A stretch of DNA of 47,563 nucleotides from Ignavibacteriota bacterium (GTDB lineage Bacteria > Bacteroidota > Ignavibacteria > Kapaibacteriales > UBA2268), in contig JAGQWJ010000023.1 of the NCBI GenBank assembly GCA_020437395.1, positions 1 to 47,563 on the forward strand, written 5' to 3'. Under the pieces are notes generated by a model. The model searched no databases, was not told where the DNA came from, and saw only the letters and a list, made by a program, of their open reading frames with translations. This document shows, in pieces, positions 1 to 47,563 of the stretch; the first letter of the stretch is position 1; every line of letters begins with the position of its first letter. Position numbers and translations under genes: made by a program.

Positions 1-17
1 ATAGGGAAACCAAAAGC

Positions 18-3000
18 ATGAAATATTCTTCGGCATTCAAATTTAATTTAATTTATATAATAAGAATCAATGACAAAGAGCATAAGGGTTGTCTGAAAAT
101 AGGAGAGGCAACAGCTGAGAATATTACTGACTTAGGTATAAAGCCGAATAGTAAACTGCTAAATGATGCTGCAAAGAAAAGGGTAAATAGTTACACGCAA
201 ACAGCAGGAATTAAATACGAATTGCTACATACAGAAATAACAGCATATGGAAAAAAAGGTAAAATTGAAGGTTTTAACGACAAGGAAGTTCACAAGGTAT
301 TAGAACGTTCTGGGATAAAAAAGAAAGTTTTTGACATTGATGGAAAAGCCAATGAGTGGTTTGTTACTGATTTAGAAACTGCCACAAAAGCTATCAAAGC
401 AGTAAAAGATGGAAAAGATTCGTTAACTAAAAGCCAAATAACAAAAGGGCAAAACCCTATAATTTTCAGACCTGAGCAAGATGATGCTATAAAGAAAACT
501 GTTAAGCATTTCAACAAAAAGAATAATAACGATATGCTTTGGTTTGCCAAAATGAGATTCGGTAAAACTCTTTCGGCACTTGAAGTAGTAAAACGTCAAA
601 AGTTCAAACGTACTCTTATAATTACTCACCGCCCCGTAGTTGATGGAGGGTGGTTCGAAGATTTTGGTAAAATATTCTATGATTCACCTGAGTATAATTA
701 TGGTTCTAAAGGAAAAGGCGGTACTTTTAGTAAATTAGAAAAAATTGCTAAAAAGAAAAAGAATGAAAAATACATTTACTTTGCCTCAATCCAAGACCTG
801 CGTGGGTCTGCAATAGTTGGTGGTAACTTCAATAAAAATGATGAATTGCTCAATAATAATTGGGACTTTATTATAATAGATGAAGCTCACGAAGGAACAC
901 AAACGGAAATAGGAAAAGATTTACTTAAGTATGTAAGAAAGGTCGAAACCAAGGTACTTCACTTATCGGGTACTCCGTACAACCTGCTTGACAATTACAA
1001 AGAAGATCAAATATTCGTTTGGGACTATGTAATGGAGCAAAAAGCAAAACGAGATTGGGAAATAAACCATCCTGGCGACCCTAATCCTTACGCTTCACTC
1101 CCTAAGCTCAATATATATACATTCAATCTTGGAAAATTACTTAGTAACTATTCAGATGAAGAAGTCGCATTCAATTTTCGTGAGTTTTTCAGAGTAAAAG
1201 CTGATGGAAAGTTTATTCACGAAAAGGACGTGAAATCATTTTTAAATCTTATTTGTAAAAAAGATAAATCGAGCAACTATCCATACTCAACTGAAGAATA
1301 TAGAGATATACTTAGGCACTCGCTTTGGATGGTGCCGGGTGTAAAAGAAGCAAAGGCACTAAGTAAACTACTGAAATCACACCCTGTTTTTGGTAAGTTC
1401 AATATTGTGAATGTGGCGGGAGATGGTGATGAGGAGGAAGAAGAAAGAGAAGCACTGAAGAAAGTGGAGAAAGCAATAAGCGACAACCCATTAGACACTT
1501 ATAGCATAACTTTGTCATGCGGTCGATTGACTACTGGAGTAACAGTAAAAGCTTGGACAGCTGTGTTTATGCTTTCTGGGAACTATAACACTTCAGCAGC
1601 TATGTATATGCAAACTATATTCAGAGCTCAAACTCCCGCTACAATAGGTGGTAAAGTAAAGGAAAATTGTTTTGTCTTTGATTTTGCTCCTGACAGAACT
1701 CTCAAAGTTGTGGCAGAAGCAGTTACGTCAGGCAAGAAAAAAGGCGATGAGAAAATAAAAATTGGTGAGTTCCTCAACTTCTGCCCAATTGTAGCTAAAG
1801 ATGGCTCGCGCATGACCACATACAACGTTGACCGCATGTTAGAGGAACTGAAGAAAGCATACATAGAAAGAGTAGTTAATACAGGATTCGAAGATACTCA
1901 TCTATACGACAAAAAGGGATTGCTCAAACTAACTAAGGTCGATTTAGAAAAATTCAATTCCCTACAAAAAATTATTGGCACTACTAAGGCAATGCCCAAA
2001 ACGAATAAAATAGACGTGAACAAACAGGGATTGACTAAGCAGGAGTTCGAGCAAGTTGAGAAAGCAAAGAAAAAACCTAAAAAAGACCTCACTGCCAAAG
2101 AGAAAAAACTTTTAGAAAAGTACAATCAAGAAAAGAAAAAACGCGACACCGCAATCTCTATTTTGCGTGGTATTTCCATTCGTATGCCTCTTATGCTCTA
2201 TGGTGCCGATGTAACCAACGAAGACAAAGAAATTGATATTGATAATTTCACGAATTTAGTCGATGATACTTCGTGGGAAGAGTTTATGCCCAAAGGTGTA
2301 ACTAAGAAAATGTTCGGAGACTTCAAAAAATACTACGACCCAGATATATTCAGGGCTGCGGGCAAAAGAATTAGGGCTATGGCTAAAGCAGCAGACGAAC
2401 TGACCGTTGAGGAAAGAATAGAGCGAATCACTAATATATTCAGCACATTCAGAAACCCAGATAAGGAAACAGTGCTAACGCCGTGGCGTGTTGTCAATAT
2501 GCACTTGGGCGATTGTTTGGGTGGGTTTAGCTTTTTGGATAAATCTCGCGAATATACTATTTCTGACCCTCACTACATTAACAACGGAAAAGTAACCGAA
2601 ACGGTTTTTAACAGTAACGCCCGTATATTAGAAATTAACTCCAAATCGGGACTTTATCCTTTGTATGTGGCTTACTCAATTTTTCGTAACTTGACTAGCA
2701 AAGGTACTAAAACGATAAACTTAACCGTGGAACAACAACAGGGATTTTGGGACAAAGTAGTTGAAGAAAATATATTCGTAATCTCGAAAACACCTATGGC
2801 AAAGGCAATTACTATGCGGACATTGGTGGGTTTCAGAAAAGCGAAAACTAATATACAGTACGTAGAAAATATAGTAGAGCAAATAACTAACGAACCAGAT
2901 AAGTTCGTCAAAAAAGTAAAAGATGCAAAATCATTTTGGAAAATTAAAAATGGAAAAACTATGAATTTTGATGCTATTGTCGGCAATCCGCCGTATCAAA

Positions 3001-3977
3001 TAACTACTGAGGGTACTAGTGATAAACCTGTTTACCATTTGTTTATGGATATTGCATTTAAAATATCAGATAGAGTCTCGTTTATAACACCAGGCCGGTA
3101 TTTATTTAATGCGGGAAAAACTCCTAAAGAATGGAACAACAAAATCTTGAGCGACAAGCATTTTAAAGTTATATGGTATGAAAGTGATAGTACTAAAGTA
3201 TTTCCAAGTGTTGATATAAAAGGCGGTGTAGCTGTAACATTCAGAGATGCTACTCAAAAATTTGGCTCATTAGGAGTATTTACACAGTATAATGAACTCA
3301 GTTCAATAGCCAATAAAGTCTATGACTTGAAGGGCTTTAATTCGTTAAGCGATATTATTTTTACCCAAAATAAATTTAATCTTAATGCGGTTTATAAAGA
3401 CTTTCCAAGATTTAGAAAAGTTATAGGTAGTAATGGAAAGGAAAAAAGATTAACAACTTCCATTTTTGAACAAATTGATATTTTTAAAAATAAACCTTAC
3501 AACGGTAATTCTGTAAAAATTTTAGGATTAATTAATAATAAAAGAGTTAGCCGTTATATTTCAGAAAAATACTTAGATAAACATGAGAACTTAATGAATT
3601 TCAAAGTACTTTTACCAAAAAGTAATGGTACAGGTAAATTAGGAGAAGAATTATCTTCTCCACATATAAGTAATAGAATGTCTGGATTTACTCAATCATT
3701 TATAAGTATTGGTAATTTTAAAACTGAGCAAGAAGCAAATTCATGTCTAAAGTATATTAAAACTAAATTTTCAAGAACTTTATTAGGAGTATTGAAAGTA
3801 ACACAAGACAATAATAAAGATGTTTGGCAATTCGTCCCTCTCCAAGACTTCACCAACAAATCGGACATAGATTGGAGCAAATCCGTAGAGGAAATAGACC
3901 ACCAGCTATACAAAAAATACGAACTAAGCAAGGACGAAATCGTCTTCATCGAAAAGATGATAAAACCGATGAAATAA
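18..3977 (+). CDS. Single-chain restriction-modification enzyme: GIY-YIG-like nuclease, SF2 helicase, N6-adenine methylase
   Basis: Probably an ATP-dependent restriction-modification protein that cuts and methylates DNA from one polypeptide. Residues about 10-120 fit a T5orf172/GIY-YIG-like nuclease: Y13, K27-I-G29, R55, E90-V-H92 and E113-W-F115. An SF2 helicase core follows, with an atypical Walker A (FAKMRFGKT, near 173-184), a DEAH box at 288-291, and motif V/VI-like stretches near 502-540 (LTTGVTVKAW, QTIFRAQ). A charged Lys-rich linker lies near 680-710. The methylase half has a motif I-like segment near 868-885 (ILEINSKSGLYPLY) and motif IV NPPY at 990-993. The roughly 300 C-terminal residues probably form the target recognition domain. 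The start has AGGG upstream and the nuclease motif begins right after it, but the frame stays open to the window edge, so a longer N-terminus is possible. No separate specificity subunit is visible. The domain reading is from motifs; the cut mode is inference. Confidence 0.85.
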   Translation: MKYSSAFKFNLIYIIRINDKEHKGCLKIGEATAENITDLGIKPNSKLLNDAAKKRVNSYTQTAGIKYELLHTEITAYGKKGKIEGFNDKEVHKVLERSGIKKKVFDIDGKANEWFVTDLETATKAIKAVKDGKDSLTKSQITKGQNPIIFRPEQDDAIKKTVKHFNKKNNNDMLWFAKMRFGKTLSALEVVKRQKFKRTLIITHRPVVDGGWFEDFGKIFYDSPEYNYGSKGKGGTFSKLEKIAKKKKNEKYIYFASIQDLRGSAIVGGNFNKNDELLNNNWDFIIIDEAHEGTQTEIGKDLLKYVRKVETKVLHLSGTPYNLLDNYKEDQIFVWDYVMEQKAKRDWEINHPGDPNPYASLPKLNIYTFNLGKLLSNYSDEEVAFNFREFFRVKADGKFIHEKDVKSFLNLICKKDKSSNYPYSTEEYRDILRHSLWMVPGVKEAKALSKLLKSHPVFGKFNIVNVAGDGDEEEEEREALKKVEKAISDNPLDTYSITLSCGRLTTGVTVKAWTAVFMLSGNYNTSAAMYMQTIFRAQTPATIGGKVKENCFVFDFAPDRTLKVVAEAVTSGKKKGDEKIKIGEFLNFCPIVAKDGSRMTTYNVDRMLEELKKAYIERVVNTGFEDTHLYDKKGLLKLTKVDLEKFNSLQKIIGTTKAMPKTNKIDVNKQGLTKQEFEQVEKAKKKPKKDLTAKEKKLLEKYNQEKKKRDTAISILRGISIRMPLMLYGADVTNEDKEIDIDNFTNLVDDTSWEEFMPKGVTKKMFGDFKKYYDPDIFRAAGKRIRAMAKAADELTVEERIERITNIFSTFRNPDKETVLTPWRVVNMHLGDCLGGFSFLDKSREYTISDPHYINNGKVTETVFNSNARILEINSKSGLYPLYVAYSIFRNLTSKGTKTINLTVEQQQGFWDKVVEENIFVISKTPMAKAITMRTLVGFRKAKTNIQYVENIVEQITNEPDKFVKKVKDAKSFWKIKNGKTMNFDAIVGNPPYQITTEGTSDKPVYHLFMDIAFKISDRVSFITPGRYLFNAGKTPKEWNNKILSDKHFKVIWYESDSTKVFPSVDIKGGVAVTFRDATQKFGSLGVFTQYNELSSIANKVYDLKGFNSLSDIIFTQNKFNLNAVYKDFPRFRKVIGSNGKEKRLTTSIFEQIDIFKNKPYNGNSVKILGLINNKRVSRYISEKYLDKHENLMNFKVLLPKSNGTGKLGEELSSPHISNRMSGFTQSFISIGNFKTEQEANSCLKYIKTKFSRTLLGVLKVTQDNNKDVWQFVPLQDFTNKSDIDWSKSVEEIDHQLYKKYELSKDEIVFIEKMIKPMK

Positions 3978-4007
3978 TAACTACTAGCAAAAAGAAATAA
4001 CCGTAAT

Positions 4008-4901
4008 CTATATCTTAGCTCTCTTAGATAAGAACTCACGCAGAGCTTTGTCGAATGGGTCAGAAGTAACTACTAAGTTGTAGTCCACGTTTTGGCTGTA
4101 ACATATATTCTTTATCTCATCAGTGAAATCTCTTACAGCTTTTTGGTACGACTCTTTTAGCTGATGGCTGTTAGTTACCATCTCTTCTTTCGATTCTAGG
4201 TCTATGAACTTAGCCGAGCGACCAAAATCGAAGTCAAGTTCCCGAGGGTCTAATAGTTGGAATAGTATAATTTCATTTTCCTTGTGACGGAAATGTTTTA
4301 GAGCAGAGCTAATCGACTCTATATCATCGAACAGGTCTGATATTATTATTATCAACCCGCGTCTTTTTATCTGGTCTGCTAGCTGGTCTAGAGCAGAAGC
4401 CGTATGAGTTTCATCAGTTGTTTCTATACCTTCTAATGTTTTTAGAATCAAATTCAAATAAGAGGGTTTGGATTTGGATGGTAAGTAAGTCTTCACTTCT
4501 TTGTCGTAAAGTGCCAACCCAACAGAATCACGCTGTTTCATCATCATATAACCTAGCGATGCTGCAAGATAGGAAGCATATTCGACCTTTGGTATATGAC
4601 CTTCGGATGCAAACCCCATAGAAGCGGATACATCTACTAATATTGTAGCTCGAAGGTTCGTTTCCTCTTCGTATTGTTTTACGTAATAGCGATTAGAGCG
4701 GCCATAAACCTTCCAATCTATGTTTTTCACTTCATCGCCAGCACGATAAGGGCGATGTTCTGCAAATTCCACACTAAAGCCGTGGTACGGCGATTTGTGT
4801 AAACCAGTTATGAATCCCTCTACTACCATTCGTGCTTTTAGGTCTATGCCCTTTAGCTCGGCAGTTGCTTTGGGGTCTAAATACTTTCTGTGATCATCCA
4901 T
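4008..4901 (-). CDS. DUF58 domain protein (von Willebrand A-like)
   Basis: DUF58 family protein of 297 residues, about the usual length. Its hallmarks are visible: an N-terminal stretch with HRPYRAGDEVKNIDWKVYGR near residues 50-70, then a vWA-type fold starting with DVSASMG, a MIDAS-like D-x-S-x-S metal site. These proteins are usually encoded beside a MoxR AAA ATPase and Bat-type vWA membrane proteins and act in poorly understood envelope or chaperone-like functions. Here no MoxR or Bat gene is adjacent; the gene follows a small membrane protein and hmgA on the same strand, 40 bases downstream. The ATG start at 4901 is clear. It converges on the restriction enzyme gene with a 30-base gap. 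Confidence 0.85.
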   Translation of the reverse strand: MDDHRKYLDPKATAELKGIDLKARMVVEGFITGLHKSPYHGFSVEFAEHRPYRAGDEVKNIDWKVYGRSNRYYVKQYEEETNLRATILVDVSASMGFASEGHIPKVEYASYLAASLGYMMMKQRDSVGLALYDKEVKTYLPSKSKPSYLNLILKTLEGIETTDETHTASALDQLADQIKRRGLIIIISDLFDDIESISSALKHFRHKENEIILFQLLDPRELDFDFGRSAKFIDLESKEEMVTNSHQLKESYQKAVRDFTDEIKNICYSQNVDYNLVVTSDPFDKALREFLSKRAKI

Positions 4902-4941
4902 AGGCGATTAGACGAAATTTGAAGCTTTTAGTTGCATTAGA

Positions 4942-5406
4942 CTACACATAAGCTGGTTTTCCTGAACTTTCTAGTTTCGTCGTAATGTTTTCTATCTCAG
5001 CTTTTATAGACTGTATATCATTATATGAGAAATTAGAAAGAGGAACTAAAATGGTCTTGTCATTCATACTGTGTATTGTTATTTCGTTTGCAGAGCGAGC
5101 AATACTACTAATTTCCGAAATAGGAATACTTTGATTATGCTTCTCGTAATGATAACTAACGTTGATTTTACTATCAGTGAATTCCAGACCAGTTACAAGC
5201 TCTTTAGCAGGCATTTTTGACATAAAAAAATCGAGTATTGCGAAAAGGACAAGCGTCGGTACAATTTGTATTATTGCCTCATTAAAATCTAAATAGATAA
5301 GTGAAGGTACTGCAATTACAACAAAACCAATTCCCAGTAATATCAATCTATTCTTTCTTTTACTAAAAATAGACTCTTTTTTTCGACCAGCTACAAAGTA
5401 TTTCAT
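4942..5406 (-). CDS. Small membrane protein with two N-terminal TM helices (YcxB/PH-like tail)
   Basis: Unrecognised protein of about 154 residues. A basic N-terminus (AGRKKESIFSKRKNR) is followed by two hydrophobic helices (about residues 23-40 and 45-62) and a soluble beta-rich C-terminal part of about 85 residues, the layout of YcxB-like or bacterial PH-domain membrane proteins. The likely start is the ATG at 5406, which has AGGGA upstream; an in-frame TTG two codons earlier is less likely. It lies 10 bases after hmgA and 40 bases before the DUF58 gene, so the three probably share a transcript. No function can be given. Confidence 0.6.
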   Translation of the reverse strand: MKYFVAGRKKESIFSKRKNRLILLGIGFVVIAVPSLIYLDFNEAIIQIVPTLVLFAILDFFMSKMPAKELVTGLEFTDSKINVSYHYEKHNQSIPISEISSIARSANEITIHSMNDKTILVPLSNFSYNDIQSIKAEIENITTKLESSGKPAYV

Positions 5407-5416
5407 AATCAATTCC

Positions 5417-6586
5417 CTATTTGTCGCCTTTTTCTAGCCAACTTCTGTAGTACTCTTCGTCTTCGCAATCATCCACATTATATGTCGGATAAAGCGCACC
5501 GAAAGTATCTAGCATAATAGCATATTCTTCTGTTTCTTTTACTCCAATTGATGCCTCAGTTTTGCCTGGTTGTGGGCCGTGTGGCAATCCTATTGGGTGC
5601 AATGTAATAGAGCCCTCTTCAACTCCAGTACGAGACATAAAATCGCCCTCAACGTAGTAAAGCATTTCAGCACTATCTACATTCGTATGGAAGTAAGGTG
5701 CAGCTATTGCATCTGGGTACCAATCGAAAGGACGTGGATTGAAGTTACATAGTACAAAATGAGCCGTATTATAAAGCAAATGAATTGGTGGTGGCAAGTG
5801 AATACGTCCTACTTTCGGATGATAATCACGAATATTGAAAGCCCATGGATAGTGATAGCCATCCCAACCAACTATGTCAAATGGGTGATAAGGATGTACG
5901 TATTCATACATCTTATTACCAGCTTTAAGTCTAATTATAAATTCGCCTTTCTCATCGTGTACTTCAAGTTCTGTTGGCACTTTGAAATCGCGTTCACAAT
6001 AAGGAGCATCTTCGGAGCACTGTCCATATTGATTTCTGTAGTGTTTAGGAATTTCAAAAGCAGAGTCCGACTCAACTATAAATAATTTATTATCCTTTAA
6101 GTCATCGAAAAACATTTGGTGAACTGTCCCCATTGGTATAACTATCTGGTCTCCTTGCACAAAATTAATCACACCGTAATCAGTTTTTAGCTTTCCACTT
6201 CCTCTATGAACAAATATGAACTCACTCGCGTAGGCATTCTTATAAAAATCTTTTGGGTTCTTATTCGGGTGAGCTGTGTAAACTATAACATGGTCATTGC
6301 GTAAATATGGAATCCTTGAATCAAAAAAATCCCCATCTTTTCGCAATTTCTCAGTATAAAAGTGAATGTGCTTAACAGGAGGATCTTTTCGTAATCGTAA
6401 GTCAATATCAGGCAACTCATTTATCCTCAGTACTTTCGTAGGGGGATGTATGTGATACTTATTACTATATACATCCGAAAATCCTTTTGTGCTTATTAAT
6501 TCTTCTGTGTAAAGACTTCCGTCTGGTTTTCTAAAGGCAGTGTGTTTAGGGCTTGGCATTATTCCAAGTTTATGATAAAACGGCAT
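5417..6586 (-). CDS. hmgA: Homogentisate 1,2-dioxygenase
   Basis: Opens the aromatic ring of homogentisate to give maleylacetoacetate in tyrosine/phenylalanine catabolism; a cytosolic Fe(II) enzyme. The N-terminus (YHKLGIMPSPKHTAFRKPDG) is typical of the family, and the iron-site region is intact, with candidate ligands H300, E307 (in SAEMLYYVEG) and H336 (in GLPHGPQPG). The 389-residue length is close to the shorter bacterial members. The ATG at 6586 matches the usual family start. No other homogentisate-pathway gene (hppD, maiA, fahA) is visible in the window; downstream neighbours are a membrane protein and a DUF58 protein with no known link to the pathway. Confidence 0.93.
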   Translation of the reverse strand: MPFYHKLGIMPSPKHTAFRKPDGSLYTEELISTKGFSDVYSNKYHIHPPTKVLRINELPDIDLRLRKDPPVKHIHFYTEKLRKDGDFFDSRIPYLRNDHVIVYTAHPNKNPKDFYKNAYASEFIFVHRGSGKLKTDYGVINFVQGDQIVIPMGTVHQMFFDDLKDNKLFIVESDSAFEIPKHYRNQYGQCSEDAPYCERDFKVPTELEVHDEKGEFIIRLKAGNKMYEYVHPYHPFDIVGWDGYHYPWAFNIRDYHPKVGRIHLPPPIHLLYNTAHFVLCNFNPRPFDWYPDAIAAPYFHTNVDSAEMLYYVEGDFMSRTGVEEGSITLHPIGLPHGPQPGKTEASIGVKETEEYAIMLDTFGALYPTYNVDDCEDEEYYRSWLEKGDK

Positions 6587-6764
6587 TTTATGTTTCTCTA
6601 TTTTTCTTTAATTTAATTTTACTAATATAATAATTATTTAGAGACAAGAAAGTATTTTTTATTGTACTGATGTTAAACTACTGAGCATAAGAATAACTTT
6701 GAAACAATAGAATTAGATTGAACGTAACTTTAAGAAAATTTAGTTCATTATAATAAGCAGAACT

Positions 6765-7070
6765 ATGACAGCAACAACATTGCAAAACGGCGATAATAAA
6801 TTTTTTCGGGATTATTCACCTATGATAATTAGCTCAATTATCGTAACTCTAATTCTACTTTTCGTTGATGAAGGGTACTATAATTTTAGTTGGATGCGAA
6901 ACATAGGTAATTGGATTGTTGGTACAGCGTACGTAGCAATTATTACACTGATTCAGGTGGCAATCTATAAACTGATTCTTTTTCCACTCTCTGGAACATC
7001 AAGAACTGGATTAAGTATTGGGTTAGGAATTTTTCTAACTTTAGCTATTCTGTTTTCTCTAATATACTGA
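6765..7070 (+). CDS. Small three-helix membrane protein, unknown
   Basis: Unrecognised protein of 101 residues. A short polar N-terminus (MTATTLQNGDNKFFRDYSP) precedes three predicted membrane helices, at about residues 20-36, 50-72 and 80-100, and the chain ends directly after the last one. The ATG at 6765 is the only reasonable start; upstream sequence is very AT-rich with no clear ribosome site. It is transcribed divergently from hmgA across a 178-base gap and converges on the lipoprotein pair with an 11-base gap. Being short and flanked by unrelated genes, it could be spurious, but the even hydrophobic periodicity argues for a real gene. Confidence 0.55.
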   Translation: MTATTLQNGDNKFFRDYSPMIISSIIVTLILLFVDEGYYNFSWMRNIGNWIVGTAYVAIITLIQVAIYKLILFPLSGTSRTGLSIGLGIFLTLAILFSLIY

Positions 7071-7080
7071 TGAATAGGGG

Positions 7081-7605
7081 CTAATCTTCATACCTCTGTA
7101 TTAATAATGGATAGCATCCATTATTTCCGTTGCTGTCTTCGTAAACAAGATAGTACAATCCGGTCTTGTAGTCTTTTAAATCCAAATGTAGTGAATTGGA
7201 TCCTTTTCTTAATTCTCCAGAAAAAACTTTTTCTTTGCTATATTTGCTATGCTGAGAAACATAAATAGGAGTTGGAAACCTTATAGCACTCAAGCTATCC
7301 AAGAATGGTTGGTCTCCTTTTGCTGTCTCTAAGGATAAATCAACCGTCGAATTTTCATTTAAATTAAAATCAATTGTAACACCAAAAGCTGTCGGATTCG
7401 GATAAGACAAGTAAGATAGTTTTACTGAAGGTGAACATTGATTCTTAGAAGTATCACCTACAATACCTGCCACTTGTCCGTTTTCAAAAGTTCTAACTAA
7501 TCCGAAGACAGTTTTAAATTGTTGCGTTTCATCTGTTTTGAGTGGCTCTTCTGTACAACCAAAGATTAAAATAATAATCGGTAAAAAATAGAGTATTTTA
7601 TTCAT
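7081..7605 (-). CDS. Lipoprotein with PNP-type sorting-domain-like fold (paralogue 2)
   Basis: Predicted lipoprotein of 174 residues from the ATG at 7605, which has AAGGA upstream; the frame is open further upstream, but the signal peptide begins here. The signal (MNKILYFLPIIILIFGC) ends in a lipobox with the acylated Cys at about 17. The mature part has a YPNPTAFGVTIDFNL segment and a GLYYLVYEDSNG segment, which resemble the beta-sandwich of T9SS type A sorting domains. It is a clear paralogue of the next gene upstream: both share a T-[VI]-[FY]-G start, GD...N-C, a PNP segment, SLETAK/SIETAK and a [CS]-[YF]-P end. The two lie 35 bases apart. Function unknown. Confidence 0.7.
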   Translation of the reverse strand: MNKILYFLPIIILIFGCTEEPLKTDETQQFKTVFGLVRTFENGQVAGIVGDTSKNQCSPSVKLSYLSYPNPTAFGVTIDFNLNENSTVDLSLETAKGDQPFLDSLSAIRFPTPIYVSQHSKYSKEKVFSGELRKGSNSLHLDLKDYKTGLYYLVYEDSNGNNGCYPLLIQRYED

Positions 7606-7640
7606 TATTCTTATTCCTTTTTTAACATAAATTGTTAAGA

Positions 7641-8159
7641 TTAAGGGGTTTCTGTGTTCGGGACTATAATATATGGGAAACAACTACTATTGCCCTTTTT
7701 GTCAGTAATCTTTATTAAATAAGGACCTGGCTCAAATATATACATTAGATGGAGTACACTGTTCAATCCTTCATCTTTTATTTCGGTATAGAACACATAG
7801 TTCGTATATTTCGTATGAGTCTTAACCTCATACCCTTTTTCATATAACTGACTTTTCAAATCAGATGTAACTTTTGCTGTTTCTATTGAAACTTCTACTT
7901 CCTTTTCTTCATCAAGATTGTATTGTATAAAAGTACCGGTTGCAAAATAAGGATTCGGAAAAGCTATTAATTCGAATTCATTTTCCTGACAGGGATTCCT
8001 CTCCAAATCACCTATTACCTCATCTTTTATCCCGTTTTGCAATATTACTTCAATCCCATAAATAGTTTTAACTCTGGAATCTTGATCAAAACTTACGCTA
8101 TCATCACTACAGCTCAATAAAAATATTAAGAATATAGTTTTTAAAAGTACAGTCTTCAT
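7641..8159 (-). CDS. Lipoprotein with PNP-type sorting-domain-like fold (paralogue 1)
   Basis: Predicted lipoprotein of 172 residues. The signal peptide MKTVLLKTIFLIFLLSC ends in a good lipobox (LLSC). The mature domain matches the adjacent downstream lipoprotein along its length, with AFPNPYFATGTFIQYNL, VSIETAKV and a C-terminal GPYLIKITDKKGNSSCFP. The PNP motif followed by alternating beta strands recalls T9SS C-terminal domains, here in a lipid-anchored protein. The ATG at 8159 is sound. It is the first gene of a two-gene unit that probably arose by tandem duplication. No known family was recognised beyond the fold resemblance. Confidence 0.7.
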   Translation of the reverse strand: MKTVLLKTIFLIFLLSCSDDSVSFDQDSRVKTIYGIEVILQNGIKDEVIGDLERNPCQENEFELIAFPNPYFATGTFIQYNLDEEKEVEVSIETAKVTSDLKSQLYEKGYEVKTHTKYTNYVFYTEIKDEGLNSVLHLMYIFEPGPYLIKITDKKGNSSCFPYIIVPNTETP

Positions 8160-8190
8160 CCCTCAAATGTAAATATTTATAATAAATAAA

Positions 8191-8225
8191 AAAAGTCTTT
8201 TGCATATATTAAGCAAAAGACTTTT
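8191..8225 (-). terminator. Rho-independent terminator of the SulP gene
   Basis: A perfect 13-base-pair stem (AAAAGTCTTTTGC / GCAAAAGACTTTT) with a 9-base loop lies just after the SulP stop codon. Read on the minus strand it is followed by a T-rich run, so it most likely ends the SulP transcript and insulates the lipoprotein pair downstream. Confidence 0.8.
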
Positions 8226-8241
8226 CTATATATATATTAAT

Positions 8242-9843
8242 CTATATTTTAGGCGAATTTACCATCAATTCATTAAATTCTAACATTGGATCTTTCTTTC
8301 CGATACTTTCACCTAACCCAATTACATTAACAGTAATGTTGATAGTCTTACCGTGTTCCTTGAAATCCTCAATAATTTCTATTACATCAGGATGAATATT
8401 CTTAGTATTAGAAGCATCAATATCTAACCTTGTATTTTCTGGAATTTGGTCTAACGTTCTCATAATTCCAGCTTTATTCAAAAAGCTAACTTCTTCAGCT
8501 AACTTAAGAGTTAGATGTTTACCATTTGCGTTTATTTGCCCAATTTCATAAGGCGTTTTGTAGTTTTTCCAAAGGATTTGAACTATTGCAACTGCCATAC
8601 CAAGCCCAATGCCTATTAGCAAGTCCGTAAATACAATACCAAGGATAGTAACTACAAACGGAACAAATTCATTCAACCCTTTGGCATACATTTGCTTGAA
8701 TAGAGCTGGTTTTGCCAATTTATAACCAACAACAAATAGAACTGCTGCTAAGCTGGCAAGAGGAATAAGGTTCAGTATATTTGGAATTGCAATGGCACAG
8801 ACAAGAAGTAAAATACCGTGCATAATAGCAGAAGCTCTAGTTTTACCACCTGATTGTATATTAGCAGAACTACGTACAATTACTTGAGTTACTGGCAATC
8901 CACCTATTAGTCCTGACACTATATTTCCCACACCTTGAGCTGTCAACTCTCTGTTTGTAGGAGTAATTCTCTTTTGTGGATCGAGTTTGTCAGTTGCTTC
9001 TACACTCAAAAGTGTTTCTAAACTTGCTACAACTGCCAAAGTAAGAGCTACGGTATAGACAGCAGGGTTATTCCATTGACTAAAATCAGGCATAGTAAAT
9101 TGAGAGATAAATCCATCGAATGATTCTGCCACTGGAATACTCACTAATTGCTCTGGCATTAGCGCAAGACCTGGTATATCTTGGAATATTATACCAAGAG
9201 TAATACCAACTATTACAGCAACTAAGGGGCCTTGTATAAGCTTTAAAGATTTAATGTTTTTGATAAAAGGACGCTCCCAAAGTATTAGAATTGCCAATGA
9301 TACTGCAGCAATTATTAGTGCTCCCTCATTAATATGGGTAATCATGTTAAATATCTCACTAAATGTATTTTGTCCATCTTGTTGAACAAAGGCCATATCT
9401 CCTTCATAATCTGCATCATAACCAAAGGCATGGGGTATTTGCTTGAGAATTATTATTATCCCTATCCCAGAAAGCATACCCTTAATCACGGAAGTAGGGA
9501 AATAATACCCAATTACACCTGCTTTCAATATTCCTAATATTATTTGAAAAATACCTGCAAACACTACCGCTAAAAGAAATATATCAAATGCTCCCAAATC
9601 TTGGATTGCTACTAATACTATAACGGCTAGCCCCGCAGCAGGACCGCTTACTCCTAATGATGATTTACTAATTGACGCTACTACTATTCCACCAACTATT
9701 CCGGCTATAATACCTGAGAAAAGTGGTGCTCCCGATGCTAATGCTATTCCCAAACAAAGCGGAATTGCTACTAAAAGAACAACGATGCTTGAAGGGAAAT
9801 CACTTTTAAAATTCGATAAAAAATTATCGTTACTTGTTTTCAT
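8242..9843 (-). CDS. SulP family anion transporter with STAS domain
   Basis: Inner-membrane anion transporter of the SLC26/SulP family, about 533 residues. The first helices begin near residue 15 (SSIVVLLVAIPLCLGIALASG, a family hallmark), the sequence SKSSLGVSGPAAGLAV marks the substrate-binding re-entrant region, and a C-terminal STAS domain covers about 435-525 (LDIDASNTKNIHPDVIEIIEDF region). Members carry sulfate, bicarbonate or other anions; substrate cannot be set from sequence, and no carbonic anhydrase or sulfate-assimilation gene is adjacent. The ATG at 9843 is preferred; an in-frame GTG four codons upstream is possible. A strong hairpin terminator follows the stop. Confidence 0.88.
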   Translation of the reverse strand: MKTSNDNFLSNFKSDFPSSIVVLLVAIPLCLGIALASGAPLFSGIIAGIVGGIVVASISKSSLGVSGPAAGLAVIVLVAIQDLGAFDIFLLAVVFAGIFQIILGILKAGVIGYYFPTSVIKGMLSGIGIIIILKQIPHAFGYDADYEGDMAFVQQDGQNTFSEIFNMITHINEGALIIAAVSLAILILWERPFIKNIKSLKLIQGPLVAVIVGITLGIIFQDIPGLALMPEQLVSIPVAESFDGFISQFTMPDFSQWNNPAVYTVALTLAVVASLETLLSVEATDKLDPQKRITPTNRELTAQGVGNIVSGLIGGLPVTQVIVRSSANIQSGGKTRASAIMHGILLLVCAIAIPNILNLIPLASLAAVLFVVGYKLAKPALFKQMYAKGLNEFVPFVVTILGIVFTDLLIGIGLGMAVAIVQILWKNYKTPYEIGQINANGKHLTLKLAEEVSFLNKAGIMRTLDQIPENTRLDIDASNTKNIHPDVIEIIEDFKEHGKTINITVNVIGLGESIGKKDPMLEFNELMVNSPKI

Positions 9844-9959
9844 AACTATATACACTTTTTACTAACACTTACATATTTTGTGTAAGTGAATTAATAAATA
9901 CGACAACACAGTAATGTATAGTTACTGTTTGCCTTTTTAATAATAAACCGATACTTCAG

Positions 9960-10304
9960 TTAAGTAGTTGTAATTAGTGTATATTCGGGTGGTGGTGTAA
10001 AAACATCAGGGATGTAGTCCGAGTATTGTTTTAAACTATAAGTAATTGATGATAAATTGGTATTATAGTCTGATAGAAATTTGAAAAGCTCGTCTATAGA
10101 GCAGTAAGCTCCGAACTTGTTCTTCGAATTTGAGTTGTGTGTTTCGTTTTCTTCCTCATTAATTTCATTGATTGTTATATTGGCTCTAGCCAACATTTCT
10201 CCAAAATAAGGAAAAGTTGAAGTGGACACGAATAACAACAATCCAATCATAAAAAATGATCGGTATTTACTTTTTTTGTAAATATATTTAGTTATTCTTT
10301 TCAA
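9960..10304 (-). CDS. Small membrane-anchored or secreted protein, unknown
   Basis: Unrecognised protein of up to 114 residues. A very basic N-terminus (KRITKYIYKKSKYR) precedes one hydrophobic segment (about 17-33), then a polar, Asn/Glu-rich linker and a C-terminal part ending in a PPPEYTLITTT tail. The start is a TTG; the nearest ATG is at residue 19 inside the hydrophobic segment, so TTG is favoured because it keeps the positive signal region. It lies about 115 bases upstream of the SulP gene on the same strand and is divergent from the DEAD-box helicase. It could be a signal-anchored accessory protein, but nothing in the sequence names a role. Confidence 0.45.
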   Translation of the reverse strand: MKRITKYIYKKSKYRSFFMIGLLLFVSTSTFPYFGEMLARANITINEINEEENETHNSNSKNKFGAYCSIDELFKFLSDYNTNLSSITYSLKQYSDYIPDVFTPPPEYTLITTT

Positions 10305-10605
10305 ATTTGTTTCTGATTTTTAATAAATGAACAAGCATTATTCACAATATACGAAAAAATCATCAAACTTATTGATTGACAATTGAACTCTACAAAAAAA
10401 ATTTCGCATAAATTAAACATAGTATAAGACTCTAACTGATAGCCAAATAAATAATAACAACATAATTAGTATGGTTAGCAATAAAAAATAAAAAATCTGT
10501 CAAAGATTGTTAATAAGTCAATAAACGTCACTAATAACTATTAATTAGCATAATTATATAATTATACTTAGCTTTGTTTTTATTATTATTACACAGTGTA
10601 CTTTT
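10305..10605. other. 301-base AT-rich divergent intergenic region
   Basis: Separates the small anchored protein gene from the DEAD-box helicase gene. It is extremely AT-rich with many short A and T tracts, and holds no credible ORF or strong hairpin. It must carry promoters for both directions and could provide a long 5' leader for the helicase, as is common for cold-induced DEAD-box genes, but no specific element can be pointed to. Confidence 0.4.
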
Positions 10606-12090
10606 TTGACAAATTTTAAGCAACTTGGACTTTCAGAAAACTTACTGAAAGCCATCAATGAACTTGGGTTCAATTCTCCTACAGATATACAACAACAAGC
10701 AATTCCTAAACTTATAAAAGATGACAGAGATTTCATCGGTTTAGCACAAACAGGAACAGGTAAAACAGCTGCTTTCGGTTTACCTTTGTTGGAAAGAATA
10801 GACCCAGCAATGAAAGCAACCCAAGCACTAATATTAGCACCAACCCGCGAATTAGGGCAACAAATTGCTGAACAACTTGATATATATAGTAAATATCAAG
10901 AAAAGTTAAATGTTCTGGCTGTTTATGGTGGTGCCTCTATCACTAATCAGATGAGAGCGTTGAAGAGAACTCAGCACGCTATAATAGCTACTCCTGGTCG
11001 TTTATTAGATTTAATAAAGAGAAGGGCAGTAAACTTAGAAAGCGTACGATTCCTCGTATTAGACGAAGCAGATGAAATGCTAAATATGGGATTCAAAGAG
11101 GATTTGGACTTAATTCTAAGCTATACTCCAGAAGAAAAACTGACTTGGCTATTTTCCGCAACTATGCCAAAAGAAATTAAGAAGATTGTCAATAAGTATA
11201 TGGATAATCCTACTGAAGTTAGGATAAATTCTAAAGAACAGGTAAATGTTGATATAGAGCACCAATACGCATTGGTCAAAGCATCAGATAAAGCGGAAGC
11301 TCTATCAAGAATACTCGATATTAGCCCAGATATGAGAGGAGTTGTATTCTGCAGAACGAAAAATGAAACACAAGAATTAGCTGAGCTATTACTTAGACAA
11401 AACTACAAGGCAGACTCACTGCATGGTGATCTATCCCAAGCTCAACGAGACAGAGTAATGCGTAGATTTAAAAAGCATGAGTTGCATGTATTGATAGCTA
11501 CGGACGTTGCAGCAAGAGGAATAGACGTAAATGATTTAACACATGTTATTCACTATACTTTACCAGATGATAACTCTTACTACACGCACAGAAGTGGACG
11601 AACAGCAAGAGCGGGGAAAAAAGGTATTTCTTTGGCATTCGTAAGTGGAAGAGAGAAACATAGGATTAGAAAATTGGAATCTCAACTAGGAATTGAATTT
11701 GACCGTGCTTTCATACCAAACGCCAACGACATAGCTGAAATTAGAGTCGAAGATTGGTGTATGAAAGTACTTAATAAAGGTACGGCAGGTAAGGTAACTA
11801 AGAAGTTAAACCAAAAAGCGAACGATATATTCTTCCGTCTTTCAAAAGAAGAATTGATTGAAAAGCTTTTAGTAATAGAGCTAGAAAAGATAAAATCTGA
11901 TAGCGAAAAAGACCTCAATGATACGGAATCCAGAGGATATTCTGAAGGTAAAGGTGGCGGCGGTAGTCGTAGCGGAAGAAGACGTGGCGGCGGCGGCGGA
12001 AAAGGTGGTAAAAAGTCATTCGGTAATTTCAACAAGAAAGGTGGCGGCGGAAAAGGCGGCAAAAAAGCTCACACAAGAAGAAAAAGATAA
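10606..12090 (+). CDS. deaD: DEAD-box ATP-dependent RNA helicase with Gly/Lys/Arg-rich tail
   Basis: RNA helicase of the DeaD/CsdA-RhlE type, acting in ribosome assembly and mRNA turnover, often cold-induced. All core motifs are present: AQTGTGKT (47-54), PTRELGQQ, TPGRLLD, DEAD (153-156), SAT, and HRSGRTARAG in the second RecA domain. A helical segment (VEDWCMKVLNKG and following) replaces the longer DbpA-type domain of E. coli DeaD. The last 50 residues are a Gly-rich basic tail with GGGG-S/R-x-RR and GGKGGKK repeats, likely binding RNA. The only start consistent with family alignment is TTG at 10606 (TNFKQLGLSENLLKA); no upstream ATG exists before an in-frame stop. Symbol is by family resemblance; rhlE is the alternative. 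A strong terminator follows. Confidence 0.9.
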   Translation: MTNFKQLGLSENLLKAINELGFNSPTDIQQQAIPKLIKDDRDFIGLAQTGTGKTAAFGLPLLERIDPAMKATQALILAPTRELGQQIAEQLDIYSKYQEKLNVLAVYGGASITNQMRALKRTQHAIIATPGRLLDLIKRRAVNLESVRFLVLDEADEMLNMGFKEDLDLILSYTPEEKLTWLFSATMPKEIKKIVNKYMDNPTEVRINSKEQVNVDIEHQYALVKASDKAEALSRILDISPDMRGVVFCRTKNETQELAELLLRQNYKADSLHGDLSQAQRDRVMRRFKKHELHVLIATDVAARGIDVNDLTHVIHYTLPDDNSYYTHRSGRTARAGKKGISLAFVSGREKHRIRKLESQLGIEFDRAFIPNANDIAEIRVEDWCMKVLNKGTAGKVTKKLNQKANDIFFRLSKEELIEKLLVIELEKIKSDSEKDLNDTESRGYSEGKGGGGSRSGRRRGGGGGKGGKKSFGNFNKKGGGGKGGKKAHTRRKR

Positions 12091-12102
12091 CAAATATCAT
12101 CA

Positions 12103-12132
12103 AAACCCAATCGAAGAGATTGGGTTTTTTAT
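12103..12132 (+). terminator. Rho-independent terminator of the DEAD-box helicase gene
   Basis: A 10-base-pair stem, AAACCCAATC / GATTGGGTTT, with a GAAGA loop, followed on the plus strand by a T run. It begins 12 bases after the helicase stop codon. The opposite strand has a shorter T run, so it may also help end the converging methyltransferase transcript. Confidence 0.9.
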
Positions 12133-12144
12133 TTTTTGATTATT

Positions 12145-12945
12145 TTATTTTTTCAGGCCCTCAAGAGCATAGACTAAGGGTAGCTTATCTTCGAAGTTTT
12201 TAATTCTATACTTTTTGGGTTCAAACTCTATCATATTTTTGAAGCAATTATACGGTGAATAGTCGTATTCATCTAGCGACCTGATTTGTATGCCATTATG
12301 TATCAAGCCATTTACAACCTCACTTATACTGTGGTTCCAACCCACTGTTGTTAACTCCAAATCTGCTTCTCGGTCAGCGTAAGTGCCAGTCTCAGTTTCA
12401 ACAATAGCTTCTTTTTTGAAGTAGCTATATTCGAATTTTGTGAAATCATTGTCATACATCCACACGAATGGGTGAAAATCCACAAAAATAAATCGACCGT
12501 TTGGCTTTAAGTATTTTGATATTAATCTAGCCCATTTATCCAAGTCAGGGAACCAACCAATAGTTCCATAACTAGTAAATACGATATCAAATTTCTCATC
12601 GAGATGATTATGTAGATCGTAGATGTCGCAGCAAATAAACTTTGAATTTAAACCCAATTCTTGATTAAGATGTCTAGCTTTCTCAATCGCAACATCAGAT
12701 AGATCTACCCCTGTTACCTCAGCACCCATCCTAGCAAGTGACAAAGTGTCTTGCCCAAAATGGCATTGAAAATGGAGAATTGACTTACCTTTTATATCCC
12801 CCAGCATTTCTAGCTCAATGGAATTCAATGAGGTTTCACCAGCAAGAAATCCTTTCATATTATAAAAGTCTGAGTTTACATGAGATTCAACTTTATTATT
12901 CCAAGCGTTTCGGTTTAGTTCTATGTATTCTTTGTTTGTGTTCAT
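12145..12945 (-). CDS. Class I SAM-dependent methyltransferase
   Basis: Soluble Rossmann-fold methyltransferase of 266 residues. Motif I has the variant form ILHFQCHFGQDTLSLAR near residue 56, followed by the acidic motif II (GVDLSD) and motif III (FICCDIYDL); this HFQCHFGQDT variant is typical of a widespread uncharacterised subfamily. The end (KYRIKNFEDKLPLVYALEGLK) also suits that subfamily. The substrate is unknown. The ATG at 12945 has TAGGAATAAAC upstream, a reasonable ribosome site. It follows the 165-residue membrane protein by 8 bases and probably shares its transcript. Confidence 0.8.
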   Translation of the reverse strand: MNTNKEYIELNRNAWNNKVESHVNSDFYNMKGFLAGETSLNSIELEMLGDIKGKSILHFQCHFGQDTLSLARMGAEVTGVDLSDVAIEKARHLNQELGLNSKFICCDIYDLHNHLDEKFDIVFTSYGTIGWFPDLDKWARLISKYLKPNGRFIFVDFHPFVWMYDNDFTKFEYSYFKKEAIVETETGTYADREADLELTTVGWNHSISEVVNGLIHNGIQIRSLDEYDYSPYNCFKNMIEFEPKKYRIKNFEDKLPLVYALEGLKK

Positions 12946-12953
12946 GTTTATTC

Positions 12954-13451
12954 CTACTCTATATGCACTCGTTCCTTTATGGCATCTTCGAAAAAGTGGT
13001 GGAGAGTAAACATTTGCTCAGCTCCAATTTTTTGTCCAAATTGAGCTATCAAATAGACTAAAAGTCCAGCGCCTAGTAATGAAGGTACTCCCATAGCAAG
13101 TAAACTTGTGTCATTATTCATCTGCCATTCCACTCCTCCCCAAATTAATATACCTGCTAGTAAAATAGAAATTGTTCCATAAGCAAATGCGAATAAAGTC
13201 CATACGCTCGATTTGGGGCTATAAAGACCACGTATTAATGTGCCTTTTTCATGTGGTTCCAACATCAAAGTTAGCTCTGGTGACCAATAGTGATTATTTT
13301 TGGGAGCAATACGCAGCTTTATCAATGAACTTGCAATTGTGCCATCAATATCAGCATCTTTTTCTAACAATTCTCTAAAATGCTCTTTATGTTCATCAAT
13401 TGTTCCTTTGCATATTTTTCTAAATCTAGGTCGAAGTTTAAAACTGCTCAT
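12954..13451 (-). CDS. Hypothetical two-helix membrane protein
   Basis: Unrecognised protein of 165 residues. The N-terminal ~80 residues are polar and look like a folded beta-rich domain (LRPRFRKICKGTIDEHKEHF; HYWSPELTLMLEP); two membrane helices follow at about 82-105 and 115-138, then a short amphipathic tail (FFEDAIKERVHIE). The ATG at 13451 is clear. It heads a two-gene minus-strand unit with the methyltransferase and is divergent from a T9SS cargo gene. No function can be assigned. Confidence 0.65.
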   Translation of the reverse strand: MSSFKLRPRFRKICKGTIDEHKEHFRELLEKDADIDGTIASSLIKLRIAPKNNHYWSPELTLMLEPHEKGTLIRGLYSPKSSVWTLFAFAYGTISILLAGILIWGGVEWQMNNDTSLLAMGVPSLLGAGLLVYLIAQFGQKIGAEQMFTLHHFFEDAIKERVHIE

Positions 13452-13562
13452 ATTTCCAAAAAATTAATGTATATTGAGCAGATAATTTAATCATAAATAA
13501 GTAATATTGGATTATTTATTTATGATTTGCTTTAAAAAAAAGCATTTTTATTTTTGAATATT

Positions 13563-13597
13563 ATCTTTTTTTTCTTGTATTTGAATATATATATATC
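13563..13597 (+). promoter_or_regulatory. Candidate promoter element shared by two secreted-protein genes
   Basis: The string TTTTTCTTGTATTT followed by an (AT)n tract lies 34 bases before the ATG at 13631 and recurs almost unchanged at 15656-15688, 44 bases before the ATG at 15732. Conservation amid otherwise different flanks, and equal placement relative to starts, suggests a shared promoter or activator site. Confidence 0.35.
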
Positions 13598-13630
13598 AAA
13601 GTCGAGTTTAAGAAGTAATTGGAAATCAGA

Positions 13631-15493
13631 ATGAAATTAAAACAATCTTTATTAATAATAATTGTATTCCTACTTTACAGTAATTCACTACTATCTGAAG
13701 ACCTTAGAGTGATATACCCCAACGGTGGTAATGATTTAATAGTTGACAGTGTAATAACTATAAAATGGGAAGCTACCGACCCCAATGTACCAGTTACTAT
13801 CGAATATAGTTTCGACTATGGGGTTGCTTGGAACATTATAGAAGATGAGTATATTGGCTCCGAACTAGAATGGAAAGTACCCCCAGTAGTTAGTAAAGAA
13901 TGCTTAATTAAAGTTTATAGCGCCTTTAGTGCTAGTGATATAGTTTGGCAAAAGTCTTATGGCGGTAAAAAGCAAGAACACGCACATGAGATAAAAAAAA
14001 CAGATGATGGTGGATACATTGTCGCAGGCTTTATTACATCTCTAAACGATGATGTGGGAGGATTAGAGCAACAAAGCGATTTTTGGATACTCAAGTTAGA
14101 TGAATTGGGTGAGAAAGAATGGGAAAAAGTGTATGGTGGTAGTAACGGAGACAAACCAACTTCGATACATCAGTTACCTGATGGTGGTTACATAGTTGCT
14201 GGTTATACAACATCTACCGACGGTGACTTAAGTTATAGGACTGATTATGGGTTTGTAACTTGGGTTGTTCGACTTGATAAACTCGGGAATATGATTTGGA
14301 ATAAAATATATGGTACTAACTCTATAGACTTTTCAAGAACTCTAGAGTTAACTGATGATGGTGGTTTTATTATTTGGGGAGTAACTGATCCCAAAAAGAA
14401 TAGTAATGGGACTTTAGATTATTCAGATTATCACATATTGAAGTTAGATGAAGAAGGTACTATAGAGTGGGAAAAAATATATGGTGGAGGCAATATAGAC
14501 AATGTTTATTCTATAATACAAACCGATGACAAGGGGTATATAGTTACCGGCTACACTGATGACAGTGATGTTGGGAACAACAATGGTAGCTATGTGTTAT
14601 GGGTACTCAAACTATACAATAATGGTGAAATTGAATGGGAAAAGTCCTATGGTGGAACCAATGACGACTATGCTAATGGTATAATACAAACCACTGTTGG
14701 TGGCTATATAATACTTAGTAGTTCTTTTTCAAGAGATGGTGATATATCAAATTATAATGGGAGTAAAGATATACTAGTTATTAAAATTTCAAGCAATGGA
14801 TTAGTTGAATGGTCAAAAAATTACGGGGGGAGTAATATCGATATACCTTTTTCAATAAAAGAAACTAAAGAGGGAAATTTTGTGATAGCCGGTTGTACTC
14901 AATCTAACGATGGAGATATTGAATCATTCAAAGGTATTGTGGATGCATGGACATTTGAAATAGACAATATGGGCAAGCTGATATGGAATAAATCCTTTGG
15001 TGGGTCGGGTAGTGAGTACTTCTATTCTTTAGAACTAGCAGAAGACGGAGATATTGTATTTGCTGGATTTACTAATTCTAGTGACGGAGATGTTGTTAGA
15101 GAATATCAATATGATGATATTTGGATAGTGAAATATAATCCATACAAGAAAGTATTTTTATCAGATCAATCCGACTCATTATTTTCAATCAGATGGTATG
15201 ATATTAAAGATGATGATGATGAAGTGTCTGAAGATAAATTTCACTTCACTGTTTTACCAAACGTTACATCAACAGATGTTGCCGTTTCTTTGTACTTAGA
15301 AACAGAACAAATTATAACTTTAGAATTATTCGATAATATTGGCAGAAGAATGGAGACGATACTATCGGGCGTTCAACCGTTTGGTTTACTAAATATCAAT
15401 CTTGATTTGAGCCCATATTCATCAGGTAGATACTACTTAAGACTAATCACACCCAAATTTAACATTACTAAAAAAATTGAACTCTTGAACTAA
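13631..15493 (+). CDS. T9SS cargo protein: Ig-like domain with inserted seven-repeat propeller, type A sorting domain
   Basis: Secreted surface protein of about 620 residues. A signal peptide (MKLKQSLLIIIVFLLYSNSLLS) is followed by an Ig-like domain (VIYPNGGNDLIVDS ... TIKWEA ... VEYS-like strands, about 24-102). Seven repeats of about 57 residues follow (about 104-506), each with W-x-K-x-[YF]-GG and a DGGYIVAG-like strand, predicting a seven-bladed beta-propeller. A short segment, SDQSDSLFSIRW, looks like the missing last strand of the Ig-like domain. The C-terminal ~85 residues form a T9SS type A sorting domain (HFTVLPNV ... GRRMETILSG ... GRYYLRLIT ... KKIELLN). The ATG at 13631 is used because the TTG four codons earlier would only add residues before a good signal. 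Ligand unknown. Confidence 0.8.
   Translation: MKLKQSLLIIIVFLLYSNSLLSEDLRVIYPNGGNDLIVDSVITIKWEATDPNVPVTIEYSFDYGVAWNIIEDEYIGSELEWKVPPVVSKECLIKVYSAFSASDIVWQKSYGGKKQEHAHEIKKTDDGGYIVAGFITSLNDDVGGLEQQSDFWILKLDELGEKEWEKVYGGSNGDKPTSIHQLPDGGYIVAGYTTSTDGDLSYRTDYGFVTWVVRLDKLGNMIWNKIYGTNSIDFSRTLELTDDGGFIIWGVTDPKKNSNGTLDYSDYHILKLDEEGTIEWEKIYGGGNIDNVYSIIQTDDKGYIVTGYTDDSDVGNNNGSYVLWVLKLYNNGEIEWEKSYGGTNDDYANGIIQTTVGGYIILSSSFSRDGDISNYNGSKDILVIKISSNGLVEWSKNYGGSNIDIPFSIKETKEGNFVIAGCTQSNDGDIESFKGIVDAWTFEIDNMGKLIWNKSFGGSGSEYFYSLELAEDGDIVFAGFTNSSDGDVVREYQYDDIWIVKYNPYKKVFLSDQSDSLFSIRWYDIKDDDDEVSEDKFHFTVLPNVTSTDVAVSLYLETEQIITLELFDNIGRRMETILSGVQPFGLLNINLDLSPYSSGRYYLRLITPKFNITKKIELLN
13939..15147 (+). repeat. Seven protein-coding repeats of about 171-177 bases
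   Basis: Within the secreted protein gene, units begin near 13939, 14113, 14290, 14461, 14629, 14803 and 14978. Each encodes [IV]-x-W-x-K-x-[YF]-G-G, then about 10 residues, then a D-G-G-Y-I-V-A-G-like strand. DNA is well diverged between units, so this is an old protein repeat and not a recent tandem array. Confidence 0.8.
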
Positions 15494-15515
15494 CCTTTAA
15501 TTATATCGAACTAAT

Positions 15516-15611
15516 CAAAAAAAAAGGACCAGTTTAACCTAGCCCCCTTTTAATTATAATCAATCTATTTAATACCTACAACCTAGAAATTATATGTGAA
15601 CATTAGTTCAC
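15516..15611. pseudogene. Decayed copy of a terminator plus the last codons of a TonB receptor gene
   Basis: This stretch aligns with 18690-18776, which holds the terminator and 3' end of the TonB receptor gene. Shared parts are the A-run and GG...CCCCTT stem region, a segment like TAATCTATCTATTTAAT, and CTAGAAATTATA-x-GTGAAC. Read on the minus strand the last block encodes F-T-Y-N-F-stop (stop codon at about 15591-15593), the normal end of a TonB receptor barrel. No receptor reading frame continues beyond about ten codons. The hairpin is imperfect here, so it may no longer terminate well. Confidence 0.55.
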
Positions 15612-15655
15612 TTATTCAGCCCTTATTCTTATGAATATTATTTTTGTTCAAAAAC

Positions 15656-15688
15656 AGTTTTTTCTTGTATTTTATTATATATATATAG
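15656..15688 (+). promoter_or_regulatory. Second copy of the shared candidate promoter element
   Basis: TTTTTTCTTGTATTTT and an (AT)n tract, matching the element at 13563-13597. It is placed 44 bases before the ATG at 15732. Confidence 0.35.
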
Positions 15689-15731
15689 CATCTCGTAATT
15701 TACAATTTATAAAATAATAACAGGATTTATT

Positions 15732-16373
15732 ATGAGAAAATATTTGATTTTATTCGTTATGCTTTTTAGCATTGGAGTTTATTTAGAGGTAGATGCGCAA
15801 GTTCCGTGCACCTGCAATTATCCATCGACTTTAGAAACAATCACTACTACATATTCCGACGGAATTGACACTTGTAGTATCACAATAACATATTGTAATT
15901 TAAAGAATGGTAAATTGAATACTACAGGCCAGCCAATTAGGGATTTTATGATTTGTAGTATATCGTTTCCATAAGGATGTACATTAACTGTCGACTTAAG
16001 TAGTTCGACTTTCTGGGACGATATGATGGAACTAGTAATTAGAGATCATGCTGCTACATTAGACCCATGGATGATTCCTGATTGTGACCCATCACAATCA
16101 AATTATTTTAACTCATATTACGAAGTAACTAAAGCACAATGCTGGATATTAGAAAATGATCCTATTCAACAAATGTATGTTTTTACTCCGTGTGTAGATG
16201 AAACTGCAACTTGTATGACAAAGTTTACAGTTTGTATAAATACAAATGGTGAATTAATAATTGAGGAACAGCATACAAATATCCTAGGAACAAGTAACTG
16301 TACCTATGAAGGTAGTACTATTCTAAATCCAGAGACTTTCCCATTTGATGAATGTTTTGATACTTGCTATTAA
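15732..16373 (+). pseudogene. Cys-rich secreted protein gene split by one in-frame TAA
   Basis: A signal peptide (MRKYLILFVMLFSIGVYLEVDA) starts the first 80-codon frame, preceded by AGGA at a good distance. An in-frame TAA at 15972-15974 stops it, yet the same frame stays open for another 132 codons to 16373 with similar Cys-rich, Thr-rich composition (first half CTCNY, TCSITITYCN; second half CTLTVD, KAQCWILEN, CMTKFTVCIN). The likely ancestor was one secreted protein of about 213 residues. No T9SS sorting domain is seen. Translation could restart at the ATG at 16023, but that product would lack a signal peptide. Nonsense mutation, sequencing error or readthrough are the options. The next gene follows after 15 bases. 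Confidence 0.6.
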
Positions 16374-16388
16374 ATAAAGGAGCTAAAT

Positions 16389-18659
16389 ATGAAATTATTT
16401 CTAAAGATTACTTTGTTTTTTTTGTTTCCAATTTTGGTTAGTGCTCAATATGAGAAGCTAACGCATTATAATATATTCAATAATGTGTTAGATGTTATGA
16501 GTTTAGAAGATGACCATTTTTTATTATATGGAAATTTTGGTGGAGTTTTAAGAACAACTGATGCAGGTACTACTTGGGATCAGAAGTTTTCTGGTACACA
16601 TAATGACATTCTAAGTATTCAAAAATTAGAAAGTAATCTTTACGGAATAACTAGAAATGGTGAATTTATTGTCTCTACTGATAATGGTAGTAGATGGGAA
16701 ATTAATAAGATATCAAATCAGTTTTTCTCAGATTTCTATATAGAAGGAAATAGTTTCTATATTTCTCAATTTACAGATTCTATTATGTACTCAAATGATT
16801 TGGGTAAGACCTGGCAATCAAAATTTGTTGTTAATGATACTTTGAAAACAATTTATTCAAAGGACAATAAAATAATAGTTAATAGAAATTTCAAAGAACT
16901 ACTTACAACTGAAGGCAATGGATGGATTCCACTTAATAATCCATAATTTAACTTGGGTAAACCAACTGTAAATATAAGAGCAAGGAAAAATAAACTTTAT
17001 TTTATTTCAAATCAAGATATTGCAATATTAAATGAGAATATGGATTGGGATGAGTATTCCATTGGAATATCAGGAATAAGTGAAGTACTAGACACAGAAA
17101 ATCATTTGCTTTGCTTTGTATATGACCAGTTTACAGATGAATCAAAAGTTTTGTATTTCAATAAAGTGAGCAATACTATTGATAAAACTGAAATACTAAC
17201 TGACCCTAGATTATACAAATTGTCTAATCGAGTTACTTTTGCTAATATAGATAATGCAGGTAATATAATAGCTACAAGTGTAGGCAAGACTATATTCCAA
17301 AAGAAAAAAGGTGACTCTAGTTGGAATACTGTAAATTCATTTATGTTACCACACGTAGACGCCCTTAATTGGCTTTATTTTTACGATAAAGATACTTGGC
17401 GATTTATGACATTCGATGGAAATTTTCTAAAAACTAACAATGGAGGAAATTCTTTCACTCAAGGTGAACATTTTACTATAGATACAATAGATGAGAATAC
17501 TATAAGAAAAGGAAGAATTAAGTCTGTTAGATATATTACTCCTGATTCAATATTAGTTGCATTAGAAAATAGTGAGCAAAATAGAGCGATTAGTACGAAT
17601 GGAGGAAATTCATTTACAAAATTTAATGTTGAGAACAGTACATTATCTAACGCAAATTTTGTAAAAGATTATGGTGATTATGAAGTTTACTTTCAAAATT
17701 ATGACTTATGGGAATATTTTACTGTTTTTTCTACGAAAACGGACAATGGCGATATTGATACTTTATTTAAGATTGAAGATGTAAATATAGTAGATATAAA
17801 GGATTTTCAAGGAAAGTTATTACTTACCACAAAAGTAGATACTGTTGGTAATTTTGACTTTTATTTGACGGATGAGAACTTTCGTAATCCAGAAATAGTT
17901 TATTCATTAAAATATGAAAATGAAGATCCTGAAAATTCCTTTGTGAGTGAAGTAATTAAAGTATTTGTAGTGGATGATAACGATATATACTTATTCACTA
18001 CTCGATTATTAAAACCAAGTTTAGACAATTATACAAGAGTATATAAGATTACTGATTTTAATGAAGACCCAGAAATTGTACTTGATGAAACACCAATTTA
18101 TTTTTACTTATATAATTATAATTTGGGTGATGATAAGCTTGTAACAATAGGTATTGGTGACTATGAAACACGTGAAATAAAATACTATTATAGTAAAATA
18201 TCTATAGAGAACGGCTTTGAGTATGAGCTAATAAGTGAATTAGTTGACTTACCTTTGTTATCAGTACATCATGCAATTAATGACAATTCTATGTATTTTT
18301 ATAGTAAAACTGGACATTTCTGGAAACCAATAGAAGAAGATAGAATACCAACTAAAGTGGAAGATGAGCTAAAACCTCCCCCAATTTGGACTATGCCACC
18401 TTATCCAAACCCAGCAGCAAATAGCACAAGAATACAGTTCTATACTGATAATATGACTGATATAAGCACACTCCAATTTAATGTAGTGAATATATCAACT
18501 GGTAAAAGAGTTGAGAATTTGAACTACAGTATAGAGTCGAACAATCAATGGAATGGAACTGTTATTCTAGATACTAAGAATATGATTAGTGGTAGCTATT
18601 TACTCGAATTCAATTTTGGTAAAACTACAAGTACTCAAAAGTTGATAATAAATAGATAA
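16389..18659 (+). pseudogene. T9SS cargo protein gene (Asp-box/BNR-like propeller) split by one in-frame TAA
   Basis: The first 185 codons (16389-16946) carry a signal peptide (MKLFLKITLFFLFPILVSA) and three Asp-box-like motifs (TTDAGTTW, STDNGSRW, SNDLGKTW). A TAA at 16944-16946 ends it. The same frame continues without another stop to 18659, with two more such motifs (TNNGGNSF, STNGGNSF) and a C-terminal T9SS type A sorting domain (PPYPNPAANSTRIQF ... MISGSYLLEFNF ... QKLIINR). The signal and the sorting domain thus sit on opposite sides of one stop codon, strong evidence of one ancestral gene of about 756 codons, a sialidase/YCF48-like propeller protein. The downstream part can begin only at TTG 16953 and would lack a signal. 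GGAG precedes the ATG at 16389. Confidence 0.7.
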
Positions 18660-18701
18660 TATCACAACCTCAGTATAATAATCGAACATTAAGAATAAAA
18701 A

Positions 18702-18726
18702 AAGGGGCAAGTCAATCTTGCCCCTT
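18702..18726. terminator. Bidirectional terminator between converging genes
   Basis: A perfect 10-base-pair stem (AAGGGGCAAG / CTTGCCCCTT) with a TCAAT loop sits between the T9SS cargo gene (plus) and the TonB receptor gene (minus). A-rich sequence to its left gives a U tract on the minus transcript, and TCTAATTTT lies to the right, so it probably ends both, better for the minus strand. Confidence 0.8.
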
Positions 18727-18757
18727 CTAATTTTAATCTATCTATTTAATCCAATAC

Positions 18758-21235
18758 CTAGAAATTATAAGTGAACTTCAATGTACTCAACCTAGGTATT
18801 AGTGTACCACCGAATACTTGATAGTGAGTAGTATTGAATATATTATAGATATATAATCCCATATTCATTTGCTCAGTTACGTCATATCCAGCACTTAGGT
18901 TGAATAGAGTATAAGTAGGAACAGTACCGAATTGGATACCAGCTAACCACTCATAATCATCTACATAGTTCATCTGTAAACTAACATCGAACGATTCAGG
19001 AACGTCGTAAGTTATTGAGGCGTTCAATCTATGCGGAGGAGTGTTAGGGTAAATCTCTGGGTCACCTTCCTCTAGATTAATTTCTGCATCATAATACATA
19101 TAATTTAACGTGAATTTTAATTCGTCTGTTATGTAGTAGTTAGCCCCTAACTCTAATCCATATTGGTTCACCGAACCAATGTTGCCATTTGACAGTGCAT
19201 GTAGCGGAGTACCGTCAAGCGAAACTAATGGAGCAACGTTAGTTGAGTATTTGTCCAAAGCATCATATACATATTGAGTAGCAAATTCGTTGTACTCTTC
19301 GAACCCATCACCTAAGCTTGAGCTCCATTTTTGCAAATCTTTATTTGCATTGGCAACGAAAGAAGTAACGAAATCTTGAATCTGATTATAGTAAACATCC
19401 GCAGTGATATATAGCTTATCGCTTATTATACCCTTGTATCCAATCTCATAGCCAAGATTCTTCTCAAGCTTCAAATCTTCATTCCCAACAGCACGAGAGA
19501 TCGGCTGCGGTAATGAGTTAACGAAATCCGGATTACGTGGGTCAGTGCTTATCAGCCCCAAACTCTGCCCACTAGCATCTCTACCTGACATAGCAGAAAT
19601 AGAGTCTAGAATCTCAGTTTGTAAAGCGTTATAGTCGAATAGACCAGTACCAAATTTGTATTTCTCGCTATTTGCAAATACAGGAGCTATTGGTGACCAT
19701 CTGAAATATTCATTATAGTTTGGTCTTTGGAAACTACGGCTAACGCTGAACCTAAGCGTATTGGCTTCATCCAAATCATAAACTAAAGCAGCACGAGGAG
19801 AGAAGAAAGCATCGTGTATATTCGACTCATCGAATCGAGCAGAAGCTACGAATTTCAAATCCTCAGCTATTTTCCAAGAAAGTTGACCATAAACACCATA
19901 GAAATTTGCATCTATATCCCTTGAAAGAGTTCTATTCTGTGCTAGTAATTGTTTGTCATAGCTTGCACCAAAGATAACGTGAAATTTTTCATCTTTGTCA
20001 GCATAGAAATTATACTGAGCATCTGCAAGTATATCTTCTTCATCATTTTGAGTGAAGAAATTTGCATGCAAAAACCAAATAGAATCTTTTGAATATCTAT
20101 TAGTGTAGTGAGTATGGAAGTTGAAGTTCTCCGAATTGTACTCTAATCTAGCATAAGGTTTGTACAAATCCTTGACTAGAACACGCCCCAAATCGAATGA
20201 GTAAGTGTCGTTTCCAGAGTTTGACATACCAACTTCTGCAACCACTCTTTTATCAACGTCGAAATCATAATCCATACGGAAAGTACCGTAAGTAGAAAAT
20301 GTCTCGCGTTCCTGATGCGACAAATCTCTCAACTCACGTCTCAATCCAGCATATTCAAGAAGCGAATCTGCATTACGATTGCGAGAAAGATTCAAACTAG
20401 TCGACCGACCAGCGGTAACTTTGAAGCTAAGCTCATCAGTAATCAGAGCAGCATATCTCAGATCTAGTCGGTTAGTTTCGTAATCACCAGTAGTGGTTGA
20501 TACTTTACCGCCGAGTACATCACGAGGAGCATAACTCTTCATATTGATAACACCATTGAAAGCATTGGCACCATAAAGTGCTGCATTAGGACCACGAACG
20601 AACTCAATAGTCTCGAACTCGTCTGCTGGCAATTGGAACGAATTCCACTCTTGCGCCGATAGTAGCATTAAGTGGTTCTCTCTTCCATCTTGGAGTACTA
20701 ATACTCTTTTGTTCATAGTATTAGTGAATCCACGCGTGTTTACAGTATAGTCAGTAGTACCGCTACGCAATACTTCTACACCTGTCATTCCGTCAAAAGC
20801 AGCCCCTAATTGGTTCGCTCTCGACTTCTCCTGCACTTGATCTGCATAGAGCACGTCTATCGCCCCGGGCGATTCCGTTACCTTCTCCAATCTCTTGGAA
20901 CTTGCGGTGACCTCGAGGTCATCGAATGTATAAGTCTGGTAATTTAGCTCTATGTTTAGTTCGGACCTCGAACTAACATCAATCGTAGTATTGTACTTTT
21001 GGAACCCGTGTTCCTTCACGAAGAAAGTCAAATTGCCATCTTCGATATTATTGAAGTTAAAATAACCGTTATCATCTGTAACGGCGATCTTACCAGTCTC
21101 TAATATCTTGACTACAACTTTCCCCAAAGGCTTCCCGGAATCCTTATTTACAACTTTGCCTTTTATACTTGCTGCAGCCATAGAAATGACCATTACAAAG
21201 TATATAAACAAAGTTAGAATAATTAGCCTTTTCAT
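18758..21235 (-). CDS. TonB-dependent receptor with carboxypeptidase-regulatory N-domain
   Basis: Outer-membrane receptor of 825 residues. A signal peptide (MKRLIILTLFIYFVMVISMA) precedes a CarboxypepD_reg-like domain (IKGKVVNKDSGKPLGKVVVK, about 24-105), a plug domain (TVNTRGFTNTMNKRVLVLQDGR; IEFVRGPNAALYGANAFNG, about 118-235) and a 22-strand-type barrel ending in LKFTYNF with a terminal Phe, as needed for barrel assembly. It imports an unknown ligand with TonB energy. Its ATG overlaps the stop of the upstream MFS gene (TAATG), so it is translationally coupled and is the last gene of a menA-MFS-receptor operon. That context hints at an organic ligand connected to MenA, but this is inference; siderophore or cobalamin-like ligands are alternatives. 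Confidence 0.9.
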   Translation of the reverse strand: MKRLIILTLFIYFVMVISMAAASIKGKVVNKDSGKPLGKVVVKILETGKIAVTDDNGYFNFNNIEDGNLTFFVKEHGFQKYNTTIDVSSRSELNIELNYQTYTFDDLEVTASSKRLEKVTESPGAIDVLYADQVQEKSRANQLGAAFDGMTGVEVLRSGTTDYTVNTRGFTNTMNKRVLVLQDGRENHLMLLSAQEWNSFQLPADEFETIEFVRGPNAALYGANAFNGVINMKSYAPRDVLGGKVSTTTGDYETNRLDLRYAALITDELSFKVTAGRSTSLNLSRNRNADSLLEYAGLRRELRDLSHQERETFSTYGTFRMDYDFDVDKRVVAEVGMSNSGNDTYSFDLGRVLVKDLYKPYARLEYNSENFNFHTHYTNRYSKDSIWFLHANFFTQNDEEDILADAQYNFYADKDEKFHVIFGASYDKQLLAQNRTLSRDIDANFYGVYGQLSWKIAEDLKFVASARFDESNIHDAFFSPRAALVYDLDEANTLRFSVSRSFQRPNYNEYFRWSPIAPVFANSEKYKFGTGLFDYNALQTEILDSISAMSGRDASGQSLGLISTDPRNPDFVNSLPQPISRAVGNEDLKLEKNLGYEIGYKGIISDKLYITADVYYNQIQDFVTSFVANANKDLQKWSSSLGDGFEEYNEFATQYVYDALDKYSTNVAPLVSLDGTPLHALSNGNIGSVNQYGLELGANYYITDELKFTLNYMYYDAEINLEEGDPEIYPNTPPHRLNASITYDVPESFDVSLQMNYVDDYEWLAGIQFGTVPTYTLFNLSAGYDVTEQMNMGLYIYNIFNTTHYQVFGGTLIPRLSTLKFTYNF

Positions 21236-22413
21236 TATGCTAATTCCTCTGGTTTGTTATAAAAAAACGAAAAAATCGTTAATATCGAAACTGCGAAAAC
21301 AACGGAAACAATGTAGATACCATCTACTCCGATTCCGTCCGAAAAGTAAACGAATACTGCACCACTAAGTACAGGGCCTAGTGCCTGACCTACTTGTGAA
21401 AGCATTCGGTTGAATGACATGAGCAAAGCTCTGTTATTCTCATCTGAAAATTTTATTATCATTGATTGCGAGTTAGGAAGTACAAATGAATGCGATATAC
21501 CAAAAATAGCTGTCGATATAAAAAGCATATACCATTCGTTATAAAGCGGAATCATACCCAAAGCTAAACCGTATCCCAATAGTCCTATTTTGAGTAAGCT
21601 TTCGTGTTGGAATCTCTTCAAGAATTTGCCTAGGAAATACGCCGTTAGCGAAGTACTAATCGACATACTTGCAAGGATAATCCCGATGAATGTTGGTTCT
21701 AGTGCAAATCGCTCTTTTGCTACATAAGGTACATAGGTTATGAATGGCCCCATTAGTATTATAAAAAGCGAGATACTAACTATAAGCAAAGTTAGTAGAT
21801 TTCTATTTTTAATTAACTTGAGAAAGCTACTGAAGTATAATCTTGTTTGGTGTGATTTTCCTTTTACATCCAAATCTAGAAAGAAGAGCACATATATAGC
21901 AATTGGGATTGCTACTAGAGGCATATAGAACACATATTCGTAAGATATACCAGATAGTATCCCCCCAATAATTGGGAATGTTGCTGTACCTATACTAAGT
22001 ACACTGTGGTTATAACCCATTATCCTAGGTCTATCTGGACCAGCAAAAATATCACCAATTAAAGCTACATTTAGTGCTCCTAGAGATGCTGCACCTACTC
22101 CTTGTAGAAATCTGAAAAACAAAAGCATCTCGAATGTTTCAGCGACAGAACACATAAAGCCAGCCACTCCAAAGAGTAATAAGGCAGGTACTATGACTAT
22201 CTTCCTTCCAAATTTATCAGAAAGGAAACCGAGTACTGGAGTAAGTAATATTCCTGGTATTGCAAATACGGAAATGATCAATCCGAAATCTTCATCAGCT
22301 AGGTTAAAATGTTCTGCTATTCCAGGCAATGCCGGAGATACAGACGCAATACCTAATACAGCCATTAGTGTAACAGAGAAGATAATAATAAAGTACTTTA
22401 TATTAGTTTCCAA
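21235..22413 (-). CDS. Major facilitator superfamily transporter
   Basis: Inner-membrane carrier of 392 residues with 12 predicted helices. The MFS loop 2-3 signature is visible (GFLSDKFGRKIVIVPALLLFG, about 62-82), with the family pattern ALNVALIGDIF and FFRFLQGVGAA in helices 4-5, resembling drug/proton antiporters. It starts at TTG 22413, inside the last codons of menA; the next Met (residue 17) is within helix 1, so TTG is the probable start. Its stop overlaps the receptor's start. Coupling between MenA and a TonB receptor suggests it moves a small aromatic compound or iron chelator across the inner membrane, but direction and substrate are not determined. Confidence 0.85.
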   Translation of the reverse strand: METNIKYFIIIFSVTLMAVLGIASVSPALPGIAEHFNLADEDFGLIISVFAIPGILLTPVLGFLSDKFGRKIVIVPALLLFGVAGFMCSVAETFEMLLFFRFLQGVGAASLGALNVALIGDIFAGPDRPRIMGYNHSVLSIGTATFPIIGGILSGISYEYVFYMPLVAIPIAIYVLFFLDLDVKGKSHQTRLYFSSFLKLIKNRNLLTLLIVSISLFIILMGPFITYVPYVAKERFALEPTFIGIILASMSISTSLTAYFLGKFLKRFQHESLLKIGLLGYGLALGMIPLYNEWYMLFISTAIFGISHSFVLPNSQSMIIKFSDENNRALLMSFNRMLSQVGQALGPVLSGAVFVYFSDGIGVDGIYIVSVVFAVSILTIFSFFYNKPEELA

Positions 22414-23281
22414 GTACTATCCCCAATGATAATAATAAACTATCAACCATCATAAGTAAACCACTAAGGGCAAGCACAGTATTGTATTGCCTACCAACGG
22501 CTAATATAATTTTCTTAAATATAACAATAGCCAAAGGAAGAGCTAAAAAAGTGATTAGTATATATTCATGACTCGTTATCAAGTATAAATAAAACTGAAT
22601 TGCAAAGACCAGAAACATTAGCATATTGTAAAGTGCGATGGAGTGCTTTTCTCCTAATCGGACTGCTAGAGTAATCTTGTTTACTTGTTTGTCTGTATCT
22701 ATATCGCGTATATTGTTAGCTGCTAGGATATTAGTCGAGAGAATGCCCGGAACAAAAGATGCAACGAAAATAAACCAATCAACATATCCAGTAAATATAT
22801 AGAAAGTACCACACACCGCCACTATACCAAAGAAAGTAAGTACAAATATATCGCCCAACCCCTTGTAAGCTAATGGATATGGCCCACCAGTATAAGCCCA
22901 ACTAAAGAACAATGAGACAATACCAATGAGAAGTATATAATAATCAGATATAGAGACTAGGTATAACCCAGCCAAGAAAGTAATTACTATTGAAATAATA
23001 GAAGCCGACCACATAGCACGTACACTAATTCGACCAGTAGAAACGCCACGAGTAGAACCAAGGCGGTCATCGCCATCAGCACCCTTTTTGAAGTCGTATA
23101 TCTCATTAATGAAATTAGTAATTATCTGAATCATAGATGCACAGAAAAGTATAACTATAGCCGCTAGCCAATCGAACTGACCTTTGGTATAAGCATAGGC
23201 AGAAGCAATTAGCACAGGCGATATGCTAGCAGGTAAGGTTTTTAGCCGCAGCGCAGCTACCCAATCTTTGATTTCCGGCAT
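22403..23281 (-). CDS. menA: 1,4-dihydroxy-2-naphthoate polyprenyltransferase (UbiA family)
   Basis: Membrane prenyltransferase of menaquinone synthesis: attaches the polyprenyl chain to 1,4-dihydroxy-2-naphthoate. The start (IKDWVAALRLKTLPASISPV) is the MenA hallmark; the first Asp-rich motif lies at N59-x3-D63 (NEIYDFKKGADGDDR) and the second is NNIRDIDTDKQ near residue 190. About eight to nine membrane helices; 292 residues, normal for the family. It is the first gene of the operon and overlaps the MFS gene by 11 bases. Other men genes are not in the window. A dispersed repeat lies upstream. Confidence 0.92.
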   Translation of the reverse strand: MPEIKDWVAALRLKTLPASISPVLIASAYAYTKGQFDWLAAIVILFCASMIQIITNFINEIYDFKKGADGDDRLGSTRGVSTGRISVRAMWSASIISIVITFLAGLYLVSISDYYILLIGIVSLFFSWAYTGGPYPLAYKGLGDIFVLTFFGIVAVCGTFYIFTGYVDWFIFVASFVPGILSTNILAANNIRDIDTDKQVNKITLAVRLGEKHSIALYNMLMFLVFAIQFYLYLITSHEYILITFLALPLAIVIFKKIILAVGRQYNTVLALSGLLMMVDSLLLSLGIVLGN

Positions 23282-23628
23282 TATGAAAATAGTTAATAAG
23301 ACAACTTACGAATTTAACTAATGTCTATATATTTATATAACTTTTGTGAAAAAGGTGTCTCATTATTTATTTGGCAGAAAAGTAATATGATAAACCATCA
23401 TTCTGAACGAGCGGTGTAAAGAATCCAAAGGATTAAAAGATACTTCGTTCGTTTCGCTCACTTAGTGTGACGATATGCCTTAAAGCCCCTTGACAAAGGG
23501 GGTTTGGGTGATTTATTATATTTCTATTTTATAATAAGTTTGAGGGAAACATAAAATATAATTAGGATTTAATAGATAATATTTGTACGTTAGAATTACA
23601 TTTATTCAATGTTTTGCTGGAGGTCAAA
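23282..23628. other. 347-base intergenic region between menA and a T9SS cargo gene
   Basis: Divergent spacer. The left 110 bases are AT-rich and should hold the menA promoter. The middle (23397-23515) is a palindrome-bearing repeat of distinctly higher GC, listed separately. The right part is AT-rich again, ending in a strong TGGAGGT ribosome site at 23618-23624 for the ATG at 23629. Confidence 0.5.
23397..23515. repeat. Dispersed-repeat-like palindromic element
   Basis: The left part has CATTCTGAACGAGCG and the right part TTCGTTCGTTTCGCTCACTT then GTGTGACGA, forming an imperfect inverted repeat of the REP type. It is followed by a second hairpin, CCCCTT-GAC-AAAGGGG, and GTTTGGGTGATTTATT. 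Composition is unlike the AT-rich surroundings. Such composites are commonly dispersed in intergenic regions of FCB genomes; only one copy is in this window, so repetition is inferred. Confidence 0.5.
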
Positions 23629-26538
23629 ATGAAATACTTACTTATCTTGCTCACTTTACTATCTTTAAGTGTAACTACACATTCTCAAAACTTAGTAAGA
23701 AATCCATCTTTTGAAGATACGCTATATTTGCCAAATTATTATTACGATGACAATATAATGAATTGTCTTTGTGATGATGGTACGAACACATGGAATATTT
23801 ATCCTTATACAAATCGAGATGTTCAATGCATTGGTTGGTATAACACATCCTATTTGTCAGTATCACGTCCCGCCTACTATAATCAAGATGTAGATTCTAC
23901 ACACAATAACTTTGAAGCGAGGCAAGTTGATGTACCTATTAATCATGGAAACGCTGTTAATCATTCTGCAATCCCACTTACACCTTGGTTGCCTACAATG
24001 ACAACTCCTGCTGATGGTAAAGCTTATGTTGGACTTTGTATAAAAAGGCATCATGAAGGGGGTAGGCCTTATACTGAACAAATTAGTCAAACTTTTATCA
24101 ACCCAGATACCAGCAATTATATGAAGGAAGGATTTAAGTATAATGTTTCGTTTAAAGTAGCAAAAGGAAAACCTGGAACAATGTGGACAGAGCATTCATT
24201 GAAGAGTGTGTCGGCATTGTTTTCAGATGCACCAATTAAGATTAATAACGATAGAGGATATAAAGCAAAAGACATTCAAAAAAAATATTTTATGGTTAGT
24301 AAACATGACAACCCTTCAGGTTACCTTACAAGTCATGGTTGGCAAACCGTATCCGATACGCTGATAGCGGAAAAAGATTTAAAATATATGGCAATCGGAT
24401 TATTTGATGTAAATGTTGATTGGAATGATAACGGAAATAATCTTTTACCTGATAGTGTAGTTACACCTAATTCTACTCCTTCAACTACTGACCAAGATAT
24501 TTATTACTACATAGATGACGTGAAAGTAATCAATATGGGCTCTGCAAATTCCTGTGAATGTGATGATTTGGAACAAGATGTTCAATTAATAGCAACTCAT
24601 TCAACAAATGCAGATCAATGTTGTACCATAATCTACCTAAAAGTAGATGGACAAGAGGGAACTTGCAGAATTAATGAATACTATTGGAATAATACATTTG
24701 GCGCTAGTGGTGTTGTTAGTTTCATCGACGATTTAGGTACTAATCAAATTGAAGATGGAATATATGTACCTGTAGATACTATTTGTGTTGATGAAAGTTT
24801 CGACGGTGACTCAGTAGAATATACTTTCTATTTCAAAACATTAGGAGGTACATACGGCTGTTTTAAATCTCTTGATTTCATTATAGATTGTGCCGGTTGT
24901 CCTTGTGATTGGGCTATTGATTCAATTCCTGACTCTGGGGATTCGACCAAAAATGCCTTACGATTAGAAACAACATTTGTTGGTAGAGACTCTGCTAATA
25001 ACTGTTGTTTTGATATTGTATATATAAACAATTCAGCTATGCCAATAACGGTTGATAAATTTAGACTTTGGAAATTTGCAGGGAAAATTGAAAGTTTTAG
25101 TGCTTCTACTAGTGATGAATTTGAATTTATTGGCGATAATAGTACTTATGAGTGGTTAGTAAAATCAGGAGAAATAACCCCTTTTGACACTTTAAATCTT
25201 GGTACATTTTGTATATCAGATTCAAGTTCCGTACTTATAACTTGGGATTTGTTTCTCAATGCAGCTATTAAAGGCTACTATGTTCGATGTTTTGGAGACG
25301 AAAAAGTCCCACCTATAGAAGTAAGTTGTTCTGATTGCTGTCCAAATTCGAAATTAATCTTTGAAAAAATTGTAAACAGAAATGAATGTTGTATATATGT
25401 TGATTCATTAGAAAGTGCAAGTTGTGGAAACAGTATCAGCTATTACAATGTAACAGATACAAGTGAAACATTAATTTCAATGCCATTCGAGTTTTGTGCT
25501 GACAATTCGGATTTCCGACTCAGAGTTAAACTATTTGATGAAAACGAAACTGTAATTTGTATTAAAAACTACGACTTTAATGATTTATTAGTAGATTGTT
25601 CTTGCTGTGACGACTTAATAATAGATGTAAAAGAAGATAAATCTTACACAGGAAGTGGATGTAAGTTCGTAATTGACAATATACTAAATGATGATAATTG
25701 TAATTTTGATAGTAGTATCCATATTAAGACAAGCTACATTGATTCACTCGGCATCCATTATGCAGGGTTAGTGAATTACGAAGACTATGAATCTTGGTCT
25801 TATACTCTTTCTGGTTGTGAATCGAAAATTTTAAGATTTGATTTTTTAGATGATGGAAATGTAATATGTTCAAAAGATGTAACAATAAAATGTCAAGAGT
25901 GCAACGATTTAGATGTCTCCTTCGTAAATGCAGACTTTGACTCTGTTCTTTATCAAGGACAATACAGACCAAAAGACTGTTGTATAAATGTAATATTTGG
26001 TGATGCTCCTTCTGGAAATTGTAATTATTACCTCAAAGCATTTTATTTTCAAGAAAACTTACAAATGCAAGTTGATACAAATGATTCTGCACTACGAAAT
26101 ATCAGCTCAAGTTATGATACATTACAGCTTTGCGCTCCTTATCCCGACCCACAAGGACCAAATCATCAACAAGGTGCATTCTCAATACAAGCCACTATAG
26201 GGATTTATGACTCCGATGGTAATTTAATTTGTAGTTTCAATCCTGAAAGAATTTGTTATGATTCAACTGATTACACTAGTCCACCTACGAAAGTTAATAT
26301 TGATTTGGATAAAAAGTTAGTTACAGACGGAATTCTTAGTCTTGATTTTGAAAAGACAAATTATCTTAAATATACTATTTATAATCTTTCTGGCGATTTC
26401 GTATTAGGAAAAGAAGAATTGAATTTTGGTTCTGACGAATTAATATTGGATGTACATTCGTTAAAATCAGGTGTTTATTCAATCAATTTAGAATCTGACC
26501 AGCAAAGCTTTATTGTTATATTTAAAGTTGTGAGGTAG
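23629..26538 (+). CDS. Large Cys-rich T9SS cargo protein with five CxxC-type repeats
   Basis: Secreted protein of about 969 residues. Signal peptide MKYLLILLTLLSLSVTTHS; then a jelly-roll-like N-terminal domain opening with NLVRNPSFEDTL (about 21-300), of a type found in many Bacteroidota surface proteins. Five repeats follow, starting near residues 305, 420, 565, 655 and 752, each with a C-x(1-2)-C pair, an Asp/hydrophobic strand, then usually a CC pair and a later Cys, suggesting disulfide-linked Ig-like units. The C-terminal ~80 residues look like a T9SS type A sorting domain without the PNP motif (YTIYNLSGDFVLG, SLKSGVYSINLES, FIVIFKVVR). The ATG at 23629 with TGGAGGT upstream is clearly better than the TTG at 23614. 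It forms a unit with the next gene. Function unknown. Confidence 0.75.
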   Translation: MKYLLILLTLLSLSVTTHSQNLVRNPSFEDTLYLPNYYYDDNIMNCLCDDGTNTWNIYPYTNRDVQCIGWYNTSYLSVSRPAYYNQDVDSTHNNFEARQVDVPINHGNAVNHSAIPLTPWLPTMTTPADGKAYVGLCIKRHHEGGRPYTEQISQTFINPDTSNYMKEGFKYNVSFKVAKGKPGTMWTEHSLKSVSALFSDAPIKINNDRGYKAKDIQKKYFMVSKHDNPSGYLTSHGWQTVSDTLIAEKDLKYMAIGLFDVNVDWNDNGNNLLPDSVVTPNSTPSTTDQDIYYYIDDVKVINMGSANSCECDDLEQDVQLIATHSTNADQCCTIIYLKVDGQEGTCRINEYYWNNTFGASGVVSFIDDLGTNQIEDGIYVPVDTICVDESFDGDSVEYTFYFKTLGGTYGCFKSLDFIIDCAGCPCDWAIDSIPDSGDSTKNALRLETTFVGRDSANNCCFDIVYINNSAMPITVDKFRLWKFAGKIESFSASTSDEFEFIGDNSTYEWLVKSGEITPFDTLNLGTFCISDSSSVLITWDLFLNAAIKGYYVRCFGDEKVPPIEVSCSDCCPNSKLIFEKIVNRNECCIYVDSLESASCGNSISYYNVTDTSETLISMPFEFCADNSDFRLRVKLFDENETVICIKNYDFNDLLVDCSCCDDLIIDVKEDKSYTGSGCKFVIDNILNDDNCNFDSSIHIKTSYIDSLGIHYAGLVNYEDYESWSYTLSGCESKILRFDFLDDGNVICSKDVTIKCQECNDLDVSFVNADFDSVLYQGQYRPKDCCINVIFGDAPSGNCNYYLKAFYFQENLQMQVDTNDSALRNISSSYDTLQLCAPYPDPQGPNHQQGAFSIQATIGIYDSDGNLICSFNPERICYDSTDYTSPPTKVNIDLDKKLVTDGILSLDFEKTNYLKYTIYNLSGDFVLGKEELNFGSDELILDVHSLKSGVYSINLESDQQSFIVIFKVVR

Positions 26539-26540
26539 TT

Positions 26541-27854
26541 ATGAAGTTGTTAAAATTAATAGTAATTCTTATTTTTTGTAATTTAGATTTATTCTCTCAA
26601 GTCTTCCCTAAAGTAGAAGATTATCAAATAGAAGGGTTTGAAAATATCAATTTTATAAATGTTTTATTAGATGCTGAAAGCAGCATAACAAATTTCTACG
26701 CAATAACTGATGATGGTAAAGTTTATGATATAAAGAATATGGGGCATATGCCTACAACTAAAGTCATATTTCAGATTGATGGAGATATTTCTGAGGCATT
26801 AACTTATGATTCCCTTCATTACTTATCTCTAATCACTAATGAGAATACTTATCTAATAAGAACAAATAACTTTATAGATATAGATACCTTATACTCTGAA
26901 GAGGGCTTTGAAATAAATGATTTTCAGATATATAATAATACTATAAGTTTGATTGTAAATAGTAAGCAAGAATCAAAAATAATATACAGAGATATTAATG
27001 CTTCCGAATGGAATTGTTTAGAAGTACCAGAGTTTGGGTTTAATAGGCTTGCAGTATTAAGAAACAATTACTATTTATATAAATACCTCCATGATGATAC
27101 GAGTATTCTGATCAACAATAGTAAAAGTTTAGATTGGACAAAATTAGAAAATTTTAAGATTTTCGATTTCGAGCAATTTACAGATATTATTAGGAAAGAT
27201 ACAATAATGTTTGCTCTAGGAAAACACAAGTCATCAGGAGAAGTTATATTGTTCGATGAAAATTTGGGTCAACCATCTGGTCAGTTTTGGACTCCTGGTG
27301 CACCTGGTAAAAATACAATTTATTACGATATTGCTTTTGATAGAGATTATGTTTTTGTTTGGAATACTAAAGACAATTATCAAGTTGGAAGGTTTGATAG
27401 AAGTATAGATAGCAGTGGTGCTTATCTATATAAAAGTGTTTTCCAAGGGGATGCTTATCAAAATCGCAAAACATATAAATCATCTTACGCATTGCGAAAG
27501 ATAATCAGCAATGATTTTAACCAACATAAAGAATTCGTCGCTGTCGGTCACAATGGATTCGTTCTTTTGATAAATAGGGGGCTATCGGATGTCGAAACCC
27601 AAAAAGAAAAAGAAGATAATATCTCACTTTACCCTAACCCTGCCATTAAAAAAGATGAAGTTACTATAAATAGTATTGAAGTTATGAAAAGCATTACCAT
27701 AACTGATTTAATGGGCAAAGTGCTGTATGTTTATAGTGGAATAAATAAATTAGAATTCCAGTTTCTTATCAATAAATTACCTTCTGCCTCTTACTTTGTT
27801 AGAATAGAAACGAACAAAGCGGTGGTAAGTAGAAGTATAAGCGTTGTGAGGTAA
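26541..27854 (+). CDS. T9SS cargo protein, beta-propeller-like, type A sorting domain
   Basis: Secreted protein of 437 residues. Signal peptide MKLLKLIVILIFCNLDLFS; a long beta-rich region with weak repeats (YAITDDGKVYDIKN, YLSLITNENTYLIRTN, FVAVGHNGFVLLINRG) that suggests a propeller; and a canonical sorting domain at about 355-437 (ISLYPNPA ... ITITDLMGKVLYVYSG ... LPSASYFVRIET ... SRSISVVR). It starts 2 bases after the preceding cargo gene, with GAGGT overlapping that gene's stop, so the two are co-translated. It resembles in layout the interrupted gene at 16389-18659. Role unknown, probably cell-surface attached or released. Confidence 0.75.
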   Translation: MKLLKLIVILIFCNLDLFSQVFPKVEDYQIEGFENINFINVLLDAESSITNFYAITDDGKVYDIKNMGHMPTTKVIFQIDGDISEALTYDSLHYLSLITNENTYLIRTNNFIDIDTLYSEEGFEINDFQIYNNTISLIVNSKQESKIIYRDINASEWNCLEVPEFGFNRLAVLRNNYYLYKYLHDDTSILINNSKSLDWTKLENFKIFDFEQFTDIIRKDTIMFALGKHKSSGEVILFDENLGQPSGQFWTPGAPGKNTIYYDIAFDRDYVFVWNTKDNYQVGRFDRSIDSSGAYLYKSVFQGDAYQNRKTYKSSYALRKIISNDFNQHKEFVAVGHNGFVLLINRGLSDVETQKEKEDNISLYPNPAIKKDEVTINSIEVMKSITITDLMGKVLYVYSGINKLEFQFLINKLPSASYFVRIETNKAVVSRSISVVR

Positions 27855-28008
27855 GTAATTAACTAACTTCCTTAAAATTATAATTCCTAATCCATATAGA
27901 TTGAAGTTTATTTTCCTTCCTCCAAAAAAGAACATTAACCTTAACTATATATATTTATATATTATTCTTAACTTTGATATTCGTAAGTTTACAAAAATTT
28001 AGATTATA

Positions 28009-28027
28009 CTCGCACGTCTTAAGCGAG
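28009..28027 (+). promoter_or_regulatory. Small inverted repeat upstream of grpE
   Basis: CTCGC-N9-GCGAG, about 32 bases before the grpE start. The 9-base spacer equals that of the CIRCE operator bound by HrcA, but the arms do not match CIRCE, so it may be a different operator, a leader hairpin or chance. Confidence 0.25.
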
Positions 28028-28058
28028 GAAAGTTGTATTTTTTATGGAGATTAATAGA

Positions 28059-28709
28059 ATGGAAAAGAAAAAACCACTACGTGGCAGTAGTGATAAACTG
28101 AAAGATTTATATAATACTTATGTTAAAAATGACGAGAGAGAAATAGATATCAAAACAGAAGATAGCGATTTGAGCGAAGAGCAAATCGAAGAATTAAAAG
28201 CAGAAGTCTCTGTTGAAGATGAGTTAGAAGGCGATGAGCTTGAATTCAGAATTGATGATTTGGAAAATCAAGTTGAATCGCTAAAAGACCAGTTGTTAAG
28301 AAAAACTGCCGAAATGGAGAATCTTCGAAGAAGAACACAGAAAGAAAAAGAAGAATTAGTCAAATATGCTAATGAAAGATTGATAATGAATCTACTTGAT
28401 ATACCTGATGATCTGACCAATGCACTCCAAGCTGCAAAGCAAGAAAACAGTGACAAAGAGTCGGTTGTGCAAGGAATAGAGATGATTTATAATAAGGCGT
28501 TTAGATTATTTGAAAATGCTGGACTCAAACCTTTGCAAACAAAGGTTGGAGACGAATTCGATGTCGAACTTCATGAAGCATTGATGCAGCAACCTTCAGA
28601 CGAAATTCCAGAAGGTTGCATTATAGCTATTGTTCAACCTGGCTATATTTTGAATGATAAAGTAATTCGTCATGCGAAAGTAGTAACATCATCAGGTTCT
28701 GCTGAATAA
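28059..28709 (+). CDS. grpE: GrpE nucleotide exchange factor
   Basis: Cytosolic co-chaperone that releases ADP from DnaK. An acidic, disordered N-terminus leads into a long coiled coil (about 75-120: LENQVESLKDQLLRKTAEMENLRRR), the short helices and the C-terminal beta domain with GDEFDVELHEALMQ and PGYILNDKVIRHAKVVTS, both family signatures. GGAG sits 8 bases before the ATG at 28059; an ATG five codons upstream at 28044 is possible. dnaJ follows after 18 bases. dnaK is not adjacent. Confidence 0.93.
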   Translation: MEKKKPLRGSSDKLKDLYNTYVKNDEREIDIKTEDSDLSEEQIEELKAEVSVEDELEGDELEFRIDDLENQVESLKDQLLRKTAEMENLRRRTQKEKEELVKYANERLIMNLLDIPDDLTNALQAAKQENSDKESVVQGIEMIYNKAFRLFENAGLKPLQTKVGDEFDVELHEALMQQPSDEIPEGCIIAIVQPGYILNDKVIRHAKVVTSSGSAE

Positions 28710-28727
28710 TTAATAAAAAGTGAGAAA

Positions 28728-29882
28728 ATGAGCGAAAAAAGAGACTATTACGAAGTATTAGAAGTAACAAAAACTGCCGACAAAACGGAGATAAAGTCAG
28801 CTTACAGAAGATTAGCTATACAATATCATCCTGATAAAAACCCTGACAACCCGGAAGCAGAAGAGAAATTCAAAGAAGCATCGGAAGCTTACGATGTTCT
28901 CTCTAATGATGAAAAAAGAGCAAGATATGATAGGTTTGGCCATCAAGGAATGCGAGGTGCTGGAGGAGGACAACCAGGTTTCTCCAATGTAGAGGACATA
29001 TTCTCAAATTTTGGTGATATATTCGGTGGCTCTATCTTCGAAGATTTATTCGGTGGTGGTAGCGGACAAAGAGGTCAAGGAAGAAGAAGAGATGAACGAG
29101 GAGCAGACCTAAAAATAAAAATGCCACTTACGCTTGAAGAAATTGCCACAGGTACAGAGAAAACAATCCGAGTTAAGAAATACAATTCTTGTAGTGTATG
29201 TTCGGGGACTGGGGCAAAGGGCGGAAGTAGTGGGTTTAAAACCTGTCAGACCTGTCAAGGACAAGGTCAAGTAAAGCAAGTTAGCCGTTCTATGTTCGGT
29301 CAATTCGTCAATATACAAGCGTGCCCAAATTGCCAAGGAAGTGGTCAGATGATTACTGATATTTGTAATAGTTGCGAGGGGGAAGGTAGGGTTCGTGATG
29401 AAGAAAAAATCTCTGTTGAAATACCTGCTGGAGTTGAGGAGGGTAATTACTTGACTATTGCTAGAAAAGGACATGCCGGACGCAGAGGTGGTTCCCATGG
29501 TGACCTAATAGTGATAATAGAGGAAAAAGAACATAAGTATTTAACAAGAGACGGTGAAAACGTAATATATAAGTTGAAAATAAGCTTTCCAGATGCAGCA
29601 CTAGGAGTAAGAGTAGAAGTACCAACGCTTTATGGGTCGGAGAACGTTGATATTAAATCCGGTATCCAACCTGGCGAGACGGTTATTCTTAAAAATAAGG
29701 GCTTACCTAGACTTAACTCATATAGAAAAGGTGAACAAATAATAATTGCAGATATTTATGTTCCCAAAAAAGTATCAGGAGAAGAAAAATCTCTCTTGAA
29801 AAAGTTAAAAGAAAGTGATAATTTTAAACCTAACAATGATGGCAAAGGATTTTTTGAAAAAGTAAAGGGTGCTTTTTTCTAA
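28728..29882 (+). CDS. dnaJ: DnaJ (Hsp40) co-chaperone
   Basis: Delivers unfolded clients to DnaK and stimulates its ATPase. The J domain covers 1-70 with HPD at 34-36; a Gly/Phe-rich linker follows ([10 protein letters not shown] ... [16 protein letters not shown]). Four CxxCxGxG zinc motifs run from C155 ([32 protein letters not shown]), then the two substrate-binding beta domains. The length of 384 residues is typical for type I DnaJ. It lies in an operon between grpE and a helix-hairpin-helix gene. Confidence 0.96.
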
Positions 29883-29885
29883 CTT

Positions 29886-30371
29886 ATGAATATGGCTAAG
29901 TATATAGCGAAAATACAGACAATCTTCGGAGCTTCGAGGAACGAAGTAATATTTGTTTCGCTAATACTGACTGGTTTGATTATTGGGCAATTCTTTACTT
30001 TAGATAAAAGAGAAGATTTGGCATTGTTGAACAGAGAGCTAGAATCTTACAATGTTGCAATAAAGACTTCATTTATAGGGATTGATAATGACGGGAACGT
30101 AAACGAAGATTTAGCTCTTGGTGATACTATCATAAAAAAGAAAAACAAGTTTCCTGAGAAAAAGAAAGAAGAAAAAATTGTTGGGAAAATCAACATTAAC
30201 ACTGCTTCCAAAGTTCAGTTGATGAAATTGAAGGGAATTGGTGAAAAAACAGCTCAGAAAATTATAGATTATAGGGTCAAAACTCCATTCAACACAATAG
30301 AAGATATTCAGAAAGTGAAAGGCATTGGTCCAAAGAAATTTGAAAGTATGAAAGAACATATAACTGTTTAA
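29886..30371 (+). CDS. ComEA-like helix-hairpin-helix DNA-binding protein
   Basis: Membrane-anchored DNA-binding protein of 161 residues. One helix (about 20-38, VIFVSLILTGLIIGQFF) is followed by a Lys/Glu-rich linker and a C-terminal double helix-hairpin-helix at about 100-160: INTASKVQLMKLKGIGEKTA, then DIQKVKGIGPKKFESMKEHI, with two GIG hairpins. ComEA binds incoming DNA during natural transformation; many short homologues in non-competent bacteria have unknown roles. It starts 3 bases after dnaJ and is 15 bases ahead of gcvT, so it belongs to this operon by spacing. Confidence 0.82.
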   Translation: MNMAKYIAKIQTIFGASRNEVIFVSLILTGLIIGQFFTLDKREDLALLNRELESYNVAIKTSFIGIDNDGNVNEDLALGDTIIKKKNKFPEKKKEEKIVGKININTASKVQLMKLKGIGEKTAQKIIDYRVKTPFNTIEDIQKVKGIGPKKFESMKEHITV

Positions 30372-30386
30372 AACAAAGGAAAATTT

Positions 30387-31478
30387 ATGAAAAAGACTGG
30401 TTTTTATAATCAACACAAAGAATTGAACGCAAAAATGGTTAGCTTCGCTGGATTCGAAATGCCAATACAATACCCAAAAGGAATTATCCACGAACACAAA
30501 TTAGTAAGAAGTTCTGTGGGAATGTTCGATGTGTCTCACATGGGTGAATTCTTTGTGCAAGGACCAGAAGCTCTAGATTTAGTTCAGAAACTAATCACAA
30601 ACGATGCTTCCAAATTAGAAATCGGTCAAGTATTATACACAGCTATGTGCTACGAAGATGGCGGAATAGTAGATGATTTGTTGACTTATAAAATAGCCGA
30701 TGACCACTATATGTTGGTAGTAAATGGTTCTAATATAGACAAAGACTATGAGTGGGTAGAGAAAAATGCTGTTGGATTCGATTGTGAAATCAGAAATGAG
30801 TCAGATGAGTATTTGCTACTAGCTGTTCAAGGACCAAAATCAAAAGAGACCATCAAGAAATTGACAGATTGCAATCTTGATGATATGGAATTCTACCGCT
30901 TTGCTTATGACCAAACATTGGCAGGTGTACCTGCTATAGTGTCTAGAACTGGTTACACAGGTGAACTGGGATATGAGCTATATTTCAAAGGTGGCGAGGC
31001 AGAGGCTAAGAAAGTTTGGGACGCACTAATGGAAGCTGGAGCTGAGTTCGGAATAGAAGCGGTTGGCCTTGGTTGCCGTGATACTCTTAGATTAGAGAAA
31101 GGATATGTACTGTATGGCAATGATATAACGCAAGACACTAATCCTATAGAAGCAGGTCTTGGTTGGATAACAAAGCTAGCTAAAGATGATTTCAATGGTA
31201 AATCTGTACTGGAGAAAGTAAAAGCTGATAATCCTGACCGTCGTTTAGTTGGATTCGAGGTAACTGCTGATAGATTCATAGCTCGCCAAGGATATAAGTT
31301 ATTCAAAGGTGAAGAAGAAATCGGTTTCGTAACAAGTGGTAACTTATCTCCATCATTAGATAAACCAATTGGTATGGGATATGTGAAATGGGACTACAAA
31401 GACCCAGAAACAGAAATAGAAATAGAAGCTAGAGGCAAGAGATTCCCAGCAACAGTGAAGAAGATGCCTTTGATATAA
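30387..31478 (+). CDS. gcvT: Aminomethyltransferase, glycine cleavage T-protein
   Basis: Transfers the methylene group from the lipoyl H-protein to tetrahydrofolate and releases ammonia in glycine cleavage; cytosolic. Recognised by MVSFAGFEMPIQYPKGIIHEH at the N-terminus, the SVGMFDVSHMGEF motif, GYTGELGYELYF, and the C-terminal FVTSGNLSPSLDKPIGMGYV. Length 363 is normal. AAAGGAAAA precedes the ATG. The other glycine cleavage genes (gcvH, gcvP) are not in the window. A hairpin terminator follows. Confidence 0.95.
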   Translation: MKKTGFYNQHKELNAKMVSFAGFEMPIQYPKGIIHEHKLVRSSVGMFDVSHMGEFFVQGPEALDLVQKLITNDASKLEIGQVLYTAMCYEDGGIVDDLLTYKIADDHYMLVVNGSNIDKDYEWVEKNAVGFDCEIRNESDEYLLLAVQGPKSKETIKKLTDCNLDDMEFYRFAYDQTLAGVPAIVSRTGYTGELGYELYFKGGEAEAKKVWDALMEAGAEFGIEAVGLGCRDTLRLEKGYVLYGNDITQDTNPIEAGLGWITKLAKDDFNGKSVLEKVKADNPDRRLVGFEVTADRFIARQGYKLFKGEEEIGFVTSGNLSPSLDKPIGMGYVKWDYKDPETEIEIEARGKRFPATVKKMPLI

Positions 31479-31509
31479 GTAATAAGTTACTTTACAGATA
31501 AGTTTAATG

Positions 31510-31542
31510 AATCCGAATTTCAATTAGAAGTTCGGATTTTTT
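31510..31542 (+). terminator. Rho-independent terminator after gcvT
   Basis: Stem AATCCGAA-x-TTC / GAA-x-TTCGGATT with an AATTA loop and one mismatch, followed by a T run; 31 bases after the gcvT stop. Confidence 0.85.
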
Positions 31543-31702
31543 ACATTTATAATCTTTTTGCACCAATTTTGATTCTAATAGCACAATTTTAGCCAAAGAA
31601 CAAAAATAACAAGGTGAAGGGAATTTCAATGTTTTCGGCTAATCACCTCTAATAGCTTAAATATCAGAGCATTATGGTTTATATATCATTTTTTTTGTAT
31701 TG

Positions 31703-31719
31703 TGGCACGGTTATTTAAT
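31703..31719 (+). promoter_or_regulatory. Weak sigma-54-like promoter candidate upstream of fliL
   Basis: TGGCACG matches the -24 element of sigma-54 promoters fully. With the standard 4-base spacer, the -12 position reads TTTAA instead of TTGCA, lacking the key GC. About 95 bases before fliL. Flagellar genes in some lineages use sigma-54, but the -12 mismatch makes this doubtful. Confidence 0.2.
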
Positions 31720-31813
31720 ACTTTATTTGTTGGAAAACTTTGTAAAGAACTAATGAATAGATATATTAATTCCGATAAAGTAAATACAAACTAAAAAAAT
31801 ATGCGGATTTGTC

Positions 31814-32407
31814 ATGGCAGACGATTTAGAAACACAAGACGTAAAGAACGAAAAAGAGAAAAAGGAGAAAAAAGGTTCACCACTAAAGATGATTTTATTG
31901 ATAGTTGGTATCCTTGTTGTTAACGCCATAGTGGTTATAGGAGTAGTAAAATTCTTTTTTGCTGATTCCGGTCACGATGAACACCCTAAGGAAGCGAAAT
32001 CAGAGCAAATGGGACATAGCGAAGAAGATGAATTTGCACAGTTTAAAAATCCTGAAGAGACTTTTTTTGAGACTGAAAGCCAAAGAAAGATGCTTAGTAC
32101 TGGCAGGATAACAACCAATCCAGCTAACTCTATAAAAAAATTCATTATTGTGAACCTTGGTTTGGAATATAGAATCAAACCAGATTTACCCGTAGAAGAA
32201 TTTGATTTAGAAAAACCATTAATGCAAAAACTAATGATTCGTCTTAAATCTAAAATCACTGATAGAGTTGGGAGTATGAGAGTAGAAGAATTAGTGAGAC
32301 AAAGGTCTGAGTTAACAACTATTTTTAAAGCTGATTTACAAGAATTATTCAACGAAAATCAGATGTTTTTGAGAGAAGTTTATCTTAATGAATTTTTGAT
32401 ACAATAA
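31814..32407 (+). CDS. fliL: Flagellar basal body-associated protein FliL
   Basis: Inner-membrane protein that surrounds the stators and supports motor torque. A charged cytosolic N-terminus (DVKNEKEKKEKKG) precedes one helix (about 25-45, MILLIVGILVVNAIVVIGVVK), then the periplasmic domain with FIIVNLGLEYR and the conserved end VGSMRVEELVRQR ... LREVYLNEFLIQ. The length of 197 residues is normal. First gene of fliLMNO; fliM follows after 11 bases. Confidence 0.9.
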   Translation: MADDLETQDVKNEKEKKEKKGSPLKMILLIVGILVVNAIVVIGVVKFFFADSGHDEHPKEAKSEQMGHSEEDEFAQFKNPEETFFETESQRKMLSTGRITTNPANSIKKFIIVNLGLEYRIKPDLPVEEFDLEKPLMQKLMIRLKSKITDRVGSMRVEELVRQRSELTTIFKADLQELFNENQMFLREVYLNEFLIQ

Positions 32408-32418
32408 ACGAAATCTAA

Positions 32419-33450
32419 ATGTCGCAATCATTAACACAAAAAGAGATAGATCGCCTACTGAATGATATGTCATCTGGAGCTTTGAGTATTGACCAAATTT
32501 TGGAAGGCGCTAAGAGAAAGTCCGAGGTGATGAACTATGATTTCAGAAGACCTAACCGAATATCGAAGAATCAAATAAGGTTCTTACAGAATATTCATGA
32601 GACTTTCTCCGAAGTGTTTGGCTATTATTTAGTATCTAAATTGCAGACAATAGTATCTGTAGATTTGACTGCTGTAGATCAGCTGTTTTATTCAGAGTTT
32701 ATTTTATCTGTAAATTCGCCGGGTTGTCTATATATATTCGATATTGATGGTACGGAAGGGTCTGGAATACTGGAAGTGAGTCCTAACTTAGCACTTAATC
32801 TAGTTGAGCGAATGCTAGGTGGTAGTGCCGAGACACAACAAAAAGCAAGATCTATTACACCAATTGAACAGGCAGTATTGCGTAATCTAATAGAGCACTT
32901 ATTCTCAGATTTGAGCAACGCGTGGGACGTGATAGGTGGGATGAAATTCAAACTTAATAGGATGGAATCGGAAGCGGATTTTGTTCAAATAGCACCAGCT
33001 TCTGAAATCGTTATTGTACTTTCTTTCGATGTTCATATTGGTCAGAACTCATATTCTATGACGTTGTGCTACCCTACTTTTTCGTTAGAAGACAAATTGA
33101 ATAAATTGAACGTTCAAACTATGGCGTCAAGTTCGATAAATTCGAATAAGACAAAAAATACAAATTCCGCTTTGAACATTAAAAAGCAGATGGAAAAGAC
33201 AGTTTTACCTATTTCTGTGGAGTTAGGTCAAACTTCAATTACAGTTGCGGATTTGCTTAAATTAGAAGTAGGTGATTTGATTATGAGTACCCGAAGAATC
33301 AGCGAAGATGTTGAAATATCAATTTCAGGACAAAAGAAATTAACTGGAAAGATTGGTAACGTAGAAGGTAAGAAAGCCGTTAAAGTAACGGGAAAAATTA
33401 GAAATGAAGACATTATAGATCCAAATGTTTATTATTACGAGGAGAATTAG
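32419..33450 (+). CDS. fliM: Flagellar motor switch protein FliM
   Basis: C-ring protein that binds phospho-CheY and sets rotor direction. The N-terminal CheY-binding motif (LTQKEIDRLLNDM, residues 5-17) is present, then the middle CheC-like domain (YDFRRPNRISKNQIRFLQNIHE; MLGG) and a C-terminal SpoA/FliN-like domain (VSVELGQTS-like region, DLLKLEVGDLI). Length 343 is typical. GAGGAGAA near its 3' end serves as the ribosome site of fliN. Confidence 0.95.
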   Translation: MSQSLTQKEIDRLLNDMSSGALSIDQILEGAKRKSEVMNYDFRRPNRISKNQIRFLQNIHETFSEVFGYYLVSKLQTIVSVDLTAVDQLFYSEFILSVNSPGCLYIFDIDGTEGSGILEVSPNLALNLVERMLGGSAETQQKARSITPIEQAVLRNLIEHLFSDLSNAWDVIGGMKFKLNRMESEADFVQIAPASEIVIVLSFDVHIGQNSYSMTLCYPTFSLEDKLNKLNVQTMASSSINSNKTKNTNSALNIKKQMEKTVLPISVELGQTSITVADLLKLEVGDLIMSTRRISEDVEISISGQKKLTGKIGNVEGKKAVKVTGKIRNEDIIDPNVYYYEEN

Positions 33451-33452
33451 AC

Positions 33453-33863
33453 ATGGCTATGTCACAAGATGAAATAGACGAGCTTATGAAAAGTGGTGAA
33501 GTCAAGGAAGAGAAATCTCCCGAAGATGAATTGCTTGAAGATTCAGCTCCTGCTGAGAAAGAGAAAACTGCAGAAAAGAGTCAAGATTATGCTACATTGG
33601 ACCCCAAATTGGAACTGCTTTATGATTTATCATTGCCAGTGTCCATTGAATTGGGAAGAACTAATATGCTAATCAGAGATATATTAAAGCTAGGTAGAGG
33701 TTCGGTTATTGAATTTGATAAGCTAGTAAGTGAACCAGTTGATATATTAGTGAATGGTAAAAAAGTGGCAGCTGGAGAGGTTGTTGTTGTGGATAAGCAC
33801 TTTGGAATCCGAATAACTACTTTAGTTGATCCATCGGAAAGAATAAAAGGATTGAAAAAGTAA
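33453..33863 (+). CDS. fliN: Flagellar motor switch protein FliN
   Basis: C-ring protein that forms the base of the switch with FliM. The N-terminus carries an EID-type motif like that of FliM (AMSQDEIDELMKSG), then an acidic linker and a C-terminal SpoA domain at about 58-132 (LPVSIELGRTNMLIRDILKL; VAAGEVVVVDKHFGIRIT). Length 136 is normal for FliN. Its stop overlaps the start of fliO (TAATG). Confidence 0.94.
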   Translation: MAMSQDEIDELMKSGEVKEEKSPEDELLEDSAPAEKEKTAEKSQDYATLDPKLELLYDLSLPVSIELGRTNMLIRDILKLGRGSVIEFDKLVSEPVDILVNGKKVAAGEVVVVDKHFGIRITTLVDPSERIKGLKK

Positions 33864-34225
33864 TGTTCGACTCGCAGCTATATTCTTCGTTCTTCACTCT
33901 TATGGGTATAGTAGCCTTCCTAGGTGTACTATATCTATTTATAAAACGATATGCCAAATCTAAAACAGCTCTTAAAGGTATGAATATAAAAATTCATGAA
34001 AGAGTTGCGGTTTTTCCTAAAGGGCATCTTATAATAGCAGAAATTGGTGGTAAATTCTTCCTCCTTGGAGCTACTGAACAAAGTATTAATATTTTAAAGG
34101 AATTAGAAATTGAAGATATTCCAATCGAAAAAGAGAGACTCAATATTTCTGCAGTAAGAGAACCAGAAGATCTTTCATTCAAATCTTTTATCAAATCTAC
34201 TTTAAAATCAAAGAATAATAACTAA
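33863..34225 (+). CDS. fliO: Flagellar biosynthesis protein FliO
   Basis: Small membrane protein that helps assemble the FliP ring of the flagellar export gate. An N-terminal helix (about 10-28, FFTLMGIVAFLGVLYLFIKR) precedes a cytosolic domain with the family pattern IKIHERVAVFPKGHLIIAEIGGKFFLLGATEQSI (split here as IHERVAVFPKGHLIIAEI and KFFLLGATE). Translationally coupled to fliN. fliP, fliQ and fliR, which usually follow, are absent: the next gene is on the other strand. Confidence 0.85.
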   Translation: MFDSQLYSSFFTLMGIVAFLGVLYLFIKRYAKSKTALKGMNIKIHERVAVFPKGHLIIAEIGGKFFLLGATEQSINILKELEIEDIPIEKERLNISAVREPEDLSFKSFIKSTLKSKNNN

Positions 34226-34242
34226 ATTTTCTGGCTTTAAAA

Positions 34243-34950
34243 TTAGTGACAACAATTCTCAACAGGTTGCACGACTGTTTCGGGTAATTCGGGTGAAATA
34301 TAAGGAATACCTAAAGCCATACCACGCATTATCATTAGTACAGCTACAACTGCTATTCCATAAGGAATAAGCTTGTTGAACTTTTGTCTGACACCAGCAC
34401 TAGCAAATATACCTACGTAACTGACTGCAAACATAGCGGGAGCAGTACCAATACCAAAACCTGCCATGAAGCCCATGCTGCTAGCATAATCAGCGATACC
34501 AAGTGATGCGGCTAAAGCTACATACACTAATCCGCAAGGCAAAAGACCATTTAGCAAACCAAGTGATAAAAGAGCAAGTTTGCCTCTTCTCTTTAAGAAA
34601 GTAGAAAAGTAACTCTTTAGTTTACCAACTCCTGAATAAAAGAAGTTGTTTGCCTTATTAGACACTTTGAACATTTTCGGAGCAAATGTTAGTACTAACA
34701 TAAGCACACCAATAACTATACTAAGTTTCTCTTGTAACCCAGAGAAGCTAATAGCAGAGCCAATAAGTCCTAATATAGTACCGAGTATCATATAAGTGAT
34801 TATTCGGCCACCATTGTAGAATATATTGTCTATTGCTATTGATGTTTTGTTTGTACTTTTATGTGGGATAGCTAGGGCTATTGGGCCGCACATACCTACA
34901 CAGTGCATGCTACCCAATATACCTACTACAAATCCTGAAATGATTTCCAT
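34243..34950 (-). CDS. SafE/TauE-like membrane protein of the cbb3 assembly cluster
   Basis: Inner-membrane protein of 235 residues with six or seven helices, sulfite exporter TauE/SafE family (the UreH-like branch). The helix 1 motif GILGSMHCVGMCGPIALA contains a C-x3-C pair, as in members linked to metal handling, and GLLPCGLVYVALA repeats the pattern in the second half. It ends in VQPVENCCH, a possible metal-binding tail. Homologues usually lie at the end of cco operons and are thought to help copper delivery to cbb3 oxidase. Its start overlaps the ccoH stop (TAATG). Confidence 0.85.
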   Translation of the reverse strand: MEIISGFVVGILGSMHCVGMCGPIALAIPHKSTNKTSIAIDNIFYNGGRIITYMILGTILGLIGSAISFSGLQEKLSIVIGVLMLVLTFAPKMFKVSNKANNFFYSGVGKLKSYFSTFLKRRGKLALLSLGLLNGLLPCGLVYVALAASLGIADYASSMGFMAGFGIGTAPAMFAVSYVGIFASAGVRQKFNKLIPYGIAVVAVLMIMRGMALGIPYISPELPETVVQPVENCCH

Positions 34951-35402
34951 TACTTTATCCAGATATTATCTTCAAAGTAATAATCAACTCCTTCGGCTAC
35001 CCAAGATAGTTTCGCTTTCCATCTTCCAAGCACAATTTTATCTGAGTTGAAAGTAAAATCTGTTTTTTCTCCCTCAAAACGAAATTTTGTGTCTTTATGC
35101 TTGTCATCTTGCCGAAAAAGAAATAGTTCCCCGTTAACTAATTTGTTGTTCATTCCCTCTGGAAGCATTACATTTATCACTCCTTTTTTGGCATCGATTT
35201 TTACCTTTCCTTCCAAACTATTAGCTCTATTTTTACTATCTATAATCTTCTGATAAACAAGCTCCTCAGCGTAATAATTTTCAGTTACTAATTCTCTATT
35301 ATTTCCTGTAGTCCAAAATACGAATGACAAAACAGCAACAACAAAAGAAATATAGAATATTGCTATTCCTGTGCCCCAATTGAATTTGAATTTACTTGCC
35401 AT
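34950..35402 (-). CDS. ccoH: FixH/CcoH cbb3 oxidase assembly protein
   Basis: Single-pass membrane protein of 150 residues needed for stable cbb3 oxidase. N-terminal NWGTGIAIFYISFVVAVLSF helix (about 8-30) and the periplasmic NYYAEELVYQKIIDSKNRAN motif are family hallmarks; the rest is a beta domain ending WVAEGVDYYFEDNIWIK. It overlaps ccoG by 11 bases and couples to the SafE-like gene. Confidence 0.88.
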   Translation of the reverse strand: MASKFKFNWGTGIAIFYISFVVAVLSFVFWTTGNNRELVTENYYAEELVYQKIIDSKNRANSLEGKVKIDAKKGVINVMLPEGMNNKLVNGELFLFRQDDKHKDTKFRFEGEKTDFTFNSDKIVLGRWKAKLSWVAEGVDYYFEDNIWIK

Positions 35403-36909
35403 GCTCTTGCATTCCTGGTGATGAGAAATTAGTTTTTAGAGTTTCGTATATTCGTCCATCTTCGTCTAATAACTCTATAGTTATCTTATTATTGCCTGGT
35501 TTCAACTCAGTTTGTGGTATTCTAAGTAAAAATGTTACATTTATTACTTCGTTGCCATCAACTACTAAATCTTGCCCACCTATTATCTCTATTTGAGAGT
35601 TATAGTTTGGAGTTCTTATAGTAAACTTAATGGGCTCGTAAGTTTTATTAATAGACTTCATAGTGAAAAGGTTAGATACCATACCATCGGGAGTAACGGT
35701 GTAAGTCTGTCCTTTAGCTCTTAGTATTCGAGTATCTACGTTGCTTCTATTAGCAAGTAAGAAAACAATGATTCCGACTAAAATTGTTAGAATTACAGTA
35801 TAGAATTTCATCCGCCCTGTGTATCTGAATTTCTTACCATCTCTTATATTGTTTTCAGAAGCATAACGGATCAATCCTTTAGGTTTGTTTATTTGCTCCA
35901 TCACAGCATCACAAGCATCCATACACGCAGTACAATTCACGCATTCCATTTGTGTACCGTTACGTATATCTATACCAGTTGGGCATACGAATACACACTT
36001 CTTACAGTCTATACAGTCGCCTGCCGATTCATCTCTTTTCTTAGTAAATTTCTCTCTTGGCTCTCCTCTAACGTAATCATAGGCCACTACTATCGATTCT
36101 TTGTCAAGCAATACACTTTGCAGCCTACCATAAGGGCAAACAAATGTACAAGCTTGCTCTCGGAACCATGCGAATACGGCAAAGAATACTCCTGAGAAAA
36201 TAAGCATTGCCACAAGTCCACCTAAATGTTGACTTACTGGGTCAGTTATTATTTCAAATAGCTTATCTGTGCCTATTATATAAGAAAGAAATAAGTTTCC
36301 GATAATAAATGAGATGGCATAAAATATAACTAACTTACCACCTTTTTTCAGGATTTTCTCCCTATTCCAAGGCATACGGTTTAGCAATCTTTGTTTGTTT
36401 GCGTTGCCTTCAATCCAATACTCAATTCTACGGAAAACCATTTCCATAAATATAGTTTGAGGGCAAAACCAGCCACACCAAACACGACCCCAAGCAGAAG
36501 TGAATAGTACAATAAATAGTACCAACGTTAGAAAACCAAGTGCTAAGATTATAAAGTCTTGCGGCCAAAATATTGATCCAAATATGATGAATTTTCTATC
36601 AACTATGTTGAACATCATAAGTGGGTTTCCATTTATTCTGATAAATGGGGTGACAAAGAAAATAGCCAGCAAAATGTAACTGACTAATTTTCTTTTATCA
36701 TATCTTTTACCTTGAGGTTTCTGAGGATAAACCCAGACTCTACCTTTTTTACTAATAGTTGCTTGTGTATCCCTGAATGAATCAGAGGCATCAATTACCG
36801 CACCACCAGGCTTTCTTTCTTTAGATCCAGAATACGAAAGGTCTTCCAAATTAACATATTTACCTTTCGGATTCTGGTTGTTACTACTAGGGTTACTTTT
36901 CTTATCCAA
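35392..36909 (-). CDS. ccoG: Cytochrome c oxidase accessory protein CcoG (FixG/RdxA)
   Basis: Membrane iron-sulfur protein implicated in copper reduction for cbb3 assembly. A soluble N-terminus of about 85 residues leads into five helices, with WCGWFCPQTIFMEMVFRRIE in the membrane part, two 4Fe-4S motifs (C299, C302, C305, C309 and C323, C326, C329, C333), and a C-terminal Ig-like FixG domain (about 395-505). Length 505 is usual. The only workable start is TTG at 36909, with GGAG 10 bases upstream. It lies 5 bases after ccoP. Confidence 0.93.
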   Translation of the reverse strand: MDKKSNPSSNNQNPKGKYVNLEDLSYSGSKERKPGGAVIDASDSFRDTQATISKKGRVWVYPQKPQGKRYDKRKLVSYILLAIFFVTPFIRINGNPLMMFNIVDRKFIIFGSIFWPQDFIILALGFLTLVLFIVLFTSAWGRVWCGWFCPQTIFMEMVFRRIEYWIEGNANKQRLLNRMPWNREKILKKGGKLVIFYAISFIIGNLFLSYIIGTDKLFEIITDPVSQHLGGLVAMLIFSGVFFAVFAWFREQACTFVCPYGRLQSVLLDKESIVVAYDYVRGEPREKFTKKRDESAGDCIDCKKCVFVCPTGIDIRNGTQMECVNCTACMDACDAVMEQINKPKGLIRYASENNIRDGKKFRYTGRMKFYTVILTILVGIIVFLLANRSNVDTRILRAKGQTYTVTPDGMVSNLFTMKSINKTYEPIKFTIRTPNYNSQIEIIGGQDLVVDGNEVINVTFLLRIPQTELKPGNNKITIELLDEDGRIYETLKTNFSSPGMQEHGK

Positions 36910-36914
36910 GGTGA

Positions 36915-37478
36915 TTATTCTCCTTGATACTCCGCTCCTTCTGGTTCTTTGCCATTTGGAGGATTAGTATTTCTTAATTTTTGATCTATATATGAAGTAA
37001 CTTGAACAATCTTTTTAGTCTTCAATATTGGTTCCCAAGCAATCATACCTTTCTCAGGAACTCCACGTATGATAGTATTAGCAATGGATTTGAAATCTCC
37101 TCCGTGTTTCCAAAACTTATCGCCTAAATTTGGGCCAACTCCACCTTCTCCAGTTTGTCCGTGACAACTAGCACAATTCATTTTATATATCTTTTCTCCT
37201 TCGGCAATATCTTCAGCAGAACTCATTAAAGCGATTTCAATTTCTGCTTCGCTACCACTATCTCCACCGCCATACTTTTGTTCAGCAGCTGCTAATTCAC
37301 TATGATATTCTTCTAATTGTGTCTCACCTATACCCGTAATATCATAATAGAATAGATACACAACTGCCCAAATTATTGTTAATACGAATAAACCTACCCA
37401 CCATGTTGGCATTGGGTTATCGAATTCTTGTATGCCATCATAGCTATGGTCTAATAATTTATCTTCTTCTTTTGACAT
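36915..37478 (-). CDS. ccoP: cbb3 oxidase subunit III CcoP, single-heme form
   Basis: Membrane-anchored c-type cytochrome feeding electrons to the oxidase. N-terminal DNPMPTWWVGLFVLTIIWAV is the CcoP_N hallmark with one helix (about 28-47). One heme c site is present, C102-A-S-C-H106, followed by GVGPNLGDKFW and a distal Met region (GMIAWEPILK). Classical proteobacterial CcoP is about 300 residues with two hemes; this protein is 187 residues with one. Between ccoQ and ccoG in the operon. Confidence 0.9.
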   Translation of the reverse strand: MSKEEDKLLDHSYDGIQEFDNPMPTWWVGLFVLTIIWAVVYLFYYDITGIGETQLEEYHSELAAAEQKYGGGDSGSEAEIEIALMSSAEDIAEGEKIYKMNCASCHGQTGEGGVGPNLGDKFWKHGGDFKSIANTIIRGVPEKGMIAWEPILKTKKIVQVTSYIDQKLRNTNPPNGKEPEGAEYQGE

Positions 37479-37479
37479 T

Positions 37480-37665
37480 TTATTTTCCTCTCTGATTTAT
37501 AACTTTGTTATCATTTAATGGAATATTAGCTGCATTATTCACATCTTCTTTTCTTAACATAAAAGTACGCACAACAATAAGTGTGAAAAAGGTAAAGAAC
37601 ATTAGCAATACGAATATTGGTAATACTTCCAGATTCTCTACACCCGATAATATATTTTTAAACAT
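37480..37665 (-). CDS. ccoQ: CcoQ-like small subunit of cbb3 oxidase
   Basis: Single-helix protein of 61 residues (helix about 15-35, LPIFVLLMFFTFFTLIVVRTF) in the expected position between ccoNO and ccoP. The sequence is poorly conserved in this family, so position is the main evidence. Its stop codon precedes the ccoP start by a single base. Confidence 0.75.
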   Translation of the reverse strand: MFKNILSGVENLEVLPIFVLLMFFTFFTLIVVRTFMLRKEDVNNAANIPLNDNKVINQRGK

Positions 37666-37680
37666 CTATAAACCTCTTAT

Positions 37681-39867
37681 TTATTGTGTTTGGTCTGCTG
37701 TTGAAGCAGGATTACCTTTTATATCAGTACCTAATCGCTGTAAGTAAGCAATTATAGCTACTATTTCTTTATTTGCACCTACTTCAATTCCTGATTTTTT
37801 CAAATCATTAACTATCTCAAATGCTTGTCTGTCATAATCTCTCATCACGAAATTTTCATATCCACTTGAATATGGAACACCCATAGCTGTCATTAGTTTG
37901 ATTTTCTTAACAGTCAAAGAAGTATCAACTTCGTTCTCAGCCATGTGAGGATAAAGTGGCATAACAGAACCAGGTGACATTTTCTCTGGTTCTAGCATGT
38001 GGTAATAGTGCCAAGCATTATTATATTTTCCACCTATTCTATGTAAATCTGGTCCCAATCGTTTTGAACCCCACTGAAATGGTCTGTCATAAACAAATTC
38101 ACCTGACTTAGAATATTCCCCATAGCGAGCTGTTTCAAATCTGAATGGTCTTATCATTTGTGAGTGACAAGTGTAACAACCTTCCTTAACATATATGTCT
38201 CTACCTTCCAACTCCAATGGCGTATATGGTTTAACAGAAGTTATAGTCGGAACATTAGATTCAATCATATACATTGGTATTACTTCGAACAGTCCACCAA
38301 CAACAACTACTATTGTACTTGCTATGATAAATGGTAATGGACGACCTTCAATCCATTTTGATCTTTCCCACCATTTTACTTTACCGCTAACTTCTTCTTC
38401 ATGCGCCTCTTGGTCCTTTAAAGCCATAGCTTTACCAGTTTCAGTCTTCAAGAATGTACCTTTTTTAGCTGTCATATATAGGTTAAATGCCATTAATATC
38501 GTACCTAGTAGATAGATAGTTCCACCTACAGAACGTACAATGTACATAGGGATAATTTCAGTTACTGTCTCTAAGAAGTTAGTATAAAGCAAAGCACCGC
38601 TACCATCAAATTGTTGCCACATAAGACCTTGAACTACACCGGCCCAATACATAGGGATGGCGTAAAGTAGAATACCTATTGTACCAATCCAGAAGTGTGC
38701 ATTTGCCATCTTCTTCGAGAATATCTCTGTGTTCCACATTTTTGGTACTAACCAGTAAAGCACTCCGAAGGTCAAAAATCCATTCCAACCTAAAGCTCCA
38801 ATATGGACGTGTGCAATTGTCCAATCAGTATAATGAGATAAAGCATTTACTGATTTTACTGATAACATTGGGCCTTCAAAAGTTGCCATACCATAAGCGG
38901 TAATTGCCACTACCATAAATTTCAATATAGGTTCTTCTCTAACCTTGTCAAAAGCACCACGAAGTGTAAGCAAACCGTTAAGCATACCTCCCCAAGACGG
39001 AGCTATAAGCATAAGCGAGAATACAGTACCAAGTGACTGTGCCCAACCAGGTAAAGAAGTAAATAGTAAGTGGTGAGGACCAGCCCATATATAAAGGAAA
39101 ATCAATGACCAAAAGTGAATAATAGATAGTTTGTAAGAATAAACTGGTCTATTAGCTGCTTTTGGTAAGAAATAATACATTAGTCCTAAGAAAGGAGTCG
39201 TTAAGAAAAATGCTACGGCATTGTGTCCATACCACCATTGTACAAGTGCATCTTGAACACCAGCGAAGACTGGATAGCTTTTAGTAAGTGCTACTGGCAA
39301 CTCTAATGAATTTACAACATGTAACAATGTTACCGTGACCCAAGAACCCAGATAGAACCATATAGCCACGTACATGTGCTTTTCACGTCGTTTCATTAGG
39401 GTCATTATCATATTGATACCGAATGCTACCCAAACAAGAGCAATCATTATATCAATTGGCCACTCTAACTCAGCATATTCCTTTCCAGTTGTGATACCCA
39501 GAGGTAGCGTAATTGCAGCTGCAAGAATTATAAGTTGCCATCCCCAAAAGTGGAAATTACTCAGCATGGAATTCCACATCGAAGCCTTACAAAGCCGTGG
39601 GAGAGAGTAATAAACACCCATAAAGATTGCATTACCTACAAATGCAAATATTACTGCATTCGTATGTAGTGGTCTCAATCGACCAAAAGTAAGATATTCT
39701 AAATCTATACCCATACTCTGGTAAAAGGTTGGCCAATAAAGCTGTATTGCTATCAGTACTCCAACTAGCATACCTACGATGCCCCAGATAACTGTGGCAA
39801 GCATAAACTTCTTTACTATGACATTGTCATACAAGAACGATTCTATTTTGCTTTCATTAGTATTCAT
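37681..39867 (-). CDS. ccoNO: Fused cbb3 oxidase subunits CcoN-CcoO
   Basis: High-affinity terminal oxidase of 728 residues uniting the catalytic heme-copper subunit and the mono-heme cytochrome. Residues about 1-480 are CcoN with 12 helices and conserved metal-ligand regions (RLRPLHTNAVIFAF; VQWWYGHNAVAFFLT; GPHHLLFTSLPGW; YTDWTIAHVHIGALGWNGF). A linker and one helix near 510-530 lead into CcoO with heme c at C564-Y-T-C-H568 (CYTCHSQMIRPF). The fusion is common in Bacteroidota. Start ATG at 39867; ccoS lies 25 bases upstream. Confidence 0.96.
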   Translation of the reverse strand: MNTNESKIESFLYDNVIVKKFMLATVIWGIVGMLVGVLIAIQLYWPTFYQSMGIDLEYLTFGRLRPLHTNAVIFAFVGNAIFMGVYYSLPRLCKASMWNSMLSNFHFWGWQLIILAAAITLPLGITTGKEYAELEWPIDIMIALVWVAFGINMIMTLMKRREKHMYVAIWFYLGSWVTVTLLHVVNSLELPVALTKSYPVFAGVQDALVQWWYGHNAVAFFLTTPFLGLMYYFLPKAANRPVYSYKLSIIHFWSLIFLYIWAGPHHLLFTSLPGWAQSLGTVFSLMLIAPSWGGMLNGLLTLRGAFDKVREEPILKFMVVAITAYGMATFEGPMLSVKSVNALSHYTDWTIAHVHIGALGWNGFLTFGVLYWLVPKMWNTEIFSKKMANAHFWIGTIGILLYAIPMYWAGVVQGLMWQQFDGSGALLYTNFLETVTEIIPMYIVRSVGGTIYLLGTILMAFNLYMTAKKGTFLKTETGKAMALKDQEAHEEEVSGKVKWWERSKWIEGRPLPFIIASTIVVVVGGLFEVIPMYMIESNVPTITSVKPYTPLELEGRDIYVKEGCYTCHSQMIRPFRFETARYGEYSKSGEFVYDRPFQWGSKRLGPDLHRIGGKYNNAWHYYHMLEPEKMSPGSVMPLYPHMAENEVDTSLTVKKIKLMTAMGVPYSSGYENFVMRDYDRQAFEIVNDLKKSGIEVGANKEIVAIIAYLQRLGTDIKGNPASTADQTQ

Positions 39868-39892
39868 TTATACTGTCCTTTATAAATTATTA

Positions 39893-40048
39893 TTATTTAT
39901 TTTTATCTTCTACTTCATCAAATAATATTCTAACAGCAGGGGTATAAGTATCCTTGAATTGATCTTTCTTCACTGACTTAATAAATAAAATCAGAAATCC
40001 TATTGCCATTAAAAGACTTATTATTATTAGTGCAATTAGTGCATACAT
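39893..40048 (-). CDS. ccoS: cbb3 oxidase assembly protein CcoS
   Basis: Small single-helix protein of 51 residues required for cofactor insertion into cbb3 oxidase. One helix (LIALIIISLLMAIGFLILF) and the diagnostic tail SVKKDQFKDTYTPAVRILFD are present. The ATG at 40048 is chosen because the family starts at this helix; the frame is open to a TTG at 40108, which would add 20 poor residues. First gene of the cco operon; ccoI, the copper ATPase usually next to it, is missing here. Confidence 0.85.
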   Translation of the reverse strand: MYALIALIIISLLMAIGFLILFIKSVKKDQFKDTYTPAVRILFDEVEDKNK

Positions 40049-40268
40049 AGTTTTTGTGTTATAATTCTTACTAGATACTAAACTAATAATAATAAACAAC
40101 AATTCCAATATTGAAGACTCTTTTATCTTTAATTATTCTTTTGCTTAAAGCTCTTCAAAAATTAGACTTATAATGTCCTCTTTTGGTAATGCTTTATAGA
40201 ATTAGCGGTTAGTAAATATGTCTATTATGGTCAGTTTTTTTGCGAATTTTTCAGAAAATGGGAAAAAA
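40049..40268 (-). promoter_or_regulatory. Probable promoter region of the cco operon
   Basis: A 220-base AT-rich gap between the DUF4249 gene and ccoS, the only place for the operon's own promoter. No convincing FNR-like TTGAT-N4-ATCAA site was seen. A loose inverted repeat TTGAAGA (40111-40117) / TCTTCAA (40152-40158) is present, of unknown meaning. Confidence 0.3.
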
Positions 40269-41063
40269 TTATTTTTCTAAGTAATCTTCTATCATTCCGG
40301 CAAATGTGTTATACCCAAACCAAACTCCAAAAACATTATTCCCTTTAACGTTCCCTTCTATGTTGAGACCTCCGCTGCTGAAAATACCACCATCCGAATC
40401 ACCTTCGTAGCGAGTTTGGTAGTAGCTGTAGTACTGTAAATCAAAGAACTGAATAATAAATACATCACCTACATTATTAAACTCAATAATTCTGTCTGTT
40501 AGTATCTTAAAGCTTGTATTTTCCTTATTTATCAAGCTATAATCACCATAGTAGCCATATTCTCCAGAAATATCAAAACCTATCATACCTTTTTCTTTTG
40601 ATAGCAAATTGAACTCATATTTATGATAAATTTCTCCCCATTCTTTAACTGGTTTTTTCTTTATTGAAATTATCTCTGGGTTCTTCGGTATAGTCGAGCT
40701 AGCCGTTGCCACATGCCCTTTCCACTTCACTTCAAGACGATATTCCACTCCTTCCTCTATCGTAAGTGTATCTTCACTTACGTATATTGATTCACCTTGA
40801 TGTATTAGATTAATTACTTTATCTTTGTAGTAAACTTTGCAGTCAGCATCTTTTATCATTACTTTGTCCAAAGTTGGTTCTTCCAACGGAGGAATCGATT
40901 TGGTAACTGATAGAGATAAATTTCTACTATTAATACCAAACTGTCCTTGTATAATCAGTTTTTCGACATAAGGTAAATCAGCATCTACAACTTGCTCCAA
41001 ATCATCGCAAGATGAGAGCAAAGATAATATTATCAGTAGCGATATCATAAATGGTTTTTTCAT
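40269..41063 (-). CDS. DUF4249 lipoprotein, TonB-receptor partner
   Basis: Predicted lipoprotein of 264 residues; signal MKKPFMISLLIILSLLSSC ends in a lipobox, followed by DDLEQVVDADLPYVEKLIIQ, the DUF4249 opening. The fold has an N-terminal beta domain with two strands ending TIPKNPEI and a C-terminal part rich in aromatics. Members are nearly always encoded just after a TonB receptor and are thought to act as its surface lid or ligand-binding partner. The ATG at 41063 is used; a TTG four codons earlier lies within the receptor gene. The receptor stop is 1 base before this ATG. Confidence 0.85.
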   Translation of the reverse strand: MKKPFMISLLIILSLLSSCDDLEQVVDADLPYVEKLIIQGQFGINSRNLSLSVTKSIPPLEEPTLDKVMIKDADCKVYYKDKVINLIHQGESIYVSEDTLTIEEGVEYRLEVKWKGHVATASSTIPKNPEIISIKKKPVKEWGEIYHKYEFNLLSKEKGMIGFDISGEYGYYGDYSLINKENTSFKILTDRIIEFNNVGDVFIIQFFDLQYYSYYQTRYEGDSDGGIFSSGGLNIEGNVKGNNVFGVWFGYNTFAGMIEDYLEK

Positions 41064-41064
41064 A

Positions 41065-43350
41065 TTAGAACTCAAAGCTTAATCCTAGTGTAGGGATGAT
41101 TGGGAAAAGTGTTATTTGTTTTAGTTCTTTTGTGAATTCACCTGTCTGGTCATTGTAATCGTAACCTACGTTCCACGCAAAAGGGTTACGTCTGTCATAG
41201 ACATTATAGATATTAATAGAAAGCACCCACGGTAATTTATATGCTTCAAATTTGTACATAAAATTCAAATCCATTCGATGGTAAGCTGGTAATCTGACTC
41301 CATTTCTTTCGGAAAACTGATATTTTTCATCATTGTAATTGAAATCATCTCTCCAAATATAGGTAGAAGTAGGCATAGTGTAGGCCTGACCAGTACCATA
41401 AACCCAAGCCATTCCAAGCTCCCAAGTATCATTAAACTCATAGTTCAATGTTAACGATACATCGTGCCTTCTGTCATATCTTGGGTAAAATTCATTCCCC
41501 CGATTCAAATCTGCAAATTGGCGTTTAGTCCAAGCTAGTGTATAGCCAATCCAACCAGTGAAGTTCCCTATTTGCTTGTTCAAAAATAGCTCAATTCCAT
41601 AGGCCCGTCCCTCACCTCTTGTGAATTGTTCTTCGAGAGGAATACCTAGAGTAAATTCAGCATCATCTCTATACTCAAGTAGATTATCCATCTTTTTGTA
41701 ATATCCTTCTAAAGAGATTAGATATGTATCGTCTATTATATTCATCTCTGCACCTAATACCCCTTGGTATGAACGGCTTGGTAATATATTTTCAGTAGAA
41801 GGAAACCATAAGTCGGTTGGCAAACTAATATTGTTCCTTACTACAAGATGTATGTACTGATTTGCAACTGCAAATGCTCCCTTTAGACGTACACCTTCTT
41901 CAGTTAGATAGGTAGCTGAAAGCCTCGGTTCTATGTCCAAATAGTTCCCTTGCTGGAAATAATAGCCACGCAAACCATAGTTTACATCTAGTCTTTCAGT
42001 CGCTTTCCATTCATCTTGGGCATAAAGAGCTATATCGAATGTATTTATATTACCTTCACCCAGAAAATCAAGATCCTCTTCTATCTCTGGTTCATTGAAA
42101 TTTGCGTTCGCATTGAAATTATGCCAAGTGATATCTATCCCTGTTTTAATAATGTGATCGTCATAAGCTAAATATTGTGCATCCCCTTTGAGTACAATAT
42201 CTCTAATTCGTGAGCCAGTATTGAAGACAACATCGTCTTCGCCAATATTCGAATCGAAAATATAATCAGTATAAACAAGAGAGAAATTAGTAAACAATTC
42301 GGGGCTAACTATATGCATCCATCTCAAATTAGCTGTGCTATTCCCCCAGTTAACACTTATATCATCATTATCGTTTTCGTTTACACCGAATACGTCTCTA
42401 GCGAAGTAACCACTAACATACAAAACATCATTTTCGGAAAGTTTATAGTTTGCCTTAGCATTGAAATCATAGAAATAGTAAGTAGGAGCATCATTAGTTA
42501 TCAAACCAAGTAGTAAATCAAAATAAAAGCGTCTCCCAGAAATCATAAATGAAGAATTCTCATTAATAGGACCTTCAACTGTAAGCTTAGAACTGATAAG
42601 TGAAATACCTGCCTTGCCACCAATTTTGTCTTTCCTACCTTCTTTCATAGTCAAGTCAAGTACGCTGGATAATCGCCCACCATATTCTGCAGGAAATGCC
42701 CCTTTTATCATTCGGATATCTTTGATTGCATCATTGTTGAATGAGCTGATGAAACCAGCAAGATGCGATGGATTATAGACAGTAACTCCGTCTAGCAAAA
42801 TCAAATTCTGATCGGGTGAACCACCACGAACATACAATCCACTAGATAATTCGGAACCGGCAGCTATACCCGGAAGCAGTTGTAAAGTTCTAAATATATC
42901 GACTTCACCACCGAAGGCAGGCATTTTGGAAACAAATGAGGGACTAATAGAAATTGTGCTTATGGAACTTGTTGGACTGGATTCTCTATCTGCTGTTACA
43001 GTTACTTCCTCAGTCATTACGGAAATTGATTCTAATTGGATGTTTTTTCGTAAATCATCATTAGCAACAGTCAGCTTAGTTAGCTTTATCTTGTAGCCAA
43101 CGGAGGAAACCGCGAGGTAATATGTACCACTAGATATATTTGGTAATGAGTAAAAGCCAAACTTGTTACTATATGCTCCTTTCACAAAATTGTCTTTGTT
43201 GATAATGGAGTCTGTATAAAGTGCCACTGTAGCAGATATTACTGCCTCTTTGCTAGTATCGTCACTAACTATACCCGAAATAGAGTATTTTTCCTCAGAA
43301 AGAATTGTAAATGGGAGTAACCATATAAAGAGAAGTAAGCTAAATTTCAT
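41065..43350 (-). CDS. TonB-dependent receptor (DUF4249-paired type)
   Basis: Outer-membrane receptor of 761 residues. Signal MKFSLLLFIWLLPFTILS; CarboxypepD_reg-like domain about 21-105 (YSISGIVSDDTSKEAVISAT); plug about 115-245 (LQLLPGIAAGSELSSGLYVR; LILLDGVTVYNPSHLAGF; GAFPAEYGGRLSSVLD); then a beta barrel ending LGLSFEF with a terminal Phe. Shorter than SusC proteins. It pairs with the DUF4249 lipoprotein gene directly downstream. The ligand is unknown; proximity to the cbb3 operon might suggest metal uptake, but there is no direct sequence support. Confidence 0.9.
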   Translation of the reverse strand: MKFSLLLFIWLLPFTILSEEKYSISGIVSDDTSKEAVISATVALYTDSIINKDNFVKGAYSNKFGFYSLPNISSGTYYLAVSSVGYKIKLTKLTVANDDLRKNIQLESISVMTEEVTVTADRESSPTSSISTISISPSFVSKMPAFGGEVDIFRTLQLLPGIAAGSELSSGLYVRGGSPDQNLILLDGVTVYNPSHLAGFISSFNNDAIKDIRMIKGAFPAEYGGRLSSVLDLTMKEGRKDKIGGKAGISLISSKLTVEGPINENSSFMISGRRFYFDLLLGLITNDAPTYYFYDFNAKANYKLSENDVLYVSGYFARDVFGVNENDNDDISVNWGNSTANLRWMHIVSPELFTNFSLVYTDYIFDSNIGEDDVVFNTGSRIRDIVLKGDAQYLAYDDHIIKTGIDITWHNFNANANFNEPEIEEDLDFLGEGNINTFDIALYAQDEWKATERLDVNYGLRGYYFQQGNYLDIEPRLSATYLTEEGVRLKGAFAVANQYIHLVVRNNISLPTDLWFPSTENILPSRSYQGVLGAEMNIIDDTYLISLEGYYKKMDNLLEYRDDAEFTLGIPLEEQFTRGEGRAYGIELFLNKQIGNFTGWIGYTLAWTKRQFADLNRGNEFYPRYDRRHDVSLTLNYEFNDTWELGMAWVYGTGQAYTMPTSTYIWRDDFNYNDEKYQFSERNGVRLPAYHRMDLNFMYKFEAYKLPWVLSINIYNVYDRRNPFAWNVGYDYNDQTGEFTKELKQITLFPIIPTLGLSFEF

Positions 43351-43443
43351 TTATCTGTCAAATTGTTGTGCTAAAACTAATTAGAATTAGGGTAAATAGC
43401 AAATAGAAGTTAAGGGAGTTACTTTATTTTCATTATTATCAAG

Positions 43444-43514
43444 GGGACTAAAGTCCGAACGGTGGGGATAATATGAACCGTCGGTTAAAACCGACGGCAA
43501 TAATATTGATCCCC
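43444..43514. repeat. Double-hairpin palindromic element
   Basis: A small palindrome GGACTAAAGTCC at 43444-43455 is followed by a long one: outer arms GGGGATAATAT (from 43464) and ATATTGATCCCC (to 43514), inner arms CCGTCGGTT (43478-43486) and AACCGACGG (43489-43497). GC content is well above the surroundings. It looks like a REP or miniature mobile element of the kind moved by Y1 transposases. Located between the TonB receptor start and a secreted protein gene; it may also act as a terminator for the latter on the minus strand. Confidence 0.55.
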
Positions 43515-43545
43515 AACAATTAAACACTAATTATTATTCAAAAGC

Positions 43546-44289
43546 TTATTTCTTTACATCAATAAGTTTAATTTGAACTGTGTAATCTGGAAATCGAATA
43601 AACATATACATAAACCCAAGCTCTTCATTGAAATAATATGTTGCAATGTTAGTAAAGTCACTATTTTCACAACCATTTTCTATTACCCAACACTTATAGT
43701 TCTTTTCTTTAAATTTATAGTCCTTTATTTCACTAATAGTATAAGAGCAGTAAGCACTAATCGATTCATCTTTTTCAATTACAGTAGTATCCCGATTATT
43801 ATCTATTAGGTCTCCTATTCTCGAAAAAATTTCTGAACTTTTCACTGATGTTTTTTCTTTTGCATTTTTAAGGATTGGATATGTAAATTGAATCCCTTTA
43901 TCCATATAATCAAATGCAATTGGTTGCAGAATCTGATTCATCCGTTTTTCGAGATAATCTAATTGAGGTAAGTCAAGCATATAGGTTTTAAATACTTTTG
44001 CACCAGTCATAGACCCTCTATCTTGAATAACCCTGACTTGTTGTACAGTCCTTACAGTAATTATAGATTTATCTTCCATTGTTCTGTTATAGCTAAACAC
44101 CCAAGACAACAGATTATCCGGATTATCTTCTTCAACTCTTTTTAGAGTCAATGTATCTCTAATTTCTGTATTATTTTCGTATTTTATTGCCTCGAATTTC
44201 CATTCCCAATTTGACTCATAGGTCTCTGAAATACATAAGGTATAGCCAAAAAAAAATATCAAACCGAATAGTACATTTTTTAACAGCAT
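43546..44289 (-). CDS. Secreted protein of unknown function
   Basis: Predicted exported protein of 247 residues. Signal peptide MLLKNVLFGLIFFFGYTLC with cleavage near 20 (a Cys follows, but the site is not a good lipobox). The mature part is mixed alpha/beta with AYCSYTISEIKDYKFKEKNY and a C-terminal YYFNEELGFMYMFIRFPDY, reminiscent of beta-rich periplasmic domains, but no family was recognised. The ATG at 44289 has CAGAGAAA upstream. A 38-codon ORF with its own ribosome site lies 33 bases upstream on the same strand. Confidence 0.65.
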   Translation of the reverse strand: MLLKNVLFGLIFFFGYTLCISETYESNWEWKFEAIKYENNTEIRDTLTLKRVEEDNPDNLLSWVFSYNRTMEDKSIITVRTVQQVRVIQDRGSMTGAKVFKTYMLDLPQLDYLEKRMNQILQPIAFDYMDKGIQFTYPILKNAKEKTSVKSSEIFSRIGDLIDNNRDTTVIEKDESISAYCSYTISEIKDYKFKEKNYKCWVIENGCENSDFTNIATYYFNEELGFMYMFIRFPDYTVQIKLIDVKK

Positions 44290-44321
44290 AATATTTCTCT
44301 GTAATTTTAATTTTTATAATG

Positions 44322-44438
44322 TCAGTTTAAAAATAACGGTTCATCATTAATCTGCAATACCTCTTCCAACTCAACGAGTGAGAAAAGTGAAGAAGCACTT
44401 ATAAGAAATGTTGTGATTATGTAGATGGAGTATTTCAT
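44322..44438 (-). CDS. Small ORF for a 38-residue peptide with signal-like N-terminus
   Basis: ATG at 44438 preceded by a strong GAGG ribosome site 5 bases upstream; stop TGA at 44322-44324. The first 20 residues (MKYSIYIITTFLISASSLFS) look like a Sec signal peptide; the remaining 18 (LVELEEVLQINDEPLFLN) are acidic. It is upstream of the secreted protein gene on the same strand, consistent with a two-gene unit. It may be a real small exported peptide or a truncated relic of a larger secreted protein. Confidence 0.45.
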   Translation of the reverse strand: MKYSIYIITTFLISASSLFSLVELEEVLQINDEPLFLN

Positions 44439-44551
44439 ATAGCCCTCGTTTTAATGTATTTAACTAAACTACGCAATTAATTTCGAATAGTTATATTATT
44501 ATAAAAATTTTTGATTTCATATCTCACATTATTTTTCTTTAGTTTGGATAC

Positions 44552-45154
44552 TTGGAAAAGAAAGAATCAATAATAAAATACTATAAAAAGCAGTCGGGTT
44601 TTTACGATATAACTCGGCCTTTATTTCTGTTTGGTCGCGGCGAAATAGTGAAGTGGATAGCAGAAACCAATCCTAAAGACCATTTATTAGAAGCAGGATG
44701 TGGTACTGGGCATTTGCTTAAATCACTTGCTAAGAATACTGATTGCGTTCTAACTGGTATTGATCTATCTCCAGATATGCTAGAAATAGCACAGCGAAAA
44801 TTACCGACTGAAATCAATTTACATCAAACAGATTTAGAAGATTTTAATCCAGGTAAGAAATATGATGCTGTACTGCTCAGCTATGTCTTCACACTAGATT
44901 TTGCAAAAAATGTAGAGCAAATAAAGAGAGTAAAGCAACTTCTAAAACACAATGGTAGAATTTACGTCGTTGATTTCCATAGATATGGCTCTGCCCTGTA
45001 CAAGCGATATATGAATTGGCACGGAATAGAGATGGGGGTAGAACTATTGCAACTATTAGAGAGTGAGTTTGCAACTAAAAGAAAATCTATCCGAAAAGCT
45101 TATGGTGGAGTTTGGGAATATTTCATTTATGAGGGCGCGAATGTCGAAGATTAA
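44552..45154 (+). CDS. Class I SAM-dependent methyltransferase (UbiE/PmtA-like)
   Basis: Soluble methyltransferase of 200 residues. Motif I LLEAGCGTGHLLKSL near 45-59, motif II GIDLSPDMLEIA, motif III LHQTDLEDF; N-terminal YYKKQSGFYDITRPLFLFGR resembles quinone or phospholipid methyltransferases, some of which make phosphatidylcholine. Start is TTG at 44552, as an in-frame TAG lies just upstream and no Met occurs nearby. The next methyltransferase gene overlaps its end by 14 bases and a PlsC gene follows, so a lipid substrate is plausible but inferred. Confidence 0.8.
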   Translation: MEKKESIIKYYKKQSGFYDITRPLFLFGRGEIVKWIAETNPKDHLLEAGCGTGHLLKSLAKNTDCVLTGIDLSPDMLEIAQRKLPTEINLHQTDLEDFNPGKKYDAVLLSYVFTLDFAKNVEQIKRVKQLLKHNGRIYVVDFHRYGSALYKRYMNWHGIEMGVELLQLLESEFATKRKSIRKAYGGVWEYFIYEGANVED

Positions 45155-45956
45155 CAGCAAGATTCAATCGCTCAACAGTATAGAGAAAACTATGCTAATC
45201 CCCTTGTGGGCAAGAGCAGAGGAAACTATGAGTGGTGGCTTAATCAATGACCCCCTTTCTATAGAAATAGTAAATGAGATTGATACTTCAGTTTATGGAT
45301 TCAACCAGATGAGCAAATTTGTCAAGAATTACTTACTCACAGCTATAGCCAATAGAACTATTTTGATAGATAGATTTTTAAATGGAATTATTAATGAAAA
45401 AACTGTTGTTTATAATTTTGGATGTGGACTAGACACACGGTTTGCTCGATATGCTAATAAAGTGAGAATATGGTATGATATAGATATGCCCGAAGTGATT
45501 GATATTAGAAATTCATTTGCAAAGGAAAGTGCACACTATAAAATGCAAGCAATAAATGCTTTGTCAGACAATCCGATGGAGGGGTTAGATTTATCCAAGG
45601 ACTGTGTGATTATTTGTGAAGGAATACTAATGTATTTCACTGAATTAGAGGTAAGAAATTTTCTTAAAAAGGTGATTGACTCTACACAGTCGGGCAATAT
45701 GATTTTGGAAACGCTAGGGAGTTGGACAAAATTAAAAGTAAACCCTGTAATAAAAGGTATTGGAGAAAACAGCAGATATACTTGGTCTTTGAATAATACG
45801 CAAGATTGCCGTAAATTGGATAATCGAATGAAAATGATTGAGACTAAAAGTATTTTTGATTTTAATAAGGAGCGATGGGGATTAATGGGTAGATTGATGA
45901 ATTCAGATTTTTTAAACAAAAGAATTAGCAGTAAAATAACATTATATAGATATTGA
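45141..45956 (+). CDS. LCM/PPM-type SAM-dependent methyltransferase
   Basis: Methyltransferase of about 271 residues in the leucine carboxyl methyltransferase/TcmP-like family: LIPLWARAEETMSGGLINDPLS near the start, then VVYNFGCGLDTRFARY (motif I), WYDIDMPEVIDIR (motif II) and ICEGILMYFTELEVRNFL. The ATG at 45141 is preferred because GAGG lies upstream and residues before it do not fit the family; the frame is open further upstream inside the preceding gene. Its TGA overlaps the ATG of plsC (TGATG). Bacterial members methylate small acids or phenols; the substrate here is not known. Confidence 0.82.
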   Translation: MSKINSKIQSLNSIEKTMLIPLWARAEETMSGGLINDPLSIEIVNEIDTSVYGFNQMSKFVKNYLLTAIANRTILIDRFLNGIINEKTVVYNFGCGLDTRFARYANKVRIWYDIDMPEVIDIRNSFAKESAHYKMQAINALSDNPMEGLDLSKDCVIICEGILMYFTELEVRNFLKKVIDSTQSGNMILETLGSWTKLKVNPVIKGIGENSRYTWSLNNTQDCRKLDNRMKMIETKSIFDFNKERWGLMGRLMNSDFLNKRISSKITLYRY

Positions 45957-46654
45957 TGCCAATAATCAGATTAATATTAGTAGCACTAACGACCATTTAT
46001 TTCACAATCAAGGAATTGTGGATGTTGACATTTAGTTCCCGCATAGATACAAGGATGTATGTTGGCTGGAGTCGTGCTTTGAATAAGATAATTGGTATAA
46101 ACATTGAGATTTTAGGAATAGAGAATATAAAACCCGATAAAAGTTATATATTCGTATGTAACCATAGTAGCTTGCTAGATATCCCTGTGTTACTAGGTAC
46201 TTTACCCGGCGATGTAAGGATAATATACAAACGGGAATTAGAGAAAATCCCAATATTTGGTTATGGATTGAAACGTTCTAACCTGATTAGTATAGACCGA
46301 ACTGACCCACGCAAAGCGATGAAAAGCTTGGACGAAGCCATAGAGAAAATCCAATCAGGAGCTTCGGTTATTATCTTTCCAGAAGGTACCCGTGATGCTG
46401 GTGCTGAAGTAAGTGAATTCAAGCGAGGTGGATTTCTAATAGCTGAAAAAGCGCAAACACCTATAATCCCAATTGCAGTATGTGGTACTTATGACTTGTT
46501 ACCATCAGGAAAGTTGATGTTAAAACCTGGAAAAGTAAAAATATCTATAATGCCAGAAATAGACGTTAAGGCAATGGATAGAAATGGTTTGAAAGGATTA
46601 AAAGAACAAGTCAGGGGGGAAATAGTGAAAGAATTAGCAGAAATATGTAAATAA
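45956..46654 (+). CDS. plsC: 1-acyl-sn-glycerol-3-phosphate acyltransferase family protein
   Basis: Membrane-bound acyltransferase, 232 residues, adding the second acyl chain to lysophosphatidic acid in phospholipid synthesis or to a related lipid. The catalytic H-x4-D motif is at H70-D75 (NHSSLLD), and F141-P-E-G-T-R146 gives the substrate phosphate-binding motif; IPIAVCGTYDLLPSG supplies block IV. One N-terminal helix. Translationally coupled to the LCM-type methyltransferase. Paralogues acting on other lipids share these motifs, so the symbol is by family. Confidence 0.9.
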   Translation: MPIIRLILVALTTIYFTIKELWMLTFSSRIDTRMYVGWSRALNKIIGINIEILGIENIKPDKSYIFVCNHSSLLDIPVLLGTLPGDVRIIYKRELEKIPIFGYGLKRSNLISIDRTDPRKAMKSLDEAIEKIQSGASVIIFPEGTRDAGAEVSEFKRGGFLIAEKAQTPIIPIAVCGTYDLLPSGKLMLKPGKVKISIMPEIDVKAMDRNGLKGLKEQVRGEIVKELAEICK

Positions 46655-46708
46655 ATTTTGTTTTTTAGAAAATAAGCAATATTTTTGTAGTCTTAAAAAA
46701 AGAAAGCT

Positions 46709-46784
46709 GGTCGAATAGCTCAGTTGGTAGAGCAAAGGACTGAAAATCCTTGTGTCGGGGGTTCAATTCCCTCTTCGACCACCA
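46709..46784 (+). tRNA. tRNA-Phe (GAA)
   Basis: A 76-base cloverleaf: acceptor stem GGTCGAA / TTCGACC, D-arm GCTC...GAGC, anticodon arm AAGGA-CTGAAAA-TCCTT with anticodon GAA at 46742-46744, T-arm with GGTTCAATTCC, discriminator A and encoded CCA. Its 3' end faces a hairpin and a remnant of mobile DNA, so it may have served as an integration site. Confidence 0.96.
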
Positions 46785-46796
46785 ACGATAAGAACT

Positions 46797-46830
46797 AACC
46801 CCTTGTAAGTAAATACTTACCTGGGGTTTT
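46797..46830 (+). terminator. Hairpin terminator after tRNA-Phe
   Basis: Nested stem: AACCCC / GGGGTT outside and GTAAGTA / TACTTAC inside, followed by TTTTC. Twelve bases after the tRNA. Confidence 0.75.
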
Positions 46831-46841
46831 CTTTTGCCTTA

Positions 46842-46863
46842 CAATGAATTTGCAATGAATTTG
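46842..46863. repeat. Perfect 11-base tandem repeat
   Basis: CAATGAATTTG occurs twice back to back, between the tRNA terminator and the interrupted HTH gene. Short direct repeats in this position are common arm-type integrase sites in integrative elements, but this link is inferred. Confidence 0.5.
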
Positions 46864-46871
46864 ATACATTT

Positions 46872-47491
46872 CTATGTTTTTCCTATATATTTATCTAAGG
46901 TTTCTTTGAGAAATTTATACCCTTGGTGTTCGTCTCCAGCATCATGAACCAACTTACCAATTTTTCTATGATTGCGTATTGTATTTTGACTCAATCCACA
47001 ATAAATTGCTGCTGCAGGAACTGTAAAATAAGGTGATTCCACTCTTGGGGTAGTCATCATTTTAGATGCTCTAGCCTTAACTGATCCAAAATCCTTAAAT
47101 CGAATATCATCTATGGTATCTATATAATCTCTAAGTCTTACAACAAGACAATTTTTCAAACTATCGTAATCTACTGTTTGCACATCCCAATCAATATCAT
47201 CACCTACACATTTTTTATAATCTAAGTAGAACAGATTAGATTTTTTTAATTGAGAATGATTCAGTTCTTGTGGGCTTGATTCTTCTAACTCGGCTAAGTA
47301 TGATTTTAATAATTTCATTTTTTTGTGGTCTGTAGAGTTATTGAGTTGGTTCATAATCTTAGATGATATGATAGCTAATCCCATTAGTAGAAATGTGTTT
47401 TTACTTAAATAATCTTTTTGGGATCCGAACAATAATTGATGATACAGATTCTTCGATCTTATCTCAAACCAATCCTTTGCAGAAACTGGAC
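46872..47491 (-). pseudogene. Helix-turn-helix protein gene, 5' end removed by an IS insertion
   Basis: The frame runs from the stop at 46872 up to the edge of an IS3-type end at 47492 (about 206 codons) with no ATG near its beginning; translated sequence right at the junction (SAKDWFEIRSKNLYHQL) still looks like protein. A TTG at 47432 or ATG at 47384 are the first possible starts. The C-terminal 50 residues form an excisionase/MerR-type HTH: YFTVPAAAIYCGLSQNTIR, then HQGYKFLKETLDKYIG. The rest, rich in Lys/Asp/Asn, is unrecognised. Such HTH proteins occur in integrative elements. Likely inactivated. Confidence 0.6.
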
Positions 47492-47563
47492 TGTCCCACT
47501 ATAGTGGACACAGACTTAATTAACAATTTCGTTCTTCATACTCTACTGGGGAAAGATCATCGA
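47492..47563 (-). mobile_element. End of an IS3-family insertion sequence (runs off the window)
   Basis: The left boundary has the palindromic terminal sequence TGTCCCACTATAGTGGACA, similar to IS3-group ends carrying a TAGTGGACAC core. On the minus strand 47520-47561 encodes DDLSPVEYEERNC-stop, the normal C-terminus of an IS3-family OrfB transposase ([LY]-[LG]-x-S-P-x-E-[YF]). Only the transposase 3' end is in the window. The element interrupts the HTH gene. Confidence 0.75.

Follow-up and report, generated by a model that had tools for sequence, protein, structure and literature searches.

The type ISP restriction enzymes are understood mechanistically with Mrr nucleases only, which nick the DNA repeatedly upon the collision of two motors. 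In LlaBIII and LlaGI, a nuclease, an SF2 translocase, a coupler, a gamma-class methyltransferase (MTase) and a target-recognition domain (TRD) follow each other in one long chain, and the definition of the type includes the N-terminal Mrr-like PD-(D/E)XK nuclease (PMC3874165). A different arrangement is found in DnmA-YeeB-YeeC of B. subtilis and V. crassostreae, where an m6A MTase, an SF2 helicase and a T5orf172/GIY-YIG protein are regarded as one putative system (PMC9973331, PMC7261158). The B. subtilis proteins neither restricted plasmids nor protected against three phages, and the V. crassostreae homologues influence phage sensitivity (PMC7261158, PMC9973331). GIY-YIG domains likewise serve in restriction in the GIY-YIG restriction endonucleases, of which the known ones, unlike a motor-driven enzyme, are ATP-independent, and a single GIY-YIG insertion beside an existing PD-(D/E)XK domain was described for HsdR (PMC1564403).

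The window analyzed here, a stretch of 47,563 nucleotides from an Ignavibacteriota bacterium (genome size 2.94 Mb), is the start of its contig, and an intact open reading frame of 1319 amino acids, confirmed as originally described, begins 17 bp from the contig start (positions 18-3977, forward strand). The ATG at position 18 is the likely start codon, because relatives can be aligned from residue 1 and several of them have an in-frame stop two to four codons upstream. With the whole chain as query, Pfam returned ResIII at residues 150-321 (E 2.4e-16), Eco57I at residues 917-1062 (E 1.2e-28) and, weakly, T5orf172 at residues 53-129 (E 0.1). The downstream neighbourhood within the window is not a defence island. 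The following features were assigned:

1..21, forward strand: probable last codons of a truncated, MTase-like partner gene, IGKPKA and then TGA (frame-1 reading, comparison with 15 relatives)
18..3977, forward strand: predicted GIY-YIG nuclease / SF2 motor / coupler / gamma-MTase / TRD subunit, 1319 aa
42..407, forward strand: predicted GIY-YIG (T5orf172/MUG113-like) nuclease domain, residues 9-130, with Y13, K27, G29, R55, H92 and E113
465..1817, forward strand: predicted SF2 motor, residues 150-600, with AKMRFGKT 177-184 (motif I), DEAH 288-291, SGTP 317-320, LTTGVT 504-509 and QTIFRAQ 532-538
1875..2462, forward strand: predicted helical coupler, residues ~620-815, approximate limits
2463..3257, forward strand: predicted gamma-class N6-adenine MTase, residues ~816-1080, with the TP motif at 818-828, the motif I variant ILEINSKSGLYPL at 870-882 and NPPY at 990-993
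3270..3974, forward strand: predicted TRD, residues ~1085-1319, hypervariable and exchanged among similar relatives

A genome scan yielded 80 relatives of this protein, which share 46-68% identity with it and are mostly full length, in Bacteroidota, Fibrobacter, Spirochaetes, Clostridia, Lentisphaeria, Akkermansia, Coriobacteriaceae and Lactobacillales; such conservation lies well outside what chance would give. The big protein is also matched by 87 plasmid records, mostly from Enterococcus and Lactococcus, and full-length matches in phages are rare. Besides the fused form there are split relatives made up of three genes, which encode a small MTase-like protein, an Eco57I MTase of ~500 aa and a GIY-YIG-helicase of ~840 aa, with the MTase being separate and the nuclease and helicase still fused. 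These three-gene relatives parallel the published DnmA-YeeB-YeeC module; compared by description, that module differs from the fused protein in being distributed over three separate proteins, in having an MmeI-like MTase, and in that no small MTase-like subunit was reported for it.

As had been predicted, the sequence identifies residues ~9-130 as a GIY-YIG nuclease domain of the T5orf172/MUG113 type. In 91 aligned relatives, K27, G29, R55 and E113 were invariant and Y13 was 99% conserved, with T62, D88, L95 and W114 being invariant as well in the alignment of the N-terminal domain; the position of the YIG-box tyrosine is taken by the invariant K27 in this family. The residues originally proposed as conserved thus held up for Y13, R55 and E113, but not for E90, where the relatives have E (39%), Q (35%) or D (21%). 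When residues 1-148 were scanned alone, T5orf172 scored 20.5 bits against a curated cut-off of 20, and among 45 relatives the same profile was matched at E<=1 by 43 (best E 3.2e-10) and MUG113 by 24 (best E 2e-11). An AF2 model of the nuclease (pLDDT 88.6) places Y13 on a strand (9-16), G29 on a second strand (26-33) and R55 on the helix (46-60) that comes after these first two strands. When the nuclease model was submitted to Foldseek by itself, none of the structural neighbours was significant, for which reason the GIY-YIG call is based on the sequence and the fold is used as support; the top VIA-align rows, all at low Z, include the GIY-YIG nucleases Slx1 (Z 4.8 and 4.5) and HIGLE (Z 4.2), which rank above most unrelated rows. 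Sequence searches of the PDB with the whole protein and with queries A1 and A2 gave no match, and with A3 chance matches only. YxG and the arginine lie only about 10 residues apart in the split relatives, a short spacing near that of I-TevI. An exchange of the nuclease type among relatives was considered and rejected, since every split form and every nearby fused one kept GIY-YIG; the most distant of the fused forms, L124-L126, show the motif on visual inspection, with a profile score that is not significant. The divergence of the nuclease co-varies with that of the motor (r 0.94), which gives no sign of recent nuclease swapping.

Beyond the nuclease, the chain is predicted to fold like a type ISP enzyme, with an SF2 motor, a coupler, a gamma-MTase with NPPY and a TRD. 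Modelling of residues 145-1319 (pLDDT 81.6, pTM 0.60) gave LlaBIII (E 1.8e-22) and LlaGI (E 2.1e-16) as the best Foldseek matches, both whole-length, followed by CamA, BrxX and RadD, in keeping with the likeness of this helicase-methylase chain to type ISP that had been pointed out from the sequence. In VIA, the motor was closest to RadD (Z 21) and the MTase-TRD part to CamA (Z 17.6); CamA and BrxX (PglX) have this MTase-TRD fold in common with the protein, but carry no nuclease or motor in the chain. Motifs I, II, III, V and VI of the SF2 motor are invariant among relatives. All 76 big subunits compared contain NPPY, and in all 76 motif I reads EINSK(S/T)GLYPL or a near variant, always in the K(S/T)G form, in which a lysine replaces the first glycine; in the split MTases it reads DPxxK(S/T)G(V/I)FLR (9/9).

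The likeness in domain order and fold has its limits. Enzymes of type ISP from the same phylum were retrieved with a search for Mrr_cat_2 and served as a control: they are 1604-1635 aa long and carry Mrr at the N-terminus instead of GIY-YIG, so that the predicted contrast with type ISP stands. Between them and the 1319-aa protein there was no phmmer match at E<10, profile-profile similarity did not extend beyond the first RecA lobe (92.5%), the N-termini did not align (probability 0.2%), and a partner gene of the kind described below was absent from all ISP loci examined. The protein thus probably works in the manner of an ISP enzyme without being one whose nuclease was swapped recently.

The original prediction had presented the protein as an all-in-one enzyme, which is probably wrong. 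Clustering of the neighbouring genes showed that a gene of ~330 aa adjoins the big gene in 78 of 94 loci, nearly always directly upstream, where it overlaps or abuts the start of the big gene. A profile search of 98 loci found this MTase-like partner in 93 (88 strong and 5 weak matches), the loci without a match being mostly cut by sequence ends, whereas type ISP is a single polypeptide; the partner is also annotated beside the big gene on plasmids of Lactococcus, Enterococcus and Lysinibacillus. Translated in frame 1, bases 1-21 of the window give IGKPKA and a stop, putatively the end of such a partner, and the TGA shares bases with the big gene's ATG in an ATGA overlap, a junction common to the window and 15 relatives that have the partner gene. 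The window's own partner is represented by these six codons only. A search of the other contigs of the same genome gave no match, a null result that does not prove absence, and this together with the junction codons indicates that the partner most likely fell into an assembly gap.

The partner bears motif X (EVFTP) and a canonical-looking, motif-I-like LEIACGEAPYITSRYD. The motif [NDS]PP[YFW] was found in none of the 106 partners examined, the NPPY position being occupied by ISWN(V/L/I)WQMD or FSEW, and the protein is too short to contain its own TRD. The big chain has NPPY with an altered motif I, and the small chain shows the reverse pattern. These opposite motif losses make a heteromeric MTase composed of both chains an attractive idea; an inactive scaffold is an equally plausible role for the small chain.

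The specificity of the system appears to be modular. Mean identity in the region 1085-1319 is 34% versus 69% for the motor, and in two pairs of relatives (L025/L026 and L048/L059) the motors are 98% identical, the TRDs 31-33% and the small subunits 84-89%. Near-identical motors with unlike TRDs point to the TRD being an exchangeable specificity module, and a small subunit that stays similar despite the divergence of the TRD would be part of the core; a companion MTase acting on the opposite strand is thereby made less likely. The divergence of the partner tracks that of the motor (r 0.89) and not that of the TRD (r 0.32). Judged by these comparisons, the small partner would be a structural or regulatory core subunit and not a second sequence-specific MTase. 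Two further loci, L042 from Capnocytophaga bilenii and L112 on an IMG/VR contig, have spare NPPY-TRD cassettes downstream that point the opposite way, with inverted repeats of 33-37 bp (97%) that fall on the NPPY codons of the cassettes in matching codon phase; at L042, the repeats pair the big gene with the cassette. A tyrosine recombinase gene stands beside each cassette, and relatives of this recombinase adjoin a big gene at these two loci only. This looks like a recombinase-driven, invertible specificity switch.

In PADLOC the pair is modelled as REase_MTase_IIG (PDLC03626) and MTase_II (PDLC03390/PDLC03375). The distant fused relative L124 matches PDLC03626 full length at 1180 bits, the window protein matches it partially at 139 bits, and the partner matches PDLC03390 at E 1e-115. 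With Type IIG enzymes the protein shares a nuclease, an MTase and a TRD in one chain, but it differs in its SF2 motor, and the PADLOC label omits the GIY-YIG nuclease, the motor and the pairing. The arrangement had been called little-described, which calls for some qualification, since PADLOC models the family and the separate-gene analogue DnmA-YeeB-YeeC is published (PMC9973331, PMC7261158). The open-licence literature yielded no experimental study of the fused architecture and no measured activity for any member. By its inferred function, this would be an uncharacterized, widespread, two-subunit, motor-driven restriction-modification family.

The reading that we favor, with a probability of about 0.72, is that the 1319-aa protein forms the large subunit of an ATP-dependent restriction-modification system encoded by two genes. 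From the computed domains, their order, the conserved residues, the partner gene and the TRD exchange, we infer translocation, cleavage, methylation, complex formation and phage restriction in the following manner. An asymmetric site would be bound by the TRD, and an adenine at this site would be methylated by the gamma-MTase together with the small MTase-like partner. If the site was unmethylated, the SF2 motor would pump the adjacent double-stranded DNA, as in type ISP, until a stall or a collision of the motor led the N-terminal GIY-YIG domain (Y13, R55, E113 and one metal) to nick the DNA, with two nicks resulting in a break.

The alternative closest to the fold data is a true single-chain type ISP enzyme in which the Mrr nuclease was replaced by a GIY-YIG domain. 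The domain order is identical and LlaBIII and LlaGI are the best fold matches, but the ISP enzymes of the phylum are related to the protein through the first RecA lobe only and lack the partner gene at the loci examined, and the co-variation of nuclease and motor speaks against it too, which makes this reading very improbable. The N-terminal domain might also have the GIY-YIG fold and bind DNA without cutting it, as T5orf172 domains are largely uncharacterized and the fold scores are weak; given that the Tyr, Gly, Arg and Glu are the best conserved positions of the domain and that E113-W114 is invariant, we hold this to be just as poor a candidate.

A Type IIG enzyme with a companion MTase for the opposite strand (as Eco57I), to which the motor was an accessory, is what the PADLOC labels would suggest. 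A sequence-specific MTase should follow the TRD, however, and the partner does not do so in the two pairs of relatives described above; it also lacks [NDS]PP[YFW] and has no room for its own TRD, and Type IIG enzymes are not characterized by a conserved SF2 motor, so that this explanation is unlikely. We regard it as similarly unlikely that restriction was lost or never present, i.e., that the nuclease-motor is vestigial and the MTase complex acts in gene regulation as proposed for DnmA-YeeB-YeeC of B. subtilis. The negative restriction results for that analogue favor such a view (PMC9973331, PMC7261158). Against it, nuclease and motor keep their catalytic residues unchanged throughout several phyla, plasmids commonly carry the gene, and the TRDs are exchanged as in restriction systems.

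A bolder extension of the two-gene restriction-modification system, which we consider doubtful at present, is that it represents a new class, with an adenine MTase that is an obligate heteromer, a GIY-YIG nuclease triggered by translocation and, in some members, a specificity switched by inversion at the NPPY codons. In the obligate heteromer, the big chain would give the catalytic NPPY site while its SAM motif is degenerate (KSG for GxG), and SAM binding would be supplied or stabilized by the small chain, which lacks NPPY. If true, a partner with complementary motif loss would amount to a bacterial split or paired adenine methyltransferase. A single-metal GIY-YIG nuclease on an ISP-like motor would in turn serve as a test of whether the chemistry of the nuclease matters to translocation-triggered cutting. 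With members in several phyla and on plasmids of lactic-acid bacteria, Enterococcus and Staphylococcus, the family is likely a common, unstudied barrier to DNA transfer that has been filed under a misleading label.

Among relatives of the 1319-residue nuclease–methylase protein, in the Lactobacillales-type members L111, L064, L119, L136 and L137, an additional helical domain of ~150 residues precedes the GIY-YIG domain, a feature in which they resemble some HsdR proteins, and in L111 this domain matched DUF4145 weakly. In a distant fused branch (L124–L126), PADLOC REase_MTase_IIG matched over the full length; the N-terminus appears GIY-YIG-like by eye (IYAF..YLKVG..R..EFF), and its GIY-YIG profile score was not significant.

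Elsewhere in the window's genome, a 911-residue ORF matched Mrr_cat_2 weakly (match at G000:C106:491-736) and is possibly a second ATP-dependent restriction enzyme. Within the window, a 389-residue protein (5417-6586, minus strand) gave weak homogentisate 1,2-dioxygenase-like cupin matches.

In loci L004, L020 and L029, about 0.9-1.2 kb separates the small-subunit partner gene from the large gene; by sequence resemblance, the gap holds an ORF6N/RhuM-like gene in L004 and a DUF1016/YhcG-like gene in L029, as if accessory genes were inserting at this junction.

Spare NPPY–TRD segments adjoin the large gene at two loci.

Capnocytophaga bilenii, apparent TRD switch region (L042:10932-14939)
13069-14100, silent cassette, reversed
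14091-14939, tyrosine recombinase, beside the cassette

IMG/VR contig, same arrangement with two spare cassettes (L112:8406-12556)
9499-10545, plus strand, spare cassette 1
10593-11702, minus strand, spare cassette 2
11702-12556, tyrosine recombinase

The inverted repeats of L112 are phase-matched. In L042, the NPPY codons of the large gene and of the reversed silent cassette carry 37-bp inverted repeats, in frame, and the active and silent halves share 37% identity, an arrangement that apparently constitutes an invertible TRD switch.
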